Shown one piece after another: positions 1-42,822 of a stretch of DNA of 42,822 bases (within the stretch, counting starts at the first letter, position 1; each line of letters starts with the position of its first letter). The notes beneath the pieces were generated by a model. The model ran no database searches. It saw only the letters and a list, made by a program, of their open reading frames with translations, and was not told the origin of the DNA. The DNA is taken from positions 1-42,822 of the IMG/VR virus record IMGVR_UViG_3300034072_001154. One strand, 5' to 3'. Source of the stretch: a virus. The translations under genes were made by a program, and so were the position numbers.

Positions 1-12
1 CGGGGTGCCGGC

Positions 13-1170
13 ATGATTCAGAACCTCGACTTCTTCCAGCCGGCCCGGTCGCGCTTTGACATTTCAATTGATGACCGCATCGCTACCGCCATCGATGGGG
101 GCGCGGATGTTGAGTTTAACCTTTCTGGAGGAAAAGATAGCGGGGCAGCTGCGCACGCTGTTTCACTCTGGCTAGACAGTATTGGCCATAGCCGCGACTG
201 CCGTCGGGCGATTCATGCGGATCTGGGTAGAACTGAATGGCGTTCAACGCCCGCGCAGGTGCAGCGGACTGCCGATTTTCTCGGCGTCGAACTCACCGTG
301 GTTCGCCGAGGCGCTGGTGACCTGCTGGCTCGATGGCAGCAACGCTTCAACAACGCCAAGCTGCGATACGCAGATATGCGGCTTTACCACATGCTCGGGC
401 CGTGGTCCTCGCCCTCACTAAAGTTCTGTCAGTCCGAGATGAAGGCTCAACAGATGGGGCCTGTTGTGGCGCGCGCACATAGAGGGCGCACCGTAATCCA
501 GGTTGTCGGCATCCGAAGAGATGAGAGCAACAATCGTAAGAACGCGCCGATCAGCGAAGAGGATACGCGCTATGCGAAAGCGGGCAATCGCCATGGCACG
601 CGCGTCATTCTTTGGAATCCTATTTGTGATTGGTCTGCCGAAGAGGTGTTCGCCTTCCATGAGGCGGAAGGTATTCCACTCAGCGAGGTCTACACGCTTT
701 GGCAGCTATCCAGGCACTCGTGCGCCTTTTGCATAATGCAGAACTGGAGTGATCAAGAGAAAGCGGCACGGGCGCCCGACAATCACCCGCTGCTGCTCGC
801 GCAGGTCGGCATGGAGGCCGAGAGCGCTTATTCATTTCAGGCCGGCAAATGGCTGGCTGACGTGGCACCGGACCTCCTTACCGACGAGCTGCGCAGCGGC
901 GTTGACCTTGCCAAAGAATGGGCGGCCGAACGAAAACTGATTGAGGGCAGGATGCCCGCTCGTCATCGATATGTTGATGGCTGGCCGCTACACCAACCTG
1001 ACGCCGCTGAAGCTCGCGATATTGCGGTAGCTCGATGCCGCATATTGGACTGGTATGGGATCGATAGCCCCTATCGAGACGGACCAAGTATCGAGGCGCG
1101 CTTTGCAGAATTGCTGATCGAGGCGGCCTCGCGGAAGGCAGCTAAGGAAATGAGGGGGCGGGCAGCATGA
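13..1170 (+). CDS. PAPS reductase-like PP-loop ATP pyrophosphatase
   Basis: A 385-residue protein of the phosphoadenosine-phosphosulfate reductase / N-type ATP pyrophosphatase superfamily. The PP-loop SGGKDSG is at residues 38-44. Cys139 (in KFCQSEMK) and the pair Cys237/Cys240 (in SCAFC) could hold an iron-sulfur cluster or carry sulfur, as in DndC-like and tRNA-thiolation relatives. Such proteins activate a substrate by adenylation, often before sulfur transfer; many phages carry one of unknown role. It begins 12 bases into the window and its TGA overlaps the next ATG, so it heads a coupled cassette with DUF1643, nuclease and helicase genes. True sulfate assimilation is less likely because no other sulfur gene is nearby. 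The family call is firm; the substrate is unknown. Confidence 0.85.
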   Translation: MIQNLDFFQPARSRFDISIDDRIATAIDGGADVEFNLSGGKDSGAAAHAVSLWLDSIGHSRDCRRAIHADLGRTEWRSTPAQVQRTADFLGVELTVVRRGAGDLLARWQQRFNNAKLRYADMRLYHMLGPWSSPSLKFCQSEMKAQQMGPVVARAHRGRTVIQVVGIRRDESNNRKNAPISEEDTRYAKAGNRHGTRVILWNPICDWSAEEVFAFHEAEGIPLSEVYTLWQLSRHSCAFCIMQNWSDQEKAARAPDNHPLLLAQVGMEAESAYSFQAGKWLADVAPDLLTDELRSGVDLAKEWAAERKLIEGRMPARHRYVDGWPLHQPDAAEARDIAVARCRILDWYGIDSPYRDGPSIEARFAELLIEAASRKAAKEMRGRAA

Positions 1171-1742
1171 GCGCACCATTCCCCACCGACCTGTTCGGAC
1201 ACGAGACCATGCAGCGCAGCGCCGTCTTCAGCGGCGAAGAGCGCATCGAGCTTGTCCGTCGCTGGGGGGAGGGGCGGACGGCATGCGTGATCGGCTGCAA
1301 CCCATCGACCGCCGATGCATACCGGGATGATCCAACCACACTGTGGTGGATCAACTGGTTCCAGCTGTTCGGATTCGGCGGCTTTCGCGCGGTCAATCTC
1401 TACCCCTTCTGCACCTCAAGCCCAGCCGAATGCCGGCATCGCGCGAACTGGCACGAGCGTGACGACTGGTATGCGCGCGATCAGATGATCATGACGAACC
1501 TGCCTCATGTCGCCCAGGTCGCAAAGGAAGCCGATCAGGTTTTCGTCTGCTGGGGCAATATCGCTTGGGACGACATGTGGATCGAGCATGTCATCGAGGA
1601 GATCCAGGGCGGCGTCGAGCCATGGCCCGACCTATGGTGCTGGGGCAAGACGAAGAGCGGCGCGCCGACGCATCCCATGGCGCGGGGCAAGCACCGGATC
1701 CCCCGCGATCAAACGCCGCTTTTGTGGCGCTTGGCAGTATGA
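1167..1742 (+). CDS. DUF1643 domain protein
   Basis: 191 residues. The signature GCNPSTAD is at residues 43-50, followed by a conserved DDPT, then NLYPF near residue 78. The C-terminal part has the W-G-K and HPMARGKHRIP elements typical of DUF1643. This family is common in phages and plasmids and has no settled biochemical function. The start ATG overlaps the previous stop as ATGA and its own TGA overlaps the next ATG, so all of these genes are translationally coupled. A role alongside the PP-loop protein, for example in nucleotide or DNA modification, is only inference from position. Confidence 0.8.
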   Translation: MSAPFPTDLFGHETMQRSAVFSGEERIELVRRWGEGRTACVIGCNPSTADAYRDDPTTLWWINWFQLFGFGGFRAVNLYPFCTSSPAECRHRANWHERDDWYARDQMIMTNLPHVAQVAKEADQVFVCWGNIAWDDMWIEHVIEEIQGGVEPWPDLWCWGKTKSGAPTHPMARGKHRIPRDQTPLLWRLAV

Positions 1743-1930
1743 AGCGGCGGCGCCGGCCGGCACGTCCGCCTTCCGTCCCATGGACGCCCGAGGAAGACGA
1801 GAAGCTGCGCGAGGTCAACGATATCGGCCTACGCGTGGAATATTGGCAACTGGCACTGCCCGAGCGTCGGGAAAGCGAAATGCTCAACCGCCGCTACGAG
1901 CTGGGCCTTAAACCCCCGAGGTTCCTATGA
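1739..1930 (+). CDS. small basic SANT/Myb-like protein
   Basis: 63 residues starting MKRRRRPARPP, then WTPEEDEKLREV, which resembles the first helix of SANT/Myb or GcrA-like DNA-binding domains. The arginine-rich N-terminus fits nucleic acid binding. The start is fixed by the ATGA overlap with the DUF1643 stop, and the gene ends in an ATGA overlap with the following nuclease gene. A longer reading of this frame from about 1565 would run inside the DUF1643 gene and is rejected. Function unknown; a small DNA-binding accessory of the cassette is plausible. Confidence 0.65.
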   Translation: MKRRRRPARPPSVPWTPEEDEKLREVNDIGLRVEYWQLALPERRESEMLNRRYELGLKPPRFL

Positions 1931-2277
1931 CGGCCACCGAGCTCGTCCAGCACCTGCGCCGGCAGCGATATCGCGTCGGGCAAGAAATCTGGCTCCAGGA
2001 CGATATCGAGGCTTCTTTGCGGTTTATGCAAATAGCCTTCGAGCGCGAGGCCCGCATGACAGCGCGCGATCGTATCGACTTCCTCGTCGCCGGAGGGATC
2101 GGCATAGAGGCGAAGACGCGCTGTCCGCCGCGCCAGATATTCCGCCAGCTGGAGCGCTACGCCGAGCAGGGCGCTATCACCTCGCTCATCCTCATCACCG
2201 GCACGGCCATGGGCCTGCCTGACGCGGTCAACGGCAAGCCGCTGTTTCTCGTTTCCACCGGGAGGGCATCACTGTGA
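1927..2277 (+). CDS. small PD-(D/E)XK nuclease-like protein
   Basis: 116 residues. The core fits a PD-(D/E)XK nuclease: Glu40 in a preceding helix, Asp51 in DRIDFLV, then Glu61-Ala-Lys63 on the next strand, and a helix with Gln and Tyr (RQLERY). The size resembles the compact VRR-NUC/Hjc-like nucleases that phages place beside SNF2-type helicases. The ATG overlaps the preceding TGA and the TGA overlaps the GTG start of the helicase, so the two are probably made together and may act together on replication or recombination intermediates. The motif is clear by eye, but the family is not pinned down. Confidence 0.65.
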   Translation: MTATELVQHLRRQRYRVGQEIWLQDDIEASLRFMQIAFEREARMTARDRIDFLVAGGIGIEAKTRCPPRQIFRQLERYAEQGAITSLILITGTAMGLPDAVNGKPLFLVSTGRASL

Positions 2278-3920
2278 AATCCTATGGCCAGTTGGAGCTG
2301 GACCGGGTCGCGCGCCGCTGGCGTATCACCCAGCTCGCGCCACACGTTGCGATCGCGTTCAAGCGCATGTTTCCTCGCGTTCCGGTCACATCGACCGAGA
2401 TCGGCATCAGCGACACCGACGAAGTGCGCGCGGATCTGCATTGGTTCATGTCGCGCTATCCGCTTGACCATGACGAATGGGACGAGCTCGACGCCGCGGT
2501 CGATCGGCTGGCCTATCGCGCAGCCGAACGGGAGCGCATCCTGTTGCCCACATGGAAGCCGGGCGAGCTGCTGGGATTCAAGGAAGGGAAGGCCGCCTAT
2601 CTCTATCAGACGCAGGCCGCGAAGATCGCGGTCGCTAATGGCGGTATACTGCTGGGCGATGATGTCGGCCTCGGCAAAACGATCAGCGCGATCGCGTCGC
2701 TGCTGTTCGGCGCGCCTATGCCAGCGGCGATCGTCGTCCAGCCGCACCTGGCGGGGCAGTGGAAGAAGCGGATCGAGGAATTTTCGTCGCTGCGCGTCCA
2801 CATCATCAAGGGGCGCACGCCCTATGACCTGCCGGAGGCGGACGCCTATATCTTCAAATATAGCAACGTCGCTGGCTGGGTGGACGTTATCAAGGAAGGC
2901 CTGTTCCGCTCCGTTGTCTATGACGAAGTCCAGGAGCTGCGGCACGGCATGGGCACGTCGAAAGGCGCCGCCGCCGGCGTGCTGAGTAACCGTGCTGAAT
3001 TCCGCATGGGGCTGACCGCGACGCCGGTCTACAATTATGGCGACGAGATGCACGCCGTGATGGAGTTCGTAAAGCCCGATCTTCTTGGGGACTGGAGCGA
3101 GTTCATCCGTGAGTGGTGCAGCTCCGGCCGCATCGTTTCCAACCCCGACGGCCTTGGCTCCTTTCTACGCGACACCGGCTATTTCCTGCGCCGCACGGAA
3201 GATGACCCGACCGTCGACGCCTCGATGCCACCGCCGAACATCCTGGAATGGGAGATCGACCACGACCTGGCCGCCGTCGAAGGCGAACAGGAGATCGCCC
3301 GCCAGCTCGCCCAGACGGTGTTACGCGGCAGCTTTGCCGAGGCAGGCCGCGCCGCGCGCGAGCTCGACATGAAGATGCGTCAGTTGACGGGGATCGCGAA
3401 GGCGAGGGCGGTCGCCGCCTATGTGTCCCTGTTGCTCAAGGACAGCCCGCGCGTGCTGCTCGCCGGCTGGCATCGCGAGGTCTATGACATCTGGAAGGAT
3501 GCCCTGGCGCCGTTTAATCCGGTGCTCTACACCGGATCCGAGAGCGCCGCCGGCAAGCAGCGCAGCGTGGACGCATTCTGCGACGGCGATTCTCGCGTCA
3601 TGATGATGTCGCTGCGATCAGGGGCCGGCCTCGACGGGCTGCAATATTATTGCAGTGACGCCGTCGTCGGCGAGCTCGATTGGTCGCCGCAGGTCCATTA
3701 TCAATTCTTCGGCCGCCTGCGCCGACCCGGCCAGGAAAAGCAGGTCAACGCCCACTATCTACACACCAACTGGGGCAGCGACCCGGTGCTGCTGGAGATG
3801 CTCGGGATTAAGGCGGACCAATCTCGCGGCATCAACGATCCGGGGATCGCGCCCAAGCCGCGGATGACGGACGAGAGCAGGTTGAAGATCCTGGCTCAGC
3901 ATGTGCTGGCGGCGACCTAG
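2274..3920 (+). CDS. SNF2-type DEAD/DEAH helicase
   Basis: 548-residue superfamily 2 ATPase. Walker A GDDVGLGKT is at 128-136, motif II DEVQ at 217-220 (DEVQ instead of the usual DEAH), motif III GLTATP at 246-251, and motif VI QFFGRLRRPGQ at 477-487. Both RecA lobes are present with the spacing of SNF2-like phage helicases. Start is GTG at 2274 (GTGA overlap with the nuclease stop), preceded by GGGAGGG. Probably unwinds or remodels DNA during phage replication or recombination. The gene ends three bases from the end of the opposing spanin gene, with no terminator between them, so the two transcription units collide here. Confidence 0.9.
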   Translation: MKSYGQLELDRVARRWRITQLAPHVAIAFKRMFPRVPVTSTEIGISDTDEVRADLHWFMSRYPLDHDEWDELDAAVDRLAYRAAERERILLPTWKPGELLGFKEGKAAYLYQTQAAKIAVANGGILLGDDVGLGKTISAIASLLFGAPMPAAIVVQPHLAGQWKKRIEEFSSLRVHIIKGRTPYDLPEADAYIFKYSNVAGWVDVIKEGLFRSVVYDEVQELRHGMGTSKGAAAGVLSNRAEFRMGLTATPVYNYGDEMHAVMEFVKPDLLGDWSEFIREWCSSGRIVSNPDGLGSFLRDTGYFLRRTEDDPTVDASMPPPNILEWEIDHDLAAVEGEQEIARQLAQTVLRGSFAEAGRAARELDMKMRQLTGIAKARAVAAYVSLLLKDSPRVLLAGWHREVYDIWKDALAPFNPVLYTGSESAAGKQRSVDAFCDGDSRVMMMSLRSGAGLDGLQYYCSDAVVGELDWSPQVHYQFFGRLRRPGQEKQVNAHYLHTNWGSDPVLLEMLGIKADQSRGINDPGIAPKPRMTDESRLKILAQHVLAAT

Positions 3921-3923
3921 CCG

Positions 3924-4436
3924 CTACCTGCCATCCGGGACTTTCGTCAGGGCGTCGTAGCTGGCTTCGCAGGCGCGGCCGGCGATGCTGGCTTCATCAG
4001 CATATCGAGCAATTCCGTCCGCACTTTCGTCAAGCCGCTGCTGCACGTAGGCGAGCAGATCGGCGGACGCGGCGGCTGCCTCGCCGCTTGCGGGAGTTCG
4101 GGCACCACTGGCGGCGAGGGACAGGGTAAGGTTGCGGACCTGTTGGCGCAGCCGCTCACCGCTAAGGGCAGCAGCATCAGCAGCGTCGCGCGCCGCATCA
4201 CGTTCCTGGACGGCATTTTCGGCGATCTCCTTTTGTGTGGTCAGGCGTCGCGCGCTTTCGTCGTCGTTCGCCTTCTGCTGGGCGGCGCGGTCGACAGCTT
4301 CGCTGGCTTGCGCCTTTTCCCATCGGCTGCGCTCGGTGGACACGCCGTGCGAATAGGCGGCCCAAATGGCGACGGCGGCAACCGCCAGCGCTGCGGCCCA
4401 CAGATAGGGCCGGATCGGGTCGAGAAGCCGGCTCAC
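3924..4436 (-). CDS. Rz-like inner-membrane spanin (DUF2514 type)
   Basis: 170 residues with one N-terminal membrane segment (about residues 11-30) and then a long charged, coiled-coil-rich periplasmic stretch (roughly 36-130). This is the i-spanin layout that spans the periplasm and fuses inner and outer membranes after the endolysin has acted. The start is GTG at 4436, overlapping the stop of the preceding membrane-protein gene as GTGA. It is the last gene of the leftward lysis cassette. An outer-membrane partner is encoded inside it in another frame (3947-4198). The DUF2514 assignment is by general resemblance. Confidence 0.8.
   Translation of the reverse strand: MSRLLDPIRPYLWAAALAVAAVAIWAAYSHGVSTERSRWEKAQASEAVDRAAQQKANDDESARRLTTQKEIAENAVQERDAARDAADAAALSGERLRQQVRNLTLSLAASGARTPASGEAAAASADLLAYVQQRLDESADGIARYADEASIAGRACEASYDALTKVPDGR
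3947..4198 (-). CDS. Rz1-like outer-membrane lipoprotein spanin, nested in Rz
   Basis: 83 residues from the ATG at 4198, lying entirely inside the i-spanin gene in another frame. It begins MRRATLLMLLPLAVSGC: a short signal peptide with lipobox VSGC, so the mature protein is a lipoprotein starting at Cys. The mature part is proline-rich (repeated PP and PRPP), the hallmark of Rz1 o-spanins. The start is preceded by AGGAA at a usable distance; an in-frame ATG at 4216 would add six residues. Nested Rz1 genes are known from lambda. With the i-spanin it should form the complex that disrupts the outer membrane. Confidence 0.8.
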   Translation of the reverse strand: MRRATLLMLLPLAVSGCANRSATLPCPSPPVVPELPQAARQPPRPPICSPTCSSGLTKVRTELLDMLMKPASPAAPAKPATTP

Positions 4437-4702
4437 GACTGCACCCCCTGCGCCGGCGGATCAGCCGGCGGCGCGTTGGCCAGGCTCTGCCCCATCCGGT
4501 CGACACTGCGCTGGGTCCAGCGACCCTGCACCGCCTCAATGATGCGCTGAAGCACCAGCAGGAACGCCGCGACATCGAACCCGGTGCCGACCAGGTCGCG
4601 CTCGATCGCGCGCCAGAGCAGCCCCACGACGCCCACAGCGATCGCCGATAGCAATGCGATCTCGCTGCCATGGTCGGTCAGGCGGATGGTGGGCAGATTC
4701 AT
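4433..4702 (-). CDS. small membrane protein of the lysis cassette
   Basis: 89 residues from the ATG at 4702, which overlaps the endolysin stop as ATGA. There is a clear hydrophobic segment at about residues 15-33 and a weaker second one around 43-58, then a polar tail. Its place between endolysin and spanins suggests a holin, antiholin or pinholin-like role. A better multi-span holin candidate lies upstream at 5241-5675, so this may be the modulator. A longer reading from 4762 would run into the endolysin gene and has no clear ribosome site. No family recognised. Confidence 0.7.
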   Translation of the reverse strand: MNLPTIRLTDHGSEIALLSAIAVGVVGLLWRAIERDLVGTGFDVAAFLLVLQRIIEAVQGRWTQRSVDRMGQSLANAPPADPPAQGVQS

Positions 4703-5244
4703 GCCGCGATCCTCGCCAGCCAGCCGAACAGGAACGCTTCGTTCGCGCTGCGCCCTTCGCACAGCGACAGATAGCGCTCGCCCTGCAGGGCATTGAGCAG
4801 CAGCAACAGCCGGCGCTCACCTTCTGCGCCGCGCTTCTTCAAGAAGGCGGTCAGCGCCTCGCGCGTCTTCTGCCCGGCCGACCCATCGACCAGCAGATCA
4901 GCATAGTCCTTGCCCTGATTGTTGAGGCCGTTGAGCGCGCGCTGGAGGAACTGCGCCGCCACCTTCGGCCCCATGTTGACGCCGGTGTCGACCAATTCAG
5001 CGCCGATCGCCTGCGAGATGGCCGCGATCTTGTCGAAGCCGGGCGCCACGACATATTGCTTCACATAGACGCCGCGCGCGAAGTCGCGGGTCAGATCCTT
5101 CATCGGGCCGGTGTAGCCGTTCGCGCGTGCCGTCGCGATCGTCAGGCCGAAATTGGTTTCGCCGCCGGCGTCGCGGGCGTCATTCACATAGCCGCCTTCG
5201 TTTGCCAGCACCTCTTCGATGATTGCATTGATGCTTGCCATCAT
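4699..5244 (-). CDS. GH108 endolysin (N-acetylmuramidase)
   Basis: 181 residues. The N-terminal glycoside hydrolase 108 signature is clear: catalytic Glu16 in NEGGYVN, then a DAGGETNFGLT stretch at about 25-35. The C-terminal half (about 95-175, with NNQGKD and a DGSAGQKT element) matches the peptidoglycan-binding domain usual in this family. There is no signal peptide, so export to the wall needs a holin. The start ATG at 5244 overlaps the holin stop; a second ATG follows immediately at 5241. It cuts the glycan strands of peptidoglycan at the end of the lytic cycle. Confidence 0.92.
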   Translation of the reverse strand: MMASINAIIEEVLANEGGYVNDARDAGGETNFGLTIATARANGYTGPMKDLTRDFARGVYVKQYVVAPGFDKIAAISQAIGAELVDTGVNMGPKVAAQFLQRALNGLNNQGKDYADLLVDGSAGQKTREALTAFLKKRGAEGERRLLLLLNALQGERYLSLCEGRSANEAFLFGWLARIAA

Positions 5245-5675
5245 TCGCCTCCCATGGGCCGCTTGCCCATTGCGATGTCGGATAGGTTGCGCTCGGAGCT
5301 CAGCTCCATCTGGGCCGCCTGCCGGATCTCCGCCTTGACGTGCTGTTGCAGCTCGGCGTCCACGCGCTTGAGGAACCAGACGCGGACCATGCGTATCAGC
5401 CGGTCGGATGACAGCCCGATGAGCGCGGCGGCCGTGGCGGCGTCGGTCGGGTTGAGGCCCAGCCGGGCGATCACCCAGCGCGCGAGCAGCACCACCATGC
5501 CCATCAACAGCAGGTCGATCATGATCACCTTGAGCGTGATCTTCCGGCCCTCGCCGAGCATCAGCCCATATTTGGCGGCCGTGCCAATTGCCCAGCCGGA
5601 AAGGATCGCGCCGTACTTGACGATCAACGCCTCGCCCCATGGCGTCATCGCCGATGCTCCCTGTTTTATGTTCAT
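5241..5675 (-). CDS. holin (multi-span membrane protein)
   Basis: 144 residues from the ATG at 5675, which overlaps the stop of the 64-residue gene upstream as ATGA. Three hydrophobic segments are visible: about 15-33, 40-62 (rich in Leu, Met and Val), and 68-85. A charged C-terminal tail with KRVDAELQQHVK follows. This layout and the position directly before a GH108 endolysin fit LydA-like holins that release the endolysin. The upstream extension from 5750 is Gly/His-rich and is the shadow of the neighbouring gene. An in-frame ATG at 5648 is an alternative start. Confidence 0.8.
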   Translation of the reverse strand: MNIKQGASAMTPWGEALIVKYGAILSGWAIGTAAKYGLMLGEGRKITLKVIMIDLLLMGMVVLLARWVIARLGLNPTDAATAAALIGLSSDRLIRMVRVWFLKRVDAELQQHVKAEIRQAAQMELSSERNLSDIAMGKRPMGGE

Positions 5676-5866
5676 GGCCATGCAACCTTGGCCGTGTCGA
5701 TGCGCGCCACCATCTGCGGCTCCAGCCATCGGGCCAACCCGTCCACGCACAAGCGACCAGCCTCATCGACCGCAGAGACAACATAGTTCCCGCCGCTGCT
5801 TGTCGGGGGATATCCCTCGATCCCAGGGATGAGGGTGATGTGATCGCCGGGTTTGACACTGGTCAT
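5672..5866 (-). CDS. hypothetical protein, 64 aa
   Basis: Small soluble protein beginning MTSVKPGDHITLIPG. The early residues (KPGD, ITLI, then NYVVSAVD) look like a compact beta-barrel of SH3 or KOW type, but this is only an impression. It is the first gene of the lysis block and couples by ATGA overlap to the holin. No family recognised and no catalytic motif seen. Confidence 0.6.
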   Translation of the reverse strand: MTSVKPGDHITLIPGIEGYPPTSSGGNYVVSAVDEAGRLCVDGLARWLEPQMVARIDTAKVAWP

Positions 5867-5884
5867 CCTGTGTTCCCCTGGAGG

Positions 5885-6070
5885 TTAATCGACCGAGGGC
5901 GGCGCAAGTTCGGGATCGTCAATGATGACGAACCCCGCCGCTTCCATCGCAGCCCGCTGACGGTCGATCGTGATCTGACGGGCCTCATCCATGGACCCAT
6001 CACCAGACTTGAAGAGGGCGGGCGCGGTGGCTTCCACCATCGCCATGAAGCGCGATTGCGTGATTTCCAT
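5885..6070 (-). CDS. hypothetical protein, 61 aa
   Basis: Small acidic protein starting MEITQSRFMAMVEATAPALF and ending DDPELAPPSVD. The start is set by the TAATG overlap with the stop of the tailspike gene at 6070-6072; the longer in-frame reading from 6241 lies inside the tailspike gene. Its position directly after a tail spike suggests a structural accessory or chaperone, but nothing in the sequence proves that. Confidence 0.6.
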   Translation of the reverse strand: MEITQSRFMAMVEATAPALFKSGDGSMDEARQITIDRQRAAMEAAGFVIIDDPELAPPSVD

Positions 6071-7782
6071 TACCAATTCCCCGATACAGTTTTGTTGGTC
6101 CCGGTGCCGCCGTCGCTGACACCGCCCGTGCCGTTTCCAGACACAAGATTGTTGACGATGACGTAACGATCGGACGCGCCGGAAGCGACGGCCACCCCCC
6201 AGGCCTGCGTTCCAAAGCCGATCGTTCCGCTCAACATGCATCCGATGATCGAAAAGTCTGTCGTGCCAGCCTGTATCGCGATCCCGGCGTGCGTATTGGA
6301 AGCCTGCTGACTGTTGCCGCGAACCGCGAAGCCGTTGAAAGCCACACGCTTTGCGGAGGAGGTGACAAAGACACCGTTGGTCCAGCAGTTTATCGCGCCG
6401 CCGCCAGTAAACCGGACACCATCCGCCGTGAAGATCGTAATGCCGCGCCCCGGCCGATTGCTGAACCAGCAGGCGTTGAAGTCAAACTCGACACACTTAT
6501 CGACATAGACGCCAAGGTCAGAACTATCGAAGTAGACGTTTGTGAATTTGTTGTAGGCCGGTCGTGCGTTCGGCGCGTTCGTCGTCGCATCGGTCAACAT
6601 GCTGTAGACGCCGCCGATGATATCCCCATCCGTCGCGCAGAGGGCTTCCACCTTGTTGGTCAGGCGTAGGCCACCCAGAGAGTGGGGAACGACCTGAGCA
6701 GTAACCGTAGCAGTCGCGCCAGACGTTCCACCAGTGATCGTCTCTGGCATGGCGAAATTCTTGTTGGAGACGGCAGCTTTGATCTTGGTAGCCGACACCA
6801 GTTGCGTAATGGTTGCAGTCGCACCAGACGCAGACGTAATGACTTCACCGACCTGAAAAGTACCGGTCACAGACGAGATGGTGAGCGTGTCGATGGGCGC
6901 GGAAATCAGGAATTGCGACAGGAAGACGTCGTTCACATTATTCAGCAGCACGCCAAACTGCATCGCGTTGAAAATGTCGAAGCTACTGCCCCGCGTGCCG
7001 GTGCAATTACCTACTGAAATCGCCCTGAACGCTTGTTGTATCAGAATGTTGTGAAAGCTCGTAAAGGACGCCGCGATGTCCAGCACCGTGCCATCGGTCG
7101 GATCATCGACATTGATGCACTGGACCGAGATGCCCTCAACGCGACCGCCAATGGTCGTGCTGAAGCTGAAGACATTCATCACCGTGGAAGAGCAGCGGAC
7201 CTGACTTTTATACGGCCCGTAACCATAGACATATTGCCCCTTGGTCAAAGCCAGCGCCGTGCCGCCGCCAATCGTGAAATAGCCCTTGGGAAATTCGATC
7301 GCTCCGCTGACCGGGGTTGCATCAGCCGCCTTTTGCAGCTGGGCGATCGCGTCGGCTGCGGTGTTCATCACGTCGCCCGCGAACCAAATAACCTTGGACA
7401 GCAGCAATCCAGCCACCACGCCAGAGCCGTAGAAAATCTGACGATCCGGCCCAGTCAGCCCGCCGGCGAACGTCACTGTAACGCCTGCATCAATCGTCAA
7501 CCGGCCCAGTCCGATAAATCGGACCGGCTTTGTGAAGGTGAAGTTGGACCTGATCCGGTGGTTTTTTTGGATGATGATCGGCGCAACCGCCTCAGTAGCG
7601 GCCAGCGCAGCCTTGTCATCGGCCACGCCATCGCCAGTCGCATCCTTGTCTGCCGGCGTTACGCGCTCATCGAACTTGGCGCGCAGTGAGCGGCTGATTG
7701 AGCCGCCACCCGGAGCCACCCAGGGTATGATGTCCGCGCCATCGACGGCCAGGCGGGACATGTCACGAAGCCGGTCAGCCAT
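6070..7782 (-). CDS. tailspike, beta-helix type
   Basis: 570 residues. The N-terminal region contains TGDGVADDKAAL (about 47-58), the entry motif of pectate-lyase-like right-handed beta-helix tailspikes. The body is rich in Gly, Asn, Val, Ile and Thr with repeated short strands, ending in GTGGVSDGGTGTNK. A Thr/Ala-rich insertion around residues 300-365 carries two related strings, GEVITSASGATATI and ETITGGTSGATATV, and looks like a separate beta domain. Such spikes bind and often cleave host surface polysaccharide. It overlaps its neighbours at both ends. It lacks the T7-type attachment head of the 768-residue protein next door. Confidence 0.8.
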   Translation of the reverse strand: MADRLRDMSRLAVDGADIIPWVAPGGGSISRSLRAKFDERVTPADKDATGDGVADDKAALAATEAVAPIIIQKNHRIRSNFTFTKPVRFIGLGRLTIDAGVTVTFAGGLTGPDRQIFYGSGVVAGLLLSKVIWFAGDVMNTAADAIAQLQKAADATPVSGAIEFPKGYFTIGGGTALALTKGQYVYGYGPYKSQVRCSSTVMNVFSFSTTIGGRVEGISVQCINVDDPTDGTVLDIAASFTSFHNILIQQAFRAISVGNCTGTRGSSFDIFNAMQFGVLLNNVNDVFLSQFLISAPIDTLTISSVTGTFQVGEVITSASGATATITQLVSATKIKAAVSNKNFAMPETITGGTSGATATVTAQVVPHSLGGLRLTNKVEALCATDGDIIGGVYSMLTDATTNAPNARPAYNKFTNVYFDSSDLGVYVDKCVEFDFNACWFSNRPGRGITIFTADGVRFTGGGAINCWTNGVFVTSSAKRVAFNGFAVRGNSQQASNTHAGIAIQAGTTDFSIIGCMLSGTIGFGTQAWGVAVASGASDRYVIVNNLVSGNGTGGVSDGGTGTNKTVSGNW

Positions 7783-7991
7783 CAGTCGATCTCATCGCTG
7801 GGCAGGAAAGCCGGGATCCGCGTATCGCGCACATTGACGATGTCGGCGGTTGCCGGCGTCGTGAAGCACTGGCCGTCGCTGCCGCGCGTCTGCGCCGGCA
7901 GGGCGTGGCCCGGCATCGCCATGCCGACGAACAGGACCGGATCGCCATTTTCATCGACCACGCCGGGGATGGTGTAAGCCACTTCCTTCAT
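7782..7991 (-). CDS. hypothetical protein, 69 aa
   Basis: Small protein starting MKEVAYTIPGVVDENGDPVLFVGMAMPGH, with ATGA overlaps to both tail fibre genes that flank it. The run of short strands and turns suggests a small beta protein. Sitting between two tail-tip genes, it may be a connector or assembly factor. No family recognised. Confidence 0.65.
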   Translation of the reverse strand: MKEVAYTIPGVVDENGDPVLFVGMAMPGHALPAQTRGSDGQCFTTPATADIVNVRDTRIPAFLPSDEID

Positions 7992-10294
7992 ACCTGCCTC
8001 CAGCCCGATGGCGTCGCCAGCAGTTCAGCGACCTGCCCAGCCGCGAAAGCGGTGCTCGCGCCCGATTTTGTGTAGATGTTGCCGCCGACCAGCAGGGTTG
8101 CGCCGCTGTTGAAATAGAGGAACAGCGTCTTGCCGACATAGTCGGCCTCGCTGATGATGGTGCCGATCGAGGTGGTGCCGGTCACCAGATAGAAGAGATC
8201 CGTGCCGTTGAGCGTGATGCCCGACGCGGACGCGATCTGCGGCTGATAGCGGTTGGTGTGCCGCGATCCGGCGCCGATGTTGGCATAAGTGTTGCCGCCG
8301 CAGTCGCGCAGCGGGATCAGCGGGGTGCCATTGACCGTCGCATGCGCGAGGTTCGCGAAATGATGCATCGCATAGTCGCACGACACCGACGGATCGTTCG
8401 CGGTCTCGATGCCGACCGCGCCGGCGACCGAGCTGCGCGACGTGCCGCCATTGATCTTGGCTCGCCCCTTAGTGATGGCGTGGCTGTTGACCCGGCATTC
8501 CCAGGCCTGACAGCCGATCGCCTCGCTCGCCAGCAGCGCCACGTCCTCGGAATCCGTGATAAAGCCACTATCCCGCTGCACCGCCTGGCAGGCCACCCAG
8601 CGGGTTTCCTGCGCGCCGCCGCTCGTCTGGTAGCCGAACGAGCCATCAGGCGCGCTCTGATAGGGATAGTCGGCGTCGCAGTTGAGCCAGGTCGTATTGT
8701 CGCCGGCATCGACGTGGAAGCTCTTCACATAGCCATAATTGAAGCAGCACACGACCATCGTGTGATCGTTGAGGCCCGACAGATAGAGGGCCCAGCCGGG
8801 CCGCTTGAGCTGCGCGCCGTTCGCCTCGCCGGGCGACTTCACGGTCATGAACGGCCAGGCGTGGAGATTGTAGAGGCGCGGGATGTCGGCGCAATTGTGC
8901 AGCCAGAAGCCGTTGAGGCAGTCGACCGAAACCTGCCCACGCAGGCTCAGCCGGCCATAGATGACCGCGCCGTCGCCGGCATAGGGGATGGTGATGGTTT
9001 CTGGCCGGCCTGCAAATTCGAAGCCGCCGATGAACATGTCTTCCAGACAGGCGTCATCGGTGTTGTCCATGTAGACCAGGCCATAGCCTTCCCAGTCGGC
9101 GAACTGGGCCGATCCCTCGCCGAAGTTCAGACCTTCGCGCCAGATGCCCAGATTGCGCAGCGTCGTGGCGTTGCTGATGTAGATGGAGCAGGTCGCGGGA
9201 TGCCAGATGTTGGTGCCGCGCTCCCACATGAACGACGGGTCATGGCTACCGACATTGCGGCCATGGCCCTCCCAGGTGACGGCATCGCCTACAAAGACAT
9301 CCTCGCCGAAATAGAAATGCCCCGGACCAAAGCGCACGACGCCGCCATTGAGGCCAAGCGCGGCCTTGGCGCGGTTATAGGCGGCGACGTTATCGGTGCC
9401 CCAGCTGTGCGTCTCGGGGTCATAGTCGGCCTTGCCGCCATAATGCTCGATCCACACCCAGCGCTGCAACTCGCGCTCGACGCTGGAAGTGACGGCGCCC
9501 GCGCCGGCCGCACGGAATCCGACCCGGCCCGAGGCGGGTGCGCTGTCCAGCCCCATCACATTGCGATAATCGACGATGCCCTGGTCATAGGTGACGCCGG
9601 TGACGAGCGTGACGACATCATCGACATGCATGTGATCGTCGTTGATCGTCAGGAGCGGCGCGGACCAGCCGTAGAGTCCGTCTTCCAGCGGCACACCGTT
9701 GATCTCGAATTTCGGAGGCGTCGGCGACGCGATCACTGCATCCCAGAGCGCATCGGGCATGGTCGAGAAGTCAAAGACGGTCTGGCCTTCCGCCGTCGCC
9801 AGCATCGACCAGCTGATGTTCGTGCCCGCGCCGCCTTCGCCACCGGAGCCGATGGAAAAGCCCCAGCTGCCGTCAAGATTGACGCGAGGGAATTTGCCCA
9901 CGGCATCGCCACCGCCGATCGGCACGCGCGGTGCCCGCTCGATTTGATCGCGAAGCCATAGCGCGCGCGCGACATCGCGGTCGTTCACCTCATTGACGAC
10001 GCTCGGCAAGAAGGGCTGGCCGGAGGCGAACGATACCGGCTGCAGGAAGCTGGGTTCGGAAAAGATATAGACGTCGCCGGCCGCCGGCGCGGTCACCATC
10101 ACGACCGTGCCGCCCTGCGCCGCCAGCGTCACATTGTAAGCAGCGTCGTCGACCAGCGTGTCGACACCGCCGGCGTCGCGGATGAACACGCCAACGTCAG
10201 CGGGAGCAACCGCCTTGAACGTGAAAGGGAACTCGACCGTTACCCCGTTGGCCACATAAGGGCCTGAATAGGTGTCGGTCGTGGAAACTGCCAT
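7988..10294 (-). CDS. tail fibre/tailspike with T7-type N-terminal head
   Basis: 768 residues. The first about 130 residues follow the T7 gp17 attachment domain: an N-terminal strand (YSGPYVANGVTVEFPFTF), strand-rich middle, then NEVNDRDVARALWLRDQIERAP, the helix that precedes the fibre shaft. The rest is a Gly- and aromatic-rich body resembling a beta-helix receptor-binding region. It should sit at the tail and adsorb to the host. Start ATG at 10294 is preceded by GGAGG nine bases upstream. It is the first gene of its transcript: a late-promoter element lies 52 bases upstream. Confidence 0.85.
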   Translation of the reverse strand: MAVSTTDTYSGPYVANGVTVEFPFTFKAVAPADVGVFIRDAGGVDTLVDDAAYNVTLAAQGGTVVMVTAPAAGDVYIFSEPSFLQPVSFASGQPFLPSVVNEVNDRDVARALWLRDQIERAPRVPIGGGDAVGKFPRVNLDGSWGFSIGSGGEGGAGTNISWSMLATAEGQTVFDFSTMPDALWDAVIASPTPPKFEINGVPLEDGLYGWSAPLLTINDDHMHVDDVVTLVTGVTYDQGIVDYRNVMGLDSAPASGRVGFRAAGAGAVTSSVERELQRWVWIEHYGGKADYDPETHSWGTDNVAAYNRAKAALGLNGGVVRFGPGHFYFGEDVFVGDAVTWEGHGRNVGSHDPSFMWERGTNIWHPATCSIYISNATTLRNLGIWREGLNFGEGSAQFADWEGYGLVYMDNTDDACLEDMFIGGFEFAGRPETITIPYAGDGAVIYGRLSLRGQVSVDCLNGFWLHNCADIPRLYNLHAWPFMTVKSPGEANGAQLKRPGWALYLSGLNDHTMVVCCFNYGYVKSFHVDAGDNTTWLNCDADYPYQSAPDGSFGYQTSGGAQETRWVACQAVQRDSGFITDSEDVALLASEAIGCQAWECRVNSHAITKGRAKINGGTSRSSVAGAVGIETANDPSVSCDYAMHHFANLAHATVNGTPLIPLRDCGGNTYANIGAGSRHTNRYQPQIASASGITLNGTDLFYLVTGTTSIGTIISEADYVGKTLFLYFNSGATLLVGGNIYTKSGASTAFAAGQVAELLATPSGWRQV

Positions 10295-10325
10295 GCGCTT
10301 GCCTCCGGAGCGGATGGCAAGTGGG

Positions 10326-10355
10326 TAGGGTGGCTAAGGCCTATCTTGAATCGAC
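10326..10355 (-). promoter_or_regulatory. late-promoter element 1
   Basis: On the minus strand GTCGATTCAA (10355-10346) is followed after exactly 17 bases by CTA (10328-10326). It lies 52 bases upstream of the T7-like tail fibre start at 10294. Just downstream CTTGCC and GGCAAG can pair around the ribosome-binding GGAGG. One of seven copies in the window. Confidence 0.65.
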
Positions 10356-10431
10356 GGCAGACCAGACCCTTTCACCCACGCGAGCGCAGGCTTGCATAGA
10401 TGATGGGCGCTTTCTAACAGTGCGGAAGGGA

Positions 10432-10782
10432 ATGGGGGGTAAGCTTGTGAAGAAATCGAGAATAGTCGCGCGCAGCGCACTGTGCGTATTTGCTGGCGGA
10501 TTTATTTTTGCCAGTGGCATAGGCGCTTCGACACTGCTCAGCCCAAAGGGGCGGTTTTCCACACTATTCTACAATCTGGAGTACGACCCATCGCGGGCCT
10601 GCTCGGAGCCTTATAAGCCCTTTAGCCGAGACCAATATGCGCTCGATCGTTACCGCAATGACGCGGTCGAATATATCGCCTGTATGAAAAGAGCGGCGAC
10701 CAGCGACGCTGAATATGCAACCGAGGTTATCTACGACGGATACAAGAAAAAGGCCGAGGAATTTATAAACGAGCTTCGCTAG
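10432..10782 (+). CDS. small membrane or secreted protein (moron)
   Basis: 116 residues from the ATG at 10432; a GTG at 10447 is an alternative that gives a cleaner signal peptide, MKKSRIVARSALCVFAGGF. A hydrophobic segment follows at about residues 14-32. The rest is polar with two Cys residues (in RACSEP and YIACMKR) and a Lys-rich C-terminal helix. It is read against the surrounding late genes and has visibly more A/T than they do, both typical of morons, which are often expressed from the prophage and alter the host envelope or exclude other phages. No family recognised. Confidence 0.6.
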   Translation: MGGKLVKKSRIVARSALCVFAGGFIFASGIGASTLLSPKGRFSTLFYNLEYDPSRACSEPYKPFSRDQYALDRYRNDAVEYIACMKRAATSDAEYATEVIYDGYKKKAEEFINELR

Positions 10783-10813
10783 GCGCAGGTGGCTGGAACC
10801 TATCTAACCTCCG

Positions 10814-13800
10814 TCATTCGTCTTTAGCCTTCCCCTTCGTCAGCCCCCGATACCATTCGGCCGCCGTCTCCGGATCCTGCTCGCCATTGGCGACGTCGAC
10901 GAGGAACTGGGTGGACGTGGCGATCTGCCCCGGCACCAGCCCGGTCCAATAGCCCGCCACCTCCAGCGCGTTGCGCACTGGCCGTTTCGCGTCCTCACCC
11001 TCGATCATCTTGTGGACATCGCGCGCCGATTCCACGAGCGACTGGAACGAGCGCTGGATCGGCGTAAACTGATAATCGAACGGCTTGCCGCCGGTCAGGC
11101 CCTCAACCAGCGGCGAGGCAACATCGCGGACGCCGGGAATCGGGCCGAGCGACTGGAACAGCATCTGCTTGAAAGCCCAGAAGCCCCAGTCCTCATCATC
11201 GCCGGGGCCGTTGCCGCCCAGGATCTGCGCCATGAGCGGCGGCACGACGATCAGCCACCAGGCGCGCGCCAGCACCGCCGGCACATCGCTGACCTTGCGG
11301 ATGCCCGCTATATCGCGGCCAAGCGTCCGCTGGCGCTGATAGAAGGCGCTCATATAGCTGTAGAACATCGTCATCAGCTTGAGCGCCTGGCCCCACTGGC
11401 CGGTACCGCGCGCGATCGCCGCGAGATCCTTGGGAGAGCCCGACCCCTGCGACATGCGAACCGCCTTGTCAGCGGCATAGACCGACGCCTCTTCGTCCAT
11501 GCCGGCCGCCTGCGCCTTGTTATAGGCGCCGATCCATGTCGGGATTACGACCATGCGATCCATATAGCCGATGCCATGGAAGGCGAAGCGCTTGGCCGCG
11601 TCGAGCTTCTGCCCGCGGCCTTGCATCTGCTGCAGCGTCAGGCGGATGTCGCGGTCGAGCGTGTCCATGCGCGAGCGCACCTCGCCTGATTTGGACATGA
11701 CGGTGTTGAAGGTGTCGATCGGGTGCGCGGTCGCCTGCGCGATGCCAGCCGTCACCCACTTAGCGCCGACATATTCGAAGCTGTTGGAATAGCCGGCGAG
11801 CTGCGTCACCATCGTGGTGAACCGGAAGCCCATGCCGACGACGGTGGCATTCGACCGGAGCTTCTGCATGAAGGCGCCCACACCTTCATTGCCCGCGCGC
11901 TCCATCGCCCAGCTGTTCGCGACATATTTGAGCCAGGGGCGGAACTGCTTGCGGATCTCGGGGCCGAGCGTGTCGTCGATCGCGCGCATGACGCGCTCAG
12001 CGCGCAAGAACTTGTCCGCCTGGATGATCGCCTCGCGGTGAGTTATATCGTGGATCACCTCGCCCAGGTGGCGATTGATGACACCCAACTGCAGCAGGAT
12101 CGGCCGTTTGACCTTCTCGCTGCGATCCTTGGTCGACGAGGCGCGGGTGCTTGCGCGCGCGTATCCCGCTTCGAGCAGGTCCGACCCTTTGCCGGCATGT
12201 TCCTCGGCCGCATAGCTTTTCGCGCTGTCATAGATGGCCGGATAATAGCCGCCGCGGAATGTGCCGTGCGGGGTCACCACCTCCAGCGCCTCCACTTTAT
12301 CGGGCTCCACACCATTGACGCGGCGCTCCATCGCCGCAGTTTCGGGCCACAGGGTTTCGACGATGTCCCAGATATTCTGGACGAACTGCCAGTCTTGCTC
12401 GGTCAGCTCGCGGTTGAGCACCTCGCGCACCGACGTCTCGCGCCAGCCGTAGCCGTCGACCAGGCGCTGGATGTTACCCTCATTGCCCATGTTGAGCGCC
12501 ATGGCGATCAGCTGCTCGCGCTTCATCTGATAGGGCTGGCCGGTGTCGCGGTTGAACAGCGCCGGATCGGAAAAGCGCTCCGACCAGCGACGCAGCTGCT
12601 TGCGGTCGATCTTCGCGAACTCGGCGCGGACGCGGGCATGATAGTCCGCGACCATGGCATTCTCGCGGTCCTGCGCGTCGGCGAGCGGGCGGAACACGAT
12701 CCGGTTGAACACGCCGTTGCTGTTGCCGGCGTCGAGCCAGTCGAAAACCTGCTCCATCTTCAGCAAGGAAGCATCGAACGCCGCGATCTTGCCCTTGATG
12801 TTGTCCCACTGGCTGGGCTCCATCAGGTCGGACGGCGGCCGCTGCTTCATCGCGGACAGCCCGGTCACTGCCTCCGACACGACCAACTCGAAATCCGCAT
12901 GCTCCCGGCCGTCCAGCAGCGTCTGCTTGAGCTTGCCCAGGTGAATGATCTGCTTCACCGCCTCATCGAGCCCGATCAGCTTCTCGACCGTCAGGCGCGA
13001 CCAGTGCGTCTTGCCGAGCGATTCCGCGAAGGACGGCGGGACGACGACATCATAGCCTTCTGCCTCGCGCTGTGCGGCCCACGCCTCGAAACTTTCCTGC
13101 CGGTTGAGCGAGCGCTGGGTACGCTCTTTCATCTCGACCTGCTCCAGCAGCAGCTGCGCGCGCTCCAGATAATCCTGATCGACCGACTTGACCGTGCGGC
13201 GCTTGGCCCATTTCTCCAGCCGCCCGACCGCCTCATCGACCATGTCGGCGCCGCGGCGCGCGGCCGCGACCAGCGCATTGTTGAGCATCTGGCTCTGCTT
13301 CTGGCGGAACGCTTCGTCGTGGTCGCCCGCGATCACGGCTTCCATCGCCGCCTTGCCGGCCTTCGCCGCGGCGCGCTCATAGCGGATGATGGCCGAGCGG
13401 CTGGCCACTTCGCGGACCTTGCCTTCCATCACCTGCCGCTCGGCCCAGCTCTTCGCCACGCTATAGGGCGTGACGCGCTGGCCGGTCATGCGACCCAGCA
13501 CGCGCAGTTCCGCGCCCATCACCTCACCCATGCGATCCGACTGGACGGCCGCCAGCGCCTCTTCCTGGATGCTCCCGTCGGTGAACGGGTCGCCATAGCG
13601 CTCCAGCATGATCTGGCTGACTTCCTGATCGATCATCGCCTTGCGCACCGACCGCTTGTCGCCATTCTCCCGCATCTCGCGCCGGCGGACCTCGATGCCC
13701 ATGAGGGTGCGGACCATGTCGTCGGCGGACGGGAATCCTGCCATCTCCGCAACGTCGTCGGGGCTGGCGCCGTTCTCTCGATGGACCGGCGGCACCTGGC

Positions 13801-16800
13801 GCGGCAGCATGCCGGTCGCGTCCTCGCCATAATTGTCGCGCACCCACTCGCTGTCCATGGGGCTGACCTTTAGCAGCTGCAGCGCGCGGAACTCGGGCAG
13901 GGCGTCGATGCGGGCTGTGACGGTATCGCGCACATCCTCCTCGCGCTCGCGCCATTCCTTGGTGACCCGCCGCTTCACCGCGTTCATCGTCTTGGCCAGC
14001 ATGCGGTCCTGCGCCTCTTCGCGCGCGGTCGCGGTCAGGCCCTGATAGGCGGCGTATTCGGCCGCTGTCATCGATGCGGGCTTGTCGGGGAAGAGCGCTT
14101 CGAGATTTTGCGCGGCGATCGCGTCGGCCAGCTCCTCGTCGGACGCGACCAGCCGGTCCATCACCCCGCGCACATCGTCGCTGATCTCCGAGCGCAGGCG
14201 CGACACGCTGTTGTAGAGCGAGATCATCCATGCCTTGAAGGTCTGGAACATGCGCTGCATGCCGGGGGAGGGGGCCTTGCCCTCCATCAAATACCGCTCG
14301 ACCCCGCGCGCCCAAAGCTCATGGGCATCGACCGGGATCTTGCCGTCCTCGATCGGGTGCCCGGCCGCGGCGAACCAGTCCTGCACGATCTGCCAGTCGT
14401 CGCGCACCTGCTGCGGCGCTTCCGGATCGGCCGCGTCCTCGCGCAACTCCTCCAGCCACAGATGACCGGCTTCATGAAGGAAGGTGGACTGGTCCTGCGT
14501 CTGGAACAGCTCGATGATGGCGCTGGCGCTCTGGCCACCGGGGAACAGGATGCGACCGCGCGGGCTGTCCTCGCCCTGCATGAGGGCATCGCCCTCCGAC
14601 TGTTCAGCCGCATAGGCTTCCACCGCGGCGCGGATGTCGCGGCGGCTGGCCGCGTCGGGATCGATCCCGCGATTTTCCAGCAACGCGCGCAGCTCATTGG
14701 CAGCGTCGCGCACCGAGCGCTCGCGCGCGACCAGGTGGCGATCGCGGCCGGCAACGCCTTCAGCAACGGCGTCAAGCAGGTCGTTGGCGCTGGGCCGCTC
14801 CGCCATCTCCGGGAAATAGCCCGCTTCCCACGCGCGCGCCGCCCAGGCGTCAGCGCTATATTCATTCCCCCCAAGGCCACCCTCGTCGATCAGCTCGCCC
14901 TGATCCTTCACCAGCTTGCGCCGTCCGGGCTTGCCCCTGTGCCAGGCATCAGCACCCATGGCGCGCAGGTCGCCGCCGGTGTCGACGATGCCGCCGCCGC
15001 GCGCGATGAAATCCATCAGCGACGGACCCAGGCTCTGCGATGCATCCTTCTGGCGCTTCATGACGTCGATGGCGACGTCGAGCTGGTCCGCCTTCTGGAT
15101 CGCGGCAATGTTCTCGGGCAGCACCTGGCGTACCTGCAGCGCGTCATATTCCTGGCCGGTCAGCTCGCGACCCATGCGGCTGGCCCGCGTCACAGCGCGC
15201 TGGGTCAGAAACTCGGCGTTCTGCTGCGCCATCGATGGCGACATGCCGGCGGTGGACAGCTTCTCCACGATCGTCTGGAGCAGTTTTTCGCGTGGGGCGC
15301 CCAACGCGCGGGCGGCGCGTTCCTCATCGGCCATGCGGTCGGTCAGGTCAGCCATGACATCGGCCATGGCCTCGTCGAAGGTCTGGGCTTCGCGGCGCGA
15401 CATGCCGCCAGCCGACAGGCGCATATCTTCCTTCAGCGCATCCCATGCTGGCGTGCCAGCCAGCTCCGACACGGCCGTTTCGACCGGCAGCACCCAGTCG
15501 CCGCCGGTTACGACTGCGTCATCGATCTCCGATCGCCAGCGGTCGAAGTCGCCGTCATAGGCATCGCTCTGCATATAGGCCTGCACGGCCTCGGCGGGGA
15601 TGTAGACATTGTCCGCGTCGGCATCGTCGGCCATCTCGCGCACCAGGTCGGCGAAGGCGGCAGTATCGCGCCCCTTGAGCTTTGACCCGGTGACAGCTTC
15701 GCCCAGCTGGTCGATTGCCGCACCCTCGCTCCGCGCGCGGCGAGAGGCGATGACGCGATCGGCCATCTTGCCGGCAGCGCGCGCCGTGCGCTCGGTCGCC
15801 AGCGTGATGCCGGAAGTCGCGCCGACACCGCCGACGGTAGCGACGAGGGTGGCCGCCGCCGCCTCCGGACGTTCAGCAAGATATTCGCTAAAGGGCTTAT
15901 CCGGGTTGAGTGCCGCCCACTCATTGAGATCCTGAAGGATGGTCGCGATCTGTTCGCCTGGGATTTCGGACTTGATCTGATTCCAGAAGGTTCGCAGCAG
16001 CGGTGTCTTGCCGGCAACATCGTTGACCAGATGCCCGATCGGCAGACGCTCTGTCGCCACTTCGATCAGTCCCTGCGACAGCGCGTAGACACCAGCGCCG
16101 AGGGTGGACAGCCCTTGATCGCGCGCTTTGACATATTCGCCCCCGCCGGTCGTGAGGCCAGCCACGCTCGCGCCTGCAGTCGGGCCAGCCACCAGCCCAA
16201 CTCCAACGGATGCCAGTGAGGTCGGGACACTCTCAATGCCCTGCAGCAGGTTGCGCGCGGTCCAGTTCTCGACCTGAGGGCGGGCGCCGGACGCCATCTG
16301 CTGCCCCTCTCGGGCGCGGCCGAGCGCAAAATCCGACACGATCTGCGGAAGCGTGCGCACGCCCGATTGGCGTTCGGCATCCGAGCCAGGCGTGAGCAGG
16401 CCGATCGTATCCGCTGCACCGCCGATCGCACCCCATATCCCACTGGTTGCCTGGAAAACACCCGCTTCAAGCGAGCTTCCGATGTTCTTCAGCCCGTAGA
16501 ACGCTTTGCCGATCAGGCTGAGATTGTCATAATCATCTGCCGCGATCGACGCATTGCCGGGCCTTGCCGACCAGCGCCCGACAGCTGGATATTGCTGCAT
16601 GACACCCTTCGCCTTCGCGGCGCGGGCTTCGGCTTCAAAGGCCGGGAGATTGCCGGCGACGGTGGATGGCGGAAGGCCGCGGGCTTCAGCGATTGTGCGC
16701 GCGCGGGCCGCCTGGTCCGGCTGGGCCACCTTGATCCTGTAGGTCAGCTCGTCGTCGCGCTGCTGCTGCAGCTCAGCCTCGAAGGGGTCGGTGTCGGATT

Positions 16801-16861
16801 GCGCCGGCACCGTCGACCGGCTGCGCATGGCGTCCAGATACTTATAGGGATCGGTCGCCAT
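10814..16861 (-). CDS. giant internal virion / DNA-ejection protein with metallopeptidase motif
   Basis: 2015 residues. By position (after the M23 ejection protein, before the tail fibre) it corresponds to T7 gp16 / internal virion protein D. Hydrophobic segments occur around 110-160 and 215-260. At residues 796-800 there is HEAGH within FLHEAGHLWLEEL, an HExxH zinc site; about 45 residues later HELWARGVERY supplies a possible third ligand, as in polyvalent-protein zincins. The C-terminal 350 residues (membrane-active, with WLIVVPPLMAQILGG) resemble the conserved end of podoviral ejection proteins. The start overlaps the previous stop as TAATG. Probably injected into the host to form the DNA channel. 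Confidence 0.82.
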   Translation of the reverse strand: MATDPYKYLDAMRSRSTVPAQSDTDPFEAELQQQRDDELTYRIKVAQPDQAARARTIAEARGLPPSTVAGNLPAFEAEARAAKAKGVMQQYPAVGRWSARPGNASIAADDYDNLSLIGKAFYGLKNIGSSLEAGVFQATSGIWGAIGGAADTIGLLTPGSDAERQSGVRTLPQIVSDFALGRAREGQQMASGARPQVENWTARNLLQGIESVPTSLASVGVGLVAGPTAGASVAGLTTGGGEYVKARDQGLSTLGAGVYALSQGLIEVATERLPIGHLVNDVAGKTPLLRTFWNQIKSEIPGEQIATILQDLNEWAALNPDKPFSEYLAERPEAAAATLVATVGGVGATSGITLATERTARAAGKMADRVIASRRARSEGAAIDQLGEAVTGSKLKGRDTAAFADLVREMADDADADNVYIPAEAVQAYMQSDAYDGDFDRWRSEIDDAVVTGGDWVLPVETAVSELAGTPAWDALKEDMRLSAGGMSRREAQTFDEAMADVMADLTDRMADEERAARALGAPREKLLQTIVEKLSTAGMSPSMAQQNAEFLTQRAVTRASRMGRELTGQEYDALQVRQVLPENIAAIQKADQLDVAIDVMKRQKDASQSLGPSLMDFIARGGGIVDTGGDLRAMGADAWHRGKPGRRKLVKDQGELIDEGGLGGNEYSADAWAARAWEAGYFPEMAERPSANDLLDAVAEGVAGRDRHLVARERSVRDAANELRALLENRGIDPDAASRRDIRAAVEAYAAEQSEGDALMQGEDSPRGRILFPGGQSASAIIELFQTQDQSTFLHEAGHLWLEELREDAADPEAPQQVRDDWQIVQDWFAAAGHPIEDGKIPVDAHELWARGVERYLMEGKAPSPGMQRMFQTFKAWMISLYNSVSRLRSEISDDVRGVMDRLVASDEELADAIAAQNLEALFPDKPASMTAAEYAAYQGLTATAREEAQDRMLAKTMNAVKRRVTKEWREREEDVRDTVTARIDALPEFRALQLLKVSPMDSEWVRDNYGEDATGMLPRQVPPVHRENGASPDDVAEMAGFPSADDMVRTLMGIEVRRREMRENGDKRSVRKAMIDQEVSQIMLERYGDPFTDGSIQEEALAAVQSDRMGEVMGAELRVLGRMTGQRVTPYSVAKSWAERQVMEGKVREVASRSAIIRYERAAAKAGKAAMEAVIAGDHDEAFRQKQSQMLNNALVAAARRGADMVDEAVGRLEKWAKRRTVKSVDQDYLERAQLLLEQVEMKERTQRSLNRQESFEAWAAQREAEGYDVVVPPSFAESLGKTHWSRLTVEKLIGLDEAVKQIIHLGKLKQTLLDGREHADFELVVSEAVTGLSAMKQRPPSDLMEPSQWDNIKGKIAAFDASLLKMEQVFDWLDAGNSNGVFNRIVFRPLADAQDRENAMVADYHARVRAEFAKIDRKQLRRWSERFSDPALFNRDTGQPYQMKREQLIAMALNMGNEGNIQRLVDGYGWRETSVREVLNRELTEQDWQFVQNIWDIVETLWPETAAMERRVNGVEPDKVEALEVVTPHGTFRGGYYPAIYDSAKSYAAEEHAGKGSDLLEAGYARASTRASSTKDRSEKVKRPILLQLGVINRHLGEVIHDITHREAIIQADKFLRAERVMRAIDDTLGPEIRKQFRPWLKYVANSWAMERAGNEGVGAFMQKLRSNATVVGMGFRFTTMVTQLAGYSNSFEYVGAKWVTAGIAQATAHPIDTFNTVMSKSGEVRSRMDTLDRDIRLTLQQMQGRGQKLDAAKRFAFHGIGYMDRMVVIPTWIGAYNKAQAAGMDEEASVYAADKAVRMSQGSGSPKDLAAIARGTGQWGQALKLMTMFYSYMSAFYQRQRTLGRDIAGIRKVSDVPAVLARAWWLIVVPPLMAQILGGNGPGDDEDWGFWAFKQMLFQSLGPIPGVRDVASPLVEGLTGGKPFDYQFTPIQRSFQSLVESARDVHKMIEGEDAKRPVRNALEVAGYWTGLVPGQIATSTQFLVDVANGEQDPETAAEWYRGLTKGKAKDE

Positions 16862-18954
16862 TACCAGAAACGCCCTTTGCCATTTTGATAGGCCGTCGCG
16901 ATCTGCTCGTCGGTCGGATCGCCGCCATAGGTTTTCTTCCAGCTGGACACGATGCGCTGGCGGACATTGTCGGGTACGTCGCCAGCCTCCAGTTCAAAGC
17001 GCCGCTTGGTACGCTGCGCCTGGCCGGTCGGGATGCCGACAAAGGTGCGGTTGACGGTGAATGTCACGTCACGCGTGGCGGACTGATAGGCCCGGTAAAG
17101 CTCGTCGTCGGTCGGATTGCGCTTGCCGCCGGTGAGAGCATTGATCTCGCTCTCCATGATCTTCTGCACCGCGACGCGCTTTTTGCGATCATCTTCCTTG
17201 CCGCCGGTCAGGCCATCCTCGACGCCGAATGTCGAGATGGTTGACGCGACCTTGCTGCGAACCGACCTGTCAGGATCGCCCTTGATGATCTTGGCCTGCT
17301 CGACCAGCAGCCCCTGCATCTCCGCGCGGGTGACCTGCCCGGCAAATTTTCCCAGCGGGGTCGCCGCGAACTTCTCCGGCTCCAGGATGCGCAGCAGCTC
17401 GAGCGATGTCGCCGCCGAACCGTTGGCCTCGACAGCCTTCGGCTTGGCGTTCGATTTCGCGACGCCGATATAGGAGCGGGCCGCGTCGGGCGAGAGGGCG
17501 TTGCGGATCGACGCGGGCATCTGCGAGATGTCGGTGAAGCCATCGCCGCGGTTCAGCACCCACTCACTGGCGCGGCGATCGGCGTCGGCCTCCTCGCGGG
17601 ATTTCAGACTGTCGCTGAGGGATACGCGGCGGCGGATCTCGTCCTTTGCCCGCTCGCGGCGCTCGAACGTCCAGTCGTCGCGCGCGTCTACCTTGGCCAG
17701 CAGGCCGTCGAGATCATAGCGCGTCGCCGACTGCTGGGCCGATCCGATCACCTTCGTCGGGTCGACCGTCTTGCCGTTCTGGCGCACAACCATGTGCAGA
17801 TGCGGGCCGGTCGACCGGCCGGTCGATCCTACACCGCCCAGCTTGGTGTCGGGCGTCACCATGTCGCCGGGCTTCAGCGAGCTGGCGGCCTGCATGTGCG
17901 AATAGCTCGACGTCGTGCCATCACCATGATCGATGATGACGAAGTTGCCGCTGGCCGAGTCATGCCCGGACTTGATGACCTTGCCGGCCGCGGTGGCGAA
18001 GATCGGCGTGCCAGCCGGTGCGGGGAAGTCGACACCGTTATGGATGTGCCCGCCGCCGCGGGCCTCACCATACTGGCCCGAGATGCCACGGCCCATACCG
18101 CGCAGGGGGTCGGCATAGTTGACCGCGCGGTCGCCGCCATCGACCGAGGCGATGCCCATGAACGCATTGGCGTCAGAAGCCGCCTCGCGCGCCTGGAGCG
18201 GCGCTTTCAGGTCGGCCCAGCGCGAGGTGCTGTCCTTCGACAGCATGTCGGCCTCATGGGCTTCGAGATAGGCCTTGGCCATCTCCACGTCCTCGCCAGC
18301 CATGTACCGGTCGAAGATCGCGGCATGTGCGCCGGATACGGCGGAGCGCTCCTCCGCCTTGATCACTTCGGGATCGGCGAGGCCAGCGAGCTCCGCATTG
18401 GCGCGGGACTGCGCCCTGATCTGGGCGAAGAAGCCGTCCCGTTGTGCGGGATCATCGGCGGCGATCGCGCTCTCGATGAAGTTGCCCAGCTTCGCCTTGC
18501 CGGTTTCCTGCTGATAGACGCGGCTTTGCTGAAGCGCATAGCTCGACATCTCATTGTCCGCCGACATGCGCAGGCGCGCGAGCTGCGGTTCCAGATAGCG
18601 GCGCGTGCGGCGGTCGGCCTGCGCCAGCGTTGACGCGAAAGCGTCCTCGATCGCCTTGCCGGCGGCCGGCCGATGCTCCAGCGCGCTCTTGCCCATGCGC
18701 GTCTTGAGATCCGACACGGCGCCGTTAGCGGCAGAACTGGCGGACAGATAGAGATTGTCGGCATTGGTGCGCGCCAGATCGTCCTCGATCTTGGCCTGCA
18801 CCTGTGCGGCATCACCGATCGCGCCGCCCAGCTGTTCCAGGCCTCGGGCTATGCCACCGGCGATGCCGCCGCCATTATCGACGGCGCGGAAACGGGCACT
18901 GGTGGTCTGGACCGGTCCCACAGTGGGACTGCCATACTGAGGGATACGCGGCAT
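16861..18954 (-). CDS. internal virion protein with M23 peptidase domain
   Basis: 697 residues in the slot of T7 gp15. Residues 1-270 are mostly helical and Ala-rich. An M23 metallopeptidase domain follows at about 285-400: His305 and Asp309 in HNGVD, His353 in SYSHM, and His385/His387 in PHLHMVV, i.e. all the usual zinc and catalytic residues. The C-terminal part (about 400-697) is helical. The peptidase should cut peptide crosslinks in the cell wall during DNA entry, as part of the injected core. A late-promoter element lies 51 bases upstream of the start. Confidence 0.87.
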   Translation of the reverse strand: MPRIPQYGSPTVGPVQTTSARFRAVDNGGGIAGGIARGLEQLGGAIGDAAQVQAKIEDDLARTNADNLYLSASSAANGAVSDLKTRMGKSALEHRPAAGKAIEDAFASTLAQADRRTRRYLEPQLARLRMSADNEMSSYALQQSRVYQQETGKAKLGNFIESAIAADDPAQRDGFFAQIRAQSRANAELAGLADPEVIKAEERSAVSGAHAAIFDRYMAGEDVEMAKAYLEAHEADMLSKDSTSRWADLKAPLQAREAASDANAFMGIASVDGGDRAVNYADPLRGMGRGISGQYGEARGGGHIHNGVDFPAPAGTPIFATAAGKVIKSGHDSASGNFVIIDHGDGTTSSYSHMQAASSLKPGDMVTPDTKLGGVGSTGRSTGPHLHMVVRQNGKTVDPTKVIGSAQQSATRYDLDGLLAKVDARDDWTFERRERAKDEIRRRVSLSDSLKSREEADADRRASEWVLNRGDGFTDISQMPASIRNALSPDAARSYIGVAKSNAKPKAVEANGSAATSLELLRILEPEKFAATPLGKFAGQVTRAEMQGLLVEQAKIIKGDPDRSVRSKVASTISTFGVEDGLTGGKEDDRKKRVAVQKIMESEINALTGGKRNPTDDELYRAYQSATRDVTFTVNRTFVGIPTGQAQRTKRRFELEAGDVPDNVRQRIVSSWKKTYGGDPTDEQIATAYQNGKGRFW

Positions 18955-18984
18955 CTCTTGCCCCTGAAGCGGATGCTGGATACC

Positions 18985-19014
18985 TATGGGGCATGGGACA
19001 GGGGTTGAATCGAC
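18985..19014 (-). promoter_or_regulatory. late-promoter element 2
   Basis: Minus-strand GTCGATTCAA (19014-19005), 17 bases, then ATA (18987-18985). It lies 51 bases before the start of the M23 ejection protein. Its leader shares a CATCCGCT block and a GGCAAG string with the leader of the tail fibre gene, suggesting a common origin. It also overlaps the start of a small plus-strand ORF. Confidence 0.7.
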
Positions 19015-19211
19015 GGATGCACAGGGTGTTCGCCAAGATCAATTGGTGGGCGATCGCGATTATCGCGATGCAGATCCTCATAATCTGGCGCGTTGAGGTG
19101 GTTCGGGATCAAGCGGAAGATGCCAGCGCCCAGGCATATGAATCACTTATGCAAGCCCAGATCGCGGCTGAGGCATCCGAAGCAGTGAAAGACAAGCTGC
19201 GAGCGTACTGA
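18993..19211 (+). CDS. possible small membrane protein (moron)
   Basis: From the ATG at 18993 the protein has 72 residues; from the ATG at 19017 it has 64. Either way a strong transmembrane segment (NWWAIAIIAMQILIIW) is followed by a charged, Ala/Glu-rich helix ending in VKDKLRAY. Membrane anchor plus short coiled coil is common in morons and small phage regulators. No convincing Shine-Dalgarno precedes either start, and the DNA overlaps the late-promoter element and leader of the opposing gene. The coding-like composition argues for a real gene; confidence is moderate. Confidence 0.45.
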   Translation: MGQGLNRRMHRVFAKINWWAIAIIAMQILIIWRVEVVRDQAEDASAQAYESLMQAQIAAEASEAVKDKLRAY

Positions 19212-19231
19212 GCTACGGTTGTCGCCGCGCC

Positions 19232-19735
19232 TCAGCTAAATCCCTGTCGCCTCAATTGGCCATATTGCTGCGCACCGCCCAGTGCGGTTCCAGCGGCTGA
19301 AAACAAGCTTCCCACGAACGCGCCATTACCCTTCTGCTTGGCCGCTGCACCTTCGGCGCGATAGTTTGCGCCCTCGATGTCGAACCCACGCACATTCTCG
19401 GCGCCCTGCCGGTAGATCCGGCCGGCATCCTCGCGCGCCAGCATTTGCGTATCAGCCGTCAGATCGGCGGCGTTGCCGAAATTCACGTCCAAGCCACCGG
19501 CCGCCATGGCGACCCGCTGCTGCCCCTGAAGCTGAGCAACCTTGCGATAATGCTGAAGAGCGGCTTCGCGCGTGTTCTGCTGCTCCTGCTGGCCCGATTC
19601 CGCCGCGAGCTTCGCGTTTTGCGCTGCAACCTGCGCCTGATAATTTCCCTGCGCGCGCGCCTGAAGCCCGCCATAGACGGTTCCCACAGCCGTGACGGTA
19701 GCGGCGGCAACCGCCAATGCAGCAGGCCCGCACAT
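19232..19735 (-). CDS. internal virion protein B (gp14-like)
   Basis: 167 residues starting MCGPAALAVAAATVTAVGTVYGG, a hydrophobic N-terminus, followed by a long Ala/Gln-rich helix (YQAQVAAQNAKLAAESGQQ) and a second helix with MLAREDAGRIYRQGAENV. This composition and order match internal virion protein B of T7-like podoviruses, which lies in the outer-membrane part of the ejection channel. The start ATG at 19735 overlaps the previous stop. The longer frame reaching 19990 is inside the upstream gene and is rejected. Confidence 0.82.
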   Translation of the reverse strand: MCGPAALAVAAATVTAVGTVYGGLQARAQGNYQAQVAAQNAKLAAESGQQEQQNTREAALQHYRKVAQLQGQQRVAMAAGGLDVNFGNAADLTADTQMLAREDAGRIYRQGAENVRGFDIEGANYRAEGAAAKQKGNGAFVGSLFSAAGTALGGAQQYGQLRRQGFS

Positions 19736-20190
19736 CAGCGAGTCATCCAGAACTGTCGAAAGGAAACACCGCCCACCATTTGCTCCTCCGGTTCGACGGT
19801 GAAGCCCCAGCGCTGCAGCAACCGGATCGCCTTTCCGTTGGCGCTGGACACTAGGTTTCCGGCCCATCGGCTTGAATCGACAGCCCGCGCAATCAGGCCC
19901 GGCCCCCAGGCCAGCAGCTCGCGCCCATGGCGATAGACCTCGTCTGTCCCAAGAAACCAGACGGTGGAGCGCCGATCGAGCGCAGACCATGTGATCGCGC
20001 CGAACATCGCCTCCGGCCGGCCGTCGACCAGCGCCGTCCAGCAGCGATCCGACAGCAGGAAGCCCTGGCGCAACGCATGCTTGGGGGAATGCCCCATCGC
20101 CTCACACTCCAGCCGGTCAATGGCACGGATGCGGCTGGCGATCGGCCCCACATGGGTGATGCGGGCCGGAACGACCTCGACTCTAGCCAC
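19735..20190 (-). CDS. internal virion protein A-like / GNAT-fold protein
   Basis: 151 residues, GTG start at 20190, overlapping the end of the nozzle gene by eight bases. The pattern (VRPA-like start, then VDGRPEAMFGAI, WFLGTDEVYRHGRELL, and a C-terminal GKAIRLLQRWGFTVE) is that of GNAT-fold proteins of podoviruses, annotated as internal virion protein A in the T7 gp13 position. These are thought to help load the internal core rather than to acetylate. A late-promoter-like element lies within it (19852-19881). Confidence 0.75.
   Translation of the reverse strand: MARVEVVPARITHVGPIASRIRAIDRLECEAMGHSPKHALRQGFLLSDRCWTALVDGRPEAMFGAITWSALDRRSTVWFLGTDEVYRHGRELLAWGPGLIARAVDSSRWAGNLVSSANGKAIRLLQRWGFTVEPEEQMVGGVSFRQFWMTR
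19852..19881 (-). promoter_or_regulatory. late-promoter-like element within a gene
   Basis: Minus-strand GTCGATTCAA (19881-19872), then 17 bases, then CTA (19854-19852), the same arrangement as element 1. It falls inside the GNAT-fold gene, where the DNA reads Val-Asp-Ser-Ser, and lies 137 bases before internal virion protein B. It may drive the downstream genes or be a coincidence. Confidence 0.4.
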
Positions 20191-22006
20191 CGATCACGGG
20201 ATCCAGATAGACGCCGAGCAGGGTAAGGGGCAGGGGATCGGTTTGGCGGACATAGACGGATGCCTGCCCACTGACGACGTTGGGCGAGTCCATCAGATAT
20301 TTGCCATCCTTCAGCGTGTCGACCGCGCCCCACGGCTCATCGCCGCGCGACTTGATCTCGAACAGTTGCGAGGGGCGCGTGCCGTCTTCCCGGCCGGCAC
20401 CGGCGAGAACGTTTCGGCTCTGACGAAGATGCAGCACGATTTCGCCTGGCTGCTGCTTGCGCGCCGCGTTCGATCCCGACCCGCCGTTGAACATCACCGG
20501 CATCGTCTGGATGTCCACGTCGTAGGGGATGCCGAACGTCGCCTTGCGCGCGGTGCCAGCCGATGCCGGCAGCGTGACGCGGCCATTCTCGACCAATAGA
20601 TCCTTCACGACGAAGCCGTCGACCAGCCCCCAGATCGTCCGCCCCTCCAAATGCCACAGATTACGAAAGGTGCTGCGCGGTTCGTCATAGTCGTAGGAGA
20701 CGGCGCAATCGAGGAAGCAGCAGTCCGCGACATCATCCCACCGAGTCGCCGCCATGCGCTCGATAAAGGTCCGCTCGACGTCGCCGACTGTCCGGCGGAC
20801 TACGAGATAGACCCGATCCTCGCCATCTTCCGATACGGAACAACATGAAAGCACGAAACCGTCGGTCTCGCACAACGTCCAGCCCCAGACCTGCTGCGCC
20901 TGCTCCCAGGTGAACGCGAGCAGCTTCCCGTCGGAGCGGACTGCCCAGACGATCGACCGCGGCTCCTGTGCATAGCACCAGGACACGATGTTCATGTCAG
21001 CGAAGAAGTGCGGCGAGAAGATCGTGACGTCGTCGGAGGTGAGGCCGTCGACCTCGAATTTGTAATTGAGCGACCGCACGCCTGACCCGACCGAGGGCGC
21101 GTAGAATACGACATTGTCGATCACGAGGGCATTGAGGCGAGACGATCCGCGACCGATCTGCCGGCGCACGGTGGCGGGCGGCGAGGCAGTCAAATATCCG
21201 CCTTCCGCCCCGCTATCGATCCGGAACAGGCTGTCCGACGTCAGGGCAAGAAGGCTGGTCGTTGCCACCAGCTGGTTGATCGCGTTGACCCGTCCGGCAT
21301 TAGCGCCAAGCGCGATACTGTCGTCCGCCTTCAGCGGCGTGGACTGGTCGAAATTCTCGAACTCGGTCGACCGACTGCCCCAGATCGCGTTGGGATTGTT
21401 GCGCGAGCGGCCGAGGAACAGGCGTTGCTCGAAGAAGGTCACCGTCGACGGGTAATCATTGATGCCGGGGAAGGGATTGTACGCCTCAGGCGGCGCGGTG
21501 GTGAGATCCGGCCCGATATTGTCGTCGATGAAATTCGTGCTCTGGGTGCTGCCGATATAGCCGTAGAACTGGCTGTTCTCCGCCTTGTACACCTTATAGC
21601 TCACCGCGCCGGCGGCAGCTGCCCAGGTGAGCTCGTTATAGTTGCGCTTGAGGCTGAGATCGTTCGTGACCGTCGCGCCCAGATCGGCAGCCCGACTCTC
21701 AAGCCCATAGCTGTCCACCGACGTGACGCTATATTTGGCCGGTTGCGGGAAATAGGCGTTGCCGCCATTCTCCTCATCGATGTTCGGGCTGTAGGCGAAT
21801 GCGGCCACCGCCGTCGGCGGCTCGATCTTCGGCCCGATCGTCACGGACTGGAATTGCCAGGCATCATGCGCGGTCCGCGTGAGCTTCGTCAGCGGATAGT
21901 CGATATGGGCAAGATACATGGTGTCGGTCTGCTGCTCGTTATCGAGCTCAGCGAGATCGACGCCGTTATAGGGCGAGCCGACACGAAAGACGCGAGACAC
22001 GCCCAT
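20183..22006 (-). CDS. tail nozzle protein, main part (gp12-like)
   Basis: 607 residues. The first 60 residues carry FRVGSPYNGVDLAELDN, QQTDTMYLAHIDYPLTKLTR, the segment found in the middle of single-chain podoviral nozzle (tail tubular B) proteins. Later regions are beta-rich, with FFEQRLFLGRSRNNPNAIWGS and a propeller-like alternation of strands. With the 216-residue protein just upstream it makes up one complete nozzle. The two are joined by a TAATG overlap, so they are probably made in equal amounts. Forms the hexameric tip through which DNA leaves. Confidence 0.82.
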   Translation of the reverse strand: MGVSRVFRVGSPYNGVDLAELDNEQQTDTMYLAHIDYPLTKLTRTAHDAWQFQSVTIGPKIEPPTAVAAFAYSPNIDEENGGNAYFPQPAKYSVTSVDSYGLESRAADLGATVTNDLSLKRNYNELTWAAAAGAVSYKVYKAENSQFYGYIGSTQSTNFIDDNIGPDLTTAPPEAYNPFPGINDYPSTVTFFEQRLFLGRSRNNPNAIWGSRSTEFENFDQSTPLKADDSIALGANAGRVNAINQLVATTSLLALTSDSLFRIDSGAEGGYLTASPPATVRRQIGRGSSRLNALVIDNVVFYAPSVGSGVRSLNYKFEVDGLTSDDVTIFSPHFFADMNIVSWCYAQEPRSIVWAVRSDGKLLAFTWEQAQQVWGWTLCETDGFVLSCCSVSEDGEDRVYLVVRRTVGDVERTFIERMAATRWDDVADCCFLDCAVSYDYDEPRSTFRNLWHLEGRTIWGLVDGFVVKDLLVENGRVTLPASAGTARKATFGIPYDVDIQTMPVMFNGGSGSNAARKQQPGEIVLHLRQSRNVLAGAGREDGTRPSQLFEIKSRGDEPWGAVDTLKDGKYLMDSPNVVSGQASVYVRQTDPLPLTLLGVYLDPVIGG

Positions 22007-22656
22007 TATGGAATCTGCTCATAAGGATTGCCCGGCCGTCCGCCACCGCCGGTGGATGGCGGGGTAGGCGGATCGACCGGGTCGGGCACGACGGGATCGA
22101 CAGGATCAGGGTCGGGCGGATCGGCGCGGGTGATGCCGCCGGTCGCGCCGGTGAATGCCGGCAGGTCGCTGGTGTCGACATCGATGCGGAAGCTGTTTTC
22201 GCCCACGATTTGCACAACGGTGAAGAAGCGGTAATTCAGCTCCTCACCCAAAGCACCATCGATGCCGGTCAGAAACACCGCCTGGCCCACCGAATAGCCG
22301 TGATGCGCAGCCGTCACCTGCGCCTGCGCTTCGTTCGAGATGGCGGTGATCGCCAATTCTTCGTTGAGCACCAGGCCGCCGGCAGCTGCCACCCGCATAT
22401 AGCCTTGCCCCATCTCCAGCGCATAGGCCTGCTCGATCGAGAACTGGAAGGGGATCAGGTGAACGGGCTTGGTGGCGTCGAGCACCTCGGCAACAAGGCG
22501 CGTGCCCGGCCGCTTGGTGACGCCGCCATATTTGAGGATGACGACGTTGCGCGCCAGCCGCAGGCTCTGCGAATAGGCATCGACGTCGAACCGCCCATAT
22601 AGATCCGGCGCGATCTCCCCCTTGGAGAACGAGGGTTGGGCCAGCCGATATTCCAT
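22006..22656 (-). CDS. tail nozzle protein, N-terminal part
   Basis: 216 residues. The start, QPSFSKGEIAPDLYGRFDVDAY and NVVILKYGGVTKRPGTR, is the classic N-terminus of podoviral nozzle proteins, and PFQFSIEQAYALEMG follows at about 70-84. A domain around 105-170 (VTAAHHGYSVGQAVFLTG) looks like an inserted beta module. The chain ends in a low-complexity stretch of Asp, Pro and Val, then GGGGRPGNPYEQIP. In most relatives the next words would be the FRVGSPY segment that here begins a new gene. Overlaps the adaptor gene upstream by ATGA. Confidence 0.8.
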   Translation of the reverse strand: MEYRLAQPSFSKGEIAPDLYGRFDVDAYSQSLRLARNVVILKYGGVTKRPGTRLVAEVLDATKPVHLIPFQFSIEQAYALEMGQGYMRVAAAGGLVLNEELAITAISNEAQAQVTAAHHGYSVGQAVFLTGIDGALGEELNYRFFTVVQIVGENSFRIDVDTSDLPAFTGATGGITRADPPDPDPVDPVVPDPVDPPTPPSTGGGGRPGNPYEQIP

Positions 22657-23297
22657 CAGACGCCGCCGCCCATACGGGCATATTCGGCCTCGCTGATGTA
22701 GGACGTGGTGCGGCGAGGGGAGCGGTTCTCACTTTCGGCGATGGCGCGCTGCTTTGCGACCTCCGCCTGCTCGAGCAGATCACCCTTGAGATTCCGACTC
22801 TTCTTGAGCGGCATGGTGAGCCGCGCGGCCAGTTCGAGTGTGCAGGCGCGCGCCGTAAGCGGATCGATGACGGCTGGCTCGACCGCGTTGACCTGATATT
22901 CCAGGATGGCGTCGGCGACGTTGGTGTAGATCGAGCCGCCGGCGATGATGAAAGGCAGCTTGCCCAGCGCATCCCACGCCGGAAAATTATAGGGGCCAGC
23001 CGTCGGCAGACATGTGCGCTGCTCCTCGACCTTGGGGAGAACGGCGATCGCGTCAGCCAGATCGCTGGGCTTGCCATAGCGGTATAGCCACTCCCCCTTG
23101 CGGTCGTTCGCCTGGAGGGCGAGGGCGGTGCGTCGATTAAGGAAGTCGAAATCGGTCCAGGTCATCATTTCCGCGAGGACGCGCGGATAATGCTGGCGGC
23201 AGTAGAACGCGCTGGAGGATGCTTCATCGATCGAGTTGATCGGGTCCGCCGCTATCTCGGACAGCGCGTCGTTGCAGATGTCGAGTTGGGAAGCCAT
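22656..23297 (-). CDS. tail adaptor protein (tail tubular protein A, gp11-like)
   Basis: 213 residues starting MASQLDICNDALSEIAADPINSIDE, then YPRVLAEMMTWTDFDFLNRRTALA and WLYRYGKP: the conserved front half of T7 gp11-like adaptors, which join the portal to the nozzle. The C-terminal third has SEAEYARMGGG, also typical. A late-promoter element lies so close upstream (31 bases) that transcription would begin within a few bases of the start codon. Confidence 0.87.
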   Translation of the reverse strand: MASQLDICNDALSEIAADPINSIDEASSSAFYCRQHYPRVLAEMMTWTDFDFLNRRTALALQANDRKGEWLYRYGKPSDLADAIAVLPKVEEQRTCLPTAGPYNFPAWDALGKLPFIIAGGSIYTNVADAILEYQVNAVEPAVIDPLTARACTLELAARLTMPLKKSRNLKGDLLEQAEVAKQRAIAESENRSPRRTTSYISEAEYARMGGGV

Positions 23298-23307
23298 GGC
23301 GATGGGC

Positions 23308-23337
23308 TATCGCGCGCCGCTGGCATATTGAATCGAC
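23308..23337 (-). promoter_or_regulatory. late-promoter element 3
   Basis: Minus-strand GTCGATTCAA (23337-23328), 17 bases, then ATA (23310-23308), only 11 bases before the ATG of the adaptor gene at 23297. No Shine-Dalgarno fits in the space, so the transcript from this site would be leaderless or nearly so. Confidence 0.65.
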
Positions 23338-23377
23338 GGCATGGGTGGAGCGGGGACCGTAGCCCCCGCTGCCTTCG

Positions 23378-23833
23378 TTACTTCGCCTTGGCGGGCGCAG
23401 CCTTCAGCTTCTCGACTTCGGCCTTGAGCGCATCGCGTTCCTTCTCGACATCGACGATGTGCTGGGTGGCCTTGTCGAGCGCGGTGTCGGATTCCGACAG
23501 CTGCTTCTCGAACCCTGCCTTGGCTTCGCTCAGCTGCTTTTCGGCGTCGTCGGCGCGCGCCGTCTCCGCCTGAAGCTTCTGCTCGAAGTCGGTGCGCTGC
23601 TGGTCGAACACGAGCTGCGCCTTTTCCGTCACCTCGCGGCGGACGGCTTCGAGCGCCTCGCCCGGGTCGGCCTTCGGTTCCGGCTCGGGATCCGGCACCT
23701 CGTTGCCCTTGTCGTCGAGCAGCGCCATCCACTTGCCCTTGGGAGCGGTGGTGGTGAACGTCTCGCCCTCTTCGACCATGCGGTCATCGACGTAGCCGCG
23801 CTCGCGGGCGCGGTAGGTTTTCAGCTTGTCCAT
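23378..23833 (-). CDS. coiled-coil protein of the head region
   Basis: 151 residues. The first 45 look folded (KTYRARERGYVDDRMVEEGETF, then APKGKWMALLDDKG), followed by an acidic linker PDPEPEPKADPGE, and from about residue 60 onwards a continuous heptad-rich coiled coil ending in KAAPAKAK. It lies between the cement protein and the adaptor genes. Its start overlaps the preceding stop as TAATG. The head-tail completion slot suggests a virion or assembly role; no family recognised. Confidence 0.7.
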   Translation of the reverse strand: MDKLKTYRARERGYVDDRMVEEGETFTTTAPKGKWMALLDDKGNEVPDPEPEPKADPGEALEAVRREVTEKAQLVFDQQRTDFEQKLQAETARADDAEKQLSEAKAGFEKQLSESDTALDKATQHIVDVEKERDALKAEVEKLKAAPAKAK

Positions 23834-24282
23834 TACTGGCCCCCGATGAAGTTGGTCTGGCGATCGGCGACGACGCCGGCGGTGATCTTGCCGGTCGTGG
23901 GCGCGGTGCCGGTGATGTCAAAGAACAGGCGGAAATACCGCTCGTTCGTGCCCTGCGGCACATAGTCGGGATAGTCGATCGGCTTGCCGACGATGAGGTC
24001 GGCGAGGGCGATCGCACCCGAACGCGATACCGTCTTGGGCGAGGCGAACCCGCTATTGTCGTCCGTCTGGAGCAGGATCTCCAGCGTGGTGAGGTTGTTG
24101 AACGCCTCAGTCACCGAGATCCAGATCGGCACCTTGGGCGAGCCCTTGCCGATATCACGGACGAGCGCGCGGGTGTCGCCATAAGGCGTCCCGGTGGCGC
24201 CCAGGTCGACGACGTTGGTCGATGCGGCATCCGCCACGATCGCCTGGCCGTCGCTGAAGAGCAGCGTATTGTCAAAAATCAT
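23833..24282 (-). CDS. Bbp16-like capsid cement protein
   Basis: 149 residues beginning MIFDNTLLFSDGQAIVADAAST, closely matching the opening I associate with the Bbp16 family of Bordetella phage BPP-1, which decorates the capsid. The rest is strand-rich, with VPIWISVTEAFNNLTTLEILLQ and YFRLFFDITG, consistent with a jelly-roll-like decoration protein. It directly follows the coat gene in transcription order. A ribosome site AGGAG lies about eight bases before the ATG. Confidence 0.85.
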   Translation of the reverse strand: MIFDNTLLFSDGQAIVADAASTNVVDLGATGTPYGDTRALVRDIGKGSPKVPIWISVTEAFNNLTTLEILLQTDDNSGFASPKTVSRSGAIALADLIVGKPIDYPDYVPQGTNERYFRLFFDITGTAPTTGKITAGVVADRQTNFIGGQ

Positions 24283-24306
24283 GTGCTTTCTCCTGACGAG
24301 GCCGGT

Positions 24307-25323
24307 TTACGAGACCAGCGATTCGGTGTTGAGGAGGGCGTCCGTCTCGCGGATCGGCATGCCGCGCCACGACTGGACCTCTTCGCCCTGCAGCTCCATC
24401 GGCTTCAGGCGAACGAAGTTGTCGACGCCCGGCCGCGCGTTGGTGCCTTCGGCATCCAGCGCCTCCATCAGCGTCTTGTTCATGTAGATGGCGGTGCGGC
24501 CCGGACTGACCTGGCCTTCGCGCTCCATCTTGTACGACCGACGGCCGTGCATGCGGTAATAGGCCTGCCGCATGAACTTGTTCACCGACACGGTGCCGGC
24601 GATGACGTCGGACACGTCGATGTTGCAGACGCGGGCGTTGAAGCGCCAGTCCTTGACGGTGATGCCGACGTGCTGGGTGAACTTCTCTTCCTTCACGTAA
24701 TAGGGGTTATTGTTCCCGTCGAGAACGCGCTGACGCCCCATGTCCTCGCGCTTCACGCCGGCCGAGATGTTCTCGGGCGTGATGACCGACGTCTGCATGT
24801 CGCCATGGGTGACGAACCAGATCGAGGTGTTATCGCCGCCGACGCCGCCGGCATTGACCACGTTCGGGTTGGTCAGCGAATTGTAGCGCGGCGCCAGGCC
24901 GTGGAAGCGCTTGCCGTTGATGGCGACGTTCGAATACCAGATGGCACTGTCGATCGTCTGGGCAATGGCTTCCAGGAAGCCCTGACCTTCCATCATGCGC
25001 AGCTTCGCTGCCTCGTTGGGCTTGAGTTCGAGCAGGCGCTCGTCGACGCTGGACAGGCCTTCGACGAAGCCCGTCGTGTCCTCGACCTGCGTATAGTTGC
25101 CCTTGCTCTGCTGGATGCCCTGATAGAGCGCGCCCCAGCTGACCTGCGGCAGACCGGTGCGGATCGAGTTGCGGTGCTTGGTCCCGTCATTGCAGGTGAT
25201 GACATTCGCATCCTGCATGAACGGGGTCAGCTGCACCAGCGCCTCGACCACGTCGCCAATATTATCGCCGCCAGCTTTCATGACGTCGATCAGGTTCCAG
25301 TAGGTGGTGCCGAGAACGGCCAT
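24307..25323 (-). CDS. major capsid protein
   Basis: 338 residues with no signal or membrane segment. Features include an N-terminal helix (GDNIGDVVEALVQLTPFMQDANVI in outline), TKHRNSIRTGLPQVSWGALYQGI, and a domain with TGFVEGLSSVDERLLEL: the pattern of coat proteins of BPP-1-like podoviruses (HK97 fold). It lies between the scaffold and the cement gene, as expected. The ribosome site AAGGAG precedes the ATG by about eight bases, one of the strongest in the window, as fits the most abundant virion protein. Confidence 0.9.
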   Translation of the reverse strand: MAVLGTTYWNLIDVMKAGGDNIGDVVEALVQLTPFMQDANVITCNDGTKHRNSIRTGLPQVSWGALYQGIQQSKGNYTQVEDTTGFVEGLSSVDERLLELKPNEAAKLRMMEGQGFLEAIAQTIDSAIWYSNVAINGKRFHGLAPRYNSLTNPNVVNAGGVGGDNTSIWFVTHGDMQTSVITPENISAGVKREDMGRQRVLDGNNNPYYVKEEKFTQHVGITVKDWRFNARVCNIDVSDVIAGTVSVNKFMRQAYYRMHGRRSYKMEREGQVSPGRTAIYMNKTLMEALDAEGTNARPGVDNFVRLKPMELQGEEVQSWRGMPIRETDALLNTESLVS

Positions 25324-25334
25324 TCCAAGTCTCC

Positions 25335-26150
25335 TTAATCGTTAGGATAGAGGCGCTTCCAGGCAGGCTCGTTCACTGGCGCGCCTGCATCCGCGCGAAC
25401 GAAGTGACCATCCTCGCCAACCATCTCGCCGATCCGCGCGAAGATGCGGATCATCTCGGGGTGGTTGCCGAAGCCGGTTTCATTGAGAGCGGTCCGGAAC
25501 TCGGACCCTTCCGCATGGCCAAGCGCATCGAGCGCGCGGCCCGCGCTGTGCAGGCTGGCGTCCCAGTTTGCGCCGCCGATCTTCTCGTCGGCCCTGGCCG
25601 CATCCAGCCAGGCCTTGCGCTGCTGATTGCCGGCATCGATCAGGTTCTGGACCGTCGACTGCTGGGTCTTTTCCACCAGGGACTTGGCGGCCGGCAGGAT
25701 CGCCTGCGCCTGTTCGTTCGACAGGCCGGCTTCCTTGAAGATCGGCGTCGCCTCGGTGAGCAGGTCCGCGTCGATCGTCATGCCGTCGGGCGCGGTCAGC
25801 TCATAGGCTTCCGGGATGACGTGCGCCGGCGGGGCGTCAGGATCGGCCGGATCGGCCGGCGCGTCAGGCTTCTTGCCGCCCAGTGCCGTATCATCGCTGT
25901 CATCCGGGTCGGCGGCAGGCGCCGGCGGGGCCGGGTCTGCGGGCGGCGGCACGGCAGGATCAGCGGGGGGTGCTGCCGGATCGGCCGGCGGCGCGGGATC
26001 AGCAGGCGCGGCTGGCGGCGGCGCAGCCGGGGCAGGGTCGGCCGGATGGTCAGGCGCGCGCAGATAGCGGCCGACGCGCCGCTCCATCGCGGTCATCGCG
26101 ACGCCGGCAAGCAGCCTATTCCGGGATTTCGTCATACCGACCAGTTGCAC
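25335..26150 (-). CDS. capsid scaffold protein
   Basis: 271 residues from a GTG start at 26150 with AAGGAG seven bases upstream. Residues 35-110 are a low-complexity run of Pro, Ala and Asp (PADPAPP repeats), likely disordered. The C-terminal half is helical and acidic/glutamine-rich: EATPIFKEAGLSNEQAQAIL and AAKSLVEKTQQ, as in phage scaffolds. It sits directly before the coat gene. A later ATG at 26135 is possible. The repeat DNA could make the linker length variable between related phages. Confidence 0.82.
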   Translation of the reverse strand: MQLVGMTKSRNRLLAGVAMTAMERRVGRYLRAPDHPADPAPAAPPPAAPADPAPPADPAAPPADPAVPPPADPAPPAPAADPDDSDDTALGGKKPDAPADPADPDAPPAHVIPEAYELTAPDGMTIDADLLTEATPIFKEAGLSNEQAQAILPAAKSLVEKTQQSTVQNLIDAGNQQRKAWLDAARADEKIGGANWDASLHSAGRALDALGHAEGSEFRTALNETGFGNHPEMIRIFARIGEMVGEDGHFVRADAGAPVNEPAWKRLYPND

Positions 26151-26430
26151 TCTTCTTCTCCTTCGGGGCTGGGTTCGCTGCCTCGCGCAGGACCGCCATG
26201 ATCGTCATGATGCTGTGAGGGTTGCGCGCCGCGGCGGGCTGGCCGACTTCGACATCGGCAAGGATCGCGAACATCTGGCTGCGCCGCCCCTCTGCATATG
26301 AGAGATCGCGACCATCAGCCCCGCTCGTTCCTTGGCTGAGGATTCCGCTCGATTGAATCGACCGCCACAAAAAGCGCTTGAAAGCGGGGAGGGCCATCAG
26401 CTCGGCCATGTCCTGTTCCTGGCTGCTCAT
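26116..26430 (-). CDS. Bbp19-like small head protein
   Basis: 104 residues. FKRFLWRSIQSSGIL followed by SYAEGRRSQMFAILADVE is the signature I associate with the Bbp19 family from Bordetella phage BPP-1 and its relatives. Function in the virion is not settled. It overlaps the genes on both sides, ATGA with the upstream gene and 35 bases with the scaffold. A copy of the late-promoter ten-mer lies within it, reading Ser-Ile-Gln. Confidence 0.75.
   Translation of the reverse strand: MSSQEQDMAELMALPAFKRFLWRSIQSSGILSQGTSGADGRDLSYAEGRRSQMFAILADVEVGQPAAARNPHSIMTIMAVLREAANPAPKEKKSATGRYDEIPE
26333..26362 (-). promoter_or_regulatory. late-promoter-like ten-mer within a gene
   Basis: Minus-strand GTCGATTCAA (26362-26353) followed after 17 bases by CCA (26335-26333), the weakest match at the second box. 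It lies in the Bbp19-like gene, about 183 bases before the scaffold start. Kept because the ten-mer is exact and in the same orientation as the others; function is doubtful. Confidence 0.3.
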
Positions 26431-26846
26431 TGTGGCTGCGCCCCGTACAATCGCTCTTCGCGACTGAGCGGCAACGTCAGTTCGCTATCGGGCTCGTGAT
26501 TACGGAAATATGCCTGGAGCGCGCTGCGACCGAACATCGTCAGATTGTCGTCACTGGCGACGAAGGCCCATTTATTGCCCTTCTTGATCCACTGCCCGCC
26601 GACCACGCCAGACTTGTCGCCAGAATATTGGCTTTCGACCGAAAAGGTTGGGTGGTTCGGTTTCTTCCAGGTATCCGGCAGATGGCCATTAGAAGCGGCC
26701 TTTGCGTCTGCCTTCCAAGCGCCGCGCAGGTCATAGTCGAAACTATCCCGCTCACGGTGCGCCTGCTTGGCCCAGGCCTGGAACTGCTTTTCTTCTTCTG
26801 GGCTCAGAGGAGTATTGAATTTTTCAGTGAGATCGGCCGGCATCAT
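26427..26846 (-). CDS. conserved phage head-region protein, unknown function
   Basis: 139 residues. The pattern DYDLRGAWKADAKAASNGHLPDTWKKPNHPTFS, here cut into DYDLRGAW at about 38-45 and KKPNHPTFS at about 61-69, recurs beside portal genes in many podoviruses, then SALQAYFRNHEPDSELTLP near the end. Two ATGs in tandem (26846 and 26843) overlap the portal stop. Function unknown. Confidence 0.72.
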   Translation of the reverse strand: MMPADLTEKFNTPLSPEEEKQFQAWAKQAHRERDSFDYDLRGAWKADAKAASNGHLPDTWKKPNHPTFSVESQYSGDKSGVVGGQWIKKGNKWAFVASDDNLTMFGRSALQAYFRNHEPDSELTLPLSREERLYGAQPQ

Positions 26847-28498
26847 GCGGCCCCCAGGAGCGTGCCCAGCATCGGCGAGCCGTTGACGTCGGTTTCGGAC
26901 AGAAGGCGCGCGGCGTCGGCACCCTGCTGCACCGCCGGCATCATCTCTGCCATGCGCTGCTGGTTCTGCTGCTGCGCGCGCTGCTGGCGCAGCTTGGCGA
27001 CCTCTTCGGCCGTGCGGATCAGCTTGGGCGGCGTGCCGGCGCGATCGGCATATTCGTCGATCATCTCGTCGGTGTTGAGCTTGTCGGCCGCTTCGGGGAA
27101 CGCGCCAGCCAGGTTGCCGACGAACGACGCGGTGCGCTCGATCTGGCCCAGGCCGACCATGCGCTGCATTTGGGTGAGGATCGAGACGAACTCGACCTTG
27201 ATCTCGCTCTGCCCGCGCATCGCCTCGGGCAGCGGCGGCAGCATATTCCCGCGCATCATGATCCCGAAGACGCGGTCGATGGCGACGGCCAGCTTCTCAT
27301 TGTTCACGCGCTCGATCGTCGGGCCAAGCTGGGTCAGCTTCTCCTCGTTACGCGCCGCAATCTCCTCGATATTGCGCGGCTGGATGCCCTGCATGTTGGT
27401 GATCGCCATGAACAGGTCGGCGTAGGATGTGGCGTCGATGCGCTGATAGAGCCGGCCGATCTTGTTCGAGATCTGTTCCAGCGCCTGCCAGGGCATCTGA
27501 TACGGCACCATGACCGAATCCTTGTCGACGTCGGCGGCCGAGACGATGTTGCCGGGCTGGCCGGTCAGCTTGAGGCCGGGCTTGGTGACCTTCTCGGGCT
27601 TCACGATGCCGTCGATCGCCTCATTCTCGCGCTTGTTCTGCATTTGCAGCTCGCGGATCGAGGCAAGGCCCTCCATGGCGGGGGAATAGCCATAGGCGTC
27701 GGAGCCGGTCAGATCCCAGCGCGGCGCATAGAAGGGCTGGTCGTGGTGGCCGCTGAGGCGCAGGACGCGGTCTTTCTGGTCGTTCTCATCCCAGTAAATG
27801 GACCGGAACCGATGCGAGAAGGGATCGCCCGGCCGCCATTGCGGGTTTGGCTCGATCGCCTGGAACACATTGACCAGATCCTCATGGTTCGATCGGTCGT
27901 AGGCATTGCGGACGGTGTTGCTGACCCGCTCAAGGCCGAACGATTGCACCGCCTGGCGCGCGGTCATGGGGCAGCGGCGATAGAGTGTGTCCGCGACCAT
28001 AGCGTCGGACATGGAGATCCAATACTCGCCAGCCGTCAGCGGGTGGCAGACCATGCCGACCTCGCGATGCTCCATCATGACGCAGGCTTCGGTGCCGAAC
28101 AGGCCGAGCTCGTGATAGCCGGTCTTTGCCGCGCCATAGAAGTTGGTGCGCGCGAAGAAGGCGTCCATCAGCCGGTCGACCTCAGACAGCCAGAAGCGCA
28201 CCTCCGGCTCGTCGAGCAGTGCGTCGTCGAAGGTGGAGAGCTTCTTCCAGGGGCGCGAGGGCGAGGACAGGCCCGACGTCATGCCATTGGCGAGCGTGCG
28301 ATAGCTGCCGATCGCATATTCATCATAGAGCCTAGCGTTGCGCGCGCGGCGTGCCGTCTTGTTGGTGTCGCCATTAAGGAAGCGCGAGCGGGCCGGCTGG
28401 CAGAAACGCGCGATTTCCTTCCACTCCGCCTCATAGTCGGAGCGGATCGCCTTCATGCCGGTAAGGCGCGTCTCGCAGTCCTGGCGGATCGAGGCCAT
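26843..28498 (-). CDS. portal (head-to-tail connector) protein
   Basis: 551 residues of the T7/BPP-1-type head-to-tail connecting protein family. Seen: an N-terminal helix with SDYEAEWKEIARFCQPARSRF, then LYDEYAIGSYRTLANGMTSGL, and RELQMQNKRENEAIDG in the stem, with a Gln-rich coiled tail (QQRAQQQNQQRM). It forms the dodecameric ring through which DNA is packaged and exits. The ATG at 28498 overlaps the stop of a small gene upstream as TAATG. Confidence 0.9.
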   Translation of the reverse strand: MASIRQDCETRLTGMKAIRSDYEAEWKEIARFCQPARSRFLNGDTNKTARRARNARLYDEYAIGSYRTLANGMTSGLSSPSRPWKKLSTFDDALLDEPEVRFWLSEVDRLMDAFFARTNFYGAAKTGYHELGLFGTEACVMMEHREVGMVCHPLTAGEYWISMSDAMVADTLYRRCPMTARQAVQSFGLERVSNTVRNAYDRSNHEDLVNVFQAIEPNPQWRPGDPFSHRFRSIYWDENDQKDRVLRLSGHHDQPFYAPRWDLTGSDAYGYSPAMEGLASIRELQMQNKRENEAIDGIVKPEKVTKPGLKLTGQPGNIVSAADVDKDSVMVPYQMPWQALEQISNKIGRLYQRIDATSYADLFMAITNMQGIQPRNIEEIAARNEEKLTQLGPTIERVNNEKLAVAIDRVFGIMMRGNMLPPLPEAMRGQSEIKVEFVSILTQMQRMVGLGQIERTASFVGNLAGAFPEAADKLNTDEMIDEYADRAGTPPKLIRTAEEVAKLRQQRAQQQNQQRMAEMMPAVQQGADAARLLSETDVNGSPMLGTLLGAA

Positions 28499-28695
28499 TA
28501 GCCGAGCGTGCTGGAGGCGGCGGAGGTGTTGGCGGTGCCCAGCGCGCCGGACGGGCTGGTCATCATGCCCGAGATCGTCGCGCGGCGCCGGCGGCGGGCT
28601 TCGCGATCGGCTACGGGGTCCGCGCCCTCGTCGGGCAGCTTTACGGCCTGGCGCTCGGGAACCGTCGGCGCGTCAGGAACGGATGGGGTGCAAAT
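28498..28695 (-). CDS. small protein preceding portal, apparent AUU start
   Basis: An open frame ending TAA at 28498-28500, overlapping the portal ATG as TAATG. The C-terminal part ADREARRRRRATISG, then MMTSPSGALGTANTSAASSTLG, resembles small Arg-rich phage proteins found beside portal genes. No ATG, GTG or TTG opens the frame at a sensible place. GGGAGA seven bases ahead of an ATT at 28695 suggests initiation at AUU, giving 65 residues. Alternatives are an internal ATG near the end (too short), or a sequence error. The Shine-Dalgarno lies in a hairpin (28703-28722). Confidence 0.5.
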   Translation of the reverse strand: MCTPSVPDAPTVPERQAVKLPDEGADPVADREARRRRRATISGMMTSPSGALGTANTSAASSTLG

Positions 28696-28702
28696 GGCCT
28701 GT

Positions 28703-28722
28703 CTCCCGCTGGGTTGCGGGAG
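28703..28722 (-). promoter_or_regulatory. 5'-terminal hairpin hiding a Shine-Dalgarno
   Basis: On the minus strand CTCCCGC, six-base loop AACCCA, GCGGGAG. It starts about where a transcript from late-promoter element 4 should begin, and the second arm contains the GGGAG that would serve the gene at 28695. No T-run follows, so it is not a terminator. A close copy lies at 37480-37498 on the other strand. Confidence 0.6.
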
Positions 28723-28728
28723 CAGGGA

Positions 28729-28758
28729 TATGGGGCAGGGCTATCGGGTTGAATCGAC
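28729..28758 (-). promoter_or_regulatory. late-promoter element 4
   Basis: Minus-strand GTCGATTCAA (28758-28749), 17 bases, then ATA (28731-28729) in CCCCATATCC. It lies 54 bases before the putative AUU start at 28695 and would drive the head and portal genes. Confidence 0.7.
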
Positions 28759-28822
28759 GCGAAGCGCATGAGAGAACGCGCCCACCGGAATTATACAACA
28801 TATCCATCAATGAGAGAGCAGG

Positions 28823-29092
28823 ATGAAGGATATCATCGTTGACCAATTGGATGGCATGATTGCCCAGCAAGAGGCCGCGGGCTTCAACACGACCAAGATC
28901 ACCCTATCACTCGATGCTTATGTCGCACTTCTCAAGGCCACCGGTCAGGACGAGTTGCTGGCAGACCCAGCGGCGAAGCTGCCCGACGCCTATAAGGGCA
29001 TAGCGCTGGAGCAGTGCGAGCTGCCCGGCACAAGATACCTCGAAATCACCGCCGAACCCGGCCAGGTCTTCTGCCGCGACAAGGAAGATTGA
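28823..29092 (+). CDS. small plus-strand protein in the late region
   Basis: 89 residues: MKDIIVDQLDGMIAQQEAAGFNTTKITLSLDAYVALL in outline, ending with RYLEITAEPGQVFCRDKED. It looks like a compact soluble alpha/beta protein. It is read against its neighbours and stops just before a terminator that serves the opposing lipoprotein gene. GAGAG lies upstream of the ATG. No family recognised. Orientation and isolation suggest a moron, possibly a late-gene regulator or host-modifying factor. Confidence 0.6.
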   Translation: MKDIIVDQLDGMIAQQEAAGFNTTKITLSLDAYVALLKATGQDELLADPAAKLPDAYKGIALEQCELPGTRYLEITAEPGQVFCRDKED

Positions 29093-29099
29093 TCGCACG

Positions 29100-29126
29100 A
29101 AAAAGGGCGGCCATCGCTGACCGCCC
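29100..29126 (-). terminator. Rho-independent terminator of the lipoprotein gene
   Basis: On the minus strand GGGCGG, a ten-base loop, CCGCCC, then TTTTT (29104-29100). It lies 25 bases after the stop of the lipoprotein gene. On the plus strand the hairpin has no T-run, so it works mainly leftward. Confidence 0.8.
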
Positions 29127-29150
29127 CTCATAATCAAGCCGGTGCTGGCG

Positions 29151-29363
29151 TCAGGCCAGGCCGGCGCGCAACGATGCGAGCGGCGAACGCGGATGGCCAT
29201 TGTCGAGAACGAAACGTGCCTTGTTGCCGAGCATGTCGGGGATCAGGTTGAAGGCGAAGTCCATCGTTCGATCGACAGCGGCAATGGAAGCGGACGCGAA
29301 CGAAAGCAGCCCGGTGCAGGCGGAGACGGCGAGCAGTGAGAAGATCGTGAAGAAGCGCTTCAT
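29151..29363 (-). CDS. small lipoprotein
   Basis: 70 residues: MKRFFTIFSLLAVSACTG, a signal peptide with lipobox VSAC, so the mature protein begins at Cys16 and has about 55 residues. The ribosome site AAGGAG sits six bases before the ATG. The gene has a late-promoter-like element 68 bases upstream and its own terminator, making a one-gene late transcript just before the head genes. Phage-encoded lipoproteins often block receptors and exclude later phages (T5 Llp is the classic case); that role is a guess here. Confidence 0.75.
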   Translation of the reverse strand: MKRFFTIFSLLAVSACTGLLSFASASIAAVDRTMDFAFNLIPDMLGNKARFVLDNGHPRSPLASLRAGLA

Positions 29364-29410
29364 GGGTTTCTCCTTATCCGTGGGTGAGATCGATCACGGT
29401 GCGGATGGTG

Positions 29411-29440
29411 TGGGCGCTAGGGGACGTCGGTTGAATCGAC
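29411..29440 (-). promoter_or_regulatory. late-promoter-like element 5
   Basis: Minus-strand GTCGATTCAA (29440-29431), then 17 bases and CCA (29413-29411). It covers the last codons of the 90-residue gene and lies 68 bases before the lipoprotein ATG. The second box is poorer than in elements 2-4. Confidence 0.5.
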
Positions 29441-29689
29441 TGGCAGACGCTCGTTTACCCAATCCTCGAAGGCCTGGACCAAACGTCTGAAATAGTGATC
29501 GTAACGCTCGCCCGGTATCTCGCCAGGAGCCTTGAACGGTACCCTTTCGGGCGCGGCGGGATGGATCACGACGGGCGCGCATTTATACAAGCCCACCTTC
29601 ACCCCGCCGCCGATGTCACGAACATCCGTCAGCTCGACCTTTTCCCATTTTACCTCAGGCAGGCCGGGGCGCTCATCGCTGCTGCACAT
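29417..29689 (-). CDS. hypothetical protein, 90 aa
   Basis: Starts MCSSDERPGLPEVKWEKVELTDVRDIGGG and ends FEDWVNERLPVDSTDVP. The ATG at 29689 overlaps the stop of the preceding gene as TGATG; the longer frame to 29821 is the shadow of that gene. The C-terminal helix (RYDHYFRRLVQAFEDWVNE) is the most distinctive part. Last gene of the leftward early/terminase operon. No family recognised. Confidence 0.65.
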   Translation of the reverse strand: MCSSDERPGLPEVKWEKVELTDVRDIGGGVKVGLYKCAPVVIHPAAPERVPFKAPGEIPGERYDHYFRRLVQAFEDWVNERLPVDSTDVP

Positions 29690-29925
29690 CAATCGAGATC
29701 CGCTCGATCGACGGGCGGGAACGCCTTGGTTGCAGCGTGCGCTAGGGCGGCCTGCATGGCCACCTTCTTCACATGTCGGCGCGCATCTTCCTTGTCGTTG
29801 AAGGTCGCAACCCGTCCGCAAGAGCGCAGAGCATGGTGATTATTCCATGCAAACTCGACCAGCTTCCATTCGCCGATCTCTCGGTCGTGAACATATACGA
29901 CCGTCTCCATGTCTTCCTCTGTCAT
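29689..29925 (-). CDS. hypothetical protein, 78 aa
   Basis: Starts MTEEDMETVVYVHDREIGEWKL, then a basic helix EDARRHVKKVAMQAALAHAATKA. The ATG at 29925 overlaps the terminase stop as TGATG; a TTG one codon earlier is in frame but needless. A small alpha/beta protein in the packaging operon; function unknown. Confidence 0.65.
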   Translation of the reverse strand: MTEEDMETVVYVHDREIGEWKLVEFAWNNHHALRSCGRVATFNDKEDARRHVKKVAMQAALAHAATKAFPPVDRADLD

Positions 29926-31421
29926 CAATCCAACTCCGCATAGCGATCGCCCCCGCGCGACCGGCCGTAATTTTCGGGGTTCATGTACCCAGGCACCGAG
30001 CGCGGCGCGACCGGCTCAGCGAACGTCGTCGCCAGCGCGTCACCATCGTCAGGCGAGGGCAGGCCGCGCGCCTTCATGTGCTTCTTCTTCTCCAGCGCCA
30101 GCCGCTGCTCCTCATCATAGCCATATTCCGGCCCGGTGAGATCGTCAGACAGGCCCTGATCGTCGGGGATCGCGCCATGCTCCAGCCATGACCGCATGGA
30201 CGTCCAGATCTCGGTGCGCTTGTTCGCCGTCTTCACGCGAACGCCATTGGCCCAGACGGCATCGCGCCCCTTGCCGCCGAAGTTGACCTCGATGATCAGC
30301 ATGTCGGGCAGCAGCTGGCGGAGGCGATCGACCACGCCGGCGCCCATGTTGCCGACGTCGACGAAGATCGCGTCGGGATGCTCGCGCATCGCCTCTGTAG
30401 CGATGTCGCCGGCGACCTTCATCGTGTCGGCGCCATACCAACGCAGCCAGGGGCGGGACCGGGCATCGCGCCCACACCGCTTGGCGAGCGTGCTGTGATC
30501 GTCACCGAATCGCGCGCAGTCCACACCATAGATTAGCGGGTCGGATCGCAGGGCTTCCACCTCACGCTTCTGCGCCTGCTCGACCAGGTCCATGCCGATG
30601 AACTGCATCGACGAGGCCGACGGGAACATGCCGCGCACGCGAACCTTCACGATATCGCTGTCCGCGCCATAGGTGGTGACCAGCTCGTCGAGATATTTCT
30701 TGTTGGTGCCCTCGACATTGCGGCTATCGATCTGCCGGGTCTTCCACATGTTCCGGCTCTTGCCATAGCAGTCGCGAAATGAGCCGGTGTTGAGCGTCGG
30801 GTTGCCGAAGGCAAGCCACAGGATCTCGGTGTCCTCGTCGGTGAGCGCGCCGAGCGCGACCTCCCACACCTTGTTGATGATGCCCGACGCCTCGTCGAAG
30901 ATCAGCACGATGCGCTTGCCCTGATTGTGCAGGCCGGCGAACGCCTCGGTGTTGTTCGCCGACCAGGTGACAAGGTCGGTGCGCCAGGACTTCGACCGGT
31001 CGCCCATGGTCGACACGATGCTCGTGGCGTTGACCTTGAACCAGTCGCCGGTGACCGCGAGCTGCGCCCACTTCGCCAGCTCCGGCCCCGTCTTGGTGAG
31101 GAGCTGGCCCTCGGTGTTGGCGGTGATGACGATGCGGGTGTCAACGCAGGTGTCGAGCGCCCACTTGTTGATCATGGAGATCCCGGCCGACTTGCCGATA
31201 CCGTGGCCGGACGCCACGGCGATCCGGCAGGGCGCGTGTCGCGTCTCCGGGTTGGCGAGATGTTCCTCGATCTGCTGGAACACTTCAGCCTGCCAGGTGC
31301 GCGGGCCGGAGGCGGGCATTGCCTCCGTCTCCCAGGGATAGGCGAAGCGGGCATGATCGAGGGGAGAATAGCGAAACTCGCCGATGCGCTCGGCCAGCGC
31401 GATCCGGTCACTCAGCGCCAC
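29925..31421 (-). CDS. terL: terminase large subunit
   Basis: 498 residues. ATPase domain: Walker A SGHGIGKS at 71-78, Walker B VLIFDEAS at 172-179, with a coupling motif around 203-208. Nuclease domain: Asp301 in GVDCARFGDD, Asp355 in FVDVGNMGAG, and a C-terminal DDGDAL, i.e. the RNase H-like acidic cluster. It powers DNA packaging and cuts the concatemer. GTG start at 31421, overlapping the TerS gene end by 14 bases. Confidence 0.93.
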   Translation of the reverse strand: MALSDRIALAERIGEFRYSPLDHARFAYPWETEAMPASGPRTWQAEVFQQIEEHLANPETRHAPCRIAVASGHGIGKSAGISMINKWALDTCVDTRIVITANTEGQLLTKTGPELAKWAQLAVTGDWFKVNATSIVSTMGDRSKSWRTDLVTWSANNTEAFAGLHNQGKRIVLIFDEASGIINKVWEVALGALTDEDTEILWLAFGNPTLNTGSFRDCYGKSRNMWKTRQIDSRNVEGTNKKYLDELVTTYGADSDIVKVRVRGMFPSASSMQFIGMDLVEQAQKREVEALRSDPLIYGVDCARFGDDHSTLAKRCGRDARSRPWLRWYGADTMKVAGDIATEAMREHPDAIFVDVGNMGAGVVDRLRQLLPDMLIIEVNFGGKGRDAVWANGVRVKTANKRTEIWTSMRSWLEHGAIPDDQGLSDDLTGPEYGYDEEQRLALEKKKHMKARGLPSPDDGDALATTFAEPVAPRSVPGYMNPENYGRSRGGDRYAELD

Positions 31422-32112
31422 GGTTCACCCTGGCATTGCCGGCGATGATGGCGGCGGCGAGATCGTCGGTAATGTCGTGCTCGACCTTATCCTTGAACAT
31501 GCCCAGGTGGCGGGCGACATTCTCCAGCGCCTTGTCCTGATCCTTCATTTTGATCTCAAGGCCATCTTTCGTGATCTTCACGCCGGCATAGAGCAGGCGC
31601 GCAGCGCCCAGCAGTTGGCGCGTGTCGTGGGCGAACACATCCTCGCGCCCTTCGCCGCCGCACATCGGGCAGTCAGGGTGAGGATCAGCCTTCTTGCTGA
31701 AGCCATAGCCGCCATCGTCGGTCGGCATCGATTCATAGGTCGCATTCTCGATTGCGGCCGCTGCGGCCAGCGTCTTCTGGAATTCCGCTTGATCGACCCA
31801 CTGATAGGCGAAGCCCTCGCCATGGCAGTGCCGGCAATTGGTGCGGCGATACTGGATCAGCTCGTTGGGGTCGGCGGTCGCGATATCCCACCAGCGGCGC
31901 AGCACCATCTCCTGTGTGATCTGCGTCCGGGCACTCAGCGCGGCCTGCGCGGCCTCGATCGCGGCGACAATGTCAGGTTTAGAAAGGTTCTCGTCCGCGA
32001 TCTGACGCGCCGTCTTCACGCTATAGCCGGCACGGCGCGCCGCCGCGGCGCCGTTCAGATCGATCAGATATTCGTCTACGAAGCGCTGCTGCTTCGCGGT
32101 GAGCTTAGACAC
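31408..32112 (-). CDS. terS: terminase small subunit with zinc ribbons
   Basis: 234 residues from a GTG at 32112. The N-terminal helix-turn-helix includes FVDEYLIDLNGAAAARRAGYS at about 11-31 (in parts), the usual DNA-recognition fold of TerS. Two DnaJ-like CxxCxGxG motifs follow: Cys93/Cys96 (CRHCHGEG) and Cys148/Cys151 (CPMCGGEG), about 55 residues apart, which could bind one zinc. The C-terminal helix likely drives oligomerisation. The longer frame to 32346 is a shadow of the upstream gene. Confidence 0.87.
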   Translation of the reverse strand: MSKLTAKQQRFVDEYLIDLNGAAAARRAGYSVKTARQIADENLSKPDIVAAIEAAQAALSARTQITQEMVLRRWWDIATADPNELIQYRRTNCRHCHGEGFAYQWVDQAEFQKTLAAAAAIENATYESMPTDDGGYGFSKKADPHPDCPMCGGEGREDVFAHDTRQLLGAARLLYAGVKITKDGLEIKMKDQDKALENVARHLGMFKDKVEHDITDDLAAAIIAGNARVNRGAE

Positions 32113-32554
32113 GGTTCTTTTCTGCCTCCCAGCCCATGAAGACGAGGTCCGCCAGATATTCGACGGCCGGCTTGCCCAGGCGTGCAGCCTCGGTGAAGAT
32201 CTCGGCGGCGATGTCGGGGCGGCGGGTGCGGATCGCGATCGGCGCGGGCGCCGGCACCTTCTTGGGGCGCGTGCGCCAGTGCGGGGCGGTATTGAGCGGC
32301 GCGGCCGACCATTTGCCGGTTTCGACGAGGCAGACGCGGCGGCCACGCTGGAACGGCTCGTTGATGATCAGGCCCATGTCCTGTAACCGGCGGAACATCT
32401 CGGGCACGGTGCCGCCCAGCGCGACGTCCAGCTTTTCGGCGATGCTGTCGATCGTCGGGATCGGCAACGCTGCCTCGGTGCATTCGCGGATGATCCCCAT
32501 CAGGATTTCCTCGCGAGCGTTGAGCGTGCGGCCCGGCTTTGGCTGTCTGATCAT
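32105..32554 (-). CDS. winged-helix regulator-like protein
   Basis: 149 residues. Residues 14-62 form a probable winged helix: ILMGIIRECTEAALPIPTID, AEKLDVALGGTVPEMFRRLQ, then MGLIINEPFQRGRRV as the wing. The basic, proline-rich middle (RTRPKKVPAPAPI) and a C-terminal helix follow. Similar to LexA-N-like or MarR-like DNA-binding folds, but without further family evidence. Coupled by overlap to TerS and to the 57-residue gene; may regulate late expression or packaging. Confidence 0.65.
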   Translation of the reverse strand: MIRQPKPGRTLNAREEILMGIIRECTEAALPIPTIDSIAEKLDVALGGTVPEMFRRLQDMGLIINEPFQRGRRVCLVETGKWSAAPLNTAPHWRTRPKKVPAPAPIAIRTRRPDIAAEIFTEAARLGKPAVEYLADLVFMGWEAEKNRV

Positions 32555-32724
32555 ATTCCCCCCATCTGCTTCAGCTTCCGATTGGTTGCGCGCTCGCGGG
32601 CGCGCAGCTCTGCCAGCGTCACCCGCTTCACCGGCGCGCCGAACGGCCAGAGCTTGCGGTTGATCCGGTGGGCAACGGACAGCTCCAACTGGTCATTCCT
32701 CATTCCATCCCCCGTCCTGTTCAT
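32551..32724 (-). CDS. small basic protein, 57 aa
   Basis: Starts MNRTGDGMRNDQLELSV at 32724, or at the internal Met eight residues later (32703). Both ends overlap the neighbours as ATGA, so the frame is well supported even though it is short. Arg/Lys-rich helix (LAELRARERATNRKLKQM) toward the end suggests nucleic acid binding. Function unknown. Confidence 0.65.
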   Translation of the reverse strand: MNRTGDGMRNDQLELSVAHRINRKLWPFGAPVKRVTLAELRARERATNRKLKQMGGI

Positions 32725-33779
32725 GCTGGCGGCTGTTCATTGGCGAAGCGCAGTTCGGCGTCGGGGCCGAGCACCGCGTGCATCGCCTGCGCCAGGTCGT
32801 TGGCGAAATTGTCGCGCAGATAGTTGCTGGCGAAGCTGCTGACCGCCACGGCCGTCATCGTGCCGGCATCGATGTCGAGGCGGGACGGCGCGACCCAGCG
32901 GTCATATTGCTGATCGCCGAGCTTGGCCTTGACCAGCGTGCGGATCTTCGCCGCCGCGCCGTTCTCGCGGCTGGTGTCGTGGGCCTTGGCCGGCTGGGCA
33001 GGGCGGGGCGTGGACGGCGGCGCGCTGTGCTGGACGCCGGAGCGAGCATCGCGCAGGATTTGCCCCGTCGATCGATTGATCCACGTGCACCAGGCCTTGT
33101 CCCAGTCGAGCTTGCAGGCGCGGCCGCTCGCCTCGGCCAGCCAGAAGTTCAGAAACGCTTCCGCCTCGGCCTCGTAGGCGCCGGCAGGCCATTGGCGAGC
33201 CTTCGCCTTGGCAGCAGGCGGGAGGTCGGTGAGCGCTGGCGGTTTCCAGTCCGCCGGAATCCGACTTCCCCGATTTCGCTTCTCGGCAGGGTCTTTTGCC
33301 CCCTGGGGGGCTATAGGGGGTTTATTATTATCCTTATCAGATCCTTCCCCTGACACAGCTGTGTCACCCTCCCCATGACAATCTGTCGTGGGGGAGGGCG
33401 TCAATCTGTCATGGGGGGGTGTCAATTTGTCACCCTCCCCCCCTGTCAAATTGTCATGGGGGGTATCGACCTTTGCAGGCGGTTCTACATGGCTGACGCG
33501 GGGCGGCTTATAGCCAGGAAACCTGAAGCTGTTCCAGCCCTGTCCACCATCGCTGCGCACCGCGTCGGACTTCACGATGAAGCCCAGTTCTGCGAGCCGC
33601 TGGACATGGCGCTGCGCCGTGCGGACCGAGATTTCGACCTCATCCGCCAGCCGGCGCATCGACACCTGGCACTCGTCGCCCTTGGGGTTCATCCAGTTGG
33701 CGATGCCGACCAGCACCGCCTTGGTGACGGGATCGCCGGTGCGCTGCTGGCGCGCCCAGTTTTCAGCCTCCCAGCTCAT
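32721..33779 (-). CDS. replication initiator with winged-helix and DnaA-N-like domains
   Basis: 352 residues. Residues 1-75 are a winged helix (MSWEAENWARQQRTGDPVTK, then DEVEISVRTAQRHVQRLAELGFIV as recognition helix region, in outline). Residues 90-175 are a polar linker coded by repeated DNA (33351-33463). Residues about 274-345, including YDRWVAPSRLDIDAG and NYLRDNFANDLAQAMHAVLG, resemble the DnaA N-terminal domain, which recruits the replicative helicase. This is the layout of phage initiators that bind an origin in their own gene, as lambda O does. Couples to the nuclease gene by ATGA. Confidence 0.78.
   Translation of the reverse strand: MSWEAENWARQQRTGDPVTKAVLVGIANWMNPKGDECQVSMRRLADEVEISVRTAQRHVQRLAELGFIVKSDAVRSDGGQGWNSFRFPGYKPPRVSHVEPPAKVDTPHDNLTGGEGDKLTPPHDRLTPSPTTDCHGEGDTAVSGEGSDKDNNKPPIAPQGAKDPAEKRNRGSRIPADWKPPALTDLPPAAKAKARQWPAGAYEAEAEAFLNFWLAEASGRACKLDWDKAWCTWINRSTGQILRDARSGVQHSAPPSTPRPAQPAKAHDTSRENGAAAKIRTLVKAKLGDQQYDRWVAPSRLDIDAGTMTAVAVSSFASNYLRDNFANDLAQAMHAVLGPDAELRFANEQPPA
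33319..33463. other. likely replication origin: iterons plus AT-rich block
   Basis: Within the initiator gene. A perfect 16-bp palindrome TGACACAGCTGTGTCA (33351-33366) is followed by four related sites: GACAATCTGTC (33377-33387), GTCAATCTGTCATGGGGGGG (33400-33419), TGTCAATTTGTCA (33420-33432) and TGTCAAATTGTCATGGGGGG (33444-33463). Their shared core is GTCAANTTGTCA-like. CCCTCCCC and GGGGAGGG flank the first pair. On one side lies an AT-rich run (33320-33337, TTTATTATTATCCTTATC), the expected unwinding site. Confidence 0.7.
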
Positions 33780-34222
33780 GCGCCGACGTCCTCATAGGTC
33801 CAGCCGGCTTTGCCGGGGAAGGCGAACTGGAATCGGAAGGGATAGGCTTCGGCCGCGACCTTCATCTTCACCCGCGCGTCATCCTGGATGACGGCCTCGC
33901 CGCCCTTCACGTCGATCATCGTGATGATGAAGTTTGCGCCCATGACCGCGAAGTCGACGGTCAGGAAGGTATTGTCGGCCAGGCGCAGCTTGATGCCCTC
34001 AAACCGGTACCAGAGGATGTCGCCCGCCATCATGCCGGGGCGCAGGATCTCATCCTCGAAGCGCTGCTCCGACTTGTTCTTCTCGCCCGTCTTAAGGCGA
34101 CCGAGTGCGAACAGGCGATCCTTGCCTTTGAGCGGGGCGGGAGGATTGGTGTCGCGCGGAGCCAGCTTGCCCTCGGCGATCAGGCGCTGCTCCAGCCGGG
34201 CGCGCGGCGTCATGCGCGACAT
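33776..34222 (-). CDS. DUF1064-like PD-(D/E)XK nuclease
   Basis: 148 residues from the ATG at 34222, preceded by AGGAG eight bases upstream; the longer frame to 34267 is not needed. KNKSEQRFEDEIL, then LADNTFLTVDFAVMG and ITMIDVKGG: an acidic residue before a strand, Asp and then D-x-K. This matches DUF1064, small phage nucleases thought to act as Holliday-junction resolvases. It overlaps the initiator by ATGA and belongs to the replication operon. Confidence 0.75.
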   Translation of the reverse strand: MSRMTPRARLEQRLIAEGKLAPRDTNPPAPLKGKDRLFALGRLKTGEKNKSEQRFEDEILRPGMMAGDILWYRFEGIKLRLADNTFLTVDFAVMGANFIITMIDVKGGEAVIQDDARVKMKVAAEAYPFRFQFAFPGKAGWTYEDVGA

Positions 34223-34296
34223 GTGGCGCACTCCTGATGAAAGGGCAGTTCGATTTGCATATGGCACCCGCTGATCTCAGCCTCGCCCCGGCACAT
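34210..34296 (-). CDS. possible Cys/His mini-protein, 28 aa
   Basis: An open frame of 28 residues with four Cys (2, 11, 23, 26) and two His (12, 20), including CH and ECATC, enough for a zinc site. It overlaps the nuclease gene by 13 bases. Its ATG lies in the loop of a perfect hairpin (CCCCGGC, ACATG, GCCGGGG at 34286-34304 on the plus strand). Too short to prove; might be a shadow. Confidence 0.35.
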   Translation of the reverse strand: MCRGEAEISGCHMQIELPFHQECATCRA

Positions 34297-34314
34297 GGCC
34301 GGGGTCCGGAGATG

Positions 34315-34605
34315 TCAGACCAGGCCGTGCTGCCGCTCCACCTGCGCATTCACGCGGTCGAGCGCGAAATTCAGGTCCGAGAGCAGAAGCATCGCATTTT
34401 GCACGGCGCCGGCCGGTGTCGGGATCGGCTCCGGGTCGCGCGCCAGCGAGGGATTTGTTCCGAACAGGCGATCGTTGCGAGCATCAAGCCGATCGGCGAT
34501 CTCGTTTGCGCGAGCGATCACATTGCTCAGTTCGCCTGCAATCGCCTCGAACGACGACAGCGATCGATCCGTGATCTCACCGCGGGCAAAGGAATCTGTC
34601 TTCAT
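34315..34605 (-). CDS. hypothetical helical protein, 96 aa
   Basis: Starts MKTDSFARGEITDRSLSSFEAI and continues as a nearly continuous helix: ELSNVIARANEIADRLDAR, then a Pro-rich turn, then AMLLLSDLNFALDRVNAQVE. This is a helical-hairpin or coiled-coil protein. The longer frame to 34866 is a shadow. It lies just after the Acb2-like gene in the operon. Function unknown. Confidence 0.65.
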   Translation of the reverse strand: MKTDSFARGEITDRSLSSFEAIAGELSNVIARANEIADRLDARNDRLFGTNPSLARDPEPIPTPAGAVQNAMLLLSDLNFALDRVNAQVERQHGLV

Positions 34606-34615
34606 GATAGGCACC

Positions 34616-34852
34616 TCAATTGACGTTGGCGCGGACAGCCGCGTCCTTGGCTTCCAGCAGCTTGCGCAGCGCGACGGTGCGCTCGGGATTGCGCGGCAGC
34701 GTCTCAACGATGTGGCGCGCAAGGTCGCAGAACGGCCGCGACGCGCCCTGCAGGACGGGCGGCAGGTGCGAATAATGGAAGTAGCGCAGGATCGGATCGG
34801 CGCCGATCTGCTCGGGCGAGAACTCGGCCGGCGCCGGGTGAATCTCAGACAT
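34616..34852 (-). CDS. Acb2/Tad1-like hairpin protein (anti-CBASS/Thoeris candidate)
   Basis: 78 residues. YFHYSHLPPVLQGASRPF at 24-41 is followed by DLARHIVETLP and NPERTVALRKLLEAKD (55-70), then AAVRA. I recognise this as the Acb2/Tad1 hairpin domain found in many phages. Members form oligomers that trap cyclic nucleotide or ADP-ribose signals made by CBASS or Thoeris. The ribosome site GAGGAG sits six bases before the ATG. It lies in the early operon beside a methyltransferase, where counter-defence genes are common. Which signal it binds cannot be read from the sequence. Confidence 0.7.
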   Translation of the reverse strand: MSEIHPAPAEFSPEQIGADPILRYFHYSHLPPVLQGASRPFCDLARHIVETLPRNPERTVALRKLLEAKDAAVRANVN

Positions 34853-35018
34853 AATGATCTCCTCAAAAATGTGCGTCGGTGACCACGATTTACGGCATGT
34901 ACCTTCTCCCCCCGACCAACCGGCCGAGCGTGCGAACCAGCCGGCGGGACATCGTGATCTTGTTCTCACCCGGGCCGACGCGGCGTCCGGGCTGCAAGTC
35001 GAAAGGGGGTAACTGGGA

Positions 35019-35723
35019 TCAGGGCGGCGCGTGGACGCGCTGCTCATGGGCCAGCCGCAGCCGTTCGACGGCGGTGGCGAAATGCTTGGGGTTGTGCTCG
35101 ATCCCGATGAACGTCCGGCCAGCCTTTACCGCGGCGACGCCGGTCGAGCCGGTGCCCATGAACGGGTCGCAGATGATGCCCTCGCCCATATTGGCGATGA
35201 TCTTGTCCATCACGGCGTCCGGCTTCACCGTCGGGTGGCCGTAGACCTTGCTCGGCTGGCTGGGCGCGGTGACATGGCGATGCATGTCGTGGTGCGCGCC
35301 GACCGGGTGGTGGCCTTCCTGCCAGGCGTGGATGAAGAACTCGGTGTCCGCCAGATAATGCTTGTTCCGGTGCGGCGAGGGGTTCGGCTTGATCCACACC
35401 TGCACGCACACACGGCGGTAATTGCCGGTGAGATAGGTGAGCAGCTCGGGCAGCTGGTCATTGTGGCAGAACACGACGACGCTCGGATGCAGCAGCGGAT
35501 TGATGATGCTGTGATCGAAGCCCTCGTCCAGCCGCTCCGCGACGATCTGGTCCGACGCGCCACGCGCAGCGCGGAAGGCGCCGCCGCCCGAATTATCGAA
35601 CAGATAGGGCGGATCGGCGACCAGCAGCACGCGGCCCAGTCGGTGCAGCAGCTCGTTGGCGTCGGTGAGATAGAGCGTGGCATGCTCCATCGTCACGACC
35701 GTGGGGGTGGTGACGTCGAGCAT
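35019..35723 (-). CDS. DNA methyltransferase, DPPY type
   Basis: 234 residues. Catalytic motif IV DPPY is at 37-40, and the S-adenosylmethionine motif DPFMGTGSTG at 186-195, with HPTVKP at 163-168: motif IV before motif I, the beta class. The target base is adenine N6 or cytosine N4. No restriction partner is nearby, so it is a solitary methylase that may shield phage DNA or act in regulation. ATG overlaps the upstream stop. After its stop the same frame stays open for about 40 codons (to roughly 34898), without a clear start. Confidence 0.88.
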   Translation of the reverse strand: MLDVTTPTVVTMEHATLYLTDANELLHRLGRVLLVADPPYLFDNSGGGAFRAARGASDQIVAERLDEGFDHSIINPLLHPSVVVFCHNDQLPELLTYLTGNYRRVCVQVWIKPNPSPHRNKHYLADTEFFIHAWQEGHHPVGAHHDMHRHVTAPSQPSKVYGHPTVKPDAVMDKIIANMGEGIICDPFMGTGSTGVAAVKAGRTFIGIEHNPKHFATAVERLRLAHEQRVHAPP

Positions 35724-36286
35724 CAGCCAGCCGCCTCGTGCATCGCCTGCAATGCCGGATGCGCCTGCCCACCGGCCGCGATCAGCACGTCGCGCTTGCC
35801 GATATGGTTGGGCGGGCCCACCACGCCCTTACGCTCCAGCTCCTCGATCAACCGCTGCGCGCTGTTATAGCCGATGCGCATCTGGCGCTGGAGCCAAGAC
35901 GTGGACGCGTTCTGATGATCCACGACCAGGCTCAGCGCGGCGGTGAAGCGCTCCGCGTCATCTGCCGTCGGGGCAGGGGCGGGCCTGCTCGGTTCCGGCC
36001 GGCCGTCATGGCCTTCATACATGTCCGGTTGGCGGCCGGGGCCGTCTTCCATGCCGAGCGCGGACAGATAGGTTTCCAGCACCGCCTGCATTTCCTGACG
36101 GTCGTGCGGCTGCATTTTGCGCAGGCGGATGATCTGGCGCATGATCTTGGGGTCGTAGCCGGTCGCCTTGGCTTCCAGATAGACGTCCTTGATGTCGTCG
36201 CTGATCCCCTTCTTCTCTTCCTCCAGCCGCTCGATGCGCTCGATCAGAAGACGAAGCTGGTCCGCTGCGATGCTGCCCTCAGACAT
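35723..36286 (-). CDS. GapR (DUF2312) - FtsK-gamma fusion protein
   Basis: 187 residues from the ATG at 36286 (a TTG at 36304 is in frame but not needed). Residues 1-80 match GapR/DUF2312: [19 protein letters not shown], then [19 protein letters not shown], and QIIRLRK. GapR of Caulobacter clamps overtwisted DNA. A Pro-rich linker (about 81-111) leads to residues 112-170: [20 protein letters not shown] and [13 protein letters not shown], the FtsK gamma winged helix that reads KOPS sites. I do not recall this pairing as described. First substantial gene of the leftward early operon after the Cro-like regulator. Confidence 0.8.
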
Positions 36287-36333
36287 GTGGTCCCCGCTGT
36301 ACAAAAATGGAACGATAGGTGAACAAAAGATGA

Positions 36334-36582
36334 TTAATCTGTTGGAAATGTCGTTGCGGTTGCGATAGGCGGGGATTCGGCGCTGGGGTCATAGCTCTGC
36401 ATGAACTCCACAATCCGCTGCCCAGTACGCAGGGTGATCGAACGATCCCTCTTCAAGCCGGACACGAGATTGCTGTCGCCAACGGCCAGCCGGCCGAATG
36501 TCGATGGGGGCAAATTATGCTCGGCGCAGAATTGCTCAATGCGCCGGAGCATCTCGGCATCCGTCAAGAGTGCTTGTTCCAT
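36334..36582 (-). CDS. Cro-like helix-turn-helix regulator
   Basis: 82 residues. A five-helix DNA-binding core spans about 8-65: [36 protein letters not shown], then [15 protein letters not shown]. It is divergent from the S24 repressor and first in the leftward operon, the position of Cro. The predicted -10 ends seven bases before the ATG, so its mRNA would be leaderless or almost so, and the second operator copy covers the start codon, which would let a repressor block transcription directly. Confidence 0.8.
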
Positions 36583-36617
36583 AAATCCTACATAACTGGA
36601 TAAATCCTACCCTACAA
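36579..36617 (-). promoter_or_regulatory. leftward early promoter with two operators
   Basis: Minus strand: -35 TTGTAG (36617-36612), one base, operator GTAGGATTTATCC (36610-36598), three bases, -10 TATGTA (36594-36589). A second operator, GTAGGATTTATGG (36591-36579), covers the -10 and start codon of the Cro-like gene. The repressor gene starts 13 bases away on the other side. Confidence 0.7.
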
Positions 36618-36629
36618 GTTGGAAACATC

Positions 36630-37385
36630 ATGCTCGAAACAAGCCCGCATTTGTGGGAAAAATCCAACATGACGAACAGCGACTTCCCGCGGGGCAGAGA
36701 GCTCTATGACGTGCTAATGGCGCTCAAGCCGGTGGGCCTCCCGGAAACGCGATGGGCGGTTGAGGCTGGGCTGAACAAGGCCTTCTTCACCAACATGAAG
36801 GCCGGCATTGGAAGCATCCGAAGCGACAATCTCGAAAAGTTGCTGAACCGCATCGGCAAGTCCGTTGGCGACCTGGCTGGTTCGCCTGATCGACCGCCAG
36901 CCAATGCAGAGCCTGTAGCGTTTGAGGGACGATCGGCAGAGCGAGTGCGCGGAGACTGTCCGGTTTATGGCACTGCCTTGGGGGCAGAGCGAGTGATTGA
37001 CGGGGAGGCAATCGAGCAAACGATGCTGAATTCGGGGGATGTAATTGAATATCGTAAGCGTCCTGCGATCACGAACGGTGTTGAGCGCGTATACGGTCTC
37101 TATGTGCAGGGCTCTTCAATGTACCCAGCCCACCGGGACGGCGCCTTTCTATTCGCGCAGCACGATGTTCCGCTCCGCGTCGGCGATGATGTGGTGGTCT
37201 ACCTCCGGCCGTTGGACGATTCAGACGATGGCAGCACAGCGCGTTGCGTGCTGGTTAAGCGGCTGGTTAAGCGGAACGCGCAGTATGTTGAGTTGGAGCA
37301 GTATACGCCCGCCAAAGTGTTCCGTATCCCGATGGCAGACGTGCTGCGGATCGATAGGGTTCTGACGGCCGACGATTACGCGTAG
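36630..37385 (+). CDS. CI-like repressor, S24 peptidase type
   Basis: 251 residues from the ATG at 36630 (GGAA five bases upstream); an ATG at 36669 would give 238. The N-terminal HTH covers about 22-82 (LPETRWAVEAGLNKAFFTNM, SDNLEKLLNRIG). The C-terminal S24 domain has Ser163 in VQGSSMYP and Lys210 in VLVKRLV, the catalytic pair of LexA-like self-cleavage. It should hold the prophage silent by binding the flanking operators and be inactivated on RecA activation. The exact cleavage bond is not obvious. Confidence 0.9.
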   Translation: MLETSPHLWEKSNMTNSDFPRGRELYDVLMALKPVGLPETRWAVEAGLNKAFFTNMKAGIGSIRSDNLEKLLNRIGKSVGDLAGSPDRPPANAEPVAFEGRSAERVRGDCPVYGTALGAERVIDGEAIEQTMLNSGDVIEYRKRPAITNGVERVYGLYVQGSSMYPAHRDGAFLFAQHDVPLRVGDDVVVYLRPLDDSDDGSTARCVLVKRLVKRNAQYVELEQYTPAKVFRIPMADVLRIDRVLTADDYA

Positions 37386-37413
37386 GAAAAATAAATCCAA
37401 TCCGGTCAATGAG

Positions 37414-37477
37414 GTAGGTTTGATCCGCAGGTAAAATCAAACTTGCGTTTGACAGGTAGGAAATAACCAACTAATTC
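37414..37477 (+). promoter_or_regulatory. rightward early promoter with two operators
   Basis: -35 TTGACA (37449-37454, consensus), one base, operator GTAGGAAATAACC (37456-37468), three bases, -10 TAATTC (37472-37477, weak). A second operator GTAGGTTTGATCC is at 37414-37426. An inverted pair TCAAAC/GTTTGA (37437-37452) overlaps the -35. Same layout as the leftward promoter. Confidence 0.7.
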
Positions 37478-37479
37478 TT

Positions 37480-37498
37480 CTCCCGTAATCAACGGGAG
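37480..37498 (+). promoter_or_regulatory. 5'-terminal hairpin hiding a Shine-Dalgarno
   Basis: CTCCCGT, loop AATCA, ACGGGAG, then GCCAT and the ATG at 37504. The stem's second arm is the ribosome site GGGAGG. It begins where a transcript from the rightward promoter should start. Same plan as the hairpin at 28703-28722 on the other strand. Confidence 0.6.
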
Positions 37499-37503
37499 GC
37501 CAT

Positions 37504-37929
37504 ATGCTCGCTCTCATCACTGCCGCGACGCTCCGCGCCGGCTCCTTCCCCAAAGGCATCGAGGCTGACATCGCCTCCGTCGAGCTGGACTGGCTCACGC
37601 AATATCTGTGCGACGTGCATAGCGCGGTTGGCGTGCAGGACTTCGGGGACGCCTGGCTGCGCCTTGAGCGGCTGGCTCACGCGCTGGGCATGCCGGACGG
37701 GCAGGAAGAGGGCGTCGTTGCCTGGGCGGAGGATTATCTGCGCCAGGCCGGCCGGCCGGTGCCGCGCGCTGCAGCCTATGCCGTCGGCACGCCCGAATAT
37801 CGCAAGCGGCATATCTCCCGCATCTGGACCGCGAACCTCTGGCACGAGGTGGTCATGATCGCGGGCGGCGCGGTCGCCGTCGGCATGCTGTTCTATGCCA
37901 TCGCCCGGAGCGCCGCGTCGTGGATGTAG
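37504..37929 (+). CDS. membrane-anchored early protein, 141 aa
   Basis: Residues 1-105 look soluble and helical (ASVELDWLTQYLCDVHSAVG, RLERLAHALGM). One transmembrane segment follows at about 113-133 (VVMIAGGAVAVGMLFYAIA). First gene of the rightward operon, directly under the predicted repressor-controlled promoter and behind the SD hairpin. Strong ribosome site GGGAGG. Function unknown; a host-takeover or superinfection role is possible. Confidence 0.7.
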   Translation: MLALITAATLRAGSFPKGIEADIASVELDWLTQYLCDVHSAVGVQDFGDAWLRLERLAHALGMPDGQEEGVVAWAEDYLRQAGRPVPRAAAYAVGTPEYRKRHISRIWTANLWHEVVMIAGGAVAVGMLFYAIARSAASWM

Positions 37930-38150
37930 TCGGCTTTCCCGTTCAGCGCGTGCTGGGCACCGATGCGCCCGTGTCGCCCGGCCCGATCGCGGGCGATGTC
38001 CCGACCTTGCTGGCTCGCGCGCTCAACCGGCTGCTGACCGCTACCGTCGACACCGACCTGGCTGACGGCATTGCCCTCTCGATCGGCGCGGCCGGTGCGC
38101 GCGAACAGGCGCTTGAGGCGCTGGCAGCGTGGGAGGCGAACCGTGGCTAA
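37920..38150 (+). CDS. hypothetical protein, 76 aa
   Basis: GTG start at 37920, overlapping the previous stop by ten bases. Sequence is Ala/Leu-rich and helical in the second half (LLARALNRLLTATVDTDLAD, REQALEALAAWEANRG). Resembles small phage helical proteins of unknown role. Ends eight bases into the next gene. Confidence 0.6.
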   Translation: MDVVGFPVQRVLGTDAPVSPGPIAGDVPTLLARALNRLLTATVDTDLADGIALSIGAAGAREQALEALAAWEANRG

Positions 38151-38271
38151 GCCTGTGCCCGTCCCGCTCCAGCCGCTCCCGCGTCAGGGCGCCGAGCATT
38201 GGGGCCGCGTTCATGTCGAGGGTGACCGCCGCAAGCCGCTGCCCCCGCCGACCACGCCCCGCAGGAATTAA
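38143..38271 (+). CDS. small Pro/Arg-rich protein, 42 aa
   Basis: GTG start at 38143 inside the end of the preceding gene. Sequence MAKPVPVPLQPLPRQGAEHW, then a basic tail PLPPPTTPRRN. Disordered in appearance. Real coding is supported by operon-style overlap and composition, but it is short. About 100 bases without a clear gene follow (38272-38371). Confidence 0.5.
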   Translation: MAKPVPVPLQPLPRQGAEHWGRVHVEGDRRKPLPPPTTPRRN

Positions 38272-38371
38272 CGAACCCCCAAGGCCTCGGACGTCCGCCC
38301 CCAATGACGTCGCCTAACCCCCAGCGGCCGGCCTTCGAGGCGGGCTGGCCGCCAACAGGATCACAGGTCCG

Positions 38372-38704
38372 ATGATCGATTTTGCGAATATCGCGCTGAC
38401 ACGGCTGATCCGCTTGCGCCGCCTGATGGCCGAGCCGGTGGTCAACGTGACGCCCGAGGTCGAGCAGGCGCCGCCGTTCTTCATGGTGTGGCGGCCGAGC
38501 GGCATGCCGCCGATGAAATGCCACACCACGCGCGATGTCGCTGAAGGCGAGGCGGAGCGCGTGGCGCGCCTCCATCCCGGGCACGACGTGTTCGTCTTGG
38601 CACCCGCCACCCGCGTTCGCGCGCAAATGGTGGAGCGGGAGGACTTCGGCCAGGCGCATCCGGTCGGTTGTCTGTGCCTCTCCTGCGATCAGATCCCGTT
38701 CTGA
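38372..38704 (+). CDS. hypothetical protein, 110 aa
   Basis: Begins MIDFANIALTRLIRLRRLMAEPVVN, a hydrophobic/basic helix, followed by PFFMVWRPSGMPPMKCHTTR and ending GCLCLSCDQIPF with three Cys. The central part (VAEGEAERVARLHPGHDVFVL) resembles small proteins of phage early operons that follow host-gene-like folds. No family recognised. Confidence 0.6.
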   Translation: MIDFANIALTRLIRLRRLMAEPVVNVTPEVEQAPPFFMVWRPSGMPPMKCHTTRDVAEGEAERVARLHPGHDVFVLAPATRVRAQMVEREDFGQAHPVGCLCLSCDQIPF

Positions 38705-38734
38705 TGCTTGCCCACAAGGAATTGGATAAGCCCA

Positions 38735-39280
38735 ATGGCTGAAATCACCCATGTCATGAACGATATCGAGACGCTCGGCACTGGCAACGATGCCCTGATC
38801 CTCTCGATCGGCGCCGTGAAGTTCAACGCGCTGGGCGTTTTCGACAGCTTCCACATGGCGATCGATGTCGACGACGCGCAGTGTCACGGCATGACGATCA
38901 CCGCCGGCACCGTCCTTTGGTGGATGGGCGAAGATAAGGCAGATGCCCGCCGCGCGCTCTTGTCGCTTGATCGGCGGCCATTGCATACCGTGCTGGCCGA
39001 ATATCAGCGCTGGTACGGGGCCAGGAGCCAGCCGACATGGGGCAATGGCGCCACGTTCGACAATGTCATCATGCGATCGGCTTTCCGCGCGATCGGCGAG
39101 GATGCGCCTTGGCAGTTCTGGCATGACCGCTGTTACCGCACTATGAAGGATCTGCCGGGTGCGCCGAAGATGAAGCGCACTGGCGTACATCACAGCGCGC
39201 TCGACGACGCACAGAGCCAGGCGCATCACCTTCTCGAAATCTGGCATCAGCTCGGAATCGGGGAGGCGGCCAATGGCTGA
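38735..39280 (+). CDS. 3'-5' exonuclease, DnaQ-like
   Basis: 181 residues from the ATG at 38735 (a TTG at 38708 is in frame but poorer). Motif I MNDIETLG supplies Asp10 and Glu12. The middle GNGATFDNVIMR supplies the second acidic residue, and HHSALDDAQSQAHHL the third set with a His. This is the DEDDh exonuclease pattern of Exo VIII/Rv2179c-type phage nucleases. Probably processes DNA ends in recombination or degrades RNA or DNA of the host. Confidence 0.87.
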   Translation: MAEITHVMNDIETLGTGNDALILSIGAVKFNALGVFDSFHMAIDVDDAQCHGMTITAGTVLWWMGEDKADARRALLSLDRRPLHTVLAEYQRWYGARSQPTWGNGATFDNVIMRSAFRAIGEDAPWQFWHDRCYRTMKDLPGAPKMKRTGVHHSALDDAQSQAHHLLEIWHQLGIGEAANG

Positions 39281-39566
39281 CCTCATCGACCAGGCGCTGA
39301 CCTTCGTGCGGTCGCCCTCCTACATCGACCTGACCGCGCGCCAGCTCGCCATCATCGGCGTCGCCATGGACGCGGGCCAGCCGCTGCGCGTCAAGGAAAT
39401 GGCGGCCGCGATCAAGGTCAAGAAGCCGGTCATCACCCGTGCGCTCGACCGCATGGTGCGGGAAGGGCTGCTGGAGCGGCGCAAGGGCGAGGATCGGCGC
39501 GACTGCTTCATCCATGTGACGGATGCCGGCCGGGCGTTCCGGGCTTCGATCGGGGGAGCGGCATGA
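39273..39566 (+). CDS. MarR-type winged-helix regulator
   Basis: 97 residues. LTARQLAIIGVAMDAGQPLR, VKEMAAAIKVKKPVITRALD, RMVREGLLERRKGEDRRDCF: the textbook MarR recognition helix and wing. It lacks the long N- and C-terminal dimer helices of full MarR proteins (about 140 aa). Start overlaps the exonuclease stop. Likely a phage regulator of this operon. Confidence 0.82.
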   Translation: MADLIDQALTFVRSPSYIDLTARQLAIIGVAMDAGQPLRVKEMAAAIKVKKPVITRALDRMVREGLLERRKGEDRRDCFIHVTDAGRAFRASIGGAA

Positions 39567-39805
39567 CCGACATTGCCCAGACCATCGCCGCCATCATCGA
39601 CGGGCCCGCATGGGGCAACCGCGATGAGATGCACCTGACCGGCCGCAACGTGCTCCGCAACTCCGGCCGCATGCGCAAGCAGGACAAGCACCGGCGCGCT
39701 GCGTCCATGAAGAAGGCCGTGAAGATCCTCGAAGCGATGGCGAACCATTGCATCGAGGTGGCGCAGCTGGCCCTGCCGATCGAGGAGCCGACCGATGTGC
39801 AATGA
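39563..39805 (+). CDS. hypothetical protein, 80 aa
   Basis: Starts MTDIAQTIAAIIDGPAWGNR and continues LTGRNVLRNSGRMRKQDKHR, RAASMKKAVKILEAMANHCI: helical with a basic centre, nucleic-acid-binding in character. ATGA overlap with the MarR-type gene. Function unknown. Confidence 0.6.
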   Translation: MTDIAQTIAAIIDGPAWGNRDEMHLTGRNVLRNSGRMRKQDKHRRAASMKKAVKILEAMANHCIEVAQLALPIEEPTDVQ

Positions 39806-40193
39806 TGTCCGCGTCCGCCGCGACTGGATCGATGTGTGCCACGAATATCTGCAGGCCGACGGTAAATGGATGACGTCGAAGTGCGGTGAGCCCGGCTGGT
39901 GCCGCGACTGCAACCGCGATGGTGAGCGCCAGCCGCTGCCGTTCCTGGCCGACGCGTTCCAGCCGGGCATCGACCCGGTCCAGGCCGCGCGCATCGTGAT
40001 CGCCGCGCATCTCTTCATCCCGGTCAAGCTGGCCGACGATGACGGGCTGATCCGCGCCAGCGAGTTCCGTCGCCTGTGGATCGCCTTTCATCTCCAGATC
40101 CTGCGCGGCCTGCCGATCGAGGATGCGGATGTGCTGGCGGCCGAGACGATCGGCGACCTGGTTGCCCTTGTGTTGATGGAGGAGGCTGCATGA
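39795..40193 (+). CDS. Cys-rich early protein, 132 aa
   Basis: Five Cys in the first 40 residues (2, 15, 30, 36, 39), with CGEPGWCRDC looking like a zinc knuckle. The remainder is helical, ending DADVLAAETIGDLVALVLME. It overlaps both neighbours. Possibly a small zinc regulator; function unknown. Confidence 0.6.
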   Translation: MCNDVRVRRDWIDVCHEYLQADGKWMTSKCGEPGWCRDCNRDGERQPLPFLADAFQPGIDPVQAARIVIAAHLFIPVKLADDDGLIRASEFRRLWIAFHLQILRGLPIEDADVLAAETIGDLVALVLMEEAA

Positions 40194-40609
40194 GCGACTG
40201 CTACAGCGAGAAGGTCGTGAAGATCCGCAAGCCCCGGAACTGCCATGGTTGCGGCACCCTGATGAACAAGGGCGAGGAGGCGCTGAGCTATTCCGGTAAG
40301 TTCGATGGCGATTTCGGCTCTTTCACCCTGCACACCGATTGCCGGGAAGCCGAACTGGCGTGGAACAAGATGGCTGGCGCCTTTGCTGACGAATTTGTCA
40401 GCTTGGGCGAGGTCGAGGCCGATGATTGGCCCTGGCTGCTCGAAAGCTATCCCACCGTCGCCGCGCGCATGAACATCACGGCCGAGCGGATTGCCGAACA
40501 TCAGGCCGAGCAGGCGCGCATGCAGGAATGGCACATGGCGCAGGCGCGCAAGCGTGAAGCCGAGAGGCTGGAACGCTTGGCGGCTCGCTCGGGTGTGGGG
40601 CGACTATAA
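40190..40609 (+). CDS. zinc-ribbon-like protein, 139 aa
   Basis: KIRKPRNCHGCGTLMNKGEE gives the first Cys pair (18, 21) and LHTDC gives His and Cys later: a treble-clef or zinc-ribbon-like finger. The second half is a Gln/Ala/Arg-rich helix (EQARMQEWHMAQARKREAER). Start set by the ATGA overlap. Function unknown. Confidence 0.65.
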   Translation: MSDCYSEKVVKIRKPRNCHGCGTLMNKGEEALSYSGKFDGDFGSFTLHTDCREAELAWNKMAGAFADEFVSLGEVEADDWPWLLESYPTVAARMNITAERIAEHQAEQARMQEWHMAQARKREAERLERLAARSGVGRL

Positions 40610-40782
40610 TGACCGACCGCGACAGCATCGCCGACTTCATCGAGGCGCGCGCCAGGAAGCTGCGCGAGCAGGCGGACAGCGGTGTAGCGGGCTGGGCGCT
40701 CGCCAAGCACGACGCCGTGCTGTTCGACGCCCTCGCCAGCGATATCCGCAACGAGATGGACGTGAGGGAGGATCAGGCATGA
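40609..40782 (+). CDS. small helical protein, 57 aa
   Basis: MTDRDSIADFIEARARKLRE, then GWALAKHDAVLFDALASDIR: a compact helical protein, too short for a long-ORF scan but bounded by TAATG and ATGA overlaps on the two sides. No family recognised. Confidence 0.6.
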   Translation: MTDRDSIADFIEARARKLREQADSGVAGWALAKHDAVLFDALASDIRNEMDVREDQA

Positions 40783-40997
40783 TCGAGAATGTCGTGAAGC
40801 GCCTGACAGATGTGCTGCGCCACCACGGCGTTGAGCTTCACCCCGACGACATCAAGGGACTGGCTCATGACGCCGTCCTGGCAATGCGTGAGGCGACGCC
40901 CGCCATGGTCGAGGCTGCAAACGGGGTCGAATACGCCCCTTGGTCGAGTGGCTGGACTGTCATGATCGACAGCGTTCTTGCAGAGGGAAACCGGTAA
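40779..40997 (+). CDS. hypothetical protein, 72 aa
   Basis: Starts MIENVVKRLTDVLRHHGVEL and ends GWTVMIDSVLAEGNR. It overlaps the genes before (ATGA) and after (TAATG). The AHDAVLAMREATPAMVEAA segment is common in phage small proteins near integrases. Function unknown. Confidence 0.6.
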   Translation: MIENVVKRLTDVLRHHGVELHPDDIKGLAHDAVLAMREATPAMVEAANGVEYAPWSSGWTVMIDSVLAEGNR

Positions 40998-41302
40998 TGG
41001 GCGAAGTGAACCACGCCGCGTGGGCGCGCAGCATGATCGGCTTCATCCGGGAACGCGGCCTGGAGCGCGAGTTCCAGGACTGGTGCGGCGGCTGGCCGTG
41101 TCGTGTCGCCACGGCGTCCGAGCGTCCCAACCCGGATTGGCCGACAGCCACGGCTGCGCTGGTCGCGCTTGCCGAGCATGGCATCGCCCCCGACATCGGC
41201 GAGCTGCTGACCCATGGCAATCCGTCACGCGGCATCGCGCCTGGGGCAATCTTCAGGGTGATAGCGGCTATCAACCTAGCGCAGTCGACGGAGGCCCCAT
41301 GA
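40997..41302 (+). CDS. hypothetical protein, 101 aa
   Basis: Starts MGEVNHAAWARSMIGFIRER, includes DWCGGWPC and ends FRVIAAINLAQSTEAP. Two Cys (CGGWPC) might bind metal. Overlaps its neighbours at both ends. No family recognised. Confidence 0.6.
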   Translation: MGEVNHAAWARSMIGFIRERGLEREFQDWCGGWPCRVATASERPNPDWPTATAALVALAEHGIAPDIGELLTHGNPSRGIAPGAIFRVIAAINLAQSTEAP

Positions 41303-41676
41303 GCGCCGCCCTCCCGGAGATCGCCGAGCGCATGCAGCGCGCAATCCTCAACGGACGGGGCATCCGCCTCGAAGCGAACGACCTCGATCTGCTTGTCGCG
41401 ATCGGCGTCAACGACCTCGTCCAGACCGAAAACGCCAAATTGCTGAGAGAACAATGCCTGACCCGCACCATGAAGAGCCGCTCTATACCAGGGGGACAAC
41501 CAGCCTCGGGCGACCAAAATACTGGCTCGGATGGGACCGCCGGTCGGACGGCTCGCTCCGCTCCCCCCATCTCTACATCTTCTGGTACGACGTCGAGCGC
41601 CGACGCGTCCGGTCGCGATCGACGGGCACATCGGATGTCGGGCAGGCTGAGGAAAAGCTCGACGCCCTCTACGTAG
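41299..41676 (+). CDS. hypothetical protein overlapping the integrase
   Basis: 125 residues. The first 55 look folded (LPEIAERMQRAILNGRGIRL, ANDLDLLVAIGVNDL). The rest is low-complexity Ser/Thr/Gly and arises from the integrase DNA in another frame: the two genes share 223 bases. A short real protein with an accidental tail, or a genuine overlap, are both possible. Confidence 0.55.
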   Translation: MSAALPEIAERMQRAILNGRGIRLEANDLDLLVAIGVNDLVQTENAKLLREQCLTRTMKSRSIPGGQPASGDQNTGSDGTAGRTARSAPPISTSSGTTSSADASGRDRRAHRMSGRLRKSSTPST

Positions 41677-42764
41677 AACGCGAGCGCGGGCAGCTGATCT
41701 GCGCGGCGTGCGGCCAGCTCGTCGTCGGCGCGCCGCCACATCCGCTGGTTGACGCCATGTCGAACTATCTGATCTCGGTGCGCAAGAAGCCCTCGCTCAC
41801 CTCAATCAAGGCGCGGCTGGCCCATGTGTCGAACTATCTGATCGAGACCGAGCGCCTCGATACGACCTGCGACCAGGTCAACGAGGAGTGGATCGACGAT
41901 TTCCGCGACTGGGCTTTCGAGGTGCCGGTCGTGTCTACGGCGGGCAAGGTGCTTGGCGATCGCAGCGCCGGCACGGTGGAAGGGTCGGTCCGCGCATTGA
42001 GCGCCGCGATCAACCACGCAAACGGCCGGGGCGACACGCCCTATGCCGCCGCGTTCCAGGCGAAGAAGCCCGACGAGGTGAGCGAGACGCCGGCATATCG
42101 CGCCGACATCGCCAAGCTGGCCGAGATGTTCAACTATTGCCTCCGGCCGCCGCGCGCCGCCGGCATGAGCGACAAGGCCTATGATCGCCAGCTTGCCTAT
42201 CGCGAGGCGCTGCTGCGCTTCCTGCGCGTGAGCGTCGCAACCTGGTGCCGGCCGGATGCCGCCTATGATGTGTCGACCGATCCCGAGCGCCGGCAATGGT
42301 ATCCGGATATCCGCGCCCTCGCGCTCAACCCCCGGGGCAGGCCGCAGACGAAGAAGTACCGTCCGGTCGTGCCCGTCGCTCACCAGCTGGTCGAGCACCT
42401 GAAGGCGGCGCCCGTCGGTTTCTATGTCGGGCCGCTATCGATTCGCACGGCGTTCGAGGGGATGCAGGATGAACTGCGCCTGCCGCGCGATGGCGAGACC
42501 GGGCAGAAGTTGATCCGCCGGTCGATCGCGAAGCTCGCGCGCAGCCGTCTGGGCGAGGCGCTTTGGGTGGAAGGGCAGATGATGCTGGGCCACCGGGTCC
42601 ACTCGAAAACGTCCGACATCTATGCGGCGTTCGAGGCGGGTTACCTGACCAATGCCCTGGCCGTGACAGAGCAGATTATCGACGAGATTGAGGTGAAGGC
42701 TCCCGGCGCCTTTCGCCGGAGCATCACCGGACTTAAAATCATCCATGGAGGACGAAATGCTTAA
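41454..42764 (+). CDS. int: tyrosine integrase
   Basis: 436 residues. N-terminal arm-binding part to about 85, with a Cys pair (CAAC, 83-86). A core-binding domain spans about 95-195, and the catalytic domain about 215-410: Arg266 (CRPDA), Lys300/301 (TKKYR), Arg355/356 (LIRRS, where HxxR is usual), His380 (LGHR) and the nucleophile Tyr390 (DIYAAF). It recombines attP with a host site, here the tRNA 3' end that begins seven bases after its stop. ATG at 41454 is the only sensible start. Confidence 0.9.
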   Translation: MPDPHHEEPLYTRGTTSLGRPKYWLGWDRRSDGSLRSPHLYIFWYDVERRRVRSRSTGTSDVGQAEEKLDALYVERERGQLICAACGQLVVGAPPHPLVDAMSNYLISVRKKPSLTSIKARLAHVSNYLIETERLDTTCDQVNEEWIDDFRDWAFEVPVVSTAGKVLGDRSAGTVEGSVRALSAAINHANGRGDTPYAAAFQAKKPDEVSETPAYRADIAKLAEMFNYCLRPPRAAGMSDKAYDRQLAYREALLRFLRVSVATWCRPDAAYDVSTDPERRQWYPDIRALALNPRGRPQTKKYRPVVPVAHQLVEHLKAAPVGFYVGPLSIRTAFEGMQDELRLPRDGETGQKLIRRSIAKLARSRLGEALWVEGQMMLGHRVHSKTSDIYAAFEAGYLTNALAVTEQIIDEIEVKAPGAFRRSITGLKIIHGGRNA

Positions 42765-42770
42765 TAAATG

Positions 42771-42822
42771 TGGTCGGGGAAAGAGGATTCGAACCTCCGG
42801 CCCCTGCCTCCCGAAGACAGTG
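42771..42822 (-). tRNA. tRNA-Pro(CGG), 3' part; attachment site
   Basis: Reading leftward from the window edge: part of the anticodon stem, loop TTCGGGA (anticodon CGG), variable and T arms with GGTTCGAATCC, acceptor strand and CCA at 42773-42771. The 5' half is cut off by the window end. It abuts the integrase, the usual attB for this type of phage. Confidence 0.85.

Follow-up and report, generated by a model that had tools for sequence, protein, structure and literature searches.

A large unnamed phage protein family is a predicted sister of the Acb2/Tad1 hairpin family and has a changed putative ligand site

P0002, a 78-residue protein encoded in the early operon of a temperate phage, belongs to a large unnamed family that we describe here as a sister of the Acb2/Tad1 hairpin family (Acb2_Tad1_hairpin, PF24729) with a changed site. 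Judged by its sequence and its predicted model, P0002 is a stand-alone protein with a two-helix hairpin that has diverged from the members of PF24729. A counter-defence role for P0002 is likely, and our judgment leans, with less assurance, toward the narrower reading that it is a divergent signal sponge.

The window, that is, the whole stretch of DNA that was analyzed (42,822 bases), is an entire IMG/VR record and represents a temperate tailed phage, the closest relatives of which are Sphingobium prophages. A terminase, a head-tail adaptor, and a major head protein are encoded in the window together with the following features.

34315..34605, minus strand: 96-residue ORF, function unassigned, directly downstream of the 78-residue gene (10-nt gap)
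34612..34617, minus strand: GAGGTG, ribosome-binding-site-like by sequence, for the 96-residue ORF; overlaps the stop codon of the 78-residue gene
34616..34852, minus strand: CDS of P0002, 78 residues, predicted divergent relative of the Acb2/Tad1 hairpin; phrog_1761/phrog_5120 family
34858..34864, minus strand: GAGGAGA, Shine-Dalgarno-like by sequence, 5 nt before the ATG of the 78-residue gene
35019..35723, minus strand: solitary N6/N4 DNA methyltransferase, upstream of the 78-residue gene (PF01555, 1.5e-14; phrog_67, 7.6e-29; PADLOC MTase_II and orphan MTase models)
36630-37385: S24-type (CI/S24) repressor
41454-42764: integrase-like gene

The ORF at 34616-34852 consists of 78 codons and a TGA stop codon, and its product is MSEIHPAPAEFSPEQIGADPILRYFHYSHLPPVLQGASRPFCDLARHIVETLPRNPERTVALRKLLEAKDAAVRANVN. 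Its pN/pS ratio against seven relatives was 0.06-0.26, which together with the GAGGAGA before the ATG indicates that the ORF is a genuine gene and that purifying selection acts on it. The leftward early operon to which it belongs opens at the repressor divide (36630), passes rep (32721-33779), and reaches the terminase (29925-31421). The genes follow in the order of a short unnamed protein, a GapR-FtsK-gamma protein, the methyltransferase, the 78-residue gene, the 96-residue ORF, and a resolvase-like gene, after which come the replication initiator and then the packaging genes. A preliminary description of this DNA had placed a 78-residue ORF at exactly these coordinates without naming a strand, which is the minus strand, and had assigned it to an early operon next to a solitary methyltransferase and an unknown helical protein; the position between the repressor divide and rep/terminase agrees with this assignment, and both neighbors are present. 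The protein encoded at 35723-36304 (minus strand) is a fusion of a GapR-like DNA-binding domain (PF10073, 4e-35) with an FtsK gamma domain (PF09397, 2e-23); the first is a nucleoid-protein fold, and the second recognizes sequences that orient the chromosome. A phosphoadenosine phosphosulfate reductase-like gene (13-1170, plus strand; phrog_424, 8.5e-22) adjoins a phrog_3230 protein and a helicase at the opposite end of the phage.

P0002 matches phrog_1761 (2.5e-28) and phrog_5120 (5.5e-17), neither of which has an assigned function, and no match to P0002 was found in NCBIfam or PADLOC. Homologues were detected in 327 of 50,697 phage records (E ≤ 1) and in at least 576 viral stretches, and host genomes carrying them include those of Alpha- and Gammaproteobacteria, Actinobacteria, Bacteroidota, Planctomycetes, Chloroflexota, Cyanobacteria, Verrucomicrobia, Acidobacteria, and others. 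The family is not frequent in any single host; it is present in one of 200 evenly drawn Proteobacteria genomes (the centre itself), compared with six of 200 for PF24729. Because the genome scan used RKLLEAKD and PRN[PA]ERTVA as seeds, conservation in that set is inflated; RKLLE[AS]KD is kept by 10 of the 11 members found by unseeded BLAST. Direct phmmer or profile searches of solved structures with P0002 returned nothing relevant, and literature searches on other sponge families turned up nothing on the phrog_1761/phrog_5120 family. Some members carry additional sequence. In Erwinia giant phage Y3 (L276:2764-3186), the hairpin domain is C-terminal to a stretch with a P-loop-like GPVGCGKS motif, and in Ochrobactrum phage OH (L082:765-1133, annotated as 'anti-TRAP domain-containing protein'), an N-terminal zinc-ribbon-like stretch with CxxC repeats is fused to the hairpin. 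The homologues in L019, L033, and L075 have in common a C-terminal extension of approximately 100 residues with no assigned function.

The preliminary description had read the pattern of the Acb2/Tad1 hairpin domain in P0002 and had proposed a profile search against that domain as a check. This search gave no match: P0002 did not hit PF24729 at E ≤ 1, nor did any part of the window at E ≤ 10, whereas the positive control, T4 Vs.4 (Acb2), scored 71 bits (7e-20) against a curated cut-off of 27 bits. Sub-threshold scores were obtained for 5 of the 107 family members, with a best E-value of 0.0024. P0002 must not be filed as Acb2, Tad1, or a member of PF24729, and what stands of the earlier reading is a sister-family relationship, to which a profile match to one branch of PF24729, the predicted hairpin, and the linkage to Tad2-like genes all point.

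PF24729 itself comprises at least two kinds of proteins, namely, the Acb2 kind (GYRELS...KTxLQxGxMWAxRAVA) and a 'YHPP' kind with the consensus RFxYHPPK...SREKSLAxTKLEEAxMWANAAIAR, examples of which are HEATH_54 of Paenibacillus phage Heath and orf70 of Lactococcus phage 1706. All 13 YHPP proteins first gathered exceed the Pfam cut-off for PF24729. In profile-profile comparisons, the family, represented by 89 diverse members, matched the YHPP kind at 88.8% (90.9% with the roles reversed; E-values of 2.5e-6 and 1.2e-6, respectively) over 54 columns, and at 81.7% when a larger YHPP set was used. The YHPP and Acb2 kinds matched each other at 93.7% with the first YHPP set and at 95.9% with the larger one; direct comparison of the family with the Acb2 branch gave only 0.8%. 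The first comparison, made with a shallow alignment (Neff 1.6), had yielded 0.2%, and the relationship became visible only after diverse relatives were added and PF24729 was divided into branches. The score of the YHPP match was 39.4, whereas none of 120 column-shuffled alignments exceeded 18.5 and the reversed alignment reached 10.0. When the family HMM was searched without filtering against 2,926 ORF segments from loci carrying YHPP and Acb2 genes, the top 40 hits were all of the YHPP type, the best at 2e-6. The profile match, the shuffles, and the HMM ranking place the family beside the YHPP branch of PF24729 as its sister, and homology between the two is, on these comparisons, almost certain. 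P0002 resembles the YHPP proteins in its F-x-Y-(x)-H-x-P start, its P-x-x-x-E-x-x-x-A-L/I-x-K-L-x-E-A core, and its predicted helix-hairpin, but it has Ser38 in place of the helix-1 Arg, Arg63 in place of the helix-2 Thr, and DAAVRA in place of the C-terminal WANAAIAR, and it falls under the Pfam threshold. To our knowledge, the function of the YHPP branch is likewise only presumed. Two genuine PF24729 proteins from Paenibacillus/Brevibacillus phages (L259:589-804 and L260:592-798) bear the label 'putative phosphomannomutase', which is probably a misannotation.

An AlphaFold2 model of P0002 calculated with 107 relatives (pLDDT 93.9) contains helices at residues 13-18, 20-25, 32-51, and 56-74. 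In the predicted arrangement, two long antiparallel helices come after a short one, as in the hairpin superfamily; a genuine PF24729 protein was modeled with helices at residues 3-8, 18-39, and 44-67, and Acb2 is described as having one short helix and an antiparallel pair of long ones (PMC12043709). In a search of predicted viral structures, approximately 10 entries named 'Acb2/Tad1 hairpin domain-containing protein' ranked right behind the family's own entries, the best with a probability of 0.93 and an E-value of 0.7. A Foldseek search of the PDB with re-alignment found neither Acb2 nor Tad1 among the matches listed for the P0002 model; a YHPP control model recovered Tad1, Vs.4, and Acb2 at Z 4-6. 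Two-helix hairpins occur widely and match many unrelated proteins, and the structural evidence, although in agreement, is for this reason weak when taken alone.

In the profile alignments, Tyr27 of P0002 aligns, through the YHPP tyrosine, with Tyr8 of T4 Acb2, and this position is occupied by Y, F, or W in 97% of the 107 members. Replacement of Tyr8 by Ala in T4 Acb2 disrupts the binding of cyclic dinucleotides (PMC12657218). His29 (100%) aligns with the conserved histidine of the YHPP proteins. Ser38 (100%) stands in helix 1 at the position of the YHPP Arg and T4 Lys23, and Arg63 (100%) stands in helix 2 at the position of the YHPP/Acb2 Thr; the helix-1 Lys (Lys23 in T4, Lys26 in PaMx33) is one that we take to be a ligand-contact residue in Acb2. 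Residues R63, K64, L65, L66, E67, K69, D70, and R74 are near-invariant, which is partly an effect of the search seeds. The alignments suggest that the putative site is retained as a site and that its chemistry is altered. With Ser38 and Arg63 replacing Lys/Arg and Thr, any ligand of P0002 probably differs from that of Acb2 in identity or in geometry.

In a rival reading, the hairpin was kept by descent but P0002 now binds a protein, acting as a small inhibitor of a conserved host or defense protein through the invariant charged face of helix 2. The two altered positions among the Acb2/YHPP ligand-site residues fit such a role, as does the mostly charged character of the conserved surface (R63, K64, E67, K69, D70, and R74), and adjacency to Tad2-like genes, described below, suits any counter-defence role. 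However, the characterized proteins of the hairpin fold bind ligands, and the same residues recur in phages of many host phyla; we read this invariance as the mark of a chemically constant ligand rather than of a drifting protein target. We regard protein binding as unlikely and retain the signal sponge as the preferred reading.

Genomic context supplied the strongest independent lead. Across 83 non-redundant loci, the neighbors are mixed and include terminase, portal, RecT, spanin, endolysin, and methyltransferase genes, and the most frequent neighbor family accounts for no more than 3 of 122 genes. Single insertions at unrelated places give the gene the character of a moron. KTSC-domain proteins (PF13619; L035:4151-4384 and L044:4649-4933) stand beside the family in 3 of the 122 neighbor genes. 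Behind a close homologue, L010:1683-2402 resembles the restriction alleviation protein Lar (PF14354, 4e-6, just below the cut-off) and is by this similarity a possible counter-defence neighbor.

Tad2 is an anti-Thoeris sponge that also binds CBASS signals (PMC12043709), and Tad2-like proteins correspond to PF11195. In Sphingobium sp. Leaf26 (L004/L084), which carries a 92% identical homologue, a Tad2-like gene (2.5e-24) lies directly behind the homologue, and direct adjacency was also found in L092, L090 (Novosphingobium), L118 (Rhizobiaceae), and L137 (Yersinia). A search with the Tad2-like HMM covered 50 whole phage records and 49 whole genomes carrying the family; 11 of them contain a Tad2-like gene anywhere, and in 5 of these 11 it shares a strand with the homologue and lies no more than approximately 50 nt away. 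Because L004 and L092 have one prophage lineage, four of the adjacency cases are independent, and by a rough reckoning chance would produce well below one. Two further Tad2-like genes lie within 2.5 kb of a homologue, in L067 and, provided that the contigs are numbered as they seem to be, in L143. In the phage records alone, the Tad2-like gene is adjacent in 1 of 50, and most homologues have no counter-defence neighbor. Records carrying acb2 gave a similar picture, with a Tad2-like gene in 3 of 50, directly behind acb2 in two (L202 and L207); these two Tad2-like proteins are of the same type as that of L004 (54-57% identical). Starting in reverse from 80 Tad2-like loci, we found a hairpin-superfamily gene within 1.5 kb in five; two of these genes, including that of L004, belong to the phrog_1761/phrog_5120 family, and three are of the PF24729 type. 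The window contains no Tad2-like gene (PF11195). In L004:5240-5758, L202:748-1224, and L207:742-1221, the Tad2-like domain is preceded by an N-terminal 'GTK...RGW...SWSPK' domain, which is common to proteins adjoining the family and proteins adjoining acb2. SMODS proteins (CBASS cyclases) occur in 12 of 149 genomes of the Sphingomonadaceae, the host family.

A role as an accessory protein of the virion, of assembly, or of lysis is suggested by the many phages that have the family gene in late modules, at spots that include the gap between the capsid and head-tail adaptor genes and places ahead of the portal, behind the holin, and behind a minor tail protein. The position varies, however, and falls within early or replication regions in the window phage and elsewhere; a structural part would hold its place, and no neighbor family is found in more than 3 of the 122 genes. 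Despite the late-module positions, a structural or lysis role was set aside as very unlikely because the location is inconstant.

Service as an accessory to the neighboring methyltransferase or to replication is still less probable. The methyltransferase, which has DPPY and FMGTGSTG motifs and occurs in a few related phages, adjoins the gene in the window as well as in a few close relatives, and one giant phage likewise has a methyltransferase close by; however, very few of the loci include the methyltransferase, whereas every one contains a family member. Nothing ties the methyltransferase to signal sponging. On the other side of the gene, the 96-residue ORF occupies the slot held by the Tad2-like gene in prophage L004/L084. 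Its relatives among the family loci are confined to L001 and L002 (74% and 70% identity, respectively, compared with 96-97% for the hairpin protein), and searches matched it to one viral contig and to none of the phage records. With a pN/pS of 0.36-0.45, it appears to be a fast-changing accessory gene, for which a counter-defence role is a guess. The preliminary description had suggested a small counter-defence cluster that included both neighbors. Only relatives with a Tad2-like gene in the adjacent slot speak for such a cluster; in the window this slot is filled by an unknown, fast-evolving ORF. Finally, chance likeness between short helical proteins, which the missing Pfam match and the commonness of two-helix hairpins might suggest, is a scarcely credible source of the resemblance to the Acb2/Tad1 hairpin, given a score double the best of the 120 shuffles, an unfiltered search with only YHPP proteins in its top 40, and the common F-x-Y-H-P start and P-x-x-x-E-x-x-x-A-L/I-x-K-L-x-E-A core.

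Set beside the known sponges, P0002 shows both likenesses and differences. Like Acb2 (PaMx33 gp24/p26 and T4 Vs.4), it is small and stand-alone, has one short and two long helices in the prediction and an aromatic residue ahead of helix 1, and belongs to a family that sometimes adjoins the same Tad2-like gene; it differs from this anti-CBASS sponge in giving no direct profile match and in the altered positions of T4 Lys23 and Thr68. The two-helix hairpin is also shared with Tad1, a sponge active against both Thoeris and CBASS, in which it is C-terminal and belongs to the PF24729 family. Tad1 has an N-terminal beta-sheet (PMC12043709), whereas P0002, at 78 residues, lacks such a sheet, and its model shows no strands. 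The Tad2-like proteins (PF11195) have a fold unrelated to that of P0002, and their position next to several relatives suggests that they probably perform the same kind of task. P0002 was not matched to Acb4 (SPO1, PF13876), a cyclic-nucleotide phage sponge with no structural homology to Acb2, Tad1, or Tad2 (PMC11722364).

If P0002 is a signal sponge, as we prefer to read it, a small oligomer of the hairpin protein would be produced early in infection or upon prophage induction and would bind and hold a host nucleotide-derived alarm molecule, which may be the cyclic oligonucleotide of a CBASS system, the ADP-ribose derivative of a Thoeris system, or a related compound. With the alarm molecule held, the immune effector would stay off. 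In this scheme, we infer that the protein oligomerizes, that it binds a nucleotide signal, and that it protects the phage. A bolder proposal, possible but doubtful, is that the family constitutes a new and very widespread class of sponges in which the invariant Ser38/Arg63/Lys64/Lys69/Arg74 would bind an immune nucleotide outside the range of Acb2 and Tad1; if true, the family would mark an immune signal for which no viral sponge is so far known.

The pairing with Tad2-like genes offers a handle for finding more counter-defence genes, including the occupant of the corresponding slot in the window phage. The family extends across phages of many bacterial phyla with near-identical sequence, yet it has had neither a name nor a function. 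If its members are sponges, they would add a large branch to the viral signal sponges, and the altered site would predict a different ligand.

Follow-up and report, generated by a model that had tools for sequence, protein, structure and literature searches.

We identified what is probably the immunity region of a temperate phage, of the lambda type with the order OR, repressor, OL, in which an S24 repressor bound at two matching operators, OR1 and OL1, would silence both early operons; we put the probability of this reading at roughly 90%. The window, by which we mean the whole stretch of DNA analysed, is a viral record of 42,822 bp with a portal related to podovirus portals such as that of BPP-1. 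No close named relative of the phage was found by DNA search or by a search with the DNA-binding domain.

Layout of the immunity region

A cro-like gene and the repressor gene are transcribed divergently off a common operator region, as they also are in relatives. Beyond the repressor gene lies a second early promoter, PL, with a matching operator, and this is likewise found in 12 relatives. Leading away from the switch, the leftward operon includes the cro-like gene followed by genes for a GapR-like protein, a methyltransferase and a replication initiator; the rightward operon ends in a weakly integrase-like gene. The predicted features of the region are as follows.

36334..36582, minus strand: cro-like gene, 82 aa, helix-turn-helix (HTH) (open reading frame; structure model; divergent gene conserved in relatives)
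36586..36591, minus strand: half-site GTAGGA overlapping the PR -10/cro start (block in 7 of 13 phages, without a matching second half)
36589..36594, minus strand: PR -10, TATGTA (sequence; equal position in relatives)
36595..36610, minus strand: OR1, 16-bp operator GTAGGATTTATCCAGT filling the PR spacer (14.2 bits, relatives-only matrix; conserved in 12 relatives)
36612..36617, minus strand: PR -35, TTGTAG (sequence; TTG conserved in relatives)
36618..36633, plus strand: OR2 half-site GTTGGAAACATC, 23 bp from OR1 (12.9 bits; GTNGGAAA block at equal spacing in relatives)
36653..36668, plus strand: OR3 GTGGGAAAAATCCAAC, adjoining the repressor ATG, 58 bp from OR1 (19.1 bits; spacing and sequence type kept in most relatives)
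36669..37385, plus strand: repressor, lambda-like HTH domain and S24-like C-terminal domain (Pfam; PHROG; structure model; fold match)
37427..37442, plus strand: OL2 position, decayed site GCAGGTAAAATCAAAC (7.0 bits; spacing to OL1 kept in relatives)
37449..37454, plus strand: PL -35, TTGACA (sequence; conserved)
37456..37471, plus strand: OL1, 16-bp operator GTAGGAAATAACCAAC filling the PL spacer (19.5 bits; conserved in 12 relatives)
37472..37477, plus strand: PL -10, TAATTC (sequence; TA conserved)

Comparison with relatives defines the operator as a 16-bp dyad, GTNGGA-N4-TCCNAC. At both promoters the -35 is followed by one base, the operator and then directly the -10, an arrangement that fills the 17-bp spacer and sets the operator 7 nt from the start of the -35 at PR and PL alike. 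The initial annotation had given the letters and coordinates of the -35, operator and -10 at each promoter, and these agree with the sequence; its proposal of one operator at an equal position in both early promoters around the S24 repressor gene also holds and is repeated in 12 diverged relatives. The 13-bp operator that it described has been superseded by the 16-bp dyad, and the three bases that it placed between operator and -10 belong to the outer end of that dyad. OR1 and OL1 of the window are imperfect dyads (an ACTGGA half; ACC where TCC is expected), and OR1 has one poor half both in the window and in its nearest relatives.

In a lysogen, a dimer of the S24 repressor would occupy OR1 and OL1 and exclude RNA polymerase from PR and PL, leaving both early operons silent and providing immunity. 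Such occlusion by a spacer-filling operator is what the position of the sites would predict by analogy with lambda, where operator-bound repressor blocks polymerase at the early promoters.

The repressor

The repressor matches the Pfam S24 family with an E value of 5.9e-4, too weak a match to reach the family's curated cut-off, and also a PHROG annotated as transcriptional repressor. Its structure model has a five-helix HTH domain and a C-terminal half of low confidence, and the best fold match of the model in the PDB is the lambda repressor (3bdn, E 1.3e-4); a sequence search of the PDB returned no meaningful match. The reading frame is open from 36630, with 36669 the likelier start. We disfavour the upstream start, given that the distance to OR3 is constant and several relatives have no upstream ATG.

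By inspection, the protein has GSSM and VLVKRL motifs, which would supply Ser and Lys, and Leu-Gly (GTALGAER) stands at the expected cleavage site, both in the window and in relatives. RecA-stimulated self-cleavage in lambda-type repressors occurs at Ala-Gly, and the replacement makes SOS self-cleavage of this repressor doubtful.

Conservation and covariation among relatives

Counting the window, 13 phages have the spacer-filling layout at both promoters. The half-site pair of OR1 equals that of OL1 within the same phage in 8 of the 13, against 1.3 expected (permutation, p <= 2e-5, an optimistic value because the relatives share ancestry), and unusual halves are matched between the two sites as well, with GCTGGA in L021 and GACGGA in L019. 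Five phages have an asymmetric shared pair, whose orientation is kept in three and flipped in two (L020 and L023); these reversals argue for selection on binding and against promoter copying. Operator divergence follows that of the repressor DNA-binding domain (Mantel r = 0.43, p = 0.0014) more closely than that of Cro (r = 0.20, p = 0.066), with p values that are optimistic for the same reason of shared ancestry. A lack of covariation between operator and repressor had been named beforehand as a finding that would speak against the proposal, and both the half-site changes and the Mantel result for the repressor show such covariation. The comparison suggested with relatives carrying a different repressor points the same way: no good operator site is present in L028 and L029, with another recognition helix, or in L006 and L012, with the C-terminal domain of the window repressor and another DNA-binding domain. 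Perfect dyads were absent from the spacers of L028/L029, AP-16-3, AmM-1 and the second-class loci described below, a criterion too strict to inform.

These observations bear on which protein is the chief binder at OR1 and OL1. The sites could be mainly Cro operators, bound chiefly by the 82-aa HTH protein, which has an HTH-like model and is encoded divergently beside them; in lambda, Cro and CI use common operators. Operator divergence nevertheless tracks the repressor DNA-binding domain better than Cro, and the operator is lost where that domain differs. We therefore regard Cro as the principal ligand as improbable and favour the S24 repressor in that role, although both proteins are likely to use the OR1/OL1 sites.

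Domain exchange is apparent among these repressors, with L025 keeping the DNA-binding domain and differing in the C-terminal domain, and L006 and L012 showing the reverse. L012 lies in G001, a Sphingomonas metagenome-assembled genome, and searching 398 genomes of its order with the DNA-binding domain brought up a single close prophage (L074) along with six that are distant.

Operator searches and a second repressor class

We scored the window with a matrix trained on relatives only, the window being excluded. The best six sites of the whole 42.8-kb record all fall between 36576 and 37471, with scores of 19.5, 19.1, 14.2, 12.9, 12.9 and 11.8 bits. Across 100 shuffled controls, the top site averaged 10.6 bits (95th percentile 16.1, maximum 20.6) and the second-best 8.2 bits (95th percentile 11.7).

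Viral contigs were also scanned for TTG-N4-operator-TA without recourse to protein homology. This recovered 13 loci at which two divergent pattern promoters lie 1.2 to 2.2 kb apart, some of them close relatives of one another, compared with no divergent pairs among 19 loci in a control with both gaps shifted by +2 nt. Every one of the 13 pairs encloses an open reading frame of 242-326 residues that is S24 repressor-like by inspection. Four belong to the repressor class of the window and nine to a second class, whose DNA-binding domain is distant from that of the window (15.7 bits or less where detected). Where the loop following the recognition helix is RSD, second-class repressors are accompanied by GTTGGA-type operators at both promoters in L034 and L045, and single promoters give the same type in L037 (RSD) and L052 (RAD). 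Those with a TLKK or TAEN loop have GTGGGA at both promoters in L109, L112, L118, L119, L121, L123 and L128.

It is very improbable that the matches reflect chance and ordinary promoter conservation, with similar AT-rich spacers in a GC-rich phage: the switch region is indeed AT-rich (39% vs 64% GC) and the 13-mer with up to two mismatches is not significant in the window by itself (17 matches vs 11.6 expected), but dyad symmetry recurs with constant spacing across a dozen diverged phages, half-sites change together, the gap-shifted control yields no divergent pairs, and OR1 and OL1 share asymmetric pairs despite flipped orientation, which promoter copying would not predict.

A near-identical sequence, TTGTCCGGTTGGATCAGTCCAACTATA, occurs in L033, L035, L041, L047, L049, L055-L058, L069 and L070, where it fits the promoter pattern without a divergent partner.

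Cro and a probable leaderless transcript

The model of the cro product is five-helix and HTH-like, with a mean pLDDT of 75. In the window the cro ATG lies 6 nt after the PR -10, and it is 6-7 nt past the -10 in all 13 phages with the layout. The pattern-found pairs, a set that overlaps with these phages, have an ATG at 6-7 nt in the promoter divergent from the repressor in 13 of 13 cases and in none at the other promoter. Since the cro ATG falls at the expected start of PR transcription and leaves no room for a leader, the cro mRNA is probably leaderless; the repressor mRNA may be leaderless as well. Leaderless cro and cI mRNAs have been demonstrated by RACE in phage PY54 (PMC4488713), and a leaderless cro is thus not unprecedented.

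A more speculative reading, and one that we think rather unlikely to hold as a whole, is that the spacer-filling GTNGGA operator and leaderless cro form one rigid module common to the two diverged repressor classes. The loop would then set the variable letter (A, T or C for the RSD/RAD type and G for TLKK/TAEN), and the GTGGGA half of OR3 would let Cro and repressor be told apart.

Additional operator sites and autoregulation

Two further operator copies had been proposed. The one at 36579-36591 does contain the half-site GTAGGA, yet it has no second half and is not a full operator; the one at 37414-37426 scores below 4 bits, is not conserved in relatives and was rejected. Conserved sites at 36618-36633 (OR2) and 36653-36668 (OR3) had been overlooked. 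Relatives have their second left operator 29-31 bp upstream of OL1, a position that corresponds here to the decayed site at 37427-37442. We saw no third OL site.

The OR2 half-site has its centre some 43 nt upstream of the repressor start codon, and OR3 overlies the expected location of the -10 of the repressor transcript. The position of OR2 would suit an activator acting on a leaderless repressor mRNA, and OR2 and OR3 together probably set repressor autoregulation, with OR3, whose outer half is GTGGGA, the likely place where Cro or excess repressor turns off repressor synthesis. No convincing or conserved PRM -35 or -10 hexamers were found in the window and relatives, and autoregulation is therefore tentative. 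The missing PRM, the imperfect OR1 and OL1 dyads, the decayed OL2 and the sub-cut-off S24 match all count against a lambda-type switch.

An operator-like sequence within the repressor gene, GTTGGACGATTCAGAC (37211-37226), is among the six best sites of the window and scores 12.9 bits, and 18.7 in L014; it may reflect coding constraint or an auxiliary site.

Comparison with known switches

As in lambda, the repressor gene sits between divergent early promoters, and three sites lie between the repressor gene and cro. Lambda also keeps an equal operator offset in PR and PL, although at 10 nt from the -35 start (NC_001416) rather than 7 nt, and its 17-bp OR1 and OL1 run into the -10, whereas the 16-bp operator here lies wholly within the spacer. 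The operator letters differ as well, cro is apparently leaderless here, and lambda's third OL site has no visible counterpart.

Among repressor families with annotated operators, the nearest is that of Rhizobium phage 16-3. The C protein of AP-16-3 is homologous to the window repressor (27.8% identity over 96%, E 4e-13), and in the 16-3 record annotated operators flank c on both sides, one of them within the PL spacer, and the Pc -10 is placed 6 nt before the c ATG. The operators at its PR are placed differently, over the -10 and 5' of the -35, which makes the geometry of PR and PL unequal, unlike here. Operators of the 16-3 type (ACAA-N4/6-TTGT) number three at the AP-16-3 locus and none in the window, and we rejected membership of the 16-3 immunity group on this absence. 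PY54 differs in having a single easily identified operator between cI and cro, and its Cro has been suggested to repress cI and not its own synthesis (PMC4488713).

Agrobacterium phage Rivra (PV764937), which is cultured, has the same kind of 16-bp operator filling the spacer of each promoter around CI, and likewise an ATG 6 nt beyond the -10 of PR. Its repressor is of the second class, with function taken from annotation, and its half-site is GTGGGA rather than GTA/T/CGGA.

Taken with the equal geometry of lambda, the PL-spacer operator of 16-3 and the leaderless cro of PY54, the region appears to be a new immunity specificity of an established switch type, and our understanding of how such switches work is unchanged. 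The apparent novelty lies in the sequence of the operator, in how exact and widespread the spacer-filling layout is, and in the candidate loop-to-base code; a literature search covering few subscription journals found no description of these. The specificity is searchable, and the operator pattern might allow prediction of superinfection immunity groups from DNA alone. Since operator and recognition loop both vary naturally, in cultured Rivra among others, repressor-operator co-evolution can be tested directly.

Neighbouring features

Directly downstream of cro, 35726-36304 (minus strand) encodes a GapR-type DNA-binding domain and an FtsK gamma domain in one protein, an unusual combination. 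The replication-initiator-like protein at 32724-33779 (minus strand) carries an HTH at its N terminus, and its C-terminal part matches the N-terminal domain of DnaA. Where the PL transcript begins, an inverted repeat, CTCCCG-N7-CGGGAG (37480-37498), overlaps the Shine-Dalgarno sequence of the first gene; some relatives have short hairpins there too, but their folding is inconsistent.
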